Source: a virus. Taken from it: a stretch of 55,199 nt of DNA. The position numbers were made by a program, and so were the translations under genes. A model generated the notes under the pieces. The model searched no databases. It saw only the letters and a program-made list of their open reading frames with translations, and was not told the DNA's origin. The stretch covers positions 1-55,199 of the IMG/VR virus record IMGVR_UViG_3300020445_001189. One strand, 5' to 3'. This document shows positions 1 to 55,199 of the stretch, piece after piece. How positions within the stretch are numbered: position 1 is the first letter of the stretch; every line of letters begins with the position of its first letter.

Positions 1-835
1 CAATCGTTTTATGAATGTCTTCTCCAAAGTGTTCTCCATCGATTGTTTGTTTAGTTATATCTACTTTCTTTTCACGGAGGAACCATTCCTCAACGTGATT
101 TGGTGCTACTTGGATTAAGTCAAAATTATAAAATGAATTTCGCAATTTAGGAAGAATCATTTCGTCTGGTATCCAAGTCCATTTGTTCAAACTGAATAAT
201 TTAAGTTCAGCCCCATTATTTCTGCAAAGCTCTTGCAGTACATACATCTCTTTAAACCACTCTCGTTGCGCCTTAAGAGACATAATTTCCATCCAAGTCT
301 TAACTTTCATATATGGTTCAGCTCTTAAGTCTGGAGCTCCCATCATAAACCTTGGATCAAATTTTACGTTAAAATGTAATCTTTCTTCATAGTCTTGTGG
401 ATAACATTGTAACGGAATATCAAATACATTTCTTTTTTCGTTGTGTAATCTTTTTAACCACAAGTCTATATTACCTTTTTTATGTTCTAAATGATATAGT
501 TCATCATGTGGTATTACATTTTCATAGTCGGGTGGATCTATCATACTTAATCTAAAACGATTCCAGTATGTATTTTGTACAATAACTTCATCAATGTCAT
601 CATACTTTTTAAATAAGAAACTTAACCATTCACTATATTCCCACCAACCATTTGATGAGTTAGCAAAGATAACTCCGTCTTTATCTTTATCGTTAATATA
701 GTATTCTGCCCAGTTGTTGTCATTCCACTTGCCACTAAACGGCCAGCTATTAATGTCTAATACTTTATCTTCCGGCATATCCTTTACGTGATATCCGCAA
801 GTATGACTACAACCTAGTGCGGCTACTCGTCCCAT
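1..835 (-). CDS. SGNH hydrolase-like protein (C-terminus off window)
   Basis: The reading frame starts at an ATG at 835 and runs open to the left edge, so the C-terminus is missing. The N-terminus reads MGRVAALGCSHTCGYH, matching block I of SGNH/GDSL hydrolases, with the serine in GCSHTCG. An Asn-Ser-Ser-Asn-Gly segment about 55 residues in resembles block II. Near the left edge a D-G-E-H segment matches the DxxH of block V, which carries the other two catalytic residues. Family members are esterases or lipases; the phage substrate is unknown. The start overlaps the end of the HIT gene by 13 nt. Family membership is inferred from motifs only. Confidence 0.6.
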   Translation of the reverse strand, partial: MGRVAALGCSHTCGYHVKDMPEDKVLDINSWPFSGKWNDNNWAEYYINDKDKDGVIFANSSNGWWEYSEWLSFLFKKYDDIDEVIVQNTYWNRFRLSMIDPPDYENVIPHDELYHLEHKKGNIDLWLKRLHNEKRNVFDIPLQCYPQDYEERLHFNVKFDPRFMMGAPDLRAEPYMKVKTWMEIMSLKAQREWFKEMYVLQELCRNNGAELKLFSLNKWTWIPDEMILPKLRNSFYNFDLIQVAPNHVEEWFLREKKVDITKQTIDGEHFGEDIHKTI

Positions 836-1179
836 AATCTATAGTTTCCCTTCTCTGGTATTACGTGTCTTACACCACCTCTTGGATCTTTCATATCGCC
901 TAAACGTCTTGGTATTAAATGTATGTGCGGGTACATAACAGTTTGTCCTGCTTCTTTACCTACGTTTTGTCCTATGTTAAATGAATCACAGTAACCACGT
1001 TCTACCCAATCATATCCCCATTTGTAAGCCGCCTTGAAACATTCAGTTAAGTGTTCCCAGTCTTCTACCTTCGGTACAAAAAGAACGTGTCCATCTGTAA
1101 CCGGATACCCGTCTTTAAACACAGTAAATTGTTTTGTGTCTACAAGTATATCTTTCCAAGGTATGTCTTTAAACTCCAT
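823..1179 (-). CDS. HIT family hydrolase (histidine triad)
   Basis: This 118-residue protein has the HIT-family core GQTVMYPHIHLIPRR near residues 78-92, after an N-terminal half with the usual FKDGYPVTDGHVLFVPK strand pattern. HIT proteins hydrolyse nucleoside phosphates such as Ap4A through the central histidine of H-x-H-x-H. Here the last two histidines and the following LIPR are kept, but the first histidine position is tyrosine. The catalytic middle histidine is retained, so activity is plausible. It overlaps the SGNH-like gene at its 3' end and the 79-residue gene at its 5' end, and sits among other nucleotide-related genes. Confidence 0.85.
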   Translation of the reverse strand: MEFKDIPWKDILVDTKQFTVFKDGYPVTDGHVLFVPKVEDWEHLTECFKAAYKWGYDWVERGYCDSFNIGQNVGKEAGQTVMYPHIHLIPRRLGDMKDPRGGVRHVIPEKGNYRLWDE

Positions 1180-1408
1180 CGATAAACTCCGTTACATTAT
1201 TCAATAGCTTTTGTAATTTCTTTTTAGCTTCTGCTATGTTCTTTGCAGGTACCCAGGCTTGACCTATTCCTTCTTTAATTTCTAATGCTATATCATTATC
1301 TACAGTTTTAGTCATTTTAAGAACCGGTGGTGCTATAAATTTAACCTCAAGTACTTTGTCCTTTATATCAGGAAACTTTACTACATTATCTTTTATTTTA
1401 TCACTCAT
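1169..1408 (-). CDS. hypothetical protein, 79 aa
   Basis: I do not recognise this family. It is a small soluble protein with a charged N-terminus and an amphipathic, lysine-rich helix near residues 55-72. It overlaps the HIT gene by 11 nt and the upstream 234-residue gene by 4 nt (ATGA), so it is translationally coupled on both sides. A strong sigma70-like promoter at 1472-1500, inside the end of the upstream gene, would give it and the HIT gene their own transcript. Confidence 0.7.
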   Translation of the reverse strand: MSDKIKDNVVKFPDIKDKVLEVKFIAPPVLKMTKTVDNDIALEIKEGIGQAWVPAKNIAEAKKKLQKLLNNVTEFIDGV

Positions 1409-2109
1409 AATTTTGGTTTTAGTCTAATTAATTTTTTTGGTCTTAATTTCAATGCTCTAGTCATTAAGTTTATTATACCACCTTTTTTAAAGTCTGTCAA
1501 GTGTCTTTTCTTATCTAATTCGTGTATAATGTCATCTGTAAGTATACATTCTGTTAAATTAACTTTTGATGTTAATTCTGGTGTAGTAAATTTAACATAA
1601 CATAATGGATCACCACGTTTAATTTCTAACTTTTTCTTTGTATCATTAAACACAAATCCCCAACTACAACTTCTTACCCAACTATGTATATTAAAGCTAC
1701 CACCAATTACTTCTCCTGGAAACTTATCTTTGTGCATAAACGGAGGAAGTATTTCCATTAAACACGGTTCATCTGCTACAAACAAATAGTTTAAGTTAAA
1801 CTGAAACATAGGTTTGTTTATATCATACATCTCTTCAGGTTGATGTAATGTAACTATACTTTGTAATTGATGTGTACTTACTTCTGTGCTTTCTATATCA
1901 ACTCCACCCTCTTTAGGAATTGCAGTAAAAGATACAGGAGACTTTAAAAGAAATATATTATTGTAAAAGCCTTGATAAGAAGGACAATCAATTACGCCTC
2001 TTTTATTATACTCTTTATTTTTTACTTTAGGTGTTTTAAATCTTTCTGGTTCTATTACTAATAAATTTGGTATAGTCCCTGTCCAACACCATCCTATTTT
2101 AGCCGCCAT
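1405..2109 (-). CDS. conserved phage protein, distant relative of the gene at 32223-33017
   Basis: This 234-residue protein has no clear catalytic motif. Its plan (an early CP motif, a middle stretch with ILPPF, and a late basic-G-x-PL segment, here KRGDPLCYVKF) resembles that of the 264-residue protein encoded at 32223-33017, so the two may be diverged members of one family of unknown function. It overlaps the phosphoribosyltransferase gene by 11 nt upstream. The 3' part contains an internal promoter at 1472-1500. The coding assignment is firm; the relationship to the second gene is my inference from motif order. Confidence 0.7.
   Translation of the reverse strand: MAAKIGWCWTGTIPNLLVIEPERFKTPKVKNKEYNKRGVIDCPSYQGFYNNIFLLKSPVSFTAIPKEGGVDIESTEVSTHQLQSIVTLHQPEEMYDINKPMFQFNLNYLFVADEPCLMEILPPFMHKDKFPGEVIGGSFNIHSWVRSCSWGFVFNDTKKKLEIKRGDPLCYVKFTTPELTSKVNLTECILTDDIIHELDKKRHLTDFKKGGIINLMTRALKLRPKKLIRLKPKL
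1472..1500 (-). promoter_or_regulatory. sigma70-like promoter inside a coding region
   Basis: Read on the minus strand this is TTGACA (1500-1495), a 17-nt spacer, then TATAAT (1477-1472), a consensus bacterial housekeeping promoter. The predicted start lies about 57 nt before the ATG at 1408. It lies within the last 35 codons of the 1405-2109 gene and would drive the 79-residue, HIT and SGNH-like genes. Confidence 0.7.
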
Positions 2110-2647
2110 ACTCGCCTACGTTTTCCCAAGGATAAACAAGCCAACAATCTTCTTCAGCTTTATTAACTTCATCACAACTGTAAGTTACTCCATCAAACTC
2201 ACTAGCTAAATTTTCAGTTAGTACTGCAAACTTAACATTATGTCCCCAAGTCCTTGCCCACTTCTCAGGATCGTTATGTCGTGATTCCCAATCGTTCTTA
2301 ATCCAATTAAATGTAGCACCAGTATCATTGATGTCATCTACAATTAAAATCTTTTTGCTAGTTGGACTACCTGTTGCTATTTTACCATCTAAGATACCAA
2401 ATGCATCATCAGACATCCAATCAACACTATCTCCTGCTCTACCTGATTCGTTATCACGTAGACTTACTTTAATAGCTTCACAACGTATGCCAGTCATATT
2501 ACTAATAATAGTTGCTGGAATATTGCCTCCTCTAGTAATACCTACAATGTAGTCAGGTCTCCAATAGTCAGCATACATATCGTTTACAATGCTTACACAC
2601 ATCTTTTCTACGTCCGACCAACTATAGAACTTTTTCTTAATTTTCAT
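2099..2647 (-). CDS. phosphoribosyltransferase
   Basis: This 182-residue protein is a type I PRPP-dependent phosphoribosyltransferase. The PRPP-binding motif is ILIVDDINDTGAT in the middle of the chain, and an earlier VGITRGGNIPA segment matches the family's flexible-loop strand. The layout is closest to xanthine/guanine or hypoxanthine salvage enzymes, but the base cannot be read from sequence. I place the start at 2647 (MKIKKKF) because AGGAG lies 5 nt upstream; nine further in-frame codons upstream lack such a site. It overlaps the double oxygenase gene by 11 nt. A role in purine or 7-deazapurine salvage would fit the transglycosylase further downstream, but that is inference. Confidence 0.85.
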   Translation of the reverse strand: MKIKKKFYSWSDVEKMCVSIVNDMYADYWRPDYIVGITRGGNIPATIISNMTGIRCEAIKVSLRDNESGRAGDSVDWMSDDAFGILDGKIATGSPTSKKILIVDDINDTGATFNWIKNDWESRHNDPEKWARTWGHNVKFAVLTENLASEFDGVTYSCDEVNKAEEDCWLVYPWENVGEYGG

Positions 2648-3818
2648 TATTGCTCCTAATATTAAAGTTTCCACTAATAGAATACCTATCAGTATCTGTT
2701 ATATTTTTCCCAGTATAATGAGAAACCCTGGAATCGAATACTAAAAGCATACCAGCTTTAGGCTGAATAACTTTTTCAAAGCGAGGCATATCATTTACAA
2801 AAACTGTAAAATGTAAGTCACCTTGACCATCTTTGTGTTCAGGATAATACACAAAAGAATATAAACTGTTTGTATGACTGTGAAAGGCAGTACTGCCATT
2901 CGGTTCAGTCTTATGTGTCCAGATACCCGTCAGCTCGACGTTTTGTTTTGCATACGCCATAACTGATCTCTCTACTTCCCCCATGAAGTGCATACAGGTA
3001 TCTGAACCGGGGAACTTAATGTCTTCATAGTGGGTATCTTCAGGGTTAGCGTCAATTCTTTCTTGATGTTGTGTAATGTCATTCATTAACAAATCGTTAT
3101 TAACATTAGATAGATTTGTTTCATATACATCAATACTTGCAATATTATGTTTGATATCTGTAACTGGCAAAGGTGGTACATATTCTTGATGCCATGGATA
3201 AGTCTTTTCATCACCCATAACAATTCCGCCTTCTCCTTTGCCGTGTTTTTCTTTTAAAAATTTAATAAATTTAAATGTTGGTGTAAACCTATGAGTATTT
3301 CTCAAAGGTGTTGCAGTATGTAATATGTTACTTTTCCATAGTATCATTCTGCCTGGAATAGGTGGAATAGCAATTATTTCTGGAAAGTCATCTCCTCCAT
3401 CTGTATTTGCTCCTTGTCTTAAGTTTGTAATAAACTTTGTTTCTCCACCGTCATTAATATCCCAATTATTATTTGCATAAAACATAAATGTCCAGGCTTC
3501 GTCACTTTCATCATCAACGTGATAATGAGCTGTTTCCTTAGGAGCAAATATATTTGCCGCACTTCTTTTTAAAATACAACCATGTGTTTGTGGTAAGTAT
3601 TCTTCGCAAACTTTCCATAATGCATGAAAAGTTTTTGTATTCGTGTATTCACCTGTTGCCATTCCTGTTGGCGGTAAATCTTTGTCGTCTACTTCACCAT
3701 ATAGATAAGGCCAACTTTGTACATCTTGTACAAGTTCATTAAGCTCTGGTGGGCTAAAATAATTATCTATGATAATCATATCGCCATTTAGCTTTTGTGT
3801 TATCTTAGGTGTAGTCAT
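2637..3818 (-). CDS. 2OG-Fe(II) oxygenase, two-domain
   Basis: This 393-residue protein appears to hold two double-stranded beta-helix oxygenase domains. The first (about residues 1-190) has HYHVDD as an HxD-type metal motif and a later ILHTATPLRNTHRFT segment with the distal histidine and the arginine that binds 2-oxoglutarate. The second (about 265-393) has FHSHTNSLYSFVYYP and a C-terminal VSHYTGKN...DRYSISGNFN block, typical of the short phage oxygenase family also seen at 7010-7594. Substrates are unknown. It overlaps genes on both sides by 11-14 nt. The fusion of two related domains is read from motifs. Confidence 0.8.
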   Translation of the reverse strand: MTTPKITQKLNGDMIIIDNYFSPPELNELVQDVQSWPYLYGEVDDKDLPPTGMATGEYTNTKTFHALWKVCEEYLPQTHGCILKRSAANIFAPKETAHYHVDDESDEAWTFMFYANNNWDINDGGETKFITNLRQGANTDGGDDFPEIIAIPPIPGRMILWKSNILHTATPLRNTHRFTPTFKFIKFLKEKHGKGEGGIVMGDEKTYPWHQEYVPPLPVTDIKHNIASIDVYETNLSNVNNDLLMNDITQHQERIDANPEDTHYEDIKFPGSDTCMHFMGEVERSVMAYAKQNVELTGIWTHKTEPNGSTAFHSHTNSLYSFVYYPEHKDGQGDLHFTVFVNDMPRFEKVIQPKAGMLLVFDSRVSHYTGKNITDTDRYSISGNFNIRSNNEN

Positions 3819-4287
3819 CTTGTTTCTTATCTTTCAAATAGGCTTCGTGGTGTATCCAACGAAAACCTTGGTTATATACGTGTCGCATAAATCCCCATTC
3901 TTTAGATTTCTTACCCATATAGAATAAACTCCAACACGGTATCTCTTTTCCATTTTCATCCTTTTCTAATTCTAACCAATGCAAATCATCTGCCTTTCTA
4001 AAACGTATTGTACCTGGTCCCCACCATTTTTTAGTAGATCCAACTACATAACCTTCTTGTGAACGAATTGGAATATGCTCCCAATATCCACCTTTAATAA
4101 TAAGTGTTCCCCAAGACCAAGGATGATCGTGAAGTGTTGGTTCATCACTTACTAATATTTTATGCAAAGTTATGTTAAAAGGAAACCAAGAACGGTCCTT
4201 AAGAAAGATGTAATAACGAACTAGATAAGGTATTTTACCATCTCTATCGTATATAGTTCTTTTTCTATTCTTAAAAATTGATATCAT
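3805..4287 (-). CDS. cupin-like phage protein
   Basis: This is a 160-residue protein with a LHDHPWSWGTLIIKGGYWEH segment, the cupin-type pattern of spaced histidines followed by a glycine turn. A second block, HWLELEKDENGKEIPCWSLF, supplies the other half of the barrel. A metal-binding beta-barrel with an unknown small-molecule substrate is likely. I chose the ATG at 4287, preceded by GGAGAAGAAG; an ATG 30 nt upstream is possible but lacks a ribosome-binding site. The neighbours are an oxygenase and a glycosyltransferase. Confidence 0.65.
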   Translation of the reverse strand: MISIFKNRKRTIYDRDGKIPYLVRYYIFLKDRSWFPFNITLHKILVSDEPTLHDHPWSWGTLIIKGGYWEHIPIRSQEGYVVGSTKKWWGPGTIRFRKADDLHWLELEKDENGKEIPCWSLFYMGKKSKEWGFMRHVYNQGFRWIHHEAYLKDKKQDDYT

Positions 4288-4726
4288 TATCGTTCTTCTT
4301 CTCCATAGCATAATCATCTTTACATAGATTATAAACTTCTAAAAATCTTAAGTATTGCAATTTTAATGCAGGATACTTTTCAATCATATCTTCAATTTTA
4401 TATTCTGATGGCCATTTGTCTGTACCATCTAAACCTGTGTCCCAAGTATCATTCATAGTATCAAATGTTACTGTACCTAAATTAGTATCAGTATAAGATA
4501 CTCCTGAAAAAGTAGGTGCAGTACCTGAACCACCTTGTACTATACCGCCAACTGTTTCTCCACCTGCATAACTATATTCTATGTCTGGTGCTTCTATACA
4601 AGGGTAAGCATGACCAGGACTATCTGGATCAGGACCACTAACCGTAACTGTTTGATTACCAACTGTAATTTTAAAGTCGTCTGATTTTAATTCGCCAGTT
4701 ATACTTTTATCATCATCAGGATTCAT
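4271..4726 (-). CDS. hypothetical protein, 151 aa
   Basis: No known domain is recognised. The first 100 residues are Gly/Thr/Ser/Asp-rich with short beta-like repeats and no predicted membrane segment. The C-terminal 45 residues look helical (IEDMIEKYPALKLQYLRFL). It overlaps the glycosyltransferase gene by 11 nt upstream and the cupin-like gene downstream, so it is co-translated with them. Confidence 0.65.
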   Translation of the reverse strand: MNPDDDKSITGELKSDDFKITVGNQTVTVSGPDPDSPGHAYPCIEAPDIEYSYAGGETVGGIVQGGSGTAPTFSGVSYTDTNLGTVTFDTMNDTWDTGLDGTDKWPSEYKIEDMIEKYPALKLQYLRFLEVYNLCKDDYAMEKKNDNDINF

Positions 4727-5789
4727 TACTCAATGCTCCATAAAGTTTTTCACCACTAAAGAAGTCTGCTTGAAGTTTTACAACTTGTTTTCTTAAAGCA
4801 GGAAGATATGTGTCGTAGTTTTCCATATAGTCTTTAATTTTGTTTATTAACAAAACTCTATTATGTTCATAACTACTAAAACTTTCAGTCCATTCACTTG
4901 GATACTTAAATTCATCTAACGCCATTTCTTTATAGCTTAATCTATCTGGAACCATTGGTAATGTATCTACTAAAGCACCTTCGTACCAACTAATACCTAG
5001 TGTTTCTTGTAAGTTAGCACTAAACACTAGCTTTGCTCTACCTAGTAGATTGTGATATTCAATTTTAGTTAAATCTTGTTCTTGACATACAATTAATTCG
5101 TAGTCAGGTAAATGTGTTCTTAAATCTCTAAATATATCTGGTTGTTTCTCAGGAGCAATCCTATGTGGAAATAATATAACGTTTTCCTTAGGCATATTCC
5201 TATAACTATCTAAACTATTCTTTAGATACTCCATAGGCCAACCAACACGTTGTACTTTAGTTTTATCTGTTGTAAGTCCTACGTAGTTGCCTACTTCTTT
5301 AAATGCATCTACAAATATGTTTATATGAAAGTCACTTGCAAAGAAGTTGTTATCATAACATTCAAACATAGAACGTTCTGCATTTCTAACCCAGGGTTTA
5401 TCACCTATTAGTCTGCCAAGAAAATCTTGCGGATCATAACTACCTGCGTGCCACAAACCACCAATGCGAATATTAACACCCAATAGTTCTGCCATATACC
5501 GTAGTTGAATAACTGTAGGGTTCCAGGCATCGGTGTAGAGAAAATAATCACCGTCTTTAATTTCTCCATTGCAGAACTTTTCTCCTATAATCTCTAACTG
5601 CTTACTCTTGTAAACATTAGTTCCGCCAAAGTTTAAAAAAGCACCAGGTGTAGTTGCTTGTGGAGTATCACCCCCACTTATAACTTCAACAGATTGATTA
5701 GTTGAACGTTTTAATTGCTTTGGAAGATAATCTTTCCATTGCTTTGTATAACGTGTATCAACTGCTTCAATGTCTACAATATATATCAA
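4716..5789 (-). CDS. GT-B glycosyltransferase (group 1-like)
   Basis: This 357-residue protein has the layout of a GT-B retaining glycosyltransferase. Around residues 203-215 ILFPHRIAPEKQP matches the start of the nucleotide-sugar domain, and ETLGISWYEGALVDTLPMVP near residue 263 is the donor-binding E-x7-E-type motif. The acceptor could be a modified base, a virion protein or a surface glycan. The start is a TTG at 5789 with AGGAG at good spacing, overlapping the upstream stop (TTGA). The nearby QueD-like and transglycosylase genes make DNA-base glycosylation worth testing. Confidence 0.8.
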   Translation of the reverse strand: MIYIVDIEAVDTRYTKQWKDYLPKQLKRSTNQSVEVISGGDTPQATTPGAFLNFGGTNVYKSKQLEIIGEKFCNGEIKDGDYFLYTDAWNPTVIQLRYMAELLGVNIRIGGLWHAGSYDPQDFLGRLIGDKPWVRNAERSMFECYDNNFFASDFHINIFVDAFKEVGNYVGLTTDKTKVQRVGWPMEYLKNSLDSYRNMPKENVILFPHRIAPEKQPDIFRDLRTHLPDYELIVCQEQDLTKIEYHNLLGRAKLVFSANLQETLGISWYEGALVDTLPMVPDRLSYKEMALDEFKYPSEWTESFSSYEHNRVLLINKIKDYMENYDTYLPALRKQVVKLQADFFSGEKLYGALSNES

Positions 5790-6001
5790 CTATGTCTCCT
5801 TTTCTTAAGACGTGCTAACCTTTTTTCACGTCTTTCTTTTCTTGCCTTAGCCGGATCAAGAAATGCTCGATACGACTTCGAATTTTTATTATACAGATCT
5901 CTTTCATTAAATCTGTATCCTTCGAACCTACAAAAATCACGAAACTTATCTAGGTCGTCAAAAATTTGAACGACTTCAGGGGTATCAGCAAAATAAGACA
6001 T
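5786..6001 (-). CDS. hypothetical protein, 71 aa, basic C-terminus
   Basis: This small protein has an acidic N-terminal half (SYFADTPEVVQIFDDLDKF) and a strongly basic C-terminal helix of Lys and Arg, which could bind nucleic acid. I recognise no domain. It overlaps the TTG start of the glycosyltransferase gene. The upstream gap of 16 nt to the QueD-like gene contains AGGAGG ahead of its ATG. Confidence 0.65.
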   Translation of the reverse strand: MSYFADTPEVVQIFDDLDKFRDFCRFEGYRFNERDLYNKNSKSYRAFLDPAKARKERREKRLARLKKRRHS

Positions 6002-6017
6002 TTAAAGTCCTCCTTCA

Positions 6018-6491
6018 TTATTTGCTATATTCGATGTGAGCACCATTCTCACCATCTTCTGAAACATCAATGTGAACTTCTCTACCTGGGTAACGTTTAG
6101 AAATAGTTTCATATAAATCGTCACTTATCATTTCACACGACTTATAATCAAGTTCTAAAGTTTTGTCATCATAGCATTTTTCCAACCATCTTTTAAATTG
6201 TATAAACTCTATATCACGATCATCGTGAAATACTTCTATAGCAACTTTAAAGTGGAAAATATGTCTATGCGGATAACCTAAAAAACTAACATCATATTCA
6301 TCACCTGTTGCTAGTTTAGGATCATCCAACGCCGCAGGGTATTTGTGTATACCTTCTTTTCTAAAAGTAACCCAAATCATTCTCTTTGCCGTCGTCATTA
6401 TTTGTCCTTCTCTTTCTTGTTTAAAATTCTTCATAATCATTTCATCAAAATAAATATGATCTTTTTCTTTTATTGTAGCATCACCTTCCAT
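6018..6491 (-). CDS. QueD/6-pyruvoyl-tetrahydropterin synthase-like T-fold protein
   Basis: The core has, in order: an early GIHKYP histidine, a PHRHIFHFKV segment corresponding to the HGHxYxV metal-binding strand, an aspartate-rich FIQFKRWL helix in the place of DFxxLK, YKSCEMISDDLYE in the place of PTxENLA, and HIDVSEDGENGAH in the place of the terminal VxVxET strand. QueD makes carboxy-tetrahydropterin on the way to preQ0. The match is remote but collinear. ATG 6491 has AGAGG and only a 1-nt gap from the previous stop; ATG 6398, with AAGGA upstream, gives the usual family length of about 126 residues and is a real alternative. It lies near a TGT-like gene. Confidence 0.55.
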   Translation of the reverse strand: MEGDATIKEKDHIYFDEMIMKNFKQEREGQIMTTAKRMIWVTFRKEGIHKYPAALDDPKLATGDEYDVSFLGYPHRHIFHFKVAIEVFHDDRDIEFIQFKRWLEKCYDDKTLELDYKSCEMISDDLYETISKRYPGREVHIDVSEDGENGAHIEYSK

Positions 6492-6492
6492 A

Positions 6493-7020
6493 TTAATCAA
6501 CCTCTTTTATTGGTGTATCTCTACCATATTCTTCCCAATTTGTAAATTGGGTCTCCAGTTTAAGATCCTTAACGTGATGGATCCAAACACCCTTATTGCT
6601 ATGTTTAAAATCGTTATCATCAATTTTAATACAAGCCTTATTATTCAATTTTTCTATATTGGGTACTTTAACACTAATCTGTGAAATAAAATTATCAAAA
6701 CGATTGTAATCAAAAGCAATTACGTGTTCATGATATTTGATATCATAGTCCAAAGTTACTAACCAACCTTCTTCCAATAATGGCATAATCATATCGTCCC
6801 AATCTTCTTTTTGATCATCATTTGTAGGATTGAAACTTTGATTAGCACCCAAATAAATGTGTTTACAATCATTCTCTCTTGCTTGGTCCATAACATCAAC
6901 TGACATTTGTGTACCTACAACAAACAATGTTCTTTCTAGATGTGCAGGAGTTTTCTCTACTTCGTTACCAACAAAGTATTCTACATTATCCTTTACACCA
7001 TTATCGTAATCACGTTTCAT
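6493..7020 (-). CDS. hypothetical protein, 175 aa
   Basis: I recognise no domain. The protein is acidic, with alternating strands and helices (TLFVVGTQMSVDVMDQAREN, later WLVTLDYDIKYHEHVIAFDY) suggesting an alpha/beta fold. It is placed immediately before the QueD-like gene with a 1-nt gap and overlaps the oxygenase gene upstream by 11 nt, so it may act in the same pathway. That link is positional only. Confidence 0.65.
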   Translation of the reverse strand: MKRDYDNGVKDNVEYFVGNEVEKTPAHLERTLFVVGTQMSVDVMDQARENDCKHIYLGANQSFNPTNDDQKEDWDDMIMPLLEEGWLVTLDYDIKYHEHVIAFDYNRFDNFISQISVKVPNIEKLNNKACIKIDDNDFKHSNKGVWIHHVKDLKLETQFTNWEEYGRDTPIKEVD

Positions 7021-7594
7021 TTATATCTCCGTTAAAAGCAATACTAATTCTATCTCTGCTACTTCTATTTGCATTTGCATTATGCAATAAGTAACTTGGA
7101 AAGCAAACTAGCTTACCTGTCTCTGGTTTAATTCTAAATCTTGTACTATTCCATTCATTAGGTTGTTTAATATATCTATACGGAACTGCATAATCATATA
7201 ACTGATGTGGACTAAACAAAGTTAGTTCTCCACAGTTATCATCTGCCTGTGCATAGTATACACAACTTAAAACATTTCTATCATGCATATGAACTTGATT
7301 AATGTTAGTTGTTGCACCTTGTGGATAGTTAATATTAATCCATTCGTTTTTAATACTAATAGGACAATTAATATGGTAGTATTCTTTTTCTACCTTTGTC
7401 ATCATTTCTTGTACTTTAGTTTTTAATTCAGTAAAACGATCATCTTCGATACGCCAATCACTTTGCCAGCCACCTTCTTGCTCACCCCAAATTATTTCCT
7501 TTTTCATATTATAACAAGCCTCTACAATAGTTTTGTTATCTATGTCAAGATACTCTTCTACTAAAAGAGTTGGAAATAACGAAGTTGTTTGCAT
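7010..7594 (-). CDS. 2OG-Fe(II) oxygenase, short phage type
   Basis: This 194-residue single-domain oxygenase matches the 2OG-Fe(II) oxygenase family often annotated in marine T4-like phages. Residues 102-114 read HMHDRNVLSCVYY, the metal-binding strand, and residues 162-187 carry the FPSYLLH distal histidine followed by the DRISIAFN arginine strand. It lies between the transglycosylase-like gene and the QueD-like gene, a position that would suit hydroxylation of a modified base, but these enzymes may also act on proteins or lipids. The function is unproven. Confidence 0.85.
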   Translation of the reverse strand: MQTTSLFPTLLVEEYLDIDNKTIVEACYNMKKEIIWGEQEGGWQSDWRIEDDRFTELKTKVQEMMTKVEKEYYHINCPISIKNEWININYPQGATTNINQVHMHDRNVLSCVYYAQADDNCGELTLFSPHQLYDYAVPYRYIKQPNEWNSTRFRIKPETGKLVCFPSYLLHNANANRSSRDRISIAFNGDINET

Positions 7595-7788
7595 TACATT
7601 CTCGCTAACTTATCTTTGATTGCTAATTTAATTTTCTTTATTCTTTGTAATACTTCTTTACTTTCCCATGATCTATTTGTTTTACGTTCTTCAGTCATTT
7701 CAGAAGTTTTACTATCGTACCACTTGTGATCATATTCAAGTTTCTTTTTAGCTCTACTTGGTTTCTTTATTTTTTTAGCTTTGTTCAT
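7594..7788 (-). CDS. hypothetical basic protein, 64 aa
   Basis: This small, very lysine/arginine-rich protein is likely helical throughout and could bind nucleic acid. No family is recognised. It overlaps the 3' end of the transglycosylase-like gene by 14 nt and touches the oxygenase start downstream, so it is translationally coupled to both. Confidence 0.6.
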   Translation of the reverse strand: MNKAKKIKKPSRAKKKLEYDHKWYDSKTSEMTEERKTNRSWESKEVLQRIKKIKLAIKDKLARM

Positions 7789-9313
7789 TTTCTAAATCCT
7801 CCAACTTACTGTCATCTAAATCCTCAACTTCAGTTTCTTCAGCAACAGGAACACTATCAGCATCATCAAATAAATTATTAAATTGTGTTTGTGCATTAAC
7901 AATTCTTTTACCTGTGTTACCTCTTGTTCCAATGATAGTATCCCAGAATCTTGAAAACTCTGCAATAATCATATTTGCTTTATCTCTATCATCTGTTGCA
8001 AAAATGGCATCAATTACATCTCTAAAATATAACCTGTCAAATTTTTCTTGTACTAACATATTAGGATAAACACCTGCGTCATATTGTCTATTAGCTTCTT
8101 GTACTGCATTAATATGACTCCATACGTTATGTGCCATCTGTATAGCATAACTAAAGCTATCCCAACTTGTTTTACCTTCTTTACCTATTTTATTTAGGTC
8201 TCCTGGAGCATATATGCATATATCTTTTACTGTTAATCCTTTACTTACAGGACTATCTGTAAAGTTTTTAAATATACCATCTGCTAATACTCCATCTCTA
8301 AAGTTACGTGTATCTTGTGCATACTTCTTATCGTCTATGCTAGGTACCATTCGATACACCCATTTAGTTCTATCTACTGTTTCTGTTTGAATATAAAGTT
8401 GTCCATTAGCAGTTGCTAAAAACGGACTTGCACAATCAAATGTTACAGTAAAGTTTGGATTGTGATACTTACGAACTGCTCTTTGAATGTCAGTTAATAG
8501 TACTGCCCACTCTAGTTTACTTGTTCCTAAGAAGTGCATAAAGTCATGCAATCCTTTTTCTAACAATCCATCAAAACGTAGTGCAACTAATCTTTTCAAT
8601 ATTAAGTGAATGTCGCACATATTCTGGCCACCCATTGACCAACCATTAAAGTGATCTGTATATTTCTTAGGATCACAATAGTCTTTCATTTGCTGATACC
8701 AATCTTCTGCGTCAGCATGGTTTTCACCTTGTAATACATTTAAGAATTTACAATTACCATTTCTATTTTTCATAAAGTAATCGTTATTAATTCTTGTAGC
8801 ATTTACGGCATCCTGGTAATTGTCAATACCCGTTGCTTTTGCACCAGCAGGGGATCTTGCCACCCAGGCAGGAATATCAAGTATCATTCCATAGTCCATA
8901 TAAGCATCCATCCACGTAAGGACTTGTTCACGTTTCTTTTTAGCTTTAGGACAATTAGGATCTTTCCAATCACCTTCCCATACACCCTTACCAATCTGGA
9001 AACCACCTGAGTCTCCTAGTAACCAAGAATTGTTACGATCCCTATTACGAACCATATCTTCTTTGGGTGCATTTTTATTAACGTCTAACTCGGCGTGTCC
9101 TGCCGAATATAGACTCCAGTGATAGTTGAACATACTAGCTTTAGGTTCAAGCCAGTTTAAACTTTCTACTTCTGTTGGAAAGTTCTTAGGTATTCTACTT
9201 TTTTCAACATATTCCTCATACCTTTGTTTACCTACAAACGTAGCGAAGAATCCACTAATGGCAGGGAGAAATACTGCATAGTCTTTTTGTGCATTAGTTA
9301 GATCTGTATTCAC
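7775..9313 (-). CDS. tRNA-guanine transglycosylase-like protein, DpdA candidate
   Basis: This 512-residue protein carries the motif series of the TGT superfamily in order: WLLGDSGGFQIG (98-108, general-acid Asp101), NVLQGE (192-197), WSMGGQ (225-230), HFLGTSKLEW (260-269, the place of the MGVGTP loop) and TFDCASP (291-297, nucleophile Asp293). TGT enzymes exchange guanine for a 7-deazaguanine in tRNA; phage and bacterial DpdA relatives do this in DNA. The length and the lack of a visible C-terminal zinc site argue against ordinary tRNA Tgt and favour a DpdA-like role. An acidic tail ends the protein. The start is GTG at 9313 with AGGAG upstream. A QueD-like gene lies 1.3 kb downstream. Confidence 0.8.
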   Translation of the reverse strand: MNTDLTNAQKDYAVFLPAISGFFATFVGKQRYEEYVEKSRIPKNFPTEVESLNWLEPKASMFNYHWSLYSAGHAELDVNKNAPKEDMVRNRDRNNSWLLGDSGGFQIGKGVWEGDWKDPNCPKAKKKREQVLTWMDAYMDYGMILDIPAWVARSPAGAKATGIDNYQDAVNATRINNDYFMKNRNGNCKFLNVLQGENHADAEDWYQQMKDYCDPKKYTDHFNGWSMGGQNMCDIHLILKRLVALRFDGLLEKGLHDFMHFLGTSKLEWAVLLTDIQRAVRKYHNPNFTVTFDCASPFLATANGQLYIQTETVDRTKWVYRMVPSIDDKKYAQDTRNFRDGVLADGIFKNFTDSPVSKGLTVKDICIYAPGDLNKIGKEGKTSWDSFSYAIQMAHNVWSHINAVQEANRQYDAGVYPNMLVQEKFDRLYFRDVIDAIFATDDRDKANMIIAEFSRFWDTIIGTRGNTGKRIVNAQTQFNNLFDDADSVPVAEETEVEDLDDSKLEDLENEQS

Positions 9314-9322
9314 TCGCCTCTC

Positions 9323-10054
9323 CTATTTAGATTGTGCAGGTAAAATATAGTTATAAGTTGCTAATCCCGAATCAACACTAATTTGCATAGCACCTTGATC
9401 TGAGATTTTCATAGTTAGCTTACCATCAAGTCCAAGTATTGCTTGTACCTGTGCTACCGGCCAACTCCATGCGTGTTTTAGTTCACCTGTAATACTTTTA
9501 GCAAAATCAAATGATCCTGCGTGTGTACTGTGATCACCAAAGTAAAATACTAAATTATTATTTTCAGTTTTTACTGTAAACACAGTTTCTTCTGTATGAG
9601 CCGCACTTTGCAATTTCATTCTAGTAATACTTGCAATAGACGGTTCAAGTTCTACTTCCCACGTAGCACCTTTAAACTTAACACTCTTAAGTTTCTCGTT
9701 AATAATTTCCTGATTCATAAATCTATAATCATTTTGGAAATCACCTGCTTCGTTTTCAAAGTGAATATGTGTTGGAACTTCTGCTCCATTACGAGTTGCT
9801 TTCTCTACAGAAAGTTTTGCGTTCTTTTGATACTCTGGATTCTTTAAGTGTAAAGCCAGTTTATCTAAATTAGGCATACCAAATGTTGCCGCAAACTCTG
9901 TTACAGGATTTTTAGTATCAGCAGTTAGAATAACACTTCTGTCTTCTGCCATACTTTCGATTTGTGTATTTGCGTCATCTCCTGTAACTTTCACTAGATT
10001 TAAAAAGCCTAGCGAATGTGTATGTGCAACTACATCTTGTAAGATATCTTTCAT
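9323..10054 (-). CDS. 45: DNA polymerase sliding clamp, gp45-like
   Basis: This 243-residue protein has the size and beta-rich plan of T4 gp45-type clamps, ending in a strand (ATYNYILPAQ) like the terminal strand of clamp proteins. gp45 forms a ring that tethers gp43 and, in T4, also activates late transcription. The assignment rests on overall pattern and context: polymerase gp43 lies 1.7 kb upstream and clamp loader gp44 at 34580-35494. GGAGAAAAACTA precedes the ATG, and a sigma70-like promoter lies 24 nt further upstream. Confidence 0.7.
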   Translation of the reverse strand: MKDILQDVVAHTHSLGFLNLVKVTGDDANTQIESMAEDRSVILTADTKNPVTEFAATFGMPNLDKLALHLKNPEYQKNAKLSVEKATRNGAEVPTHIHFENEAGDFQNDYRFMNQEIINEKLKSVKFKGATWEVELEPSIASITRMKLQSAAHTEETVFTVKTENNNLVFYFGDHSTHAGSFDFAKSITGELKHAWSWPVAQVQAILGLDGKLTMKISDQGAMQISVDSGLATYNYILPAQSK

Positions 10055-10077
10055 TAGTTTTTCTCCATTGATCTCTT

Positions 10078-10106
10078 ATTGTATATTAATTTAATCATAA
10101 AGTCAA
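10078..10106 (-). promoter_or_regulatory. sigma70-like promoter for the sliding clamp gene
   Basis: The minus strand reads TTGACT (10106-10101), a 17-nt spacer, then TACAAT (10083-10078). The start site would fall near 10071, giving a leader of about 17 nt with a Shine-Dalgarno before the clamp ATG at 10054. The -35 lies inside the last codons of the epimerase gene. Confidence 0.7.
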
Positions 10107-10826
10107 GTCCTTTTGCGATTTTAAGTAGTCAAATAAATTGATTTTACTTGTCCAACCCAAATCCTTTAATTTTGAAACGTCAGCTTTATTACAAAGTCTT
10201 TCCGTTTCGTCACCAATTCTTTCTTCGACTTGCATATCGAAAAAATCAGTAATCTCTTTTAATGGTGTACTTACACCCGTTCCTATATCCATAATGCCTT
10301 TTGCATCTCGATTCATAAGAAACGAAATGGCACTACAAATATCGTCTATGTGGATAAAATCTCGTTTGTGATTTGTGTGTATATAAGAAAGATCCTTACG
10401 AAGTAAACGAGGAATAAACATTTTTGGCCTTTGCTGACTATTACTATATATAGTGCAAAAACGCAGGCCTAAACTTGTTTGTGGCGCAATACGTTCCATT
10501 GTGTGTTTACTCATTGCATAAGGATTTCTAGCAGGTTCTTTTGCAGTACTTGAACTAGCATATATTATCCTTGTGCCTTTAAATTGGTCAAAAATTCTTT
10601 TAGATGCCATTACGTTATTGTCCCAAAAGTGTTTAGGATCTTTTAAACTTAAAGGCAAGCCAGTTGCTCCAGCTAAATGGATTACTAAATCTACATCATA
10701 ATTTAAATCACAAGTTAGTAGATCGTTTCCATCTTCTCTATCAAGACAAGTAACTTGGTGAGCAGATAACCATTTAAGTAGGTGTGAACCTACAAACCCT
10801 TTGCTACCAGTTAAAAGTATTTTCAT
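10095..10826 (-). CDS. NAD-dependent epimerase/dehydratase (extended SDR)
   Basis: This 243-residue protein starts with the Rossmann motif GSKGFVGS (7-14) and carries the SDR catalytic YAMSK plus a preceding ASSST serine strand. Family members interconvert or dehydrate nucleotide sugars. It is shorter than cellular epimerases (around 310 residues), so part of the substrate domain is trimmed. It may supply a sugar for the GT-B enzyme at 4716-5789, or remodel host surface sugars. The start overlaps the lipoprotein stop by 1 nt. Confidence 0.85.
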   Translation of the reverse strand: MKILLTGSKGFVGSHLLKWLSAHQVTCLDREDGNDLLTCDLNYDVDLVIHLAGATGLPLSLKDPKHFWDNNVMASKRIFDQFKGTRIIYASSSTAKEPARNPYAMSKHTMERIAPQTSLGLRFCTIYSNSQQRPKMFIPRLLRKDLSYIHTNHKRDFIHIDDICSAISFLMNRDAKGIMDIGTGVSTPLKEITDFFDMQVEERIGDETERLCNKADVSKLKDLGWTSKINLFDYLKSQKDLTL

Positions 10827-11083
10827 TATTGTTCCTTAATTACTGGTTCATCACCAAATGCATCATTTGATTCTTCTAATTGTTTTTCAAATGATTTCTT
10901 TTGGTCTTCAGTCATTATATCCTTGCATTTAGAACTATCACCTAAACATTCAAAGAACTTATCCATAGCATTCATTGTTTTTTGTTCAGGAGTAGGTTTT
11001 GTAGTGCAATTTGTTATTAACACTAAAACAACTATAAGGCAAGAAATCAATAATAACTTTTTACTTAATTTTATTTTTTCCAT
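10826..11083 (-). CDS. predicted lipoprotein, 85 aa
   Basis: The N-terminus has a basic start, a hydrophobic core (LLLISCLIVVLVLI) and a cysteine at residue 26 in LITNC, which resembles a lipobox although Asn at -1 is unusual. The mature part is short, charged and contains two further cysteines (FFECLGDSSKC). It could be exported to the host envelope, for example for superinfection exclusion, but no family is recognised. It overlaps DexA upstream by 13 nt and lies far from the lysis genes, so it is unlikely to be the spanin. Confidence 0.65.
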   Translation of the reverse strand: MEKIKLSKKLLLISCLIVVLVLITNCTTKPTPEQKTMNAMDKFFECLGDSSKCKDIMTEDQKKSFEKQLEESNDAFGDEPVIKEQ

Positions 11084-11628
11084 TGTCTTCCTTTCACTCC
11101 AAAGTGTTTATAAGTTGACTGTATACACTTTGCTTGATAATAACAGTCTGCTAATGCATTATGCATTTCTTCTTGAATAGCTTTACGTGGATCGCTTGGC
11201 ATCATACCAAACACAGTTCTACTATCTCTAATTTGCCAGAAGTTCCATGGAGTAGGTTTATTAATATTTTTATATAGGTCTTGTAATATAGCATAGTCAA
11301 ATAAAGGACCTTGGCACCATAATTCATCAAGACCTACACAAAATTTATTAATAGCTTTTGTAAGCTGATCCATATTAACACGATCTTTATGTTCACCGAA
11401 TGCTTCGTCTTGAATTTTTTGTGGTTGTTTAGTCCACCACTCCATTGTGTTGTCATCAATAGTTCTACCTAACTGTTCTGATTGTTCTTCTATATCACAA
11501 CGTAGGTACAAACCACTATGTGGTTCTTCATTACTAAATGGATCAAACTTAATTGCTCCTAAAGTAATAATTACACTATTAGGTTCAACACCTAAAGTTT
11601 CCAAGTCTATCATTCCGTGTGTAGCCAT
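11071..11628 (-). CDS. dexA: DexA-like 3'-5' exonuclease
   Basis: This 185-residue DEDD exonuclease has MIDLETLG (Exo I), WWTKQP after an EWW-type helix as in T4 DexA, WCQGPLFDYAIL (Exo II) and HNALADCYYQA (Exo III with His and Asp). T4 DexA degrades DNA 3' to 5' and supports host DNA breakdown and phage replication. The WxxRDxRT segment (FWQIRDSRT) is also shared with DexA. It lies directly downstream of the polymerase gene and a small membrane protein. Confidence 0.85.
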   Translation of the reverse strand: MATHGMIDLETLGVEPNSVIITLGAIKFDPFSNEEPHSGLYLRCDIEEQSEQLGRTIDDNTMEWWTKQPQKIQDEAFGEHKDRVNMDQLTKAINKFCVGLDELWCQGPLFDYAILQDLYKNINKPTPWNFWQIRDSRTVFGMMPSDPRKAIQEEMHNALADCYYQAKCIQSTYKHFGVKGRQWKK

Positions 11629-11632
11629 ATGC

Positions 11633-11761
11633 CTATATTAACCTCATTAAAATAAAAACCTGTAAAATAAGTACTGCGATTGGAACGATGGTTCTAATAA
11701 ATTCCATAGTATGGTTATACTCGTCCATCTTCCTTTCAAACTTGTTTCGTTTATTCTTCAT
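11633..11761 (-). CDS. small membrane protein, 42 aa
   Basis: This short gene starts at ATG 11761 inside the end of the polymerase gene and is preceded by GGAGG at 5 nt spacing, the strongest ribosome-binding site in the region. It encodes a charged N-terminus (MKNKRNKFERKMDEYNH) and one hydrophobic segment of about 20 residues ending in FILMRLI. It stops 4 nt before the exonuclease ATG. The function is unknown. Confidence 0.7.
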   Translation of the reverse strand: MKNKRNKFERKMDEYNHTMEFIRTIVPIAVLILQVFILMRLI

Positions 11762-14432
11762 TGTTACCTCCAAAATCAAATAAGTTATTAAAAGTGTTCT
11801 TTTGTAAGGTACTCTGGATGTCGTAATCTAACACCCCTATTAAATTACCGAGCTTATTATCGATAATTGTTTCTTCCATTGCTTCGTTATCAAACGGAAG
11901 AGCTTTAAACCATTCAGGCAATCTTAATTCATCTGTAGGATATGCAACAGATGTATAGCCTAATGGGTTTTGTTTTAGTTTACATACTACAACTTTCATA
12001 CCGTCAACAATCTCTTGACTGTACTTGTCGCCGTTCATACGTTTAAGTGTATTCCAATTAATACTAGCTCGAACGTGTCCGGGCATATTTGCTTTACCTT
12101 CTCTTTGTTCTTTACGTTGATAGTCCCCGATTCTATTTGCACGTTTAGGTGATCCTTTTTCGTGTCCAGGACGTAGTTTAAATTCTGTTCTAAATTCACT
12201 AATACGTTCTAAAATCTCTTTTTCACTTTTCTCTTGTAACACCATCATTAATAGTTCACTTAAAAAGTCTTGCATAAACACAGGTGTATCAGAACGTTTA
12301 AGATCTAATCCCATAGCTTTTACTTTACCTGGCTTACCATCTACATCTGTACGTTGTCCTTCGTTATCATATATTAAGGCCGCATATCTTTTCTTTGTAA
12401 TATACAAACCAGATTCTGCAACAATTTCTCTACCTGCCGCAATTACATCTGATCTACTCTTAGGACAATGAAATGCCTCCATCATAAACTTACCAAACGT
12501 TTTGTTTGCTTCTCCACATACTTGATCATAAAGTTTAATAACACTATCTTTAGTCCAAGGTATTGTTCCTGCTTCTATTTCTTTTTTAAGTATTGGAAAA
12601 GCACTAAAGTAAACTGAATCTGTATCACCGTATATTATACTATCTCCTACGTGATCATATGTGCCTGTAATAACTTTATTAACCTCGGCGCTCATGTGCT
12701 TTGCAATAGCACGACCAGTAAGTGTAGTACTTTGGCCAATACGTTTATCAAAAAACCTACAACCAGGGTTAAGAATAGCACCGTATAAACTGTTAAGATT
12801 AATTTTTTTAACAAGCTGACGTTTATCCCAAAACGCAATTTCTGTTTGATTTCCTGCATCGATGGCTTTTCCTTTCATCGCTTGTAGCTCTTTACGTTCT
12901 TGATACCAACGTTTAAGCAATCCAGGTATAACACCATCAAACTCATTTGTAAGTATTGTTCCGTTAGCAGTAAGCATCCATGGTTGGTTGCTATCATAAA
13001 TTAGTTTATATACTTCCGCGGCACTTAACATTTCGCTATCGCCATTTTCAAAGTCAACTGTTATGTCAAAGTCTTTTCTCTTTTCCATAACTGCTTCATA
13101 TTCTAGTGTACCAAACTTACCTTCCCAAGCACCTGCAAATGACTTCTTCTGAAGTGTCATTTGATCTTCTACAAAGGCGTTAGTATGATCTGGACGAAGT
13201 TGTCCTATAATAGTTGCTGGATCCATATTCAAAGCTCTAATAACAGATGGATATAGTGAATTTAAGTCCATTGAACCTATCCACTTATGTACACCCTTTT
13301 TAGGAAATGCAACATAGGCACCAGCCGCCGCCGTGTTTTCTTCATCACGTTTCGGCCTATTAGGAACTTGTAATCCTCTGTGATGTGCTTCGTTAATAAT
13401 TGCTTGTTCTGTAACTGCTACTGCACCCATTGTTGTTTGTAGCAAAACAGTATTTGCATGAGCTAGTTCATTTGATAAATCTATAAACTTTAATTTTTTA
13501 TCCAGCTTGTCCAGTAGTGCAACGTCTTGTCTGTTGTACTCAATGAACGTTCTGAAGTCATTGTTATAAAGTTGATCGAGTGTACCTTCATACACAGTTT
13601 TCTTTTCACCAACTTCAAGTTCACCAATAGCATCAAGTCTGTAAGTATGTCTTTCTTCATATGTATATTTACGATATAGTTCTAAACTATCTAAATGTAC
13701 TCTACCTATTAGGTCATACGTTTCAGCTTTTTTACCATACTTTTCATATTCACGTTTTTTAGGAAGTTGTTTCCATAAACAAAAACGTCTTGTATCATCT
13801 TTACTTAAAACTCTTGATACACGATTTACTGTATAAGGAATATCATAACCTTCACTGTTCCAACCAGTAAGTACATCACTATCTTGTATTAAGTCGAGAA
13901 ATGCTTGTAACATATCTCCTTCTTTTGCAAACAAGTGTGTATTAGGAAAATCTTTTACTTGTTGTTCTGCTTGTTCCATTGTAAGTGTCTTAGGTGGAAT
14001 AGCAAGTGTAACTAAAGTATCTAACCATTGTAAGTGTACTGTGATTGCAGTAATTGGCATAAACGGATCGCTAGGATCAGCAAATCCTCTTTCAGGATCA
14101 AAGTCTGTTTCAATATCAAAAAATGCTATATTAAGTTTAGGTGCATCAACATTTAAGTACTGTTCACTTAAACATTGGAATATTGGATTAACGTCTGATT
14201 CGAATAATTCTTTGTTTTGATTTATTGCAAGTTCTTTTCTAAACTGCTTTGTATTTCTAGCTACAATTCGATTTAAAGGATCACCATATATACTTTTATA
14301 TTTTCCTCTTTGGTCTTTATAAAAGAATGTATACTTAACTGGATATTCTGTAAAATGTCGTTTACCATCTTTACGTTCTACTACTCTGATAACGTCCTGG
14401 TCTCGATCAAATTGTGCGTCTACGTAACTCAT
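11751..14432 (-). CDS. 43: DNA polymerase, family B (gp43)
   Basis: At 893 residues this is nearly the same length as T4 gp43 (898). The exonuclease domain has FFDIETDFD (106 and 108 are the catalytic Asp and Glu), and later WNSEGYDIP and YNRQDV as Exo II and III. The polymerase domain has MDLNSLYPSVI (motif A), KKINLNSLYG (motif B) and YGDTDSVYF (motif C). It is the replicative enzyme, working with clamp gp45 and loader gp44. AGGAGAAAAG precedes the ATG, and a consensus sigma70-like promoter lies about 85 nt upstream. No intron or split is visible. Confidence 0.97.
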   Translation of the reverse strand: MSYVDAQFDRDQDVIRVVERKDGKRHFTEYPVKYTFFYKDQRGKYKSIYGDPLNRIVARNTKQFRKELAINQNKELFESDVNPIFQCLSEQYLNVDAPKLNIAFFDIETDFDPERGFADPSDPFMPITAITVHLQWLDTLVTLAIPPKTLTMEQAEQQVKDFPNTHLFAKEGDMLQAFLDLIQDSDVLTGWNSEGYDIPYTVNRVSRVLSKDDTRRFCLWKQLPKKREYEKYGKKAETYDLIGRVHLDSLELYRKYTYEERHTYRLDAIGELEVGEKKTVYEGTLDQLYNNDFRTFIEYNRQDVALLDKLDKKLKFIDLSNELAHANTVLLQTTMGAVAVTEQAIINEAHHRGLQVPNRPKRDEENTAAAGAYVAFPKKGVHKWIGSMDLNSLYPSVIRALNMDPATIIGQLRPDHTNAFVEDQMTLQKKSFAGAWEGKFGTLEYEAVMEKRKDFDITVDFENGDSEMLSAAEVYKLIYDSNQPWMLTANGTILTNEFDGVIPGLLKRWYQERKELQAMKGKAIDAGNQTEIAFWDKRQLVKKINLNSLYGAILNPGCRFFDKRIGQSTTLTGRAIAKHMSAEVNKVITGTYDHVGDSIIYGDTDSVYFSAFPILKKEIEAGTIPWTKDSVIKLYDQVCGEANKTFGKFMMEAFHCPKSRSDVIAAGREIVAESGLYITKKRYAALIYDNEGQRTDVDGKPGKVKAMGLDLKRSDTPVFMQDFLSELLMMVLQEKSEKEILERISEFRTEFKLRPGHEKGSPKRANRIGDYQRKEQREGKANMPGHVRASINWNTLKRMNGDKYSQEIVDGMKVVVCKLKQNPLGYTSVAYPTDELRLPEWFKALPFDNEAMEETIIDNKLGNLIGVLDYDIQSTLQKNTFNNLFDFGGNNEE

Positions 14433-14501
14433 CTTTTCTCCTGTATGTCATTTGAGGCTGACAAATACCAAAATGTCGTTTATGGCCGACTATACCTTGC
14501 T

Positions 14502-14750
14502 TCATAACGTTGCTATTATTATACCACAAATCCCAACTAAAGTCAAGACTGCGTTTGTCAATATCAACGCCGGTTCTTTCCACATTACTGAAACTATTAA
14601 CCAAACTGCTCCGCCCAATGCTAATAAGCCCGGGCCTATTGGATATAACTCAGGATAACCTGCGTTAATAAAAGTTCCAACAATTAAAATAAATGTTGCT
14701 ACCCATTTAAGTACATCAGGTATGGTGAAGTGGATCGTTTGACCCCTCAT
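14502..14750 (-). CDS. small integral membrane protein, about 82 aa
   Basis: The protein has three hydrophobic segments: VLKWVATFILIVGTFINAG, GPGLLALGGAVWLIVSVMW and ILTNAVLTLVGICGIIIATL. No function is recognised; small multi-pass proteins of this kind are common beside replication genes in marine T4-like phages. The start is uncertain: ATGs at 14759 and 14750 are both possible, and neither has a strong ribosome-binding site. The first residues overlap the HAD gene by 35 nt. Confidence 0.6.
   Translation of the reverse strand: MRGQTIHFTIPDVLKWVATFILIVGTFINAGYPELYPIGPGLLALGGAVWLIVSVMWKEPALILTNAVLTLVGICGIIIATL
14518..14546 (-). promoter_or_regulatory. sigma70-like promoter for DNA polymerase
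   Basis: The minus strand reads TTGACT (14546-14541), a 17-nt spacer and TATAAT (14523-14518). The leader to the gp43 ATG is about 79 nt. It lies inside the final codons of the membrane-protein gene 14502-14750. It is the best-matching promoter for the replication block. Confidence 0.75.
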
Positions 14751-15054
14751 CAATCCCATGCTTTTTAAAATATTCTCTATCGTTTTGTGCCTTGTCATCT
14801 ATCCAAATATCGTACAACTGTTTGCCTGTTTTAATGCTTGTTGCCTTTACTCCCCAATCGGTTAATTGCTTTACAGTAAAATCTTGGTAATCTGTACCAG
14901 ACTTACTGCCCCTTGCAGTATAATAATGTATTTCATTACCTTCGTCAAATAGCCCGTTAAAGTGCTCTATGCGGTCTTTATACGGTCGACTTTCTGCATA
15001 ATTACTGTTTACAGTATAGCATATAGTACCGTCTATGTCAACCATATATCTCAT
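14716..15054 (-). CDS. HAD-superfamily phosphatase
   Basis: This 112-residue protein opens with MVDIDGTICYT, HAD motif I with its two catalytic aspartates. HYYTARGSKSG supplies the motif II threonine, and KTGKQLYDIWIDDKAQND gives the lysine and acidic motif IV. It lacks a large cap domain, like small phage and bacterial nucleotidase or sugar-phosphatase HADs. The ATG at 15054 follows GGAGAATGTTTAT and overlaps the previous stop (ATGA); longer versions starting upstream are rejected on that basis. Confidence 0.8.
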   Translation of the reverse strand: MRYMVDIDGTICYTVNSNYAESRPYKDRIEHFNGLFDEGNEIHYYTARGSKSGTDYQDFTVKQLTDWGVKATSIKTGKQLYDIWIDDKAQNDREYFKKHGIDEGSNDPLHHT

Positions 15055-15323
15055 ATAAACATTCTCCAAAGTGCAATAGAATTCATAGTAGTAAACCAAC
15101 CGGTTAATACCATAATCCAAGCTGAATCTCTGTAATAGGCCGCCCAAAAACCAGTAACACTTCCAATAAAGTAAAATGGAATAAAAATGTCTGGTCTAGG
15201 CTCTAATACTGTCCAAGTTAATATAGCACTTCCAATTATAACGGTAACTGCTGACGCGAATTCCAATCCAAATGCTAAAGGGTGAGAGTCGTAACTTCTT
15301 TTAAAAAAACTCGCGATACTCAC
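15051..15323 (-). CDS. integral membrane protein, 90 aa
   Basis: Three hydrophobic stretches are visible (SAVTVIIGSAILTWTVL, FIPFYFIGSVTGFWAAYY and AWIMVLTGWFTTMNSIALW). No family is recognised. It overlaps the HAD start and the end of the DsbA-like gene by 1-4 nt, so it is in the same operon, served by the promoter at 15608-15637. Confidence 0.65.
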   Translation of the reverse strand: MSIASFFKRSYDSHPLAFGLEFASAVTVIIGSAILTWTVLEPRPDIFIPFYFIGSVTGFWAAYYRDSAWIMVLTGWFTTMNSIALWRMFI

Positions 15324-15583
15324 TACTTGTCTTTACCAACTGTGACAACTAGTGTCTCCAAGTCATCAAATGCGTCTGCAACTTTGGCCCAATCGCCTTT
15401 ATGTGCAACTTTGATGGCTTTGTTAATAATAGCAGGTTTAATATTCAATTCTTCTGCTACTGCTTTTACAGTATCTTTAAGTCCTGTATTTAGATCTTCA
15501 ACTTCTTGAAGTACTTGAGCACCTTCGTTGACTAAACGTTCTAGCTTTTGCTTTTCGTCTTGTCCGTAAGTTCTATCACTCAT
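15323..15583 (-). CDS. DsbA-like double-stranded DNA-binding protein
   Basis: This 86-residue, all-helical protein resembles T4 DsbA-type proteins in length and in its second half, where an ELNIKPAIINKAIKVAHKGD segment precedes an acidic helix. T4 DsbA binds dsDNA near late promoters. The match is weak in sequence and mainly based on size, helix plan and its place beside replication genes. AGGAG precedes the ATG, with a sigma70-like promoter just upstream. Confidence 0.5.
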   Translation of the reverse strand: MSDRTYGQDEKQKLERLVNEGAQVLQEVEDLNTGLKDTVKAVAEELNIKPAIINKAIKVAHKGDWAKVADAFDDLETLVVTVGKDK

Positions 15584-15607
15584 TTCATTCTCCTATTTTA
15601 TATTTGT

Positions 15608-15637
15608 ATTATACACTCTTTGCCTGCGGTCTGTCAA
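15608..15637 (-). promoter_or_regulatory. sigma70-like promoter for the DsbA-like operon
   Basis: The minus strand reads TTGACA (15637-15632), an 18-nt spacer, then TATAAT (15613-15608). The TAA of the upstream oxygenase gene (15611-15609) is part of the -10 hexamer. The leader to ATG 15583 is about 18 nt and contains AGGAG. Confidence 0.7.
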
Positions 15638-16154
15638 TAGAAATATTGCCGGCAATTACAATTCTTTCTTTATCCAATTTTTGTTCTGGTACTCCGTGTG
15701 TTACCCAACCTGGAAATACAATCATTAATCCTGGATTTGGATATATTGCATTACCGCTAGTTGGAAATACTAATGGAGCATCATCTGGTGTTGCGTCTAC
15801 GTAGTAAACGAAACTCCACGTGGCCGGGTGATGTGCGTGTGCATTTGTGCTATCACCTTTCCTATAAACTGCTCCCCAGCAATCTGTAGGATAATATCTG
15901 CCCAATTCTTTATGTGCTAGACCACCTTCGATACATTCGATAGCAAAATTAACAATCTTTTCAAAATCAACATCTTCAAACATAGACCATTTAGTCATAT
16001 CAGCTTGAACATTAGTTTTTCGAAACTGTTGATCTCCTTCAGCTTTTATTTTGTTTGCAAGAATTGGATTCAAACTTTCTGCATCAGGATAGACAGCAGT
16101 AAATACGTCTGCTTTTTCTTTGAATTCTAAATTTTGTACGTTAGGCTCTAACAT
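15609..16154 (-). CDS. 2OG-Fe(II) oxygenase
   Basis: This 181-residue oxygenase has NAHAHHPATWSFVYYVD (about 104-120) as the metal-binding strand, and FPGWVTHGVPEQKLDKERIV (147-166) with the distal His153 and Arg164 for 2-oxoglutarate. The substrate is unknown. No Shine-Dalgarno is visible before the ATG; instead ATTAAATA ends exactly 5 nt upstream, so the transcript may be leaderless. The last codon lies inside a promoter for the next operon. Confidence 0.85.
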   Translation of the reverse strand: MLEPNVQNLEFKEKADVFTAVYPDAESLNPILANKIKAEGDQQFRKTNVQADMTKWSMFEDVDFEKIVNFAIECIEGGLAHKELGRYYPTDCWGAVYRKGDSTNAHAHHPATWSFVYYVDATPDDAPLVFPTSGNAIYPNPGLMIVFPGWVTHGVPEQKLDKERIVIAGNISIDRPQAKSV

Positions 16155-16159
16155 ACTAC

Positions 16160-16167
16160 TATTTAAT
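16160..16167 (-). promoter_or_regulatory. late-promoter-like motif, 5 nt from ATG
   Basis: The minus strand reads ATTAAATA, a variant of the T4 late motif TATAAATA, ending 5 nt before the ATG at 16154. It also contains the TAA stop of the upstream 68-residue gene. By T4 spacing, transcription would start on the A of the ATG. Confidence 0.45.
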
Positions 16168-16369
16168 CTTTAACTTTTTTGGTCTTATTTAAGGTGGCTT
16201 TGTATGCCTCTTCAAACCCTTCTTCGTATATATATGCTTCTTCGTTATACCAAACTCGTTTGAAATAACTATCGTAACAATCTAAAATACATTGTTCTGT
16301 GGCGTTGAAATGTCCTTTTACTATCCAAAAGAGTCGGTATGCTTCTTTGCGTCTACTACTCTGATCCAA
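16163..16369 (-). CDS. hypothetical protein, 68 aa, TTG start
   Basis: I place the start at TTG 16369, because AAGGA lies 8 nt upstream and the overlap with the 216-residue gene is then only 14 nt. A frame open back to 16507 would overlap that gene by 152 nt and looks like a shadow. The protein is aromatic-rich (FKRVWYNEEAYIYEEGFEEAY) and ends with a basic tail. No function is recognised. Confidence 0.55.
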   Translation of the reverse strand: MDQSSRRKEAYRLFWIVKGHFNATEQCILDCYDSYFKRVWYNEEAYIYEEGFEEAYKATLNKTKKVKD

Positions 16370-17006
16370 CCTCTTCGTCCTTACTCTTATACTGCCATTC
16401 ATCTGTATGACCCACAGACCATTTTGGGTTATTCTCGACTGTATAATTTTGTGAACAAACTTTGAAGTCTGGCATCTTTCTATCAGGATGGACCAAACTT
16501 TGATCATTGAATATTACTCTGTTATTAGGTTGTGCCGCGAATTGACCATTTTTACACTTAATGATATTAAAGGACTTATGCTCTGGGTCATGCTCGGAAT
16601 AATTAACGTTAAGGGCGTGATCAGTATGGCAACTATCTATAGAAAACATATATTCACCTTGATGCATCTTTTTATCTTTTCCAAAGAACTCACACTCGCA
16701 TAGCATTTGTTTTTGTATTACTGTAATATCGTAATCAAAACAATCCCATATTTGTAATGTATCTAAAGGAAGTTGATCTTCAAGGTTTATGTTTGTTTTC
16801 CAAACAAACGCACTAATAGGAAGTTTGTCGTATAATGCACCGTACTCTGTAAGAAGTGTTTCGAAGTACAGAGCCTTGCTCATTATTGACTTGACGGAAA
16901 TCCATATACCAGGAGTGTATTCTCCATGACCTTTTTCAAGATCGTATAAGTATTCTTTCTTGACGAATACTTCTACCGGTGGTAAATTATGGACTAAGAA
17001 CGCCAT
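16356..17006 (-). CDS. conserved phage protein of unknown function, 216 aa
   Basis: No domain is recognised. The protein starts MAFLVHNLPPVEVFVKKEYL and has a beta-rich middle with IWISVKSIMSKALYFETLL. I have an impression of similar proteins in marine T4-like phages, but assign no role. GAGGAG lies before the ATG and a GATAAATA late motif 34 nt upstream, so it is probably expressed late and may be virion-related. Confidence 0.7.
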   Translation of the reverse strand: MAFLVHNLPPVEVFVKKEYLYDLEKGHGEYTPGIWISVKSIMSKALYFETLLTEYGALYDKLPISAFVWKTNINLEDQLPLDTLQIWDCFDYDITVIQKQMLCECEFFGKDKKMHQGEYMFSIDSCHTDHALNVNYSEHDPEHKSFNIIKCKNGQFAAQPNNRVIFNDQSLVHPDRKMPDFKVCSQNYTVENNPKWSVGHTDEWQYKSKDEEVGSE

Positions 17007-17040
17007 AGCACTCCTCAGTGTTAATTATTTTTAATGTATG

Positions 17041-17048
17041 TATTTATC
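17041..17048 (-). promoter_or_regulatory. late-promoter motif GATAAATA
   Basis: This matches the T4-type late -10 (NATAAATA), located directly after the TAA of the 139-residue gene and 34 nt before the ATG at 17006, with a Shine-Dalgarno in between. Confidence 0.6.
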
Positions 17049-17468
17049 TTAGGCGATGAAAGCCTTGCCTGATTTGCTGGCTTTTACGAAATTTTTGTAA
17101 CCGTCTTGTGTGGATATTGATTGTGTTCCGGAGTTCCATTTAGTACCGTCAAATTCCCAAGTAGCTTTACCATCGTTGTAAGCTGATCCTGGGTTAACAT
17201 CATCTATCTTTGGAACTTTTACTGGATCTACTTTTTGTGGAGCAGGTTTTTCTGCTGGTTTCTCTGCTTTTGCTGGTTCAGGTTTAGCGTCTTTGCCAAG
17301 TCCTACTGCTTTACGTAGTCTATCACCACCAGTTGGTTTTTGCATCTGTCTTTTGCCACCAAATGTAGCGGCCATTTTATCACCTAAATCATTCATCCAT
17401 GCGTCCATGCCGGCTCTTACACTACCGTCATCTCCACCCTTTTCGATGATAAAGTCTTTAGCTCTCAT
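17049..17468 (-). CDS. hypothetical late protein, 139 aa, possible capsid-targeting N-terminus
   Basis: The chain starts MRAKDFIIEKGG, which resembles the MKxYxEFIxE targeting peptide of T4 internal head proteins. A linker at about residues 60-90 is Pro/Ala/Lys/Glu-rich (EPAKAEKPAEKPAPQK). The C-terminal part has a short NGKATWEFDGTKW-like beta motif. No enzyme motif is seen. A packaged internal head protein or a virion accessory protein is plausible, but this is inference. Confidence 0.6.
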   Translation of the reverse strand: MRAKDFIIEKGGDDGSVRAGMDAWMNDLGDKMAATFGGKRQMQKPTGGDRLRKAVGLGKDAKPEPAKAEKPAEKPAPQKVDPVKVPKIDDVNPGSAYNDGKATWEFDGTKWNSGTQSISTQDGYKNFVKASKSGKAFIA

Positions 17469-17471
17469 TGG

Positions 17472-17855
17472 TTACGCCTTTAAGCTAGATGCTAATTTAT
17501 TTGCTAGATCGTCTTTGTAGTTGTCTGCTTTAGTTTCTTCTACTTTTGGTGCTTCATCTTTTTCAACAACTTCTGTAGGAACTTCTTCAGTTTTAGTTAC
17601 TTCAGCAAACTTATGTTCGTAGTCCATGTTGTGATATACTGCACCAATGTAATCTGCAGATTTAGTAATTTTAGATTGTACCCAACCTTCTAGGCCTTCT
17701 TGTTCTGAAACGTTTTTAAGCATTTCATGTAATTTAATAGAGTACTTTGCAATCTTGTACAATTGAGCTCTTGCCATTTGTACTTCGTGATCTTGCTCTA
17801 CTTTAGAAGCCTCATCGGCTAAATTTTCTGCTATAACTTCTTTTTTGTCTGACAT
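17472..17855 (-). CDS. possible internal in-frame gene, 127 aa
   Basis: Inside the 546-residue gene an ATG at 17855 (MSDKKEVIAENLADEA) is preceded by AAGGAACAAACA, a good ribosome-binding site, and by ACTAAATA 13 nt before that, resembling a late promoter. It would give the acidic helical C-terminal domain as a separate protein in the same frame. It could be a real internal start, as in other T4-like scaffold and head genes, or a relic of a fusion. Confidence 0.4.
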   Translation of the reverse strand: MSDKKEVIAENLADEASKVEQDHEVQMARAQLYKIAKYSIKLHEMLKNVSEQEGLEGWVQSKITKSADYIGAVYHNMDYEHKFAEVTKTEEVPTEVVEKDEAPKVEETKADNYKDDLANKLASSLKA

Positions 17856-19112
17856 TGTTTGTTCCTTACTATTATTTAGTCGTTTTAAAGGTTGACCGAA
17901 TAGTCCGTGACTCTTGTTATCAAGTGCATTATCAGTTGGCTTCTGTGTTTTAGGCTTCTTTTTGCTGTTTGCTATATGTGGATTTGCCACAGTAGCTATA
18001 TTGCCGGCACTTGTAGCCCCTGGTGTAGCAGTTTCCATTGCTTCTGCTGGAGCAGGTGCTTGAGCTGATTTCATTAACATTTTAAACTTATTAAACAACT
18101 GTGGATCAGCCATAATGTTTTGTAACGCCTGTGCATATGGTGAAATTGCTTTAACTATATTAGGTGGTAACATTCCACCCTGACTTAATTTTCCTAATCC
18201 TTTAGCAACCATTGAACCACTTGCTTTACCACCGCCTACACTTTTTAAACTAGCGGCTCTTTGAGCAACTTTAGGATCTACTTTAGGTTGTCCTTGTGGT
18301 TTAGCTGGTGCTGGTTGTTGTCCTGCTGGTGCACCTGGTTGAGCTCCTGGAGCCTCTTTCATTCTTACGTTTTTAATTCCTAATTTTTCTACTTCAGGTG
18401 GTACTTTAGATACAACAAATCTACCACTTGTATCTTTATCATCAAACTCATATCCTAATATTTGCATTAACTCTTTAATAGCAAAGTTATGATCAGATGA
18501 TCCAAAGCCTTCTCCATCTGGCCAGTCATCGTAGTTATCTTCTATTTCTTGTGCCGCATCTTTCATCTTATGTTTTAATGCATTCCATTCTTCAATAGTT
18601 ATCCACTTATTGAATACCATTCTTTGCACTAAACCCATACCATCAAATGGTGCGTCTTCGTTTATTGATTCTTTCTTTAATGCTTTTCTAATAGCTTGAA
18701 GTTCTTTATACTCAGGGTCGTTAATATTAACTTTGCCACCCTCATCTGAAACTCTATCTAATTTTTTTAAAAGTTCTTTCTTACGAGCTTGTAGTTTATC
18801 TTTAGTTTCTACTACTTCTTTCATTTCTTTAATAAAATGACAGTTACAATGTTCACATTCTGGTCCGCATTTACATTCACTTACTGGAACACCACAACAA
18901 GCATCTGGGCACATTGGTACACCATCCTTGTTAACTTTTTCATTAATATCGTATGCGTCTTTTTTGTGTTTTGCGTTACGTGGAATTTCTTTAGTTTTGT
19001 CACCATGAGAACCGCCAGCACCACTTTGTGCTATTTTCATCATAGTCTGAAAGTTAGGATCTCTAGGCTTGATGGTCTTCTTTTTGTTCTTTTTAATTTC
19101 TCTAATACGCAT
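17472..19112 (-). CDS. Cys-rich late protein of unknown function, 546 aa
   Basis: The N-terminus is basic (MRIREIKKNKKKTIKP), followed by an HGDKTKEIPRNAKHKK segment. Residues 68-92 form a cysteine cluster (CPDACCGVPVSECKCGPEC and then EHCNC) able to bind zinc. A Pro/Gln/Ala-rich linker lies at about 265-290 and a Lys-rich stretch near 395. The last 127 residues are a helical, Glu-rich region that has its own start and Shine-Dalgarno (see 17472-17855), so this may be a fusion of two genes. GATAAATA lies exactly 5 nt before the ATG, with no Shine-Dalgarno, suggesting a leaderless late transcript. Confidence 0.7.
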   Translation of the reverse strand: MRIREIKKNKKKTIKPRDPNFQTMMKIAQSGAGGSHGDKTKEIPRNAKHKKDAYDINEKVNKDGVPMCPDACCGVPVSECKCGPECEHCNCHFIKEMKEVVETKDKLQARKKELLKKLDRVSDEGGKVNINDPEYKELQAIRKALKKESINEDAPFDGMGLVQRMVFNKWITIEEWNALKHKMKDAAQEIEDNYDDWPDGEGFGSSDHNFAIKELMQILGYEFDDKDTSGRFVVSKVPPEVEKLGIKNVRMKEAPGAQPGAPAGQQPAPAKPQGQPKVDPKVAQRAASLKSVGGGKASGSMVAKGLGKLSQGGMLPPNIVKAISPYAQALQNIMADPQLFNKFKMLMKSAQAPAPAEAMETATPGATSAGNIATVANPHIANSKKKPKTQKPTDNALDNKSHGLFGQPLKRLNNSKEQTMSDKKEVIAENLADEASKVEQDHEVQMARAQLYKIAKYSIKLHEMLKNVSEQEGLEGWVQSKITKSADYIGAVYHNMDYEHKFAEVTKTEEVPTEVVEKDEAPKVEETKADNYKDDLANKLASSLKA

Positions 19113-19117
19113 ATCTA

Positions 19118-19125
19118 TATTTATC
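19118..19125 (-). promoter_or_regulatory. late-promoter motif GATAAATA, 5 nt from ATG
   Basis: The minus-strand GATAAATA ends exactly 5 nt before the ATG at 19112. No Shine-Dalgarno fits between, so the transcript is predicted to begin on the start codon. Confidence 0.6.
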
Positions 19126-20863
19126 TTTTCATCAATTCCATAATTTCTTTTAAAGTACCGTCGATCATATGCACTTTAGCTTGTTTATGGTCTAATAAAC
19201 GTAGTGCATCGTATCTATGATGCCCGTTAACTATAAATCCTTCTTTATCTATTACGATAGGATTATAATCTCCGTCATTTACACGTTCCATTTGCTTTGA
19301 TAGTTTATCCCAGTTTCTAGCTTTTTGTACTGGAGTAATTCTTTCTAGTTTTATGCTACCTTTACGTGCAATAAACTTATGTATATCTTTTTCTTTAACT
19401 TGTGGAGGTGCATTTCCTTCTATAATAGTATTAAAGTTCTTATGCTCATATCCTGATTCTGTAACTGCATAATCTTCTTTAGCCATTTTAGTAGCAGTTG
19501 CATACATAACGTTCTTCCACTCATCACCATAACGTTTTTTAAAGTCCTTGGAATTCTTTTTCATTCCTTTAACATATTTTTCTTTATCTTTTTCTTCACC
19601 CTTTGTAAGATCTCTTTCGTCTACATCTTTTTCAAAGTATTGTTTTAAGTTCATTGCTGTTCTTTCAAATTTGTGATCTTTATGTTTAAATCCTACACCA
19701 CCTGAGGCTTCCCATTTAGCAACGTTCTGACCAAAGTCATCTATTAATATGTTTGGAGTTCCATCTGGTTGTGTAGCATACTTGCTTTTCGCCGCAGTAA
19801 TAATTACATCTTCGGGTGGAAAAGATGTTAAGTGTTTTTCAACCCATTCTTTTTTACTAGGCTCTACTCTAGGATCATCAGCCATTGGTGCTGATAGTAT
19901 TTTATACTTTCCTTTAATCTCTTTAATAATACCTAAAAGGTTATTTGCATTTGGAGTAGGTTTTAAGTCTATCCAAAAGTCTTTTGTATCTCTAATTTTT
20001 TGTAAGGCCGCATCTATGTCTTTAATATCTCTCCAACTATCTACACCCATCATTTTAGTCCATGGTGTAAAGAAGTCTACAAGTACTCCGTCCATATCTA
20101 CATATATTTCACTTGCACTAGATATCTCTTTGGCTTCGTTGGCTTTGTTATTGCCCTTGTTTTTAAAATCAAATCTATTATTAGGACCTTTACCTGCTTT
20201 GTGTATTAATCCCATTGGCTTAATAGTTTGTGGCATAATTTTCCATTCGTTCCATATTTCTTTTCTTTCACTAACAATTTCATCTGGTACATCAAATTGC
20301 CATACTTTACCTTTACCAGTTGCTTTCATTACCGCAGTAAGTCTTGTGTTACCACCTACTAGTTCTAAATGCCCATCGCTGTAACTTGCAACTATAGGTA
20401 ATTCAATGGAACCTTTTTCTAATTGTTTTAAAGCTCTTTCTTGTTTACTTTTATCTAGGTTATCAAAGTCTTTTACATTAACAGCATCAGTATTACTCAT
20501 CTTTTGAACTGTTTTAGTATTGTATTCAACTACCTTGCCTTTATTAACAAGATCAATCCATTTATCTTTACCTATTTTTTTAAATTCTTCATAACGTGTT
20601 GCTTCGTCCCACTCGGTATCAAGATTAGGTTTTGTATATGTTATATCCTTTCTAGACTCTGCCATTCCTAAATTAAACAATGTATTAGGACTAGAATTTT
20701 TATGAGCCTTCTTGTGCATATTATAAGCTGGAATTCCTTTTTTGTCAACCTTTAAACCCAATTTAGCGGCTTCAATAGGAATTTGATTAGGACCTACATC
20801 TTTTGTAGTGTTAACCCCTGGAACAATTAATCCGCCATTTTCATATAGTTGACGTACTTTCAT
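19121..20863 (-). CDS. ParB-like / HAD / ParB-like fusion protein, 580 aa
   Basis: Three enzyme-like modules are visible. Around residues 140-180 ELPIVASYSDGHLELVGGNT with RLTAV follows the ParB/sulfiredoxin N-domain pattern. At about 250-400 lies a HAD phosphatase with IYVDMDGVLVDFF, ILSAPMADDPR and NILIDDFGQN. After a linker containing KRYGDEWKNVMYATATKMAK, residues 515-560 repeat the ParB-like pattern as NPIVIDKEGFIVNGHHRYDA. ParB-like domains can bind CTP or cleave DNA. The N-terminus MKVRQLYENGG looks like a capsid-targeting peptide. TAATG couples it to the upstream gene. The function is unknown. Confidence 0.7.
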   Translation of the reverse strand: MKVRQLYENGGLIVPGVNTTKDVGPNQIPIEAAKLGLKVDKKGIPAYNMHKKAHKNSSPNTLFNLGMAESRKDITYTKPNLDTEWDEATRYEEFKKIGKDKWIDLVNKGKVVEYNTKTVQKMSNTDAVNVKDFDNLDKSKQERALKQLEKGSIELPIVASYSDGHLELVGGNTRLTAVMKATGKGKVWQFDVPDEIVSERKEIWNEWKIMPQTIKPMGLIHKAGKGPNNRFDFKNKGNNKANEAKEISSASEIYVDMDGVLVDFFTPWTKMMGVDSWRDIKDIDAALQKIRDTKDFWIDLKPTPNANNLLGIIKEIKGKYKILSAPMADDPRVEPSKKEWVEKHLTSFPPEDVIITAAKSKYATQPDGTPNILIDDFGQNVAKWEASGGVGFKHKDHKFERTAMNLKQYFEKDVDERDLTKGEEKDKEKYVKGMKKNSKDFKKRYGDEWKNVMYATATKMAKEDYAVTESGYEHKNFNTIIEGNAPPQVKEKDIHKFIARKGSIKLERITPVQKARNWDKLSKQMERVNDGDYNPIVIDKEGFIVNGHHRYDALRLLDHKQAKVHMIDGTLKEIMELMKR

Positions 20864-21084
20864 TACTTTTTCTTTCGACCTCTAAAGTTTGGAACACCTG
20901 TTAAAAAAGGTTTACCAAACCAAAGTTTAAACCAATCTTTGTCTCCGGGTTTAACACCCATCTTTTTTTCTTTGGCCTTAAGTGCTGTTGCAGTAATACT
21001 TGGATTCTCATCTACTTTGTACGGAGTAAAACCTTGGAACTCACCTATGCCTGCTAATCTCTGTAAAGTTTTTATATCGTCCAT
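20863..21084 (-). CDS. hypothetical protein, 73 aa
   Basis: This short protein starts MDDIKTLQRLAGIGEF, an N-terminal pattern I associate with small structural proteins of marine T4-like phages, and ends with a basic tail (FRGRKKK). No domain is recognised. It is coupled by TAATG to the fusion protein downstream and separated from the nucleotidyltransferase by 1 nt. Confidence 0.6.
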   Translation of the reverse strand: MDDIKTLQRLAGIGEFQGFTPYKVDENPSITATALKAKEKKMGVKPGDKDWFKLWFGKPFLTGVPNFRGRKKK

Positions 21085-21085
21085 A

Positions 21086-21937
21086 TTAGTCTGCTTCGTA
21101 TTCGTATTTGAAACCTAAATTCTTAAAAAGATTTACAGTTGTCTTTGCACTTCTTAATGCTTTTTGCATTAACTCTTGTTCGTCCTCTGATCTAGTATCA
21201 TAGAAACGTAAAAATTTATTTGCTTCAGCTGGTGCAATATATACTTTACCGCCTACTGATATTTCATTTGAATCTGCATTCCAACTTAATGGAAAAGGTT
21301 TGCCATCAGTTCTACTTGCTATATTATTAAGTACATCTAGTTTAGGCTTTTGTTGTTTAACTTGTAATTCATCTAAATTTTCTAATTGCATTCCTTTACG
21401 TACTTTACCAAACATCATTTGAGCTAGTTTTTCATCTCCAGCAACACCTGATTTAAAAGTATCAAAGTTATTATCAACTGCCGCGGCTTTCATCTTACTA
21501 GCACTCATGCCTTCAGCACCATCGGCATCAGGATCACGTTGTCCTGCACTTACAATATTAATGCTATTGAAGTTATAATCTTTTCCGTTGTATGTATTAA
21601 GTAATTGTTCGAACTGTGCAACTCTATCTGATCCTGCTACATATATAATATCTGAATAACCTTTAGTTTCTAAGAACTGCATAGCATCTATAATAGTTCT
21701 TACTTTGTTATCACCTATTGTAATACCAGTAAAACTTTTTTGTGCAAAGAAAACTTTCTCTGCAAATGATAAAGGATCTGTTTTAGGTTTTTGTGTGTGA
21801 GTTAAGAATAGAAAAGGATCGCCTTCTTGGTTTTTAATTACATCAACCAGTTTCGCGTGTCCTATTGTTGGAGGATTCATCCTACCAAAAGCAAAGACGG
21901 CAGTTTTAGGGGCTTCGAATAATTCCCTAAGAAACAT
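21086..21937 (-). CDS. nucleotidyltransferase (cytidylyltransferase-like), possible virion cargo
   Basis: The 283-residue protein has FAFGRMNPPTIGHAKLV (15-31), the H-x-G-H-type nucleotide-binding signature with Thr in place of the first His, and EGMSASKMKAAA (about 142-153), the second signature. This places it in the NMNAT/cytidylyltransferase-like superfamily; the substrate is unknown. The first nine residues, MFLRELFEA, match the T4 prohead protease site L-x-E|A, so it may be packaged and cleaved. The C-terminal 80 residues are an extra domain with no recognised motif. Confidence 0.75.
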   Translation of the reverse strand: MFLRELFEAPKTAVFAFGRMNPPTIGHAKLVDVIKNQEGDPFLFLTHTQKPKTDPLSFAEKVFFAQKSFTGITIGDNKVRTIIDAMQFLETKGYSDIIYVAGSDRVAQFEQLLNTYNGKDYNFNSINIVSAGQRDPDADGAEGMSASKMKAAAVDNNFDTFKSGVAGDEKLAQMMFGKVRKGMQLENLDELQVKQQKPKLDVLNNIASRTDGKPFPLSWNADSNEISVGGKVYIAPAEANKFLRFYDTRSEDEQELMQKALRSAKTTVNLFKNLGFKYEYEAD

Positions 21938-22275
21938 TAGTAGTCTCCGTCTCTGATCTGCTCCATCTCTTCTCCATAAATCTTTTCACAAATTTCAACT
22001 ATTTCTTCTTTAGTTAAAAGATCTTCTGGACTTCTTGGAATATCGTATTTAGAACAATAGTGTTTCGTAGCTTTTTCTATCATTGGACCCATACATTCCA
22101 TAGTATCAATAGGTTCTCCCTTTTTCAACTTGTCCTGCATATGAGCCATAGTTGGATAGTATTGCTTACGGTAGAAGATAGGGTCGTTTCTCATGTGTTG
22201 ACATAGATCGTCAACTACATTGAATCCTAAGCCTGGATCTTCATATGTATGTTCATCAAATTCAACTAATTTCAT
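21937..22275 (-). CDS. conserved phage protein, 112 aa
   Basis: No enzyme motif is seen. It starts MKLVEFDEHTYEDPGLGFN, has a middle helix rich in Met and Lys, and an acidic C-terminus (EEIVEICEKIYGEEMEQI). AGGAG precedes the ATG and a CATAAATA late motif lies 21 nt upstream, so it heads the late unit that includes the nucleotidyltransferase and the ParB/HAD fusion. Confidence 0.65.
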   Translation of the reverse strand: MKLVEFDEHTYEDPGLGFNVVDDLCQHMRNDPIFYRKQYYPTMAHMQDKLKKGEPIDTMECMGPMIEKATKHYCSKYDIPRSPEDLLTKEEIVEICEKIYGEEMEQIRDGDY

Positions 22276-22296
22276 AGAGTACTCCTATACTAGAAG

Positions 22297-22304
22297 TATT
22301 TATG
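22297..22304 (-). promoter_or_regulatory. late-promoter motif CATAAATA
   Basis: A NATAAATA motif 21 nt before the ATG at 22275, with AGGAG in the leader. Confidence 0.55.
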
Positions 22305-22315
22305 CCTATTTAAAG

Positions 22316-22588
22316 CTAGACGGAAATTTCGATATCGAAGTTATTATGGCCTAAATCAAACAATTTGTTAGCTAAACGTTCAGCAATAACTGTTGATTCG
22401 TCATCATTTAGGGGTTTGTGTAGTTCTACTGCTAATACAGTACCACCTTCTATGGTGTCGTATGTTTCGTAGTTAGTTTCATCTTCAGTTAAGGCCTCAT
22501 CTGCACACTCTAATACAGTATCAACTAGGTATTCATCTACTTCGCTAACTTCTTTGTTTTCCCACACTATATTGATAAAGTTCTTCAT
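22316..22588 (-). CDS. hypothetical acidic protein, 90 aa
   Basis: Very acidic, with a helical first half (EVDEYLVDTVLECADEALTE) and an alpha/beta second half. No family is recognised. AAGGACAAGCC precedes the ATG. It follows the 112-residue structural-like gene with a 9-nt gap, so both are probably transcribed from the late motif at 22942-22949. Confidence 0.65.
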   Translation of the reverse strand: MKNFINIVWENKEVSEVDEYLVDTVLECADEALTEDETNYETYDTIEGGTVLAVELHKPLNDDESTVIAERLANKLFDLGHNNFDIEISV

Positions 22589-22597
22589 GGCTTGTCC

Positions 22598-22936
22598 TTA
22601 ATGATTTAATTGTATACTTTGTACAGTACCGCTTGTATACGTTACTACTGCTCTTACCCATACAAAGTTACCTGTAAAGTTGTAAAAATAAGAACCTTCT
22701 GATCCGCTTGATTCAGTTCCTGCTATGTCAAAGTAATCAGCTTCTACAGGACTAGTTGCAAGTGTTCCTTGCATTTTTATAGTACCGTTAAAATCAGCTA
22801 CATTGTATTGTACTGTATGTAACCCATCTGCTCTACCATAGTAACCGTCACCTTTGAATTTCTCACCTGTAACAGTCGCTGAAGTTGAGTCTCCTGCGTG
22901 TACTTGATTTGACATTATTGTTTCTGAACTGGACAT
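22598..22936 (-). CDS. putative virion protein, 112 aa
   Basis: A beta-rich, glycine-rich protein with the segment FKGDGYYGRADGLHTVQYNV, a pattern I associate with small virion proteins of marine T4-like phages. GATAAATA lies exactly 5 nt before the ATG at 22936. A second in-frame ATG at 22915 (MSNQVHAGD) could be the start from a short leader, but neither has a clear Shine-Dalgarno. Late expression and the sequence style suggest a virion component. Confidence 0.65.
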   Translation of the reverse strand: MSSSETIMSNQVHAGDSTSATVTGEKFKGDGYYGRADGLHTVQYNVADFNGTIKMQGTLATSPVEADYFDIAGTESSGSEGSYFYNFTGNFVWVRAVVTYTSGTVQSIQLNH

Positions 22937-22940
22937 ATAA

Positions 22941-23099
22941 CTATTTATCCGAATAGTCCATACCTGGATATTGGTACTCTTTTGGTACTTTTCCCCATCC
23001 TACTACTCTGTCCCAGTCCCTTTGTGTATAATAATAGGGCTTTGGTTCAAAAGGTATGTCTTTTTTCTTCTTTTTTCCAAATTTCTTCTTTTGTTTCAT
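22941..23099 (-). CDS. small basic protein, 52 aa
   Basis: An ATG at 23099, 1 nt after the upstream stop, opens a frame with a lysine-rich start (MKQKKKFGKKKKK), a PYYYTQRDWDRVVGW middle and a C-terminal YQYPGMDYSDK. It ends in a TAG that lies within the late promoter at 22942-22949. The bias toward Lys, Tyr and Trp and the exact fit between neighbours support a real gene of unknown function. Confidence 0.65.
   Translation of the reverse strand: MKQKKKFGKKKKKDIPFEPKPYYYTQRDWDRVVGWGKVPKEYQYPGMDYSDK
22942..22949 (-). promoter_or_regulatory. late-promoter motif GATAAATA, 5 nt from ATG
   Basis: Ends 5 nt before the ATG at 22936 and shares bases with the stop codon of the 52-residue gene. Predicted leaderless late start. 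Confidence 0.6.
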
Positions 23100-23100
23100 A

Positions 23101-23769
23101 TTAGTACTTATCTGTCTGTGGCTCGTAAACTAGCTTATCGATTCGCATAATATTGTTATGTAAAAATAGCCTAACTATTGTCAGGATTTTGTCATCTTTA
23201 ACATACAAATATTTGCCTTTTAAGTTTCGACCTTGTTGCAGATCACGTATAAGCCTATCACCAGCTTTAACTTTGTGGCTATTCTTTAAACAGTATTCTG
23301 CAAAGTTTCTATCAGCAGTTCCATTTAAGTTTATTTTGTAATTGTACTCGGAAGGTTTATCTAAATATATTGTATTCTTTGCTAAATCAGTATCAACATT
23401 AGGTTCCCAATACCAAGGAACATCATTTAACTTTCTTGCTATCTTTTTAAGCCAACTAGTATCATTAGAATATATACCAAGTCTAGATCCTTCACATCTT
23501 AACATATAGTCTACGTCATCTTGGAAAGCATTTACTAATATCTTTAAATCTTCAAAGTCTTTGTTTTGTATTTCTTGATCTTTTTGCGACCATCTATGTA
23601 ATTTAAAAGATAATGGTTCGCCTCTGGAGTGTTTATTTTGTAATTGATCTATAATAGTTCTAGCATTAGCAAGACGTTTGTTTCTAAAGATGTGTGTGCC
23701 AGAATTATACACGCCTAGCTTGTAGGCATACTTGTCCCAAAACAGTTTATTAGTTTGTTTTTTGATCAA
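23101..23769 (-). CDS. conserved phage protein of unknown function, 222 aa, TTG start
   Basis: No domain is recognised. The chain is rich in Lys, Asn and Tyr, with regular alpha/beta alternation and a C-terminal beta hairpin (KGKYLYVKDDKILTIVRLFL). The start is TTG at 23769, with AAGGAG 10 nt upstream inside the ClpA gene; no better ATG exists. It overlaps clpA by 20 nt, so its translation is coupled to that gene. Confidence 0.65.
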   Translation of the reverse strand: MIKKQTNKLFWDKYAYKLGVYNSGTHIFRNKRLANARTIIDQLQNKHSRGEPLSFKLHRWSQKDQEIQNKDFEDLKILVNAFQDDVDYMLRCEGSRLGIYSNDTSWLKKIARKLNDVPWYWEPNVDTDLAKNTIYLDKPSEYNYKINLNGTADRNFAEYCLKNSHKVKAGDRLIRDLQQGRNLKGKYLYVKDDKILTIVRLFLHNNIMRIDKLVYEPQTDKY

Positions 23770-26011
23770 CCTTCTCTTGCTCCTTAACCTTGGTAGTATT
23801 TAATACAAATTCTTTTTCATTTATATCGATATTTAAAGTACCGCCGTCTTTTAAGTCACCAAACAAGAGTTTTTTAGATAATGGTGTTTTAATTTCCTTG
23901 TCGATTACACGTTGTAAAGGTCTTGCACCCATTTTAGCATCAAAGCCTTTATCAACTAACAAGTCTATTGCACTATCAGAAACAGTAGTTACAACACTTT
24001 TCTCCGTAAGCATATTTTTTAGTTCTAATAAGAACTTGCCTACTATCTTGATCATAGTGTTCTTCTCAAGTTTGTTAAATGTCATTGTTCCGTCTAATCT
24101 ATTTCTAAATTCTGGTGCAAAGAATTTTTTAAGTTCTTTATCTTCGTATTCTTTTTCAATATTACCAAAGCCAATAGCATTACTTTCAGCTTCTTGTGAA
24201 CCTAAGTTAGTAGTTAAAATTAAAACAATGTTTCTACAGTCAGCAGTTTTACCATTTGATCCTGTAACAAAACCATTGTCCATAATTTGTAACAATAATG
24301 AACTTACGTCAGGGTGTGATTTTTCTATTTCATCTAACAATAGTACACAGTTAGGATGTTCTTGTAATTTAGTAATTAATAGTCCTGCATTTTCTTCAAA
24401 GCCAACGTAACCCGGAGGTGAACCTATTAGCTTGGCAACACTATGTTTCTCTTGATACTCTGACATATCAAATCTAACTAGCTTAACACCTAACTGACTA
24501 GCAAGTTGTTTTGCTGTTTCAGTTTTACCTACACCAGTTGGACCCATAAACACAAATGAACCAATTGGTTTATTCTCTTGTTTAAGTCCTGCCTGTGCAA
24601 CAAGTATTTTATCAACAATTTGGTCTATTGCTTTATCTTGTCCGTATATCTCGCCTTTTAAATTCTTTTCTAAATGTGCTAGATTTTCAGTTTCACGTTC
24701 TGCTACTTGTTCTTCTGGCAAGTTAATTGCTTTAGAAAGTTCAAACTGAATTTCAGTATCATTAATAACCTTTTCTACATTAGGATCTTTTAAATTAAAT
24801 CTAGAACAAGCACAATCAATTAAATCAATTGCTTTATCTGGAAGTTTTTTATCTGCTTGATACTTAACACTTAATTTAATTGCACTTTCAATAGCTTCTT
24901 CTGTAATAGTTGTACTATGAAACTCTTCGTAATAACGTTTAATACCCATTAAGATATCTTTAGTTACTTCTCTAGATGGTTCATCAACAGTTACTCTAGC
25001 AAACCTACGCATCAATGCACGGTCTTTTTCAAAGTACTTTCTATATTCTTCCCAAGTTGTACTTGCTACAACTTTAATATTACCTTTAGTTAGTATAGGC
25101 TTTAACATATTAGCTAAATCATTTGAATTAGCACCTCCGCCTGCACCAGCACCATTCATCATATGTGCTTCGTCTATAAACACGATTGTTTTACCACGTT
25201 TTTTAAGTGCGGCCATAACTAATTTAAAACGTTCTTCAAAGTCTCCTCTGTATTTAGAACCTGCTAACATGGCTCCTATGTCTAAATTATAAACACTATA
25301 CTCTTTTAAAAACTCTGGTACTGTTTTATTAACGATGTTCCAGGCAAGGCCTTCTGCAATAGCAGTTTTACCTACACCCGGATCACCGACTAGCAATACG
25401 TTGTTCTTACTTCTTCTACCCAATGCTAAAGCAATGGAATCTAATTCATCTATACGTCCTATAACAGGATCTATTTTACCTTGATCAACTTCTACGTTAA
25501 GATTAGTTGTAAATGACCTTAAAGCTCTAGTAGCCATACCAGCCATTTCTTCATCTTCGTAAGTGTCAGCTAATTCGTTGTTCAAGTAATCAGCAAACTT
25601 TTCTTTATCAATATTACATTTAGCAATATGGTAGTATGACCAGCTTTTCTTTTCATTCATAATGCTTAAGAATACATCTGAACAATCTATATGACTTCTA
25701 CCACTAAACAATACTTGCGTAAATGCTCTGTTTAAAACTCTTTCTACTGCGTGTGTTTTTTTAGGCTTATATTTCTTAGCCGCCGCAGGTTCCATCTGAA
25801 TCTTTTCAGTCTGCGTTTTTAAATAATTTTCAATGTTCTTTTTAAGGTACTCTGGATCAGCACCGTAACCTTCTATAATCTTTGCAAAGCTATCTTCACA
25901 TAACATCGCAAAAAGTAAATGTTCTATAGTAACGTACTCGTGTTGTAACTTCTTCGATACGTCTACGGCTTTATCAAAAACCAACTGTAACTGTTCACTT
26001 GGTTCAACCAT
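23750..26011 (-). CDS. clpA: ClpA-type AAA+ unfoldase
   Basis: This 753-residue protein is nearly the length of E. coli ClpA (758). It has an N-terminal Clp repeat domain (1-145), a first AAA+ domain with GDPGVGKT (209-216), IVFIDEAH (276-283) and the substrate loop GSKYRG (251-256), and a second with GPTGVGKT (489-496), LLLDEIEKSHPD and the GSPPGYVG pore loop (529-536). There is no ClpB middle coiled coil. An NAIGFG loop (610-615) occupies the position of the IGL/F tripeptide that docks on ClpP, so it may recruit host ClpP. It overlaps the deformylase start by 8 nt. Confidence 0.93.
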   Translation of the reverse strand: MVEPSEQLQLVFDKAVDVSKKLQHEYVTIEHLLFAMLCEDSFAKIIEGYGADPEYLKKNIENYLKTQTEKIQMEPAAAKKYKPKKTHAVERVLNRAFTQVLFSGRSHIDCSDVFLSIMNEKKSWSYYHIAKCNIDKEKFADYLNNELADTYEDEEMAGMATRALRSFTTNLNVEVDQGKIDPVIGRIDELDSIALALGRRSKNNVLLVGDPGVGKTAIAEGLAWNIVNKTVPEFLKEYSVYNLDIGAMLAGSKYRGDFEERFKLVMAALKKRGKTIVFIDEAHMMNGAGAGGGANSNDLANMLKPILTKGNIKVVASTTWEEYRKYFEKDRALMRRFARVTVDEPSREVTKDILMGIKRYYEEFHSTTITEEAIESAIKLSVKYQADKKLPDKAIDLIDCACSRFNLKDPNVEKVINDTEIQFELSKAINLPEEQVAERETENLAHLEKNLKGEIYGQDKAIDQIVDKILVAQAGLKQENKPIGSFVFMGPTGVGKTETAKQLASQLGVKLVRFDMSEYQEKHSVAKLIGSPPGYVGFEENAGLLITKLQEHPNCVLLLDEIEKSHPDVSSLLLQIMDNGFVTGSNGKTADCRNIVLILTTNLGSQEAESNAIGFGNIEKEYEDKELKKFFAPEFRNRLDGTMTFNKLEKNTMIKIVGKFLLELKNMLTEKSVVTTVSDSAIDLLVDKGFDAKMGARPLQRVIDKEIKTPLSKKLLFGDLKDGGTLNIDINEKEFVLNTTKVKEQEKVDQKTN

Positions 26012-26528
26012 TCATATATCCTTTAAAACGTTTCAATAATTTCATTTGTTTCCTTTTCGCCATATCTAATTTCAATTTACTAACTCTATCAATATAGTTG
26101 ATTCCGTAAAGATGATCATATTCATGACCAAAGATTCTTGCATTCCAACCTGTTAACTCTATTGTACACTCTTTTCCGCTAGAGTCAAGACACTCTGTTA
26201 CCAATCCTACTGGTCTTTTAACCTTAAAGTATAAAAGTGGAAAACTTAAACAGCCTTCTTCGCCTAATACCATCTCTTCTGATACTGCTGTAATTTTAGG
26301 ATTGATAATTGCAAAAGGTTTATCATCTTCGTAGTCCTTTAAACCGTTTGGCTTAATAATAAAAATTTGTGCATTAAGCTCAACTTGGTTTGCCGCCAAA
26401 CCTACACCCGATTGCTTCTCCATAATAGCAATCATTTCTTTTTCTACTTCTTTAGCATCATGCTTTTCAAAGTCGAAAGGATCTACTTTCTTTTCTAACC
26501 AATCATTTGGGTGATATATCAATTTCAT
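26004..26528 (-). CDS. def: peptide deformylase
   Basis: This 174-residue enzyme removes N-formyl groups from nascent proteins. It has SGVGLAANQV (motif I, 40-49), EEGCLSFP (motif II, 90-97) and RIFGHEYDHLYG (motif III, 131-142) with the metal-binding HExxH. In motif III the usual Gln before HE is Gly. Phage deformylases are known in marine phages. It overlaps both DnaJ and ClpA genes, forming a protein-quality-control operon. Confidence 0.93.
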   Translation of the reverse strand: MKLIYHPNDWLEKKVDPFDFEKHDAKEVEKEMIAIMEKQSGVGLAANQVELNAQIFIIKPNGLKDYEDDKPFAIINPKITAVSEEMVLGEEGCLSFPLLYFKVKRPVGLVTECLDSSGKECTIELTGWNARIFGHEYDHLYGINYIDRVSKLKLDMAKRKQMKLLKRFKGYMNG

Positions 26529-27369
26529 CTTTTATCTTTGCTAGTCTTTCTCTTATTTCTTCGTTAGTAATGTTTGGTGTTATTCCTACAACCTTAACAA
26601 ATAAATTTCCCGTTTGTCCTGACCTTTGATCTGGTAAACCTTGTCCACTAATGCTGAAAGTTGTATTGGAATTTGTGCCTGGAGGAACGTTAACACTTAA
26701 TTGCCTTTTATGTAAAGTATCAATTCTTATGTTTGTGCCTAATAGTAAGTCGAACACACTTACATTTCTTACTATATATAAATTTATGCCATCTACTTCA
26801 TAGTCGGTATGTCTTCTGACTCTTACTTTAACCAATAAGTTACCTCTTGGCATTTGTGGTACTTGATCACCACCCATTCCTGGATAACGTATTGTATCTC
26901 CTGGACGTACACCTTTTGGTAATGTAATGTTTACTGTTTGTTGTTTGCCACTAGGTAGTCTAAAGTTAGCTATTAGGTCTTTACCATTTATAATATCTTC
27001 TAATTCAATATCTGCGGCAATGGTAATGTCTGAATTACGCATCTGTCTTTGCCCAAATGGACTATTTGGTTGTGCAAATCCTTCGCCGAAAAATGTAGAA
27101 AATATTTCATTAAAGTCACCACCGTTAAAATGGAAACTTTGAGAGCTATTACGGAAGCCTTGTTGTTGTGGGTCAGCAGTTCCAAACTGATCGTACATTT
27201 GACGCTTGTTAGGGTCTTTTAAAGTTTGGTATGCTTCGTTAATTTTTTTGAATTCTTCTTGGTCACCACCGCGGTCAGGATGACTTTCCATAGACTTTTT
27301 CTTAAAAGCCTGTTTAAGTTCCTTATCTGATGCTCCTCGGGATACGCCGAGAGTATTGTAATAGTCCAT
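26503..27369 (-). CDS. dnaJ: DnaJ/CbpA-type co-chaperone
   Basis: The J domain covers residues 1-65 with HPD at 30-32. It is followed by a Gly/Phe/Gln-rich linker (about 66-110) and two beta-barrel C-terminal substrate domains. The cysteine zinc-finger region of canonical DnaJ is absent, making it a type II (CbpA-like) protein of 288 residues. It would work with host DnaK. A GATAAGTA late-like motif lies exactly 5 nt before the ATG and no Shine-Dalgarno is visible. Confidence 0.93.
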   Translation of the reverse strand: MDYYNTLGVSRGASDKELKQAFKKKSMESHPDRGGDQEEFKKINEAYQTLKDPNKRQMYDQFGTADPQQQGFRNSSQSFHFNGGDFNEIFSTFFGEGFAQPNSPFGQRQMRNSDITIAADIELEDIINGKDLIANFRLPSGKQQTVNITLPKGVRPGDTIRYPGMGGDQVPQMPRGNLLVKVRVRRHTDYEVDGINLYIVRNVSVFDLLLGTNIRIDTLHKRQLSVNVPPGTNSNTTFSISGQGLPDQRSGQTGNLFVKVVGITPNITNEEIRERLAKIKDEIDISPK

Positions 27370-27374
27370 ACTAT

Positions 27375-27382
27375 TACTTATC
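27375..27382 (-). promoter_or_regulatory. late-promoter-like motif, 5 nt from ATG
   Basis: GATAAGTA on the minus strand differs by one base from GATAAATA and ends 5 nt before the DnaJ ATG. Support comes mainly from the repeated 5-nt spacing elsewhere. Confidence 0.35.
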
Positions 27383-27392
27383 GGCTCTTAGG

Positions 27393-27749
27393 TTACTTTT
27401 TACCTGATCTTGAACCTGTGTATAAACCAAACCATGCCGCACCTGCACCAACTACTATACTAACAAGTCCTGATTGTTCCATAGTAGGTTGTGGAATTGC
27501 CATGTACCAAATTACAACTTTATATAACAAGTATATGTATGTTGTAATAAAAATACGAGGAAAAATTCTCCAACTATCTACAGCTCTTGCCATGTGTATT
27601 AATCTAGCATACGGGTTGGGACCTAAATCCTTTACCGAAGTGTCAACTTCTAACTCTACGTTTACCTTCTTCGTAACATCTGCCACTTTCTTGCCCCCTT
27701 CTGGTTTAAGTTCTGGTTTAATATTTTTTTTATTTTCTACTTTTTCCAT
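27393..27749 (-). CDS. membrane protein, 118 aa, holin candidate
   Basis: A long charged cytoplasmic N-terminus (Lys/Glu/Val-rich) is followed by two hydrophobic segments, FITTYIYLLYKVVIWYMAI and LVSIVVGAGAAWFGLYTG, and a short basic tail. Two-TM proteins with a charged tail near a lysozyme and spanins are candidates for holins, but no family match can be claimed. I chose ATG 27749 as the start; two in-frame ATGs upstream lie deeper inside the MscS-like gene. Confidence 0.55.
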   Translation of the reverse strand: MEKVENKKNIKPELKPEGGKKVADVTKKVNVELEVDTSVKDLGPNPYARLIHMARAVDSWRIFPRIFITTYIYLLYKVVIWYMAIPQPTMEQSGLVSIVVGAGAAWFGLYTGSRSGKK

Positions 27750-28131
27750 TTTTAATCTCATGAATAGCATCGCTATTCTTCTTTATCTTATGTTCATTAG
27801 ATTTAGGTCTTGCATTAAACACGACCTTCTCTAATTTTAAGAACGGTATTCTTTCATTTGGAACATATCTCCAAACATAGTCCTCGTTTTCTTTGTGTAT
27901 GCCAAATACAGTATTTGAAATGCCTATCTTAACTATTATTGCCTGTTCGCCATCTAGTATTACGTGGTCACCTTCTTGGAAAGCACTATTCATTCTGAAC
28001 TTTAGTCCTTTAATTAAAGACGCCACAAAGTCTTTAAACCAGAATGCTAACGATATTGAAATTAATATCGCTATCCATGGTACTAACATTTCTGTTAGGT
28101 CCATAGATAATGTGTTTAAATCCGGGTTCAT
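27730..28131 (-). CDS. MscS-like small channel-domain protein
   Basis: This 133-residue protein has one hydrophobic helix (about 15-33, VPWIAILISISLAFWF), then DFVASLIKGLKFRMNSAFQE and a beta domain with GDHVILDGEQAIIVKIGISN, ending in YVPNERI. These match the TM3b-beta-domain junction of MscS channels, where F-x2-GD-x-V and the PN turn are typical. The other MscS helices and the C-terminal cage are missing. A role in osmotic protection or lysis timing is possible. Confidence 0.7.
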   Translation of the reverse strand: MNPDLNTLSMDLTEMLVPWIAILISISLAFWFKDFVASLIKGLKFRMNSAFQEGDHVILDGEQAIIVKIGISNTVFGIHKENEDYVWRYVPNERIPFLKLEKVVFNARPKSNEHKIKKNSDAIHEIKNGKSRK

Positions 28132-28346
28132 TTCTTCTCAACAAGATCTATTAAGTCTTGTACCTTGGTTACATTATCTCCATCGGATTCTGAAATTTTT
28201 ACACCAGTTGCATTTTCAACTGCTATACATAATTCAATAGTATCGAACGGATCTGCATTTAAATCATCTACTAGATGTGACTCTGGTGTTACTTTACTTT
28301 CGTCTATACCTAAATGCTCTGCGATGCATTTTATAACTTCTTGCAT
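28128..28346 (-). CDS. acyl carrier protein-like, modified serine lost
   Basis: This 72-residue four-helix protein aligns along its length with bacterial ACP: LGIDESKVTPESHLVDDLNA then the helix II start. Where ACP has D-S-L with the phosphopantetheine serine, this protein has Asp32-Pro33-Phe34 (ADPFDTIELCIAVE). The codon is CCG. It therefore cannot carry acyl groups in the normal way. It may mimic host ACP to bind ACP partners. GGAGAAGAAG precedes the ATG. Confidence 0.85.
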   Translation of the reverse strand: MQEVIKCIAEHLGIDESKVTPESHLVDDLNADPFDTIELCIAVENATGVKISESDGDNVTKVQDLIDLVEKK

Positions 28347-28347
28347 T

Positions 28348-28626
28348 TTACTTCTTCTCCAATTTTTTAATTCGTTGTTCTAATTCGTCTATCTTTTTAG
28401 TTACGAATGGATACTTCTTTCTCCACAATTTAGGATCTTGTTCAAACCAAGTCCAACCCCATCTTGTTACTAGAAAATCTAATGTACGATCAAAATAACC
28501 ATATAACCAGATCCCTAATCTTGTTCCTTTAAAGTAGGTTGAAAAAGCTAACCCAAACAAAGACCCAACCAGAGCTGTGTAAATCCACAGTCGATCTGTA
28601 GCCATACGTTCAATCATTTCCCACAT
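28348..28626 (-). CDS. membrane protein with C-terminal coiled coil, 92 aa
   Basis: One or two hydrophobic segments (LWIYTALVGSLFGLAFSTYF and a Trp-rich amphipathic stretch) are followed by a coiled-coil tail (TKKIDELEQRIKKLEKK). The function is unknown. GAGGAAATT precedes the ATG, and an AATAAATA late motif lies 25 nt upstream. It sits next to the lysis genes. Confidence 0.6.
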   Translation of the reverse strand: MWEMIERMATDRLWIYTALVGSLFGLAFSTYFKGTRLGIWLYGYFDRTLDFLVTRWGWTWFEQDPKLWRKKYPFVTKKIDELEQRIKKLEKK

Positions 28627-28651
28627 ATAATTTCCTCAGTTATTATATGTG

Positions 28652-28659
28652 TATTTATT
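28652..28659 (-). promoter_or_regulatory. late-promoter motif AATAAATA
   Basis: A NATAAATA motif 25 nt before the ATG at 28626, just after the spanin-like lipoprotein stop. Confidence 0.5.
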
Positions 28660-28661
28660 CG

Positions 28662-29057
28662 TTATTTCTTTTTGTCGGAGGGTTTGTTATCAGTAGATTC
28701 GTAGTACTCTTTGTACGACTTGATAATTTCGTCTTGTTGTAGCATATATGCACGTATTTGTGCGAAGTTTTTAGCTAATGCTTCGTATCCTTCGTCAGTT
28801 AAGCCGAATAATACAGGGTCTACACCCCCTTCTTTAAGTTTAGCAAACACTTCATCAGCATTGTCGCTGGTTATAATAGTCCATTTGATTTCTTCTAATT
28901 TAGGAGTTAACGGCTCGGGTAGTGCAAGAGGTTGCCTATCTTCTTTTACTGAGAATATCTCTAATTGCTTAACTGCTGTTCCACAACTAGTAAGGAACGT
29001 AGTTAGGATTAGCAATACTAGGACACTCAGAATTGATTTCAGACTTCTTAGTTGCAT
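28662..29057 (-). CDS. outer-membrane lipoprotein, candidate o-spanin (Rz1-like)
   Basis: The signal peptide (LKSILSVLVLLILTTFL) ends in a good lipobox, FLTSC, with Cys25. The mature part has a Pro-rich early stretch (LALPEPLTPKLEEIK) and helical regions. It starts inside the i-spanin gene in another frame (71-nt overlap), the arrangement of Rz/Rz1 pairs. With 131 residues it is longer than many Rz1 proteins. Spanins fuse inner and outer membranes in the last step of lysis. Confidence 0.7.
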   Translation of the reverse strand: MQLRSLKSILSVLVLLILTTFLTSCGTAVKQLEIFSVKEDRQPLALPEPLTPKLEEIKWTIITSDNADEVFAKLKEGGVDPVLFGLTDEGYEALAKNFAQIRAYMLQQDEIIKSYKEYYESTDNKPSDKKK

Positions 29058-29472
29058 TTTTCTCTTTCTCCGTTAATGGACTTCCCATTGCAATTTCTTG
29101 ACATCTCATTGCATTCTGGGTTCCTTTGTTAATTATCTTCTCGACGGACGATGGTCTCTTCGTTGCGAGATCACCAACATCACGTACTTCGCCTTTTCCG
29201 TTTATTTTATTGAATTTTTTATCTAGAGCGGCAAACTCGGCTTTAAGAAGTTTGTTTTGTTTTTCTATTTTTTCGTTAATTTCAGTTATTGCTTTAAAGT
29301 CTGCTTTCATTTGTGTAATAACAGCTTTTTGACTTTCAACACTTTGTTCTAACTTGGCATTATTTGCTTCTGATGTAGCCAAGTCTGCTTTTAGATTTTT
29401 TACATACATAAATCCTCCGCCAGCACCTGCTAACATAATTACAATCATTGCTATTTTAATAGATCCAAACAT
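28987..29472 (-). CDS. inner-membrane spanin (Rz-like)
   Basis: An N-terminal membrane anchor (about residues 5-23, IKIAMIVIMLAGAGGGFMYV) is followed by a long coiled coil to about residue 90. After it come RDVGDLATKRPSSVEKIIN, an RCQEIAMGSPLTEKEKN segment and NSECPS, a C-terminal pattern typical of Rz-like spanins. The lipoprotein partner is encoded in an overlapping frame. The lysozyme gene lies just upstream. Confidence 0.8.
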   Translation of the reverse strand: MFGSIKIAMIVIMLAGAGGGFMYVKNLKADLATSEANNAKLEQSVESQKAVITQMKADFKAITEINEKIEKQNKLLKAEFAALDKKFNKINGKGEVRDVGDLATKRPSSVEKIINKGTQNAMRCQEIAMGSPLTEKEKNATKKSEINSECPSIANPNYVPY

Positions 29473-29473
29473 A

Positions 29474-29605
29474 TTATTCTTCGTCCTCGCTATAACGCGG
29501 TTCGCTACAAACCAATATCTCTATAGGTTTATTATCTCCATCTTTAAATTCTTCGACTAATCTGCCTTCGTGCTGTCTACCGCAGTTCTGGCAGTATTTA
29601 ATCAT
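29474..29605 (-). CDS. small zinc-ribbon-like protein, 43 aa
   Basis: The ATG at 29605 overlaps the lysozyme stop as ATGA, and the frame ends 1 nt before the i-spanin ATG. The product starts MIKYCQNCGRQHEGRL, with CxxC for one half of a zinc site and a single later Cys (ILVCSEPRY), so any ribbon is incomplete or dimeric. The rest is acidic. Its perfect fit within the lysis operon supports expression; the role is unknown. Confidence 0.65.
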   Translation of the reverse strand: MIKYCQNCGRQHEGRLVEEFKDGDNKPIEILVCSEPRYSEDEE

Positions 29606-30111
29606 ACTAACTGTTTGGCTAAATCTGTAGTTTCTTCAACTCTTCTTGTCCAACCTCTTCCAAATGTTGAAAAAGTAGAAAGACTTTCGTAATACTTTTG
29701 TCTTTCACCTTGGAAATTTTCAATAGTTGACTCAATGCCGTGTGCATCAACATACTCAGCCACCTTTGCTAGTGTATTAGGTCCAATGCCTCCGTCAGCA
29801 ACTGTACCAATCATAGTTTGTAAGTATTTTGCTGAACGTCCTGGGCCTGCATTAACACCAAAGTCGAAAACACATAAGTCTAATCCACCTGGTAAATCAT
29901 CACCCTTCATTTTATCCCAATAATTCTTTTTGTAAATAGGAGCAACATCTTCGACTAATAAGTCTTTCATGTCTTTTGTTCCACCCCATTCTTCGTAAAC
30001 TCTTTTTGTAACACCTAAGTTTGTTTCTCCACCTGGATCTTGTGGATGGTTTACATATCCACCTTCATGGTGCAGAATTGTTTCTAAACATTTATCGTAA
30101 TTTGATTGCAT
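29602..30111 (-). CDS. endolysin, GH108 lysozyme
   Basis: This 169-residue protein begins with HHEGGYVNHPQDPGGETNLG, the signature of glycoside hydrolase family 108 muramidases, with the catalytic Glu16. A YKKNYWDKMKGDDLPGGLD segment and a C-terminal peptidoglycan-binding part (about 95-160, ending GRGWTRRVE) complete the family plan. There is no signal peptide, so a holin or pinholin is needed. It heads the lysis cassette with the spanins downstream. Confidence 0.93.
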   Translation of the reverse strand: MQSNYDKCLETILHHEGGYVNHPQDPGGETNLGVTKRVYEEWGGTKDMKDLLVEDVAPIYKKNYWDKMKGDDLPGGLDLCVFDFGVNAGPGRSAKYLQTMIGTVADGGIGPNTLAKVAEYVDAHGIESTIENFQGERQKYYESLSTFSTFGRGWTRRVEETTDLAKQLV

Positions 30112-30113
30112 TT

Positions 30114-30827
30114 TTAATTCCTTGTTGCTACGACTGTATATCCATTATTGGAAATAAGTATCTTATCTCCATACTTTTCAATATCATAGTCGCCTAAGTA
30201 TTTAGTAAGGTAAATTGTTTCAGGCCAAGAATTGATATTGTAGGACTCTGTAACTGCTTTGTTTATATCTTCAGTTTTACCAAAATCAACAACATTTAGT
30301 TTTAAATCACCACTATATTTTTTCTTAAATGTAATGCTGTCCTGCAACATTTCAATACTATCCAAATAACTCTTATTAAAGAAGTTTTTGTAGTTCTCCA
30401 TGTTGTTTTCATTAACCTTAATTTCATAAGCATCATTGTCTAATGGAACTATACTTGTAAGCGATTCTAGGTTAACTTCCTCGCTTTTAAAACTCTTGTA
30501 GTATCTGTATTTCATCTTACCTATATCTGACAGTTTTTGTACACCATCAACTATTTCAACTATTTGTTCTGGAACTTCTTTAGTTCTTTCCATCTCAACA
30601 AATACTTTATATGTTGCATCAGGTTGTTCACCGGAAGTTACATCAGCATCTAATACGAAAGGATAACCTTTCTCTATAAAATTCATTAAGTCGTTTGCTG
30701 ATTCTTTAGTTCTAGTTGAAAAACTTAATACAACTATATTCTTATCGTCACCCATTTTACTTTTAAATGAGTCAACTTCAAATATATCGTAAACTAATTC
30801 TCTAAGATCGTTTGTTTGTAATCCCAT
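30114..30827 (-). CDS. conserved T4-like phage protein, possible virion component, 237 aa
   Basis: No enzyme motif is seen. The N-terminus (GLQTNDLRELVYDIFEVDSF) and an FVLDADVTSGE segment resemble proteins I recall from marine T4-like phage structural regions. It is directly co-translated (1-nt overlap) with the 172-residue gene, and both follow a late motif at 31371-31378. A structural role is likely but not provable from sequence. Confidence 0.7.
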   Translation of the reverse strand: MGLQTNDLRELVYDIFEVDSFKSKMGDDKNIVVLSFSTRTKESANDLMNFIEKGYPFVLDADVTSGEQPDATYKVFVEMERTKEVPEQIVEIVDGVQKLSDIGKMKYRYYKSFKSEEVNLESLTSIVPLDNDAYEIKVNENNMENYKNFFNKSYLDSIEMLQDSITFKKKYSGDLKLNVVDFGKTEDINKAVTESYNINSWPETIYLTKYLGDYDIEKYGDKILISNNGYTVVATRN

Positions 30828-31345
30828 TATACTGCTCCAGCTTCGGCACTAACTTCTGCGTCTTGTGGAACATCATCTATTGCTGGTTGTGTTGATGCTA
30901 CTGCTGGTTCTTTAACAAAGTCTAATTGTTCTTTGTATCCACTGTATATATTAAGTATTAAATCCTTAGGCATTTGTATTTCTACTATCCACATAGGCTT
31001 ACGGTCTAACTTACCTTTTTTAGAACCAGGTCTAATATCGTCTGGTTTACGTATTTTACGTGGAGTTAATATAGAGCTTTTTGCATATGATACTTTGCAG
31101 TCGTAATCTAGTAATCTTTTACCACCCATTGGGTCTGGCATTTTATCTCTAGGCCACATAAACTCGCAAGTAACCCAATGTCTATCGATCTTAGGTCCAG
31201 ATGCTAATTCGCCATCTTCCCAATTATCGTACACATATAAGTCTAATTCGTCTAAAACACGTTCAAAGTCTTTTAATATGCTAAAAGCGGTGTCGCTTTC
31301 ATATATTCCTTCTACGTTTTTAACTATGTCCATTACATCATGCAT
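30827..31345 (-). CDS. conserved T4-like phage protein, possible virion component, 172 aa
   Basis: An alpha/beta protein with WVTCEFMWPRDKMPDPMGGK and DYDCKVSYAKSSILTPRKIR segments, then a Pro/Ala-rich acidic tail. I recognise no catalytic motif. It is the first gene of a late operon (GATAAATA 25 nt upstream) that runs into the lysozyme and spanin genes. The likely role is in head or tail completion, by analogy of position only. Confidence 0.7.
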   Translation of the reverse strand: MHDVMDIVKNVEGIYESDTAFSILKDFERVLDELDLYVYDNWEDGELASGPKIDRHWVTCEFMWPRDKMPDPMGGKRLLDYDCKVSYAKSSILTPRKIRKPDDIRPGSKKGKLDRKPMWIVEIQMPKDLILNIYSGYKEQLDFVKEPAVASTQPAIDDVPQDAEVSAEAGAV

Positions 31346-31509
31346 ATACGTTCACCCATTCTTATACACTTATTTATCCGAGTTAAGTTTGAATAGTAGC
31401 ATATTTGTCTTTAGCTATACCAGGTAAATATTTGTGTAGAGACGCATTTTAGTTGTGTTAATACAATTAAGGTGTTCCTTTGCGTGATTAACTCATAAGG
31501 AGATACTTA
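31346..31509. promoter_or_regulatory. divergent intergenic region
   Basis: This 164-nt stretch separates the minus-strand late operon from phoH and is the only divergent junction. It holds GATAAATA for the left side. For phoH, AAGGAG lies 8 nt before the ATG, and a TACAAT at 31462-31467 could be a -10, but I see no convincing -35. No RNA gene or hairpin stands out. Confidence 0.5.
31371..31378 (-). promoter_or_regulatory. late-promoter motif GATAAATA
   Basis: Located 25 nt before the ATG at 31345 in the divergent intergenic region. It would drive the structural/lysis operon to the left. Confidence 0.6.
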
Positions 31510-32226
31510 ATGGGTGCTAAAAGAAGCAAAAGACGTTACGAACAGCAACGTTCGAATATTATTAACTTTCAACCACACAAACACAAACAAGTACAAATAC
31601 TACCTAGAAATAAAAATCAAGAAACATATATGCTAAAACTGTTGGACGCCCGAAAAGACATAGTCTTTGGCATTGGTCCTGCGGGAACCGGTAAGACCCT
31701 ATTAGCGGTCCAGGTGGCTATTAAGAATTTTAAAGAAGGGTTGTTTGACAAGATTGTGATTACAAGACCAGCTGTGTCAGTAGATGAAGATTTAGGATTT
31801 TTACCAGGAACTATGGAAGATAAAATGGCTCCTTGGACAAGACCTATATTTGATGTATTCAAACAATACTACCATCCAAAGGAAATATCTAGTATGCTTG
31901 AAGATGACATAGTAGAAATTGCTCCGCTGTCTTATATGCGAGGGCGTACTTTTAAAAAAGCATTTATTGTTGCAGATGAAATGCAGAACGCAACACAAAG
32001 TCAAATGAAAATGCTATTAACAAGAATAGGAGAAAGATCACAAATGGCTGTGACAGGAGATTTGCATCAAGCAGATAGAATGTCAAACAACGGTCTTTTA
32101 GATTTTGTAAAAAAATTAGAAGGGCACAGAGACGAAACTTCACATATAGACATTGTCCGTTTCCAACACGGAGACATAGAAAGGCACAAGGCAGTTAGTG
32201 AAGTGTTAGATATTTACGGAGACTAG
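31510..32226 (+). CDS. phoH: PhoH-like ATPase
   Basis: This is the only gene on the plus strand. The 238-residue protein has GIGPAGTGKTLLA (54-66, Walker A), FIVADEMQNAT (Walker B) and TGDLHQAD (sensor), the standard PhoH set. PhoH is widespread in marine phages; its exact function is unsettled, with RNA or phosphate-stress roles proposed. AAGGAGATACTTA precedes the ATG. Its 3' end overlaps the convergent 264-residue gene by 4 nt, so antisense interference between the two is possible. Confidence 0.95.
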   Translation: MGAKRSKRRYEQQRSNIINFQPHKHKQVQILPRNKNQETYMLKLLDARKDIVFGIGPAGTGKTLLAVQVAIKNFKEGLFDKIVITRPAVSVDEDLGFLPGTMEDKMAPWTRPIFDVFKQYYHPKEISSMLEDDIVEIAPLSYMRGRTFKKAFIVADEMQNATQSQMKMLLTRIGERSQMAVTGDLHQADRMSNNGLLDFVKKLEGHRDETSHIDIVRFQHGDIERHKAVSEVLDIYGD

Positions 32227-33017
32227 TCGCCTAGTTTCCACTTTTTAGTGTAATCGCCAGGAAGGTCTGTGTCGTGGGCATCTACAATATAGTCTTTCTT
32301 GGCGTGTTGCCACTTAGACCATCCGTTAAAAGTAATCTTATTAGTTTGAATTATAGCATTGTGTCTATCAACGGCAGTTTTAGTTAACTCACTTGTACGA
32401 GCAACAATCTTTTCACGTTTAATAGGTACTACTTGTACTAACGGTTCGCCTAACTTAATAAACGTAGGCTTAATTTCTTTTAACATAATATTAAGAGGAC
32501 TCATTAAAGCACCTAAGTCATGATCAATTATACCTGGCGGTGCTGTGTAGTTTCGATCTTCATAATAAAACATTGGCAAGTACATTAGACTCCAGTTTTT
32601 AGGTTGCCATATTTTCCAAGGACAATCTAATTTTACTGCTGACCTAACACCAAACTCTTGCATAACAGAACTTGCTTCATTATGTACTTGATCAGCTGGG
32701 TGAAACGCACTATTATAACTAGGGTCTGAATATCTAGTTTCTACATTTAGTCCATCTTGACTAGGAATAATATCCATATCACACCAAGCTGGAATAATAA
32801 AGCCTGTCTTCATATAGTCGCCTATACCTGGACAAGCTCTAATAGTTTGATCGCTATCTATTTTATGTTTTTGTTTATCAGTAAAAGTAGGCATTTTCTT
32901 CCATGCACTAGGAAGAAATTCTGAAGCAGGTCTTATTGGTGCGTATTTTCTTACAGCCCAATTTTCTGTTTCAAAATAAACTTTTGGTTCGTCTGATTCC
33001 TTTTTCCAATTAAACAT
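32223..33017 (-). CDS. conserved phage protein, 264 aa
   Basis: No catalytic motif is recognised. The chain has IRPASEFLPSAWKKMP, RACPGIGDYMKTG, a LPMFYYEDR segment and KLGEPLVQVVPIKRE. The order of these elements resembles the 1405-2109 protein, suggesting a shared family of unknown role. I place the start at ATG 33017 (AAGGAACTTG upstream), one codon after a TTG. It is convergent with phoH and overlaps thyX by 8 nt. Confidence 0.7.
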   Translation of the reverse strand: MFNWKKESDEPKVYFETENWAVRKYAPIRPASEFLPSAWKKMPTFTDKQKHKIDSDQTIRACPGIGDYMKTGFIIPAWCDMDIIPSQDGLNVETRYSDPSYNSAFHPADQVHNEASSVMQEFGVRSAVKLDCPWKIWQPKNWSLMYLPMFYYEDRNYTAPPGIIDHDLGALMSPLNIMLKEIKPTFIKLGEPLVQVVPIKREKIVARTSELTKTAVDRHNAIIQTNKITFNGWSKWQHAKKDYIVDAHDTDLPGDYTKKWKLGD

Positions 33018-33669
33018 CAAGTTCCTTTATTAGTGGAAATATTTTAGTAATAGCTTTGGCACATTCACGAGCAATTTCCATGTGTTCTTTTTGTGTACCA
33101 TTTGCTCCACGTAATTCAATATAATGGACCCAACTTCTTAAAGTACCATTCATATATAATTTAGTCACAGTTAAGCCTTCAGGTAGTACGACTCTGGCTT
33201 GTTCTTTTGCAATACCCTGTGCAATAGCCCAATCATATGTTTCTTTAGCTTGTTTAATAATTGCTTTTTGTCTATTACCCCAAGCCATTTCCAATTCAAC
33301 ATCATGGAACTCAATACTATTTTGTCTATTACTTGGATCTTGTAATCTTGCTTCTCTATATGTAAATGATTCTTCCATATCTGTTGGCTTTGCATAACGT
33401 TGACTAAATTCTTGAAAACTAAAACTTCTATGTCTTACAATTTGGTGTGCAATATCTCTAGTTGTTTCTATTTCTAAACAAGCACTAACCATTTCTAATG
33501 GTGACCAATGCTTATGCTTAATCAAGTATTTGATTAATTTACCACTTGTTTCGTGATTCATTTGATTAGCAGGATTACTTACCCTAGCACAAAAGGCAAT
33601 TAGCTCTTGACAATCAAATAACTCTAAATCATCTGGTGCCTTACTATATGAAATTAATTTAACTTTCAT
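33010..33669 (-). CDS. thyX: flavin-dependent thymidylate synthase
   Basis: This 219-residue enzyme has the ThyX signature RHRSFSFQEFSQRY (79-92), which binds FAD and dUMP. It makes dTMP using methylene-tetrahydrofolate and NAD(P)H. Marine phages carry it to supply thymidylate, which suits this AT-rich genome. It lies between the 264-residue gene and the parvulin gene with tight spacing. Confidence 0.95.
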   Translation of the reverse strand: MKVKLISYSKAPDDLELFDCQELIAFCARVSNPANQMNHETSGKLIKYLIKHKHWSPLEMVSACLEIETTRDIAHQIVRHRSFSFQEFSQRYAKPTDMEESFTYREARLQDPSNRQNSIEFHDVELEMAWGNRQKAIIKQAKETYDWAIAQGIAKEQARVVLPEGLTVTKLYMNGTLRSWVHYIELRGANGTQKEHMEIARECAKAITKIFPLIKELDV

Positions 33670-33672
33670 TTT

Positions 33673-33996
33673 TTATCCTGTTCTGTAAATAATGTGTACA
33701 CCGAACTCGGTGACTATTGGGTGAACACCCATCTCGCCTTTAGGAATAGATTGACAGGCAGTAGTAAATTCTACTACCATATCTTCTGGTAAAAACCAAC
33801 CTAAATCTCCACCTGATCGCTTACCACTCGGACAAGCACTATTTTCTTTTGCGGCGATCTCAAAAGAAATTTTTCCATCTTGAATTTCTTTTTGTACACG
33901 TTCAGCGTCTTTCATTGCAAACGCAATACCTCGACTATGCGTACTGTTTTTCGCACCGGCATAAGAAAATAGAATATGTGAAGCTCTCATTTTCAT
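33673..33996 (-). CDS. parvulin-type peptidyl-prolyl isomerase
   Basis: This 107-residue protein is a single parvulin domain: RASHILFSY at the start, a FEIAAKENSACPSGKRSGGD region, LGWFLPEDMV, and TEFGVHIIYR at the end. It lacks a signal peptide and chaperone arm, so it is cytoplasmic like stand-alone PpiC. It may assist folding of phage proteins along with the DnaJ and GroES-like genes in this window. GGAG lies 9 nt before the ATG. Confidence 0.92.
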   Translation of the reverse strand: MKMRASHILFSYAGAKNSTHSRGIAFAMKDAERVQKEIQDGKISFEIAAKENSACPSGKRSGGDLGWFLPEDMVVEFTTACQSIPKGEMGVHPIVTEFGVHIIYRTG

Positions 33997-34000
33997 ATCA

Positions 34001-34324
34001 TTAATCTCCTTTACCTGGTTTTTCCGATATACCTATATGTACTACCGGAATTTTATCAGCCAATACATCTTCGGGTCTTGCCTTAGTAATGTTGGGCCAT
34101 TCATAACTATATTTACTATTGATATCCAGCCACTTACCATCGTCTTGACTGTCAGGAATAATTGCATCTACAGGGCATTCAGGTTCGCAAACACCACAGT
34201 CTATACATTCATCAGGATTAATAACGAGCATATTCTCGCCTTCATAAAAACAATCCACTGGGCACACTTCCACACAGGTCATATGCTTACAGTTGGTACA
34301 CTTGTCGTTTACGAGATATGTCAT
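34001..34324 (-). CDS. fdxA: 7Fe ferredoxin (FdxA type)
   Basis: Nine cysteines fit a 3Fe-4S plus 4Fe-4S ferredoxin: CTNCKHMTC (9-17), CPVDC (21-25), [11 protein letters not shown] (40-50), with VINPDEC between. The length (107) and C-terminal region resemble FdxA proteins common in Alphaproteobacteria, not the 2Fe-2S ferredoxin of cyanophages. It may donate electrons to a phage or host enzyme. TGTAAATA lies exactly 5 nt before the ATG with no Shine-Dalgarno. Confidence 0.93.
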
Positions 34325-34329
34325 ACAAC

Positions 34330-34337
34330 TATTTACA
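34330..34337 (-). promoter_or_regulatory. late-promoter-like motif, 5 nt from ATG
   Basis: The minus strand reads TGTAAATA, ending 5 nt before the ferredoxin ATG and containing the TAA of the upstream gene. The match to NATAAATA is imperfect, but the spacing is the same as at other sites. Confidence 0.35.
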
Positions 34338-34578
34338 TTGTCCAGCTAAGAATACCACGTACTGCTAAAACTAGATAAAATAGTTCCATTAAAGCACGTG
34401 GAGTATCCTTGTCCTTTACTCCCATGTAAATCCAAATTAAACAACTGAAACAAGCAACCGACCAACCTACCCATTGTACAGCAGGATCACCCCCACTTAA
34501 TATGAAAGCTGAAGCCATTGCAAGAATAAATCCTAACCATCTCCACCCGTCTATTTTGTGGTAGTACCGGATCTTCAT
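34333..34578 (-). CDS. integral membrane protein, 81 aa
   Basis: Three hydrophobic segments are seen ([37 protein letters not shown] and [17 protein letters not shown]). A conserved-looking DKDTPRAL loop links two of them. No function is recognised. It sits 1 nt after the clamp loader gene and directly before ferredoxin. Confidence 0.65.
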
Positions 34579-34579
34579 T

Positions 34580-35494
34580 TTACAACCTTGCTAGTTTGAT
34601 TAATGTTGCCGCTAAATTTATTTCTGGATCTACAACTAATGTATGATCCACTAATCCTTGTTTGATTATGATTGTTGCTTTATCTTGATTTTCCTCATTA
34701 CCAAACAATTCAATATTGTCATAAAGCCATCTGTAAACTTCTTCCATCTCTTCTGCTCTAGCACTTGCACAAACAAGTTTCCTTGCTTTTGTAATATCTC
34801 CTGCTTTAAACAGTTCGACCATTTCAAGTTTCCAGTCAGCTTCGTTTTTATCGCTTTCGTTTGGTTTAAGAAGTTTGCCGTCTTGTGAATTCATTTGTAC
34901 AGTATTAATACATTTACGTAAATCAGGATAACTTGCTTTTACATAAGTGTCAAGTGTATCTAAGTCTGGTTGTACACCTTCTGCAATTAAAATTTCTGCC
35001 ACTCTTGCTGTAAATTCGTTTGTGTCTACTTTTGCAATATGAAAGCCTTGACATCTACTATGAAGTGCAGGAATAATTCTGTTTGGATAGTTACAAGTTA
35101 ATATGAATCTACTTGTAGTATGATATTCTTCCATCACACCACGTAATGCCGCCTGTGCATTTGGACTTAAATAATCTGCCTCATCAAGTAGTACTACTTT
35201 AAATGGACCAAAAGGTATCATTTGTACAAAGTTTACAATTTTATCTCTTACATCATCAACACTATTTGTTCTACTTGCATTTATTTCAAGTACATCTAAG
35301 TCGTTAATTTCTAGTTCATTAAATAATAATTTTGCTAATGTAGTTTTACCTATACCTGCATTACCACTAAACAACAAATGCGGAATTGTCTTTTCTTTAA
35401 TCCATTGTTGTACTTGTGATTTTTGGTGTTCATCTCTAAACACATATCCGTCTACTGTTTTCGGACGATATTTTTCTACCCAAAGTTCTTTCAC
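34580..35494 (-). CDS. 44: clamp loader large subunit (gp44)
   Basis: This 304-residue AAA+ protein has EKYRPKTVDGYVF at the N-terminus, SGNAGIGKTTLAK (43-55, Walker A), VVLLDEADYL (Walker B) and SRCQGF (the SRC arginine-finger motif). It loads the gp45 ring. The gene starts at GTG 35494, with GGAGG at 7 nt, overlapping the previous stop as GTGA. A sigma70-like promoter lies 60 nt upstream. No gp62 gene follows. Confidence 0.95.
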   Translation of the reverse strand: MKELWVEKYRPKTVDGYVFRDEHQKSQVQQWIKEKTIPHLLFSGNAGIGKTTLAKLLFNELEINDLDVLEINASRTNSVDDVRDKIVNFVQMIPFGPFKVVLLDEADYLSPNAQAALRGVMEEYHTTSRFILTCNYPNRIIPALHSRCQGFHIAKVDTNEFTARVAEILIAEGVQPDLDTLDTYVKASYPDLRKCINTVQMNSQDGKLLKPNESDKNEADWKLEMVELFKAGDITKARKLVCASARAEEMEEVYRWLYDNIELFGNEENQDKATIIIKQGLVDHTLVVDPEINLAATLIKLARL

Positions 35495-35904
35495 TTATCT
35501 GCCTCCACTATCCTTGTTCTCAAATTAGTTGTACTAAAAGAGTGTTGTCTTTTATTATAGTACAATTCTATGTCTTTGTCAACACATAATTGCTTACCTG
35601 TGAACTCTTTTGTCTTATATTCTTCTCCAATAAAACGTTTATCAATTTTATATGTTAAAAGTATATCTTCAATTTCTTTTTCTGTAGCATAAGGGACAAT
35701 TTGATCAATATATTTGCAACCTTCTAATTGCACATATCTTTCAAATACACTTTGGATTGGTTTATTTTTATCTGGGCGATCAATAGTTGGATCAGTTTGT
35801 ACTCCTACTATTAAATGATCGCAATTAGCTTTTGCTTCTTTAAGCATAGCAACGTGTCCGGAATGGAACAAGTCAAATGAACTAAATGTAATGCCTATAA
35901 TCAA
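35491..35904 (-). CDS. cytidylyltransferase-like protein (TagD/RfaE type)
   Basis: This 137-residue protein has TFSSFDLFHSGHVAMLKEAK (6-25), with the H-x-G-H nucleotide motif, and a C-terminal FSTTNLRTRI, the S-T-T-x2-R/K signature of glycerol-3-phosphate and related cytidylyltransferases. It would make a CDP-activated small molecule. The start is TTG 35904, with AGGAG upstream, overlapping the cupin stop as TTGA. A cupin gene lies directly upstream. Confidence 0.88.
   Translation of the reverse strand: MIIGITFSSFDLFHSGHVAMLKEAKANCDHLIVGVQTDPTIDRPDKNKPIQSVFERYVQLEGCKYIDQIVPYATEKEIEDILLTYKIDKRFIGEEYKTKEFTGKQLCVDKDIELYYNKRQHSFSTTNLRTRIVEADK
35554..35582 (-). promoter_or_regulatory. sigma70-like promoter for gp44
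   Basis: The minus strand reads TTGACA (35582-35577), a 17-nt spacer, then TATAAT (35559-35554). The leader is about 53 nt to the gp44 GTG. It lies within the cytidylyltransferase-like coding region. Confidence 0.7.
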
Positions 35905-36227
35905 TGCGTTCTCCTTCCATCAAAAACACAAACAAAATATGCTCCTAATGGTCCTGCGTGTACTTTATGAAATACTCCATCTTCAATTAATACTACATCA
36001 TTTTCTACAAATGATATTTCTTTATCGTCTAATTCCATTCTGCCACTGCCTTTAATAAAGTAATATACTTCTTCTTGTCCGTTGTGTTTATGTCCACTAG
36101 TAGACTTATAAGGTTTTAGATCGGTACTGCTTAAAACAAGATTTTTTAATGATGTATTATCTTTTACAATATATCTTTCATCTTCTTTGGCAACTTCTCC
36201 GCCAATATCTTGTATGTTTACCTTCAT
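35901..36227 (-). CDS. cupin-domain protein
   Basis: This 108-residue single cupin has motif 1 as GHKHNGQEEVYYFIKGSGRM (45-64) and motif 2 with VLIEDGVFHKVHAG. Two His and a Glu in motif 1 plus a His in motif 2 can bind a metal. It may be a sugar epimerase/isomerase-type or regulatory cupin. It overlaps the small membrane gene upstream (ATGA) and the cytidylyltransferase downstream (TTGA). Confidence 0.88.
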   Translation of the reverse strand: MKVNIQDIGGEVAKEDERYIVKDNTSLKNLVLSSTDLKPYKSTSGHKHNGQEEVYYFIKGSGRMELDDKEISFVENDVVLIEDGVFHKVHAGPLGAYFVCVFDGRRTH

Positions 36228-36394
36228 CTTTTATTGGCGCCACGTTCTTGTCCAATACCCATTAAAATCAAAACAACGTATAAAGGTATCCAATACCAAG
36301 TTGTTAAGTAACCTGTAATATGTAAGGTCATTAACACTATACCGGTTAGCCCAGTTGTTCCAATTCCTTGTAATTCAGTTGTTGGAAGTTTCAT
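36224..36394 (-). CDS. small membrane protein, 56 aa
   Basis: The ATG at 36394 has AGGAG 5 nt upstream and lies just downstream of a consensus promoter. The product has two hydrophobic segments (about GLTGIVLMTLHITGYL and WIPLYVVLILMGIG) and a short basic end (GQERGANKR). It overlaps the cupin gene as ATGA. The function is unknown. Confidence 0.75.
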   Translation of the reverse strand: MKLPTTELQGIGTTGLTGIVLMTLHITGYLTTWYWIPLYVVLILMGIGQERGANKR

Positions 36395-36414
36395 ATATAC
36401 TCCTATTTTGTATT

Positions 36415-36443
36415 ATTATACAATAAAGATTAATAAAAGTCAA
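36415..36443 (-). promoter_or_regulatory. sigma70-like promoter for the cupin/cytidylyltransferase/gp44 operon
   Basis: The minus strand reads TTGACT (36443-36438), a 17-nt spacer, then TATAAT (36420-36415). The -35 includes the TGA stop of the oxygenase gene 36440-36991. The leader to ATG 36394 is about 14 nt. Confidence 0.75.
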
Positions 36444-36991
36444 GCATATAATCCACTAAAAAGGAAAGATACACTAAAACGGGGAGTTACTTCTTTTGGT
36501 TTAATTTCTCTATGTAATGTTCGAGCGGGAAAGGCCACACATCTACCTGGTTTAAATTCTACAGTTTCAAAAACAGTTTTACCATCTCTTTGATAGAATT
36601 CTATTGGACTATCACCTTGTAACATATAATAGAATACCCAATTAGACTTGTCAGAATAAACCATTTTACCTGAGCCGTCATGATCATAAGGTTCGTCCAT
36701 TGCAATCATATCAGGAAAGTGTTCTTCTGTTGACATATTTGTTTGTACATTTAATAAAGTTAAGAATCCTGCTTTTCCAAATATAGGAGGATTAATCTTT
36801 GCTTTTACATCATGACGTCTATAGTTAAATGCACACCATATAGCTTTTAATTCCCAAGGTAACTCGTTTAAATCGTGCCAAGTAGTATTAAATCCTTTTT
36901 GACTAAAAACAATTTTTTGATGTGGTAAAGCCGCCTCACATTGTTCACGTAACCAAACAGGTACAATATCGTCTATTACTATTATACTCAC
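36440..36991 (-). CDS. 2OG-Fe(II) oxygenase-like protein, 183 aa
   Basis: This protein is a paralogue of its upstream neighbour: both start with a hydrophobic strand then DDIVPxWL, share a PWxLxAIWxAF segment and end with a GRCxxFPxxxxH, PKxVxPRxxxxxxFSG block. Here the metal motif is less clear (EEHFPD near 95-100), with distal His in RTLHREIKPKEVTPRF. The start is GTG 36991, overlapping the upstream TGA. It may have a divergent active site. Confidence 0.7.
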   Translation of the reverse strand: MSIIVIDDIVPVWLREQCEAALPHQKIVFSQKGFNTTWHDLNELPWELKAIWCAFNYRRHDVKAKINPPIFGKAGFLTLLNVQTNMSTEEHFPDMIAMDEPYDHDGSGKMVYSDKSNWVFYYMLQGDSPIEFYQRDGKTVFETVEFKPGRCVAFPARTLHREIKPKEVTPRFSVSFLFSGLYA

Positions 36992-37839
36992 TTATGTCTC
37001 CTGTCTTGTTGCATTCCATGACTACCATGATCCATACCTGGTGCAATAGCTTGTTCTTGAATAGCTTGTTGTTCTTTTTTAAATATAGGCATAATAACTT
37101 GTCTGTCTCTTGCAAACTTAGAAGTTTTTCCACTAAAAATATAACCTATTGTTACTCTAGGACTTACTACTTTAGGTGGTAAACCTTGGTGTATAAACTT
37201 ACTAGGAAATACTATACATCTTCCATCTTTATAATCTACTGAATGCCATTTATAACTATCTAACTCACCTTCGTGATTACTAAAATCATCTTCGTACCAC
37301 GTTTCGTCTTTTGTTCTCATTTCGCCTTTTGCTTTTGCACGTTCTTTTGTCTTACGCATTTCTTCTTCTACTTCTTCTTGCGTAGCTTTTCCTTTACCAA
37401 CTGCATCAGCCAACTCTGCAATACGTGGATTAATATGTTCTGGGTTATTACTCCAGAAGTCCATACCAGTATCTCCACATACAGAATAAACCATTGTATA
37501 TGCTTCTGTGCCGTCATGAATATCTACATGAAGACCTCCTATATGGTCCTTAGTCGTCAAGTTAATTTGAATCTGGTTAAGCTGTATGTCACCAACATCG
37601 GGATCGATCTGGTGTTTTTGTTCTTCAAACGCCATCCATATTGCACGTAGTACCCATGGTGCGTCTTCTATTTCTTCGTGTTTCCATTGATCGCTAAAGA
37701 ACTGATAACCTTGTGAAGGTCCTAATCCTCTATGTCCCCAATGTAGTGGAAGGTATGGTACTGTTTCTACTGCTTGTTGATGTAACCATTGCGGTATAAC
37801 ATCATCTAGTACTTTGATTTTTTCTAATTCGAGGTCCAT
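36988..37839 (-). CDS. 2OG-Fe(II) oxygenase-like protein with charged insert, 283 aa
   Basis: The catalytic elements are GLHVDIHDG (HxD near residues 103-105), KFIHQGLPPKVVSPRV (distal His and Arg) and a GRCIVFPS strand. Between them lies a charged insert of about 50 residues (VEEEMRKTKERAKAKGEM), and the C-terminus adds a His/Gln-rich tail (MDHGSHGMQQ). It is the better preserved member of a tandem pair. ATTAAATA ends exactly 5 nt before the ATG, with no clear Shine-Dalgarno. Confidence 0.75.
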   Translation of the reverse strand: MDLELEKIKVLDDVIPQWLHQQAVETVPYLPLHWGHRGLGPSQGYQFFSDQWKHEEIEDAPWVLRAIWMAFEEQKHQIDPDVGDIQLNQIQINLTTKDHIGGLHVDIHDGTEAYTMVYSVCGDTGMDFWSNNPEHINPRIAELADAVGKGKATQEEVEEEMRKTKERAKAKGEMRTKDETWYEDDFSNHEGELDSYKWHSVDYKDGRCIVFPSKFIHQGLPPKVVSPRVTIGYIFSGKTSKFARDRQVIMPIFKKEQQAIQEQAIAPGMDHGSHGMQQDRRHK

Positions 37840-37844
37840 GACAG

Positions 37845-37852
37845 TATTTAAT
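37845..37852 (-). promoter_or_regulatory. late-promoter-like motif, 5 nt from ATG
   Basis: The minus strand reads ATTAAATA, ending 5 nt before the ATG at 37839. It is the same variant as at 16160-16167, also ahead of an oxygenase gene. Confidence 0.45.
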
Positions 37853-37863
37853 CTGCCGTAATC

Positions 37864-38277
37864 TTATAGATCTCCGTCCTGGCGGTTTTCCGAATAATAT
37901 GCATCAAATTCACCACCTGGATATCTGGATTTTAATTTGTTTACGTTCTCTGCTATGACGTCGTTAGGGTCCAAGCCAAGAGCACGGCAACTGTTAATCC
38001 AATACCAGATAATATCACCAAGTTCTCGTTTGCAATGAAATACAGTTTCATCATTAAGTGGTTTACCTTGGAAGATACATTTTTTAATAATTTCATTAAA
38101 TTCTCCTGTTTCTGAAGATAGCCCTATACCACCAGTTAGTAGTAATGCTACATTAACATCTTTATTCTTAATATTCATTTCACCGAGCTTAGATATTAAT
38201 GCTCCTGGTTTTCCACTTTCATCTGAAGTTACTTCAGACACAAAGTCTTGGTATTTGTTGAGGTCTATATTAGGCAA
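37864..38277 (-). CDS. mazG: MazG-like nucleotide pyrophosphohydrolase
   Basis: This 137-residue all-alpha NTP pyrophosphatase has GLSSETGEFNEIIKK (52-66, E-x2-E metal motif) and KRELGDIIWYWINSC (82-96, E-x2-D), then NVNKLKSRYPGGEF, typical of phage MazG. It hydrolyses (d)NTPs or ppGpp-like nucleotides; MazG is frequent in marine T4-like phages. The start is TTG 38277, with AGGAT upstream. Confidence 0.9.
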   Translation of the reverse strand: MPNIDLNKYQDFVSEVTSDESGKPGALISKLGEMNIKNKDVNVALLLTGGIGLSSETGEFNEIIKKCIFQGKPLNDETVFHCKRELGDIIWYWINSCRALGLDPNDVIAENVNKLKSRYPGGEFDAYYSENRQDGDL

Positions 38278-38289
38278 AGGATATCCTTT

Positions 38290-38721
38290 CTATTCTTCCC
38301 TAACGAAACTGCTAGGGTCTATTGTTGGCTGTGATAAATCTGTGTTAGTTCCAATAACGCCATCTTCTGGTTGTTCTTTTGACATTAATAAAACATCTTT
38401 AGTGTCAATTAGTCTAACCTCAATTTTTCCTAATTCAGGTTCGTCTAACATAACACCTCTACTCCAACGACCATGGTCTACGTAGATCCAATCACCTACT
38501 TCATAGTCATCTTTGTTAGTTGGTCCTTTGGCGTATACTTGACACCAACGAGAACGTATTCCACGTTCCTGTCCGTCGTCACTAGTTATAATGATACCGC
38601 CTTTTGTCTTACGTTCACCAAAGTTCATGTTGTATGCTAACACACGATCTTTGATAGGCCTAAGTGTTCCCTTCAGTTGAGGTTTGAGCTTTGGCCCAGC
38701 ACCTAGTGTCGTTGCGTCCAT
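38290..38721 (-). CDS. GroES-like co-chaperonin (gp31 analogue)
   Basis: The 143-residue protein has GTLRPIKDRVLAYNM, the GroES opening strand, and ERKTKGGIIITS (36-47) as the mobile loop that contacts GroEL. A YEVGDWIYVDHG strand and an IEVRLIDTKDVLLM end correspond to the GroES barrel. An extra C-terminal tail of about 30 residues follows. It may redirect host GroEL to fold the phage capsid, as T4 gp31 does. Confidence 0.9.
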   Translation of the reverse strand: MDATTLGAGPKLKPQLKGTLRPIKDRVLAYNMNFGERKTKGGIIITSDDGQERGIRSRWCQVYAKGPTNKDDYEVGDWIYVDHGRWSRGVMLDEPELGKIEVRLIDTKDVLLMSKEQPEDGVIGTNTDLSQPTIDPSSFVREE

Positions 38722-38724
38722 TGA

Positions 38725-39141
38725 CTACTTGTCCTTTTTTACAAAATTACCATCGGCGTCTTCAACCCAAGCTGTACCTGTTTCATCAGCTTCAGCATCG
38801 ATTTCAGCCATCTCATCTACAGCTTCGTCCTTAACAACCTGTGGAGCAACTTCTTCTGCAACTTTTTTAACTGCATCTTTAGTTTCTTCATCAGCTTCTA
38901 CAGTACCTTGTCCAGGTACTTCGTTCGGAACGGCTTGTGGATGATCTCTATAGTACTCACCTAAAACATCTTCACGTTTTTTAATGATCTTACCACCTGG
39001 GCCTAATTCATCACCACGTGCATTTACACGAGCATTTCCTACGGCTGGAGTAAGTTCATTTCTTTGACGTAGTAAATCCATATCGACTTGTTTACCTTGC
39101 ATAGTCTTATATGTTTTACGTCCGCTTTGTTTTACTGCCAT
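38725..39141 (-). CDS. late virion-related protein, 138 aa
   Basis: The N-terminal half (KTYKTMQGKQVDMDLLRQRN, then VNARGDELGPGG) resembles small virion proteins I recall from marine T4-like phages. The C-terminal half is acidic and Ala/Glu/Val-rich, probably disordered or helical. TTAGGAG precedes the ATG and GATAAATA lies 22 nt upstream, so expression is late. The exact role is unknown. Confidence 0.65.
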   Translation of the reverse strand: MAVKQSGRKTYKTMQGKQVDMDLLRQRNELTPAVGNARVNARGDELGPGGKIIKKREDVLGEYYRDHPQAVPNEVPGQGTVEADEETKDAVKKVAEEVAPQVVKDEAVDEMAEIDAEADETGTAWVEDADGNFVKKDK

Positions 39142-39163
39142 TTTCTTCTCCTAATTATATACG

Positions 39164-39171
39164 TATTTATC
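39164..39171 (-). promoter_or_regulatory. late-promoter motif GATAAATA
   Basis: 22 nt before ATG 39141, with AGGAG in the leader. The TAA of the DnaE-like gene lies inside the motif. Confidence 0.6.
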
Positions 39172-39724
39172 TAAGGAACTCACGCCAGTCTAGTCCAAAC
39201 TGGATTGAGTTGATCTTGTGTACGCCAATCAAAAATAGTACATAACTAGCCGTACTAGATCCACGTCCTACACCCCATAATATATTATTTTCTCTCATAT
39301 AGCTTACCAAATATGCCATATATTTGAGCAAGTTAGTCATGTCACGTCTTTTAAATTCTTCTAATTCTTCAAATGCCCTATTCCATTCAGGACTTTTTGT
39401 AACTTCATCTACATCGTCATTTTGTAAGTGTTCCATTAGACGTGTAAGTATGTGTGTATTAATATCCAAATTTTTATATTCCTCAGGCATAAACCATTCA
39501 CTTTGACATACACCGTCAAATGTTTTTTGGTCCACATCTAATGGAACATATTTTTTGAGTTTGTCTATACCATTTTCTTCTGCAAGTGTATTAAATTTTT
39601 CTATGTCATCATTTGGATCACATAATACAACATGACATTTATCAATATGACCTGTATAGATCATATCAATAAGATCTTTATTTGAAAATCGTGGTATTCC
39701 TAATTCGTCAGTTTTCATCAGCAT
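39167..39724 (-). CDS. DnaE-like fragment (polymerase III alpha GS motif)
   Basis: This 185-residue protein ends with LWGVGRGSSTASYVLFLIGV and then KINSIQFGLDWREFL. This matches the bacterial replicative polymerase (PolC/DnaE) sequence G-R-G-S-A-A-G-S-L-V ... D-P-I-x-F-x-L-L-F-E-R-F, the start of the palm with its nucleotide-binding Gly-Ser pair. The preceding helices also match that region of DnaE, but the PHP and catalytic-Asp regions are absent. It may be an inhibitor or decoy of host Pol III, or a domestication relic. Two tandem promoters precede it, with essentially no leader. Confidence 0.65.
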   Translation of the reverse strand: MLMKTDELGIPRFSNKDLIDMIYTGHIDKCHVVLCDPNDDIEKFNTLAEENGIDKLKKYVPLDVDQKTFDGVCQSEWFMPEEYKNLDINTHILTRLMEHLQNDDVDEVTKSPEWNRAFEELEEFKRRDMTNLLKYMAYLVSYMRENNILWGVGRGSSTASYVLFLIGVHKINSIQFGLDWREFLR

Positions 39725-39731
39725 TAATTGT

Positions 39732-39760
39732 ATTTTACTTGATGTTAGTTAAAAAGTCAA
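39732..39760 (-). promoter_or_regulatory. sigma70-like promoter, proximal of a tandem pair
   Basis: The minus strand reads TTGACT (39760-39755), a 17-nt spacer, then TAAAAT (39737-39732). The start site would lie within a base or two of the ATG at 39724, so the transcript may be leaderless. Confidence 0.65.
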
Positions 39761-39765
39761 GTATT

Positions 39766-39794
39766 ATTTTACTCGATGTTAATTAATTTGTCAA
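39766..39794 (-). promoter_or_regulatory. sigma70-like promoter, distal of a tandem pair
   Basis: The minus strand reads TTGACA (39794-39789), a 17-nt spacer, then TAAAAT (39771-39766), exactly 34 nt upstream of the proximal promoter and nearly the same sequence (AACATC[A/G]AGTAAAATA in both). It contains the TAA of the 77-residue gene. Confidence 0.6.
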
Positions 39795-40002
39795 GATCGT
39801 TACCTTTATGGTCTTTACCTTTTGCTCGTTTTTTCAATATACGATCTTTATACTCAAGTTTATACATATCGAGCAACAAATTTAATTGTGATTTGGTTTG
39901 TGGGTTTCTAGTTTGGAAGAACTTCTTAGTTAATAAAGTTATTTTTTGATCTAACTGTTCATCTGATAAAACCGAGGTATCTTCACCTAACGGATGATCC
40001 AT
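39769..40002 (-). CDS. conserved phage protein, 77 aa
   Basis: A small helical protein: LSDEQLDQKITLLTKKFFQT and NPQTKSQLNLLLDMYKLEY. I recall similar short helical proteins next to tail genes in marine T4-like phages, but no function is known. Its last codons form the distal promoter of the tandem pair. Confidence 0.65.
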   Translation of the reverse strand: MDHPLGEDTSVLSDEQLDQKITLLTKKFFQTRNPQTKSQLNLLLDMYKLEYKDRILKKRAKGKDHKGNDLDKLINIE

Positions 40003-40014
40003 AATACTTACCTA

Positions 40015-40581
40015 TTAAGTAAATACGCCAACGTATTCAGCATACACAGTAGTACCACCATCGCTAGTCCAAAAGTCAACTACGACAGGGTTTACATTGG
40101 ATTCAACAACGAACGGACTAGGCCAACCTGGACCTGTTTTAATAGTTCCGCCACCTGATGTTGCCCAAGTAACAGTTCTTGTTGTACTGTCACCTAGTGT
40201 ATCTAATAATACTAATCTTATTTTTCCTACTTTATTTGCTGTAGGCCAATCTGCAAATGTAAGTGTTAACGAAGCACCTATTGTGAACGTTTGATAATTA
40301 CCATTTGTAAAGGATACGTTTTGTGGACCTGTAATAGTTCCACCTGCGTATAATTTTGTAGTGTTTGCAATTAAGTTCGCACCACTAACATCATTACCTA
40401 GAAAGTCGTTACCAGCATTTAATTTAGCAGAGTTAGTTTGAAGTGATTCAATTTCACTCTTTGCCGCAGTAAAGTTATTTTTAATAGTATTGAAGTTATT
40501 TCTAAAACCCTGGGAATCGTTATCTTGTCCCGCTATCGGATATGTTGCGTCAATACCTGTACTGTCTATATTACTTGCCAT
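40015..40581 (-). CDS. structural protein with fibre-type N-terminus, 188 aa
   Basis: The N-terminus (IDATYPIAGQDNDSQGFRNN, then FNTIKNNFTAAKSEIESLQ) is a module frequent in marine T4-like tail fibre/baseplate proteins and is related to the N-termini of the 45026 and 51557 genes. The rest is a Gly/Thr/Ser-rich beta region. AGAGGAAC precedes the ATG, with GATAAATA 22 nt upstream. Confidence 0.8.
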   Translation of the reverse strand: MASNIDSTGIDATYPIAGQDNDSQGFRNNFNTIKNNFTAAKSEIESLQTNSAKLNAGNDFLGNDVSGANLIANTTKLYAGGTITGPQNVSFTNGNYQTFTIGASLTLTFADWPTANKVGKIRLVLLDTLGDSTTRTVTWATSGGGTIKTGPGWPSPFVVESNVNPVVVDFWTSDGGTTVYAEYVGVFT

Positions 40582-40603
40582 TTTTGTTCCTCTCTAGTGT
40601 ATA

Positions 40604-40611
40604 TATTTATC
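40604..40611 (-). promoter_or_regulatory. late-promoter motif GATAAATA
   Basis: 22 nt before ATG 40581, with AGAGGA in the leader and just after the stop of the 1163-residue adhesin gene. Confidence 0.6.
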
Positions 40612-40614
40612 CTG

Positions 40615-43600
40615 CTAAACATTAAAGCTGTAATTCCCGAATGGAATATATTGCTCGTTGCTGTTTCCTTTAGTATTGTCTATGACATATCTGTCAATTT
40701 CGAAGTCTAATTGACGGAAATCAAAGCCATTATTCTGGATATTTAACAGTATTTGAGCACTTGTTCCTGGTTTACAGTAGCATAGTGGAATAGCAGTAAC
40801 ATACCCTAATTCTTCTACTGTATTTGATTGTGCAGTAGACATCCATAGTGGTAAAAAGTTCTGTTCTGTAACTCCTACTTGGCTTAAATTAGCTCTCATA
40901 TTAGTAATATTGCTTATGTATCTAGTTTGGCTGTTTGGATCACTAATTTTAACAGCATTACTTGATACTTTAATAGGTGTGTCATTTGGTCTAAATCTAA
41001 ATGGATCACTTGATGTTGTAGCTATCTGAGCCGCCTGTAGTTCAGCACCTGTTCTTGTAGTTACGTTAATAATACCATCAGCGTCAATAACTATACTTCC
41101 ACCATTTCTAGCCATAATGGCTACATCATTACCTAATGCTCTAACTAGAATAGTTTGACCAATGGAATTTGTAACCATGAATACTGCCAAGCCTGATCCT
41201 TCTTTAGAAGCGTCATCACTTGTTTCATATTCAACACTATCAACAGTAAGTTTTTTAGGATTTATAATAGTATCTTTAGATCTTACTTTTGTAACACCTG
41301 ATGTAACATCAACTGGGTCAATTACTTCAACATAAACTACTTCATAGATAGATGTTGTAGTACCTGCCTTTTTAGCAGTAGCAGTTTTTATAGAACCCAT
41401 TTTAAATCTTTTTCTTTTGTGATTTAATCTAGTTGCCGCAATATATTCTCTAATCTCTTTTGTTTCCAATCCTGAGTATACCAACATCTTAACTTCTTTT
41501 TGTAAACCAAATTCTGGATCGTTTGGTCTATAAATTGAGCTGGGTGTAAACACGTTAGGATCACCAATGAAGTTGCTGTATGCAGACCTCTGTGTGCTTT
41601 TAAGAAGTGGTTTTACGTAGAGATTACTATACGTTACGTTGTCTGGATCGCTTACTACTATATTGAATTCTCTAGTAGTTGCACTAAATCCAAATCTATC
41701 TCTTGCTCGAATTGTGAATTTGAATTTTCTATCTGTAGTAGTTGTACCACCGTCCATACTAAAACTATTGTCATCAATAGTTGTTAAACCTAAAAGTGTA
41801 CCACTAGCAAACTGTCTTACTTTACCTACAATTTCTCCATTGTAATTTAGTATAAGTCCTGGTGGTAAAGTTCCTGCTGTTATATCATAAAGTAAACTTG
41901 AGTCACTTACAGTTGTTGTTGCATTAACAGAAAACGTACTAATAAAGTTTGCATTAATACTACCAAGTGCCGCCGGAGTATTCCAAGTAATTGTACTTTC
42001 AACTTCACCTAATATTTTAACTGTAAACGTTTTTTGTTTTTCTGCTATTAAAGATTCTTTACTAATACTTGTATATCTTTTAGCTGATACAGTAAATTTA
42101 TATTCTTTAGTTACCGCAGGCATATAAGGAACACGACCAGCAATTTCACCTGTAGTAGGATCTATAACCATTCCTGGTGGTATTGTACTTGCACTACCAT
42201 CATCATTAGTTGCTTGTAATTCATATGACATAACACCTACTAGTGTTTCAGAAACATAAGTTTCTAAAAATATTGTTACGTAGTTGTTTGCTCTTTTGTA
42301 ACCTAAGTCTGCTGGAGTTAACCAAAGCGGAGTTCTTAAGTATGTGTTATCAGCAGTAAATAATCCTGTACCTATTTGCATAATAGTATTATCTGCACGT
42401 AGGAAATCATCTCCAACTAAAAATATTTGAAACTTACGTTCTTCAATAGTATCGCCATCACTTACACTTACAGTAAATTCATATATTCTGTTTAATTTCT
42501 TAGGACTTTGTGTAGGTATTGCGTAGTCATAACCTTGTGTGTCATAGTAGTAACTTTCAAAACCATTTGCACTTCTCATACCAAAGTCAAACGCAAATGA
42601 ATCGTATTGTGCCATATCATAATAGCCATTACCACTTCTTTCGTCTAATGCCATAATTGGATCAACGATACCAACTAACTTACCATCTGTGGTTAGCGTT
42701 ATTCCTGGAGGTAGCGTACCATCTCCATCTGATATAAAGTATTCTAAATTTTGTCCTGTTGGTAAATCTGCATCAATGGCAGATAATTGGAAGTCTACTA
42801 TACTATTATCTAGTATATAAAAACTGTTATTAGGTCCTAATGGTAACTTACCTGCATTAGTTGTCCATACTGGTTTATCAGGTCCTTGTATTTCAATTTT
42901 GTATGTTCTATCTCTAGTACCATCATTATTCTTTGCTCTTAAAACAAATTCGTAATCTGTATCTCTTGAAACTTCAAATGGCGTACCTACAATCTTGTTA
43001 TCTTGTAAACGCATACCTGGTGGAAGTTCTCCACTTATAAGTGTAATGATATCTGTGTTTAAATTAATTTCTGTAACAGAACCAAATTCTAAAAATATAT
43101 CTGGAGCACTTGTAGTTGTGTAACCTAAATAGTTACCAACAATAGTTCTCATATAATCTTCAACACTATGTCCAGCACTAGTTTTATAATGAATAACTGA
43201 ACCAGCTAGATAACTGTAATAATAAGTTCCTGATACACCATAAAATATTCCTCCAGCATCTGGAATAATTGCTCCTGTGTAACCTTGTGATTTTGCTACT
43301 TGGTATACACTATCTTGAGCTTCTAAAAATGAATACCCAAATGCGTGTGCCCCACCGGCATAAGGAATAGTTGCATCTGCTGTACCTTGTATGTTTAAAA
43401 ATCTTCTTGGCTTTATAGGAGTCTTTGCAGTATTGTATTCTGCTGATGTAATACCTGTTTCTCCTGATGGAATATAAAATGTATCGTTTCTAAACATAGG
43501 ATCAAAAAACTGTGAACCTATTGTACATATACTATCTAAAGCTACATCATCTATTTCTACGTATGCTCTATTAGCCAATGCCGCACCGTTACTAAATCCA

Positions 43601-44106
43601 ACTAATCTAATCTTACCACTATCAACGTTTGAATAAAATTTTAAGTGTGTAATTAAATCTTTTAAAAATTCTATGTCTGGTGCTTTTGTTGTTTCGTGTG
43701 CAACGTTCCAAGCATTGTTATAACCTGTTGGTGCTATAAGAATATGATCACCTAAATAGTTTTGCCAATCGTTAATTTCATTTGCACCATTACCACCATC
43801 ACCATGCAATAATATTGCAACTGGAACACGTTTATTTGTTAATGCAGGTATTGTTGGAATTCTAACAGATATAGGATATGTGTAAGTTGTAGCTACACCA
43901 CCTTGTGTCCAAGTTTTAGTAATTGAAATAGTTGTACTATTTTGTATTCTACCTTGAGCAGGTAAACTGACAGATGTTTGTGCAGGGTCAAACCCTGTTC
44001 CACTCGCTGATCCTGGAGCAATAGGTAACGTGATAGAAGTAGTAACTCTTTCTTGTAGAGTTCCTAGTTTATATCCCGAATTTTGTGTCCACTGTGGTAC
44101 TGCCAT
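40615..44106 (-). CDS. giant adhesin with embedded alpha/beta-hydrolase (esterase) domain, 1163 aa
   Basis: Residues 90-330 form an alpha/beta-hydrolase domain like PHB-depolymerase/feruloyl-esterase-type enzymes: ILLHGDGGNG (oxyanion HGDGG 101-105), RLVGFSNGAAL (nucleophile Ser172), IQGTADATIPYAGG (Asp244) and SAGHSVEDYM (His313). From about residue 350 to 830 come repeats with L/I-P-P-G-M/L ... G-x-I/L-x-G, the putative-Ig (He_PIG/cadherin-like) pattern seen at least four times. The C-terminal 300 residues have no clear motif. It is a late virion protein; the esterase may trim acyl groups from the host surface. Confidence 0.88.
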   Translation of the reverse strand: MAVPQWTQNSGYKLGTLQERVTTSITLPIAPGSASGTGFDPAQTSVSLPAQGRIQNSTTISITKTWTQGGVATTYTYPISVRIPTIPALTNKRVPVAILLHGDGGNGANEINDWQNYLGDHILIAPTGYNNAWNVAHETTKAPDIEFLKDLITHLKFYSNVDSGKIRLVGFSNGAALANRAYVEIDDVALDSICTIGSQFFDPMFRNDTFYIPSGETGITSAEYNTAKTPIKPRRFLNIQGTADATIPYAGGAHAFGYSFLEAQDSVYQVAKSQGYTGAIIPDAGGIFYGVSGTYYYSYLAGSVIHYKTSAGHSVEDYMRTIVGNYLGYTTTSAPDIFLEFGSVTEINLNTDIITLISGELPPGMRLQDNKIVGTPFEVSRDTDYEFVLRAKNNDGTRDRTYKIEIQGPDKPVWTTNAGKLPLGPNNSFYILDNSIVDFQLSAIDADLPTGQNLEYFISDGDGTLPPGITLTTDGKLVGIVDPIMALDERSGNGYYDMAQYDSFAFDFGMRSANGFESYYYDTQGYDYAIPTQSPKKLNRIYEFTVSVSDGDTIEERKFQIFLVGDDFLRADNTIMQIGTGLFTADNTYLRTPLWLTPADLGYKRANNYVTIFLETYVSETLVGVMSYELQATNDDGSASTIPPGMVIDPTTGEIAGRVPYMPAVTKEYKFTVSAKRYTSISKESLIAEKQKTFTVKILGEVESTITWNTPAALGSINANFISTFSVNATTTVSDSSLLYDITAGTLPPGLILNYNGEIVGKVRQFASGTLLGLTTIDDNSFSMDGGTTTTDRKFKFTIRARDRFGFSATTREFNIVVSDPDNVTYSNLYVKPLLKSTQRSAYSNFIGDPNVFTPSSIYRPNDPEFGLQKEVKMLVYSGLETKEIREYIAATRLNHKRKRFKMGSIKTATAKKAGTTTSIYEVVYVEVIDPVDVTSGVTKVRSKDTIINPKKLTVDSVEYETSDDASKEGSGLAVFMVTNSIGQTILVRALGNDVAIMARNGGSIVIDADGIINVTTRTGAELQAAQIATTSSDPFRFRPNDTPIKVSSNAVKISDPNSQTRYISNITNMRANLSQVGVTEQNFLPLWMSTAQSNTVEELGYVTAIPLCYCKPGTSAQILLNIQNNGFDFRQLDFEIDRYVIDNTKGNSNEQYIPFGNYSFNV

Positions 44107-44127
44107 CTTAAATCCTTCACTTTACAG

Positions 44128-44135
44128 TATTTATC
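44128..44135 (-). promoter_or_regulatory. late-promoter motif GATAAATA
   Basis: 21 nt before ATG 44106, with AAGGAT in the leader. Confidence 0.6.
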
Positions 44136-44150
44136 GGATCTTGGTGGCTA

Positions 44151-45026
44151 TTAAAATGCTCTTTGTTGTTTTGTGCTAGGTCCAACAATATATGGGTATA
44201 CAGGCTGTAAACTTGCGTCTACAGTTAAGTGATAACAATATGTTCCTGATGTATATTCTGGGGTTTTTTCAAATCTACCATTATACTCATCTAGTTTACC
44301 AGTACCAATTTGATATTCATGATCGTTAATAAACGTTCCTGCTGTTTTGGCACCATACAAGTATCCTCTACCTGTTGGTTCTGTTGAGTAATATTGATAA
44401 GAGCTTGTCATTCTAACTACTGCTGATGCTGGATCATTGTAGTCTGAATAACCATAAGGTCCGTATATAGGATAACCGTCAAAACAATATCCTATAATTT
44501 TACTGTGTCCGTCTGCGTGTCTAAAGTGATCTCCACTAAAGTTACTTCCTGTGTAATAAGTTGCCGCCGGACTTGCTCCTGTAACCATTGCTGTATTCCA
44601 GCCTGCACTAGCTTCACTTGAACCTGTTGGTAAGTTTAATATCATACCTGACATATAGTGATACTGTCCGCTGATTTCTGGCCATCCCCCTGCGTCATCT
44701 CCTCCGTAGTTTGTTCTAAACTGAACTGCATTATATTCAAAGCCTGTTCCTGGTGCGTCTGAACTTGGATCTAATCCTGGAGGAACTGCACCAACTCCTG
44801 CTGATGGACTATAAAATACAACACCGTTGTTGAAAATTCCTAATGGTGTAAGAGCTGTAACCAACTGTGGGTTACTAGTATTCTCTCCACCTCTGTATGT
44901 AAATGAATAATTATATGATTGTGCCGATGCCACATTCGCACTTGGCGAAAAAGCATTATTGCCAAAAGGTTTTCCAAATTGAGCTGGATTAGGTAAACCG
45001 TTTGATGTTATTGTTAGTGTTGCCAT
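44151..45026 (-). CDS. YHYH-domain protein, 291 aa
   Basis: The protein has GQYHYMSGM, ADGHSKIIGYCFDGYPIYGP and a C-terminal LDEYNGRFEKTPEYTSGTYC then YHLT ... YPYIVG, the diagnostic sequence of the YHYH protein family. In bacteria the family occurs in secreted proteins of unknown function. Here it lies among virion adhesins and overlaps the next gene by 1 nt, so it is likely part of the tail fibre apparatus. Confidence 0.88.
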   Translation of the reverse strand: MATLTITSNGLPNPAQFGKPFGNNAFSPSANVASAQSYNYSFTYRGGENTSNPQLVTALTPLGIFNNGVVFYSPSAGVGAVPPGLDPSSDAPGTGFEYNAVQFRTNYGGDDAGGWPEISGQYHYMSGMILNLPTGSSEASAGWNTAMVTGASPAATYYTGSNFSGDHFRHADGHSKIIGYCFDGYPIYGPYGYSDYNDPASAVVRMTSSYQYYSTEPTGRGYLYGAKTAGTFINDHEYQIGTGKLDEYNGRFEKTPEYTSGTYCYHLTVDASLQPVYPYIVGPSTKQQRAF

Positions 45027-45730
45027 TAGCTTATTACTCCTGCGTCAAATGATCTTGCATCTGGCGACATTATGCCACCAAAGTCGATGTCAGTTTGATA
45101 TATTAACCAATCTGATAAACCTCTAACGTCATTGCTCATTTGACCAAAGTCAAAACCAGCTGTGTTAGGCTCAATGTTTCTAATATCAACACCGTAAACT
45201 AACCCTGAAACGTTACCAGTTAATGCACCGTTAAAATTACTTGCTGTAAGTGTATTTACATTAGAAATATCATTTCCTAATGCGTTTAGATTTCCACCTA
45301 ATTCGGGTGATGTATCTGACTTAACTTCAGCATTGGAATTTACTGATAAAACATTTCCGCTTACACTTGTACTAGCACCTGTGCCACCAAATATATTTAA
45401 TGTTTGCCCGTCTGCTAATTGCATACTTCCTGCATCAGAAACAACGTTTAATTGTTGTAATCCGCCAGTAGCATTAATAGTAATTCCTGTTGTAGAACTA
45501 GTTAGTGTTACATTAGAACCTGATACTAGTTTCTTTAATTGTAAAGCTGACCCTACTTTTTGTGCAAAAACACCTTCTCCAGTGTTTCCTAAATTAGATA
45601 CAGTAGTTGACTCAGGTGAACGAAGATCTAAATCATCAAAGTTTTGATTAACTTTAATAAATGCTTCACGCAGATCATCACCTGTTCCGTCGTTTGCTAG
45701 TGTTCCTATGTTTATTGTTTGTAAAGCCAT
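45026..45730 (-). CDS. tail-fibre-related structural protein, 234 aa
   Basis: Starts INIGTLANDGTGDDLREAFI then KVNQNFDDLD, the same N-terminal module as the 163-residue gene at 51557. The middle is Gly/Ser/Thr-rich beta sequence and the end is RSFDAGVIS. AGGATAAGAT precedes the ATG, with GATAAATA 16 nt upstream. Confidence 0.8.
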   Translation of the reverse strand: MALQTINIGTLANDGTGDDLREAFIKVNQNFDDLDLRSPESTTVSNLGNTGEGVFAQKVGSALQLKKLVSGSNVTLTSSTTGITINATGGLQQLNVVSDAGSMQLADGQTLNIFGGTGASTSVSGNVLSVNSNAEVKSDTSPELGGNLNALGNDISNVNTLTASNFNGALTGNVSGLVYGVDIRNIEPNTAGFDFGQMSNDVRGLSDWLIYQTDIDFGGIMSPDARSFDAGVIS

Positions 45731-45746
45731 ATCTTATCCTATACTG

Positions 45747-45754
45747 TATTTATC
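45747..45754 (-). promoter_or_regulatory. late-promoter motif GATAAATA
   Basis: 16 nt before ATG 45730; the first base overlaps the TAG stop of the upstream subtilase gene. Confidence 0.55.
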
Positions 45755-47364
45755 TATTGGTCATTCCCACTAGTGCCTCTAAATTTTAATGGATTTGGGC
45801 TATTATAAGGCCAATACGCCATTCTATTTGGAGCACCGTATAAACGTGGGTAACTGTTACCATAACTAAAACTTTCTGCTGTACCTGAATCGTATATTTG
45901 TCCTTTTAACGAATGATTTTTTAAAAAGTCTTTAAATTGTTGTGCAGTTCCACCTGGGTTTGCTTGTAACCATAAAGCACCCATTCCTGTTATTTGTGGA
46001 GCCGCCATACTAGTTCCGCCAATCTTAGCCATATAATGCGTAGAACTTCCTGGGTATAATTCTTTACTGCCATATAAACTTACTTGGCTAGTTGCACTAG
46101 AAATATCATCACCTGCGGCAATAATATCTATTCTTGGTCCACGTTCACTATCTGATCTAACTTTTTCTTCTGTTCCGTATTGTTGTGTGTCCATATTTGC
46201 TACCCATAAAGTATCTTCACTATGTGGTGAACTAGGACGATTATAATAAATTTCTAATGCTCCATACGAAGCTGTTCTATAATAACTGTTATAGATATCA
46301 CTACCGTATTCACCTGATCCTGCTACTCCATACGCACAAGGGTGATATGCGTTACCGGCCGCTTTGACACAAATAATACCTGCGTCTGTTAATTGTTGTT
46401 GTTCAACATCATTAGAACTACTTACTAAAGGGTGTTTACTTCCAGTCATTCCGTAGTTTACTAATGCACTTGAATAATTTTGTGCTGTGATACCTTGATC
46501 AACACCTTTGTAATAAACGTGTGTAATTTGTCCGTTAAGAGAATATGTACTAGAATAACCCCAACTTTGATTTACAATAGTAGGACGTCTAAATCCTGTG
46601 TTAGGATCAATTGGCTTTTTCAAATGCCATTCTCTAATAACATCATAAATGTCATTCATATTCATAGCCGCCGTACCACCAAATAATCTTACAGAATAAA
46701 GTGTTGCATTTTTGGCCCAACCGTATGTCTTACCTGCGGCAATACCACAACAATGACTTCCATGAGCACCTGCGGCATTTGAATCTGTATAATTATTTGT
46801 ATAAAAGTTTGCTGGCATTGTACCTGCTACACCTGATGCCGCATACCAATCTATTTGTTGAAATCTTGTTGTACCATTAGCATCTTCCCATTCAGGATGT
46901 CCTGTTGGATCAATACCGTCATCTTGTATAACAATGTCAACACCTGTTCCGTCTAATGTGTAGTTGTAATCTCCTGAAAAAGTAGTACTAGCCGCTTGGT
47001 CTGTTTGCCAAGAATCTCGTATGTGTCTATACAATCCCCAGTTCTTATCATCTTGGTTAGCAGTTGTTGTTCTTTGGAATTGTGCAGTTTGCGTTTCAAA
47101 AAGTTCTGCATATTGATCTATGCTTGAAGCTTCTACGTCTAAAATTCTTCCGTCAGCTTTTAATTTTTCAGCTTCTTCTGGTTCAAGCATATAACAAGTA
47201 ATTCTATTGTTAGTTGCTTTTGCGTGTGAAACATCACAAGTTCTATCAGGAATAATATTTGAGTCAACACTTGAATCACCTGAAGTGTCTTTTTGTAGTA
47301 ACTGATCTATTTCTGCAATATCAGTTCCTTTATTTGTTATAACTCTATATTCTTCTTGTGCCAT
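45754..47364 (-). CDS. subtilisin-like serine protease (S8), 536 aa
   Basis: The catalytic triad is visible: GVDIVIQDDGID (Asp148), AGAHGSHCCGIAAGK (His201) and IGGTSMAAPQITGMG (Ser). KAAGNAYH carries the oxyanion Asn. There is no signal peptide, and the N-terminal ~100 residues could be a pro-segment. Subtilases in phage tail regions are rare; it may mature or be part of the virion, or cut host surface protein. It is a tandem paralogue of the 514-residue gene, overlapping by 1 nt. Confidence 0.93.
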   Translation of the reverse strand: MAQEEYRVITNKGTDIAEIDQLLQKDTSGDSSVDSNIIPDRTCDVSHAKATNNRITCYMLEPEEAEKLKADGRILDVEASSIDQYAELFETQTAQFQRTTTANQDDKNWGLYRHIRDSWQTDQAASTTFSGDYNYTLDGTGVDIVIQDDGIDPTGHPEWEDANGTTRFQQIDWYAASGVAGTMPANFYTNNYTDSNAAGAHGSHCCGIAAGKTYGWAKNATLYSVRLFGGTAAMNMNDIYDVIREWHLKKPIDPNTGFRRPTIVNQSWGYSSTYSLNGQITHVYYKGVDQGITAQNYSSALVNYGMTGSKHPLVSSSNDVEQQQLTDAGIICVKAAGNAYHPCAYGVAGSGEYGSDIYNSYYRTASYGALEIYYNRPSSPHSEDTLWVANMDTQQYGTEEKVRSDSERGPRIDIIAAGDDISSATSQVSLYGSKELYPGSSTHYMAKIGGTSMAAPQITGMGALWLQANPGGTAQQFKDFLKNHSLKGQIYDSGTAESFSYGNSYPRLYGAPNRMAYWPYNSPNPLKFRGTSGNDQ

Positions 47365-48908
47365 TATAAATTACCACCTAACGTAAATCCATCACGTCCT
47401 GTTGTATCTAAACCTTTTTTCTTACTAAAAGTTCTTTTAGTTGATTGACCTAAGTATGCAATTCTATTAGATGTTGCATCTGGACTCATTAAATTTCTAT
47501 TGTTATTAAAGAAAGTAGCTGGTGTACTTTCGTCTACTGAACCTTGATATAATAATCCTTTAAGACTATTCTTATGCCACCACTCTCTTAATTGTGCTGG
47601 AGTAAATCCTGGATTTAGTTGTAATACTAAACAGCTCATTCCTGCTACATTAGGAGTACTCATTGATGTTCCACTTAAATTAAGAACTGCTGTTGAACTT
47701 GTATTATACGCACTAACAATATTTGTACCTGCCGCATATACATCAACTCTTGGTCCTTTATCACTTCCACTTTCACAGGCTTCTGAACTTGAATACAATG
47801 CACTATCTAAGTTACCACAAACAATAGTGTCTGGTCCAATATTACCTGCACCTCTGTTGTAGTATATAGGATTACCTGCTGTAATATTACCTGAGCTTAC
47901 ACTTCTTGTAATATAGTTATTGTAATCTACATCTCCTTCGTAACATAATTTTTGTCCTTGGTTACCTGCACTCTTATGATAGTGTACACCTTCGTCTTGC
48001 ATTTCTTCTACTTCTGCCATCAAGTTATAAATCTGTGCATTGAATCTATTTGAACCATCTCCAAGCATTCCGTAGCTAGAACTTTTAACAGAGCCTACAC
48101 TTGATCCTCTAAAATTAATATCTGTTATATTAGCAAAATAAGATTTGTAACCCCAACTTGCACTTACTACTGTTGGTCTTTTAAAACCTGTTAATGGATT
48201 AACATTTTTTGCTTTGTGAAATTCTTTAATAGCATCAAACCAAGCACTTTGACCTATAGCTCCCATATCTAAACAATATATGTTTGCATTCTTGGCCCAG
48301 CCATAAGTTTTACCTACTGCTGTTCCGCAACAATGTGTTGCGTGATAGTTTGATCCTGAACTGTTACTATAATCTATAGTTGGTAATGACCCCATGTTAG
48401 GAAGTGTGTTCCATTGAAACTGTTGTAAACGACTGTTGCCATCTTTGTCTTGCCATTCTTCGTGGTCAAATCTAAATTTATTTTCTTGGTGTATATAATC
48501 AATACCTGTACCGTCTAAATGATAATCGTATGTTCCTGCTAGGTCACTAGTTTGTGCACCAGTTCCCCATGGATTAGTTTCTACTATGTGTCTTTTGAAA
48601 GCCCAATTATCTCTTGAAGTAGATGTGTTATCTCTAATAAATGTTCCTGACTGTTCATAGTCTAACCATTCATCGGACCATACTAAAGGTTCGTTAACAC
48701 CACCTACTCTTGAATCTTTTAATAATGCTGTTGCTTCTTCGTCTGTTAAAGAAACTTCTAACATACGTTTACTGCTTGGTCTAGTGTTTACATTGTCTAC
48801 TACTCTATCTGGAATATCAGTAATAGATGTTGAAGTGTTCAGTTCGTTTAAAAACTGTTCCTTATCTACTCCCTTTTTTAATGAAACGACGTAGTGTTTC
48901 TCTGACAT
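47364..48908 (-). CDS. subtilisin-like protein with changed catalytic Asp, 514 aa
   Basis: It aligns end to end with the neighbouring subtilase: TGIDYIHQENKFRFD, NYHATHCCGTAVGKTYGWAK, SAGNQGQ and LSGTSMSTPNVAGM. The His and Ser motifs are kept, but at the Asp position (QDDG in the neighbour) this protein has Glu142-Asn-Lys. Activity may be lost or altered. The N-terminal 70 residues look like an I9-type pro-segment (HYVVSLKKGVDKEQFLNEL). Confidence 0.88.
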   Translation of the reverse strand: MSEKHYVVSLKKGVDKEQFLNELNTSTSITDIPDRVVDNVNTRPSSKRMLEVSLTDEEATALLKDSRVGGVNEPLVWSDEWLDYEQSGTFIRDNTSTSRDNWAFKRHIVETNPWGTGAQTSDLAGTYDYHLDGTGIDYIHQENKFRFDHEEWQDKDGNSRLQQFQWNTLPNMGSLPTIDYSNSSGSNYHATHCCGTAVGKTYGWAKNANIYCLDMGAIGQSAWFDAIKEFHKAKNVNPLTGFKRPTVVSASWGYKSYFANITDINFRGSSVGSVKSSSYGMLGDGSNRFNAQIYNLMAEVEEMQDEGVHYHKSAGNQGQKLCYEGDVDYNNYITRSVSSGNITAGNPIYYNRGAGNIGPDTIVCGNLDSALYSSSEACESGSDKGPRVDVYAAGTNIVSAYNTSSTAVLNLSGTSMSTPNVAGMSCLVLQLNPGFTPAQLREWWHKNSLKGLLYQGSVDESTPATFFNNNRNLMSPDATSNRIAYLGQSTKRTFSKKKGLDTTGRDGFTLGGNL

Positions 48909-48916
48909 AGTAACTC

Positions 48917-51535
48917 CTAGACTATTGTTAAGTTACCTACCATGCCTGCGTGAATTGTACACTGGTATACCAATGACGTATCACTTGCTTCATGTGGTAC
49001 TGTGAATATCTGTGTTCCTGTTGTTGATCCGCTAACACCTTCTGTAAATGAACTTCCACCTGCGGCTGTTCTAATTGCAAATGGGTGTGATGCTCCAGTA
49101 GAGTTAACAAAAATATATGTAGCACCTTTATACAATGTAAAGTCTGGATTATCTTTTGTTGATTCTATTCCAGGTCCTGCAAATCTATATGAACTTGATC
49201 CATTAGCTGAAACTGTGTAGTAGTAAACTGGTCCTTGTGTTGCCGCCCAAGCACTACCATTGTAATAAACCATATCACCTGCGGCTGGTGTACTTATACT
49301 AATAGCTGATAGTGAATCGTTAACCCAAGCACTACCATTCCATTTTAAATATTGTCCTGAAGCTGGTGTTGTTATAGTTGCGTCTGCAAGATCATCAAGG
49401 TCCATATTACCACGTGTAATAGTAATGTTACCTTCCGTATCACTTGAAGTTGTAATACCTGTTCCACCTGCAATCTTAATTGACTCGTTGCTGTTAACAA
49501 CTTTCATTGAAGAGTCATCAGCACCTATGCTAAAACTAAATTGTGCTCCTGCACCTTTCCAAGTACTTCCATTCCAAAATACCATTTCATTGGAATTTGC
49601 ATCATATATTAAATCACCTGGGTTACCAGTTAATCCGTTAATACCATCTTGATCGTAACTTCCTAATCTTAAAGGAGTTCTTTGTAATACAACGGCATTC
49701 GCGGCATCAAATATAATATTACTTGCACTAGTAAATGTTGGAATACCTGTTCCTGAAGTTTGTATTGTATCAGCTTCAATAGTTGTTGCTGTTACAGTAG
49801 TTGCATTTATATTAATTGTTGTTAGTGTATCACTTGTTTTATTATAAACTAAACCTGCGTCACCACCAAATGTGCTACCACCATCATTAAATTGTACCTG
49901 TGTATCAGAACCACCTGGGTTACCTGCTCCACCGCCACCTGTTGAATTAATTGTAATTGTATCAGTGCCGTTATCAGTAGTAATTGTTACGTTTGTACCT
50001 GCAACTAAAGTTAATGTATCTGTTGTAGTATCTGCTGTAACTGTACCTTGTCCTGCTACTGCTATATTCTGGAATACGTTTTGACTTCCTCCGCCACTTT
50101 GAGCGACCCAACTTAATACTCCAGCACCGTCTGTTTTTAAAACTTCATCAGCATTACCATCACCGTCTGGTAAAATAAATGTTGTATCAGTTGTTAGTGT
50201 TGCTGGTGCTCTAACGGCAGTATAGTTTCCGTTGTCACCTGCATAGTATCTAGTTTCTGCGGCACTTGCCATTTTAAAGTGTGTGCCAACATTAATTTCA
50301 CTTGTTCCATTATCTAATGTACCAGTAACATTTACGTTTGTTGCATTTAAAGTTGGTACTACTAAAGTATTTGTACTTGGATTATAATTGAAGTTAGCAT
50401 CTGTTCTAGCTACTTGTTGAGCTCCGCCTTCAGTTCCAACAAATACTGGAAACTGTGCCGCCGCTGTTGAATCAGTAGTTACTGAAACTGTCGCCGCGTC
50501 TACATTGTTTAATGCACGAGGTCTCCATTCATTACTTGCCGCTACCCAACTTAAAGCATAATCATTTTGTGGTGTAATTGTTGTAGTGTTTACATCATTT
50601 AAATCACCAATGTTACTAATTGAACTTGATACTGTTCCTGGTTCCCATCTACTTTGTGCATTATCCCAAATAAGTGCTTGTCCGTTTGTTGCACCTGTTG
50701 TAAAAACATCGTTAATGTCACCTAAATTTAAACTTGAGGTAATTGTTATTTTACCTTCTGCATCTGAGGCAGTAGTTATTCCGCCACCACCTGCAATTTG
50801 TAAAGTTTCACCGTAGCTAATATTTCTTACTGTTGAATCGTCTGCCGCTACTTGTACTAATGTTCCACTACCACCTTCGTTTGCTAAAGGTATCCAATCT
50901 CCGCTATGTGCAAAGTAGGCTTTACCTGTTGCGTGTACGTGTGCAAACATACCATGATATGTTGCCGCACTTGGTAAATCATTAACAGTTGCAAATACGT
51001 TTGAGAAGTAAACTTTACCTGTTGAATTAAAATCTCTAGCAGTAGTTCCGCCTCTAGCTAATACTGAATCAATAGTATCTACTTCTGTTACAGTAGTTGT
51101 AAATTTAAAAGTTTGTGATGCATGATCGTAATAAACAACTTTTCCATCATCACCTGCACTTGGTGTTGAAAAGTTATGTAAACTTTGAACAGTCGCCGCT
51201 TGTATACGTGCATCTGTTCTTGCATTTGAAAAGAATAAGTTAGTTACACCTTCAGCTATTTGATCTGAAGTTGTTCCTGCCGCCAAGTATCCTACATCAT
51301 TAGCAAATGAACTTAATGCACTTGGTACTGTAGGTATAACTGGTTTATTAGTTAAGTCGTTATAATCACCACTGAACGGATTGTTAAATGATACGTTGTT
51401 AATTCTTACGTCTGTTGCGTTTACTGTTCCTACGTTAGTAAGACCAGATCCGCCAAGATCTAAATTATCACCGACTGGTAATTCTTTAATCTTTTTATCC
51501 GTTGTATCTACTACTAGTGGTATTCTATTTGCCAT
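48917..51535 (-). CDS. tail fibre protein with C-terminal cupredoxin-like domain, 872 aa
   Basis: Most of the protein is repetitive Thr/Asn/Gly-rich fibre sequence with short LNDVNTT-, GGTGITTSSDTEGNITI- and SDRWEPG-like repeats. The last 100 residues form a cupredoxin-like domain: ASHPFAIRT (His817), then LVYQCTIHAGMVGNLTIV with Cys859, His862 and Met865, the type-1 copper ligand set of plastocyanin-like proteins. AGGAAAACAAA precedes the ATG; a perfect TATAAATA lies 18 nt upstream. Confidence 0.88.
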   Translation of the reverse strand: MANRIPLVVDTTDKKIKELPVGDNLDLGGSGLTNVGTVNATDVRINNVSFNNPFSGDYNDLTNKPVIPTVPSALSSFANDVGYLAAGTTSDQIAEGVTNLFFSNARTDARIQAATVQSLHNFSTPSAGDDGKVVYYDHASQTFKFTTTVTEVDTIDSVLARGGTTARDFNSTGKVYFSNVFATVNDLPSAATYHGMFAHVHATGKAYFAHSGDWIPLANEGGSGTLVQVAADDSTVRNISYGETLQIAGGGGITTASDAEGKITITSSLNLGDINDVFTTGATNGQALIWDNAQSRWEPGTVSSSISNIGDLNDVNTTTITPQNDYALSWVAASNEWRPRALNNVDAATVSVTTDSTAAAQFPVFVGTEGGAQQVARTDANFNYNPSTNTLVVPTLNATNVNVTGTLDNGTSEINVGTHFKMASAAETRYYAGDNGNYTAVRAPATLTTDTTFILPDGDGNADEVLKTDGAGVLSWVAQSGGGSQNVFQNIAVAGQGTVTADTTTDTLTLVAGTNVTITTDNGTDTITINSTGGGGAGNPGGSDTQVQFNDGGSTFGGDAGLVYNKTSDTLTTININATTVTATTIEADTIQTSGTGIPTFTSASNIIFDAANAVVLQRTPLRLGSYDQDGINGLTGNPGDLIYDANSNEMVFWNGSTWKGAGAQFSFSIGADDSSMKVVNSNESIKIAGGTGITTSSDTEGNITITRGNMDLDDLADATITTPASGQYLKWNGSAWVNDSLSAISISTPAAGDMVYYNGSAWAATQGPVYYYTVSANGSSSYRFAGPGIESTKDNPDFTLYKGATYIFVNSTGASHPFAIRTAAGGSSFTEGVSGSTTGTQIFTVPHEASDTSLVYQCTIHAGMVGNLTIV

Positions 51536-51553
51536 TTTGTTTTCCTACTAACA

Positions 51554-51561
51554 TATTTATA
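51554..51561 (-). promoter_or_regulatory. late-promoter motif TATAAATA
   Basis: A perfect match to the T4 late -10, 18 nt before ATG 51535. The TAA of the upstream gene lies inside it. Confidence 0.7.
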
Positions 51562-52048
51562 GTGCCGCTATCCTTGTTTTAAAGTCAGCGAAATCTGTAC
51601 TTGCCGCCACCTCTGTTTTTAATGTTGTTAAAGTAATTGTTTCAGCAGTTAAGTAACCAGCACCGTTTGTTAACTGATTATTGTTTGTTGGTATAGTTGG
51701 TACACCACTCAATACTGAGAAAGGAATAGTATTACTAACACCATCAATAATTACTGTTGAATCATCTCCTACAACTGAACCTTTTAAATTTCCTACAATG
51801 TTTTGTGCTGTAACTGTACTTGTAGCATGGTTAACTATTACAGTTGAATCTGCACCTATAACATCTCCAATGATACTTTGTTGTATTGTAGCACCACCTT
51901 GGTTTGAAACACCTAACTGGCCTTCAGCAACAATTAGTCTTGTGTAAATGTCTGTAAAGTTATTCTGTGCTTTAGTAAAGGCTGTTCTTATTGGATCGCC
52001 ATCGCCTTTGTTAGCACTAGAACCTATGTTTATATTTTGCTGTGCCAT
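51557..52048 (-). CDS. tail-fibre-related structural protein, 163 aa
   Basis: Starts INIGSSANKGDGDPIRTAFT then KAQNNFTDIYTRL, the fibre N-terminal module shared with 45026-45730. The middle has paired DDSTVIIDGVS-type beta repeats and the end is a helix (STDFADFKTRIAAL). It overlaps the giant fibre gene by 1 nt. Confidence 0.8.
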   Translation of the reverse strand: MAQQNINIGSSANKGDGDPIRTAFTKAQNNFTDIYTRLIVAEGQLGVSNQGGATIQQSIIGDVIGADSTVIVNHATSTVTAQNIVGNLKGSVVGDDSTVIIDGVSNTIPFSVLSGVPTIPTNNNQLTNGAGYLTAETITLTTLKTEVAASTDFADFKTRIAAL

Positions 52049-55000
52049 TATACTCTACCTACTACCATTTCAATTACGCCATGTCCAGGTTCGTTATGAT
52101 CCTGTAATGCTTTACCAAGTACTGTTCCTACTTTAGGATCAACACCTTTTGATGCGTGTCCTGGTACACTTGAAGTTACTAGCATATCACCTTTTGATAT
52201 CATTCCTGCTACTTTAACTTTAACTCTACCTGTTAATGCAACTGGAGTAACAAACTCACCTTCTTGTGTTGAGTTCATTAAGTAAGCTGGATGTTCTGAA
52301 ACAACCCCTGCTACTCTTGTATCCTTGTGCATTGTGTTTTGTGTTACTTCTTTATCTCCACCAAATATAACAACTGTACCTACTTCGTACTCTGCATCTG
52401 CTTCATAATTCTCTGCCAAGTCAGCATATTGAGCCTGTGTTGCTGTACCACTGAATGTTGTTGCGTAAACTGTATTCCATTTTTTCAAGTTAGTACCTAA
52501 AGTATAAGTGTTATCTATACTTGGTATAACTGCTGTTGATGTTGCTGTTAATACTGTTGCTCCATCGGCCACAAGTGAAATTTGTCCTGCCGCACTATAA
52601 CCTGTATTAGCACCTATACTAACACCTGTTGAGTTTGCATCAAGCTCGCCTGGTGCTTCAACAAATGAACTGTGTATCCAGTCAACTGCTAATCTTGATT
52701 CTCCTGCCAACGCCGAGTTAGCCTGGAAGTTACCTTCTGTTACGCCTGTTGCTCCAATGTTAACACTTCCTGGAATTGCTACTGTTGGAGTAACTGTACC
52801 AGATGCTGTCATAAACTGTGCCGCACCTGGAGTTGTAAATTGTACTTCTGTACCTGCTGTGTCAATAATTAAGTAACTATCAACTTTTAATCCTTGCATT
52901 GATGCATTTCCACTTGCATCTGTTTTAACTAGAGCATTCGCGGCACCTGTTGTTGAAACTGTTTCAATAACACCACCACCTTCTGCAATAATAGTTGCAA
53001 ATGGTACTTCAGCAACGTCACCTGTACTAGAGTCACCTGCGGCTCTACCTAATACTGTTCCGTCTGCTATATTAATAATTTTCTTATAATCTAATGCACC
53101 ATGTTGAATAGTTGCCCAACCGTCTGTAGTTGTAAACATATCACTATCTAAACTAACAACACCTAAATCATTCTGTGTAATTCCTGTTGCGTTAGCTCTA
53201 GTAGTTGCCGCATTTAAATTTAATTTACTTTGTGCAATCGCGGCGTTTGTATTAACGTCTGCGTTAACAATACTGTCTGCCGCTATTCTCCAGTCAGCTG
53301 TTACAGTAGTTTCAGCTCTATCAACTACTAAACTAATGTCTGAGTCAACGTGTGCATCTGCTTGAGCCCATTCTAATAATGGACCGTATCTAACTTGTCC
53401 TGTAATACCACCTGCTTGTTGACATATATCAGCTGTTGTAAATATATTTGAAACTGCTGTATAAATTAATAAGTTTTCTGCTGTACCGTTACGTGTAATG
53501 TTTTTAACTTCTACAATAGTACCTGTTGCATTTGATACACTACCAGTTATTGTTGCTCCAGCAGTAAAGTTTCCACCACTTGCTGGTGCTGTAAATAATC
53601 TGTATTTGCCAGTTGTTACAAGTGCTCTATTACCTGCTTCGTTTTTAGTTTCAACATCAACTAGTTCTTTAACAGTATCACCTGCTATAATTAAACTATC
53701 AACATAAGATTTAGTAGCGGCATCTTGATCACTAGTTGGATCACTCATGCCTGTTATTTTGTTACCACCCATCGGTATACTTGCCGTTGCGGCAGTTGTA
53801 CCATCTCTTGCTATTGCACCTGGGCCTATTGCTCCAACTGTTACTGGATTACCAGCATGGTCGAAACCTAATCTTTTATTAACATATCCTCTAACTGCTG
53901 ATTCAGTTGGAACAGCATCAGTGGCATTATCAACCATTGTATCGTCAGCACTAAATTCACTAACAACAACACCACGTTTAAATCCTATACCGTCCAAGTT
54001 ACTTAAAGCAATTGAAGCCGAGAACGTAACTGTTCCTGTACCTTGGTCTACTGTAAAGAACTTACCAACTCTAAAGAAACCATCTTGGTCAGTACTTACA
54101 TAGAATACTCTACCTTTATCTCTTTCGTCAGTTTCTTTATTTTGATCTTTTGTTTGTGTTGCTGGACCAAATGTACTGTTAGGGAAGTTACTAGTATTAA
54201 ATCCACCAGTACCAATATTTAAGAAGTCGTGTCCTGTTGCTCTGTTAGTTGAAATGTTAACAGTAACGTTGGCACCTTCTGCACTTGGTAAACCAGCTCT
54301 TAATGTTACAACAGAGTTTGTATTTCTTACTGTACTATGAATACCTGTTACTAAACTTGAACTGTTAATTTCTTTTCCTGCAACGTCTGTAATTGCAATA
54401 GTACCAAAGCCAGTTCTTTGTGTGTATCCTGTAATTTTGTGTGTCTTACCATCCCAGACAAATATCATATCACCTGAGTTAAGTCTATCTTTTTGTGCTT
54501 GTGATGTAATTGTAACAATCGCGATAACATCGTCACCTGCTGTGTTACCCATTGTAGTACCACCAGCACCTGCATAAGTTCCTAAGGCCGCGTTAGTGTT
54601 ATCAACAACAAGTTTAATATAATCATATGGACTATCAAATCTAATGTGTTTAACACCAGATGATAAAGTGTTACCTAATGCATCTGTAGTATTAAATGCT
54701 AATGTTCTGTATACTCTATCTGATTCATCAAATACTAAAGCTGAACTTGGTCTTGTTGTTTCTGCACTTACACCACTAAATTGGAATGAAGAACTTGATC
54801 TTATCATTACCTTCTGGTCGTTTGCCAATACTGCTTTAAGTCCTGTTGAACTTGTAGTGTTAGCACCAGTTGTTGCCAAGTTTAATTTGTAAACTGTATT
54901 ACTTCTTTGTCCTGTTGGAGGTGAACCAGGTTGTGTTGGCTCTTCAATAGTTGTAATTTCGTATCTAGTTGTAGCAATTAATCCACCGTGATCGATTTCA

Positions 55001-55199
55001 ACTTCTGATCCAACTAATGGAACGTATTCTGTATCGTAAACATAAATGTATAATTGGTCAACAGCATGATCAAATGTTGCACCACCATCGTCAAAGATTT
55101 TAGCAGTCTGTACCATGTTATTATCTGAAACAATAACATCTGCAACTTCATTTGGATCTGATCCTGTTGATACAAGTCCGTAAGTACCATAAGCATTAG
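52048..55199 (-). CDS. giant tail fibre with Peptidase_G2-like C-terminus (N-terminus off window)
   Basis: The frame is open to the right edge; the ATG at 55116 is internal, since the same frame continues upstream through 55197, so at least 1049 residues are present. The body is Thr/Ser/Gly-rich fibre with short beta repeats. The C-terminal ~150 residues (QYADLAENYEADAEYEVGTV, then HPAYLMN, ALTGRVKVKV, GDMLVTSS, EMVVGRV) match the Peptidase_G2-like/autocatalytic fibre end found in marine T4-like phages. It is the first gene of the adhesin operon as seen in this window. Confidence 0.88.
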   Translation of the reverse strand, partial: NAYGTYGLVSTGSDPNEVADVIVSDNNMVQTAKIFDDGGATFDHAVDQLYIYVYDTEYVPLVGSEVEIDHGGLIATTRYEITTIEEPTQPGSPPTGQRSNTVYKLNLATTGANTTSSTGLKAVLANDQKVMIRSSSSFQFSGVSAETTRPSSALVFDESDRVYRTLAFNTTDALGNTLSSGVKHIRFDSPYDYIKLVVDNTNAALGTYAGAGGTTMGNTAGDDVIAIVTITSQAQKDRLNSGDMIFVWDGKTHKITGYTQRTGFGTIAITDVAGKEINSSSLVTGIHSTVRNTNSVVTLRAGLPSAEGANVTVNISTNRATGHDFLNIGTGGFNTSNFPNSTFGPATQTKDQNKETDERDKGRVFYVSTDQDGFFRVGKFFTVDQGTGTVTFSASIALSNLDGIGFKRGVVVSEFSADDTMVDNATDAVPTESAVRGYVNKRLGFDHAGNPVTVGAIGPGAIARDGTTAATASIPMGGNKITGMSDPTSDQDAATKSYVDSLIIAGDTVKELVDVETKNEAGNRALVTTGKYRLFTAPASGGNFTAGATITGSVSNATGTIVEVKNITRNGTAENLLIYTAVSNIFTTADICQQAGGITGQVRYGPLLEWAQADAHVDSDISLVVDRAETTVTADWRIAADSIVNADVNTNAAIAQSKLNLNAATTRANATGITQNDLGVVSLDSDMFTTTDGWATIQHGALDYKKIINIADGTVLGRAAGDSSTGDVAEVPFATIIAEGGGVIETVSTTGAANALVKTDASGNASMQGLKVDSYLIIDTAGTEVQFTTPGAAQFMTASGTVTPTVAIPGSVNIGATGVTEGNFQANSALAGESRLAVDWIHSSFVEAPGELDANSTGVSIGANTGYSAAGQISLVADGATVLTATSTAVIPSIDNTYTLGTNLKKWNTVYATTFSGTATQAQYADLAENYEADAEYEVGTVVIFGGDKEVTQNTMHKDTRVAGVVSEHPAYLMNSTQEGEFVTPVALTGRVKVKVAGMISKGDMLVTSSVPGHASKGVDPKVGTVLGKALQDHNEPGHGVIEMVVGRV

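Follow-up and report, generated by a model that had tools for sequence, protein, structure and literature searches.

The window analysed here, a 55,199-nucleotide stretch of DNA from a marine virus (IMG/VR record IMGVR_UViG_3300020445_001189), carries on its complementary strand genes for a glycosyltransferase, a T-fold protein, a 2OG-Fe(II) oxygenase and a DpdA-like transglycosylase, together with two small conserved proteins and a phosphoribosyltransferase. The original prediction read the first four as a pathway that inserts a deazaguanine base into DNA and then hydroxylates and glycosylates it, and the four open reading frames lie where it placed them. As far as DNA modification goes, that prediction proves largely right. 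Hundreds of further phages, and a small number of bacteria, have the gene set too.

The predicted DNA-guanine transglycosylase

The 512-aa protein encoded at 7775..9313 returned no match in single-sequence searches of Pfam, PHROG, NCBIfam and the PDB, and a profile search of the PDB gave only a chance match to a kallikrein. Its AlphaFold2 model (pLDDT 88.6) displays a TGT-type TIM-barrel fold, the best 12 Foldseek matches in the PDB all being TGTs (E 2e-7 to 4e-5). The two catalytic aspartates that had been proposed, in the motifs DSGGFQ (D101) and FDCASP (D293), do not vary across 34 relatives, and the latter motif aligns with FDCVMP of E. coli Tgt. When the family profile was compared by hhalign with a DpdA2 set that includes the reference enzyme of Vibrio phage nt-1 (YP_008125322) the match scored 97.8%, against no more than 0.4% for shuffled controls, and the window-type profile also matches the DpdA2 of phage ACP17 directly (E 6e-5). 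These data confirm that the protein belongs to the TGT superfamily, as the original prediction held, and mark it as a predicted DpdA-like DNA-guanine transglycosylase. No profile match was detected between the window-type enzyme and the DpdA1 of Enterobacteria phage 9g. Campylobacter phage CP220, which we take to be a DpdA3 phage, likewise showed none, and as its DpdA3 gene was not pinpointed near FolE, DpdA3 membership was judged by this absent match alone. By sequence, the window-type DpdA is a family separate from DpdA1 and DpdA2, and it bears a long C-terminal extension.

A T-fold paralogue of QueD

The product of 6018..6500 is a 160-aa protein that matches phrog_17812 (E 1e-35); the T-fold homology begins at the ATG at 6398, giving a protein of 126 aa. 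A full-length hhalign comparison with PTPS scored 81% (E 1e-5), shuffled controls reaching at most 2%, while a PDB sequence search with the T-fold profile yielded chance matches only. The zinc-binding histidine triad and the pterin-anchoring glutamate are kept, H18, H44, H46 and E114 being invariant. The relatedness to QueD that had been claimed thus stands, but the identity with QueD does not: there is no cysteine before the HxH and no LDH motif, and in their place the protein has H58, R61 and S87-C88-E89. Because the catalytic cysteine and His/Asp of QueD are missing, the T-fold protein is not assigned as QueD. Its rejection as QueD also reflects the separate canonical PTPS/QueD found in 9/20 and 15/20 of the relatives' records searched, and in most of the longer relatives.

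The glycosyltransferase

The gene at 4716..5789 encodes a 357-aa protein for which AlphaFold2 gave a model with a pLDDT of 88.5. The best Foldseek matches are BshA, MshA and PglA (E 6e-9, TM ~0.6), and the EX7E motif (E262/E270) and the Arg/Lys pair that binds diphosphate (R210/K215) are invariant in 28 sequences. The GT-B assignment is therefore upheld by fold and motif, which identify a GT4-type enzyme, retaining by fold class. The Pfam family PF00534 is not detected in the window protein itself but is matched by 14 of the 28 relatives (best E 1.5e-5), and by the X1 homologue with an E of 8e-12. A PDB sequence search with the glycosyltransferase profile gave chance matches only.

Neighbouring genes

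The oxygenase at 7010..7594 is a genuine 2OG-Fe(II) enzyme (TIGR02466, E 4e-22; PF13759), as predicted, but its membership of the module did not hold. It is found at the module locus in 17/37 marine loci and in none of 37 other, more distant full loci, and it was rejected as a pathway step. At least three further oxygenase genes lie in the window, making at least four in all.

Other neighbours are more tightly linked. A conserved 175-aa protein, u175 (6493..7020), with no match in Pfam or PHROG, occurs in 46/46 marine loci and in 14 of the 17 non-redundant loci recovered with the glycosyltransferase as bait; it is confined to module carriers and, among reference phages, is found only in PA5oct-like phages and ACP17. 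Between the T-fold and glycosyltransferase genes a small basic protein of 71 aa, u71 (5786..6001), is conserved in 46/46 marine and 11/17 non-redundant loci. A recurrent partner is the purine-type (xanthine/guanine-like) phosphoribosyltransferase at 2099..2674 (PF00156, E 2e-8), present in all 37 of the marine loci whose sequence extends 8 kb downstream and in 13/17 non-redundant loci; in BUCT-ZZ01 it adjoins QueE.

Precursor synthesis genes

FolE, QueE and QueC had been described as lying outside the window. Taken to the letter that holds, yet the genes for FolE and QueE sit just past its left edge: contig IMGVR_UViG_3300005404_000355, which overlaps the window and is identical to it at 1998/2000 bases, carries them ~0.3 and ~1.5 kb beyond that edge, within 2.4 kb. 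FolE occurs in 17/20 and QueE in 14/20 of the relatives' records. Canonical QueC, in contrast, was absent from the marine relatives and from all T-fold phages searched, under conditions in which positive controls were detected; the T-fold-bait loci likewise gave none (0/80), and a search for QueF found none. C-terminal 'QueC' matches in relatives belonged instead to different PP-loop proteins, which bear the motifs SGGxDSA and CxxCxxCxERxWGF. QueC could be supplied by the host.

Linkage and distribution of the module

Linkage was judged with three baits, one of which gave the marine loci while the others were the glycosyltransferase and the T-fold protein, and all three show that the genes belong together as a module. 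The module genes are present in 46/46 marine loci. The glycosyltransferase bait recovered 17 non-redundant loci, with the T-fold protein in 17, DpdA in 16 and FolE in 16; among the 31 loci retrieved with the T-fold bait, DpdA occurs in all and the glycosyltransferase in 29. Gene order is kept across the three different baits. The carriers include the PA5oct/Paride group, Phosso, ACP17, X1 and BUCT-ZZ01, along with a small number of genomes from bacteria, the T-fold and glycosyltransferase genes occurring together in every PA5oct-like phage and in each of the other named phages. A scan of IMG/VR with the PA5oct DpdA gave no match. The module is wider than first described, including also the 175-aa protein, the 71-aa protein, the purine-type phosphoribosyltransferase, FolE and QueE.

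Five DpdA sequence types accompany the T-fold protein: the window type, DpdA2, and the RHph, Cellulophaga and 9g types. Counting against the module model, four loci (L159, L160, L162 and L173) carry the glycosyltransferase and DpdA with no T-fold gene nearby. In Aurantimonas a weak match to a YhhQ-type transporter of 7-deazaguanine precursors lies between DpdA and the T-fold gene. The product of gp176 of Vibrio phage Bakedbeans, considered as a T-fold/DpdA fusion, was discarded, its N-terminal part not being DpdA-like.

Proposed pathway

The folds, motifs, gene linkage and absence of canonical QueC and QueF were established by computation; each reaction of the pathway below, the order of its last two steps, the sugar and the atom that bears it are what we infer. 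Two enzymes encoded just beyond the contig, FolE and QueE, would act with a canonical QueD from elsewhere in the genome to convert GTP to 7-carboxy-7-deazaguanine (CDG), and with no QueC or QueF this would not proceed to preQ0. The T-fold protein of phrog_17812, whose active site is remodelled relative to its paralogue QueD, would turn CDG into the base to be inserted, the leading guess being a zinc-assisted decarboxylation to 7-deazaguanine. The DpdA-like enzyme would then exchange the processed base for guanine in phage DNA, and the modified base would receive a sugar from the GT4 glycosyltransferase, most likely once it is in place in the DNA. The displaced guanine is probably salvaged by the phosphoribosyltransferase. 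It is probable that the locus encodes a module of this design for hypermodifying phage DNA, in which CDG is made, processed, inserted and glycosylated. Insertion of a deazaguanine is well supported; what accepts the sugar, and which reaction the T-fold protein carries out, are inferences. A difficulty, which counts against the model, is that if the T-fold protein only decarboxylates CDG, the resulting 7-deazaguanine has no obvious atom for the GT4 enzyme to glycosylate. Other PP-loop proteins that resemble QueC are encoded elsewhere in some relatives, so a route by way of an amide, or a different one, is possible. DpdL, attributed to Cui et al. in 2023, is reportedly a predicted CDG decarboxylase that gives dDG in phage DNA; a role of this sort would agree with phrog_17812 and with QueC being absent.

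Several other readings of the locus were weighed. The glycosyltransferase could act on something else, for instance a host surface or a protein, only an unglycosylated 7-deazaguanine (dCDG or dDG) being inserted. Loci with the T-fold protein and DpdA but no glycosyltransferase (RHph_I1_18, Ahp1, Cellulophaga phages, L240/L247 and Amycolatopsis/Streptomyces) are consistent with this, and because of them insertion is regarded as independent of the glycosyltransferase. This explanation is nevertheless unlikely, as the glycosyltransferase adjoins the T-fold/DpdA genes in many unrelated lineages, bacterial genomes included, is encoded in all 28 of the full loci carrying a window-type DpdA that an independent bait recovered and, in annotated phages, has no LPS or capsule genes beside it. 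Somewhat less doubtful, though still improbable, is that the T-fold protein or the glycosyltransferase works on the free base and that DpdA inserts a base already glycosylated. The eukaryotic TGT can use queuine, a bulky base, the C-terminal extension of window-type DpdA is long, and BshA and MshA, among the GT4 enzymes nearest in fold, glycosylate small acceptors; known phage base glycosylation, that of T4, by contrast occurs on DNA.

The TGT fold would also suit a queuosine-like modification of tRNA. That the enzyme acts on tRNA is very unlikely, however: its nearest profile family is DpdA2, in almost every locus its gene adjoins those for DNA polymerase and the sliding clamp, no cysteines of the tRNA-TGT CxCxxC...H zinc site are among the invariant columns of the window-type alignment, and no tRNA genes were found in the window. 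The least probable reading is the full original scheme, in which the inserted deazaguanine is hydroxylated by the 2OG oxygenase before glycosylation. The position of the oxygenase gene between DpdA and the T-fold protein in the window speaks for it; the absence of the gene from that position in more than half of the close relatives and from every more distant full locus, and the number of oxygenase genes in the window, argue against it. With no linkage between the oxygenase and the module, the hydroxylation step is unsupported, while insertion and glycosylation, the other parts of the scheme, are supported by fold, motifs and strong linkage across many unrelated phage lineages.

Relationship to known systems and significance

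The DNA of Vibrio phage nt-1 contains dPreQ0, dADG and dG+, and the phage carries ArcS (PMC6884629). Like the module described here nt-1 has a phage transglycosylase of the TGT superfamily, to which the window DpdA is related at the profile level, with FolE, PTPS and QueE, but it also has QueC and ArcS, its DpdA belongs to another sequence family, and it is not among the phages matched with the T-fold protein or the glycosyltransferase. The 9g cluster (DpdA1, FolE, QueD, Gat-QueC and QueE) shares de novo 7-deazaguanine synthesis and insertion into DNA; it is, however, QueC-dependent and without a T-fold or glycosyltransferase gene. The PA5oct gene set is noted in one sentence of Iyer et al. 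2021 (PMC7824862) as a 'deazaguanine synthesis/incorporation system'; that statement makes no mention of a glycosyltransferase, a paralogous T-fold protein, the lack of QueC or the occurrence in marine phages. The T4 alpha- and beta-glucosyltransferases are likewise phage enzymes that attach sugar to a modified DNA base, but they act on 5-hydroxymethylcytosine, whereas the best fold matches of the window enzyme are the GT4 enzymes BshA and MshA, no T4 glucosyltransferase being among the Foldseek matches listed.

A QueC-independent pathway to glycosylated 7-deazaguanine in DNA, employing a new subfamily of DpdA, a paralogue of QueD with new chemistry and a dedicated GT4 base glycosyltransferase, and spread over hundreds of marine and freshwater phages, cultured jumbo phages such as Paride/PA5oct and some bacterial genomes, has, in our judgement, a slightly better than even chance of being correct. 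The route appears to dispense with QueC, the enzyme used by most known pathways of this kind, and a glycosylated 7-deazaguanine class of hypermodified DNA purine was not found in the literature searched. Sugar-bearing bases are among the strongest shields of phages against restriction and CRISPR, and those known sit mostly on pyrimidines. If the model is correct, a glycosylated deazapurine would be a new kind of sugar-bearing DNA base, and phrog_17812, phrog_10773 and window-type DpdA, all families of unknown function, would be explained. Cultured carriers are available in the Paride/PA5oct group, Phosso, ACP17, X1 and BUCT-ZZ01, and a glycosylated deazapurine, if borne out, would be a lead to new base-editing and base-labelling enzymes.

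A DpdA-like transglycosylase in a T4-like phage

The window is a 55,199-base IMG/VR fragment of a T4-like phage; it encodes a family-B DNA polymerase, a sliding clamp, a clamp loader and PhoH, carries no tRNA gene along its length, and has no close DNA relative among cultured phages. Its 512-residue protein (7775-9313, minus strand), which has more than 590 relatives in IMG/VR, returned zero matches in sequence searches of Pfam, PHROG, NCBIfam and the PDB. The protein is a DpdA-like transglycosylase, as the original prediction held. Across 34 aligned relatives, the DSGGFQ motif with D101 and the aspartate of FDCASP (D293), which hold the two catalytic residues, are invariant. The AlphaFold2 model is confident (pLDDT 88.6, pTM 0.87), and its twelve best structural matches in the PDB, where a non-TGT fold at the top would speak against the assignment, are all bacterial, human or archaeal TGTs (E 2e-7 to 4e-5). 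Profile-profile comparison aligned the family with DpdA2 of Vibrio phage nt-1 and its relatives over 196 columns with both Asp motifs in register (97.8%, E 1e-12; shuffled controls at most 0.4%), while E. coli Tgt scored 88.9% and the DpdA2 of Acidovorax ACP17 was matched directly by the family profile (E 6e-5). In contrast, DpdA1 of phage 9g displayed no detectable profile link. The zinc-site cysteines of tRNA-TGTs are absent from the invariant columns of the family alignment. The nt-1 protein YP_008125322 was defined as DpdA2 by Hutinet et al. (PMC6884629), who measured dPreQ0, dADG and dG+ in the DNA of that phage.

A QueD paralogue and a GT4 glycosyltransferase

The 160-residue T-fold protein (6018-6500, minus strand), predicted at 6018-6491 to be QueD-like, belongs to phrog_17812 and is a QueD paralogue, not QueD. 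Its relationship to QueD stood: an alignment of 69 family members to 25 PTPS/QueD sequences covered 105 columns (81%, E 1e-5; at most 2% for shuffled controls), and the zinc histidines H18, H44 and H46 are invariant, as is Glu114. The catalytic residues of QueD are not kept: the Cys before HxH and the LDH histidine are gone from the family alignment, with H58, R61, E64-F65 and S87-C88-E89 invariant in place of the QueD residues. A separate canonical PTPS is usually present in long relatives and cultured carriers.

The predicted GT-B enzyme (357 residues, 4716-5789, minus strand) is a GT4 glycosyltransferase. Its model (pLDDT 88.5) matches BshA, MshA and PglA (E 6e-9, TM about 0.6), the EX7E pair E262/E270 together with R210/K215 is invariant among its relatives, and half of these match PF00534. 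A short NAD-dependent epimerase/dehydratase (PF01370; 10095-10826, minus strand) lies between the exonuclease and the sliding clamp in 37 of 46 marine loci and might contribute to the supply of a nucleotide-sugar donor.

Gene linkage

DpdA, the T-fold protein, the glycosyltransferase and their partners form one module. With the DpdA of the window as bait, the order DpdA, a 175-residue protein (6493-7020), T-fold, a 71-residue protein (5786-6001), glycosyltransferase was kept in 46/46 loci with enough sequence; where 8 kb downstream was available, the phosphoribosyltransferase (2099-2674, minus strand) was present in 37/37 and FolE in 35/37. The glycosyltransferase of Sinorhizobium phage Phosso alone, about 49% identical to that of the window, returned 72 contigs, and its 17 non-redundant full loci contained T-fold (17), DpdA (16), FolE (16), QueE (14) and phosphoribosyltransferase (13). 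Full loci found with the T-fold protein of Rhizobium phage RHph_I1_18 encoded DpdA in 31/31 and the glycosyltransferase in 29/31, the other two carrying a different DpdA type. Five sequence types of DpdA adjoin the T-fold gene; that the inserting enzyme is exchanged while the T-fold and glycosyltransferase stay the same speaks for a single pathway.

Cultured carriers comprise PA5oct-like Pseudomonas phages including Paride, as well as Phosso, ACP17, Xanthomonas X1 and Synechococcus BUCT-ZZ01. In genome collections, copies of the module turned up in Magnetospirillum, Aurantimonas, Verrucomicrobia, Bacteroides and other taxa; some of these copies may belong to prophages, or to viral contigs binned in error. 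In Aurantimonas sp. VKM B-3413 (L191, 7390-7911) a transporter of the Vut_1/YhhQ type (weak Pfam match, E 7e-5) is flanked by a window-type DpdA on one side and by the T-fold and glycosyltransferase genes on the other, tying the module to 7-deazaguanine precursors. The glycosyltransferase/T-fold/DpdA/PTPS cluster is conserved across several Magnetospirillum genomes (L188, L189, L190, L193) and is possibly a mobile island; in M. aberrantis, an ORF resembling a tyrosine recombinase is found 4 kb from it. At Amycolatopsis (L199, L200, L206) and Streptomyces (L202, L204) loci, the T-fold gene adjoins PTPS and FolE, and no glycosyltransferase occurs; the Amycolatopsis loci additionally encode QueE and a DpdA of the 9g type. 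These are read as cellular clusters for either DNA modification or a natural product. A cupin-like protein (3805-4317, minus strand; phrog_4786, labelled cysteine dioxygenase) is found in 44/46 marine loci and in only 11/37 others.

The 2OG-Fe(II) oxygenase (7010-7594, minus strand), to which a hydroxylation step had been assigned, is a passenger and not part of the module. It is present in 17/37 marine loci, and neither it nor a tandem two-domain 2OG oxygenase (2637-3818, minus strand) occurs in any of the 37 full loci recovered with the Phosso bait; hydroxylation was dropped from the pathway. The window encodes at least four oxygenases, among them 2OG-Fe(II) oxygenase-like proteins at 15609-16154 and 36988-37839 (both minus strand). 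The PHROGs label 'DNA endonuclease V' on the first half of 2637-3818 is probably a mislabel of phrog_274.

Precursor synthesis and proposed pathway

FolE, QueE and QueC were correctly said to be missing from the window, but the first two lie just past its left edge, on IMGVR_UViG_3300005404_000355, which overlaps that edge with 1998/2000 identical bases (in the coordinates of the window, FolE spans about -331 to -1020 and QueE about -1461 to -2330). Canonical QueC was not found in the marine relatives or in any T-fold phage searched, although the same search recovered it from the records of 9g and Vibrio 2.275.O and from control genomes. QueF was absent too. Vibrio 2.275.O encodes a relative of the window DpdA together with QueC and a QueF-type protein, and neither T-fold nor glycosyltransferase was detected there, so in this sample QueC and the T-fold protein are mutually exclusive. 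QueC-like PP-loop proteins (SGGxDSA, CxxCxxCxERxWGF) are encoded elsewhere in relatives' genomes (L089, L090, L177, L178), two of them adjacent in L178.

A deazaguanine synthesis and incorporation system in PA5oct is covered by one sentence in Iyer et al. 2021 (PMC7824862). The openly available papers searched yielded no report of glycosylated 7-deazaguanine in DNA.

The data support TGT-type base exchange on DNA and a pathway that produces 7-carboxy-7-deazaguanine (CDG), stops short of the QueC step and is linked to a competent GT4 enzyme. The T-fold protein would decarboxylate CDG, a role that fits its retained pterin-type site, the missing QueC and DpdL, reportedly a predicted CDG decarboxylase in Cui et al. 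2023. The phosphoribosyltransferase would salvage guanine, and the glycosyltransferase would transfer a sugar to the inserted base. Decarboxylation and glycosylation are in tension, as a plain 7-deazaguanine would give the sugar no evident atom to attach to. Four loci (L159, L160, L162, L173) encode the glycosyltransferase and a diverged DpdA with no recognisable T-fold on the stretch, L159 and L160 also carrying PTPS, QueE, FolE and phosphoribosyltransferase. The lack of an evident acceptor atom, and in the same direction loci such as L160 without a nearby T-fold, suggest that the inserted base may keep its carboxylate or gain another group.
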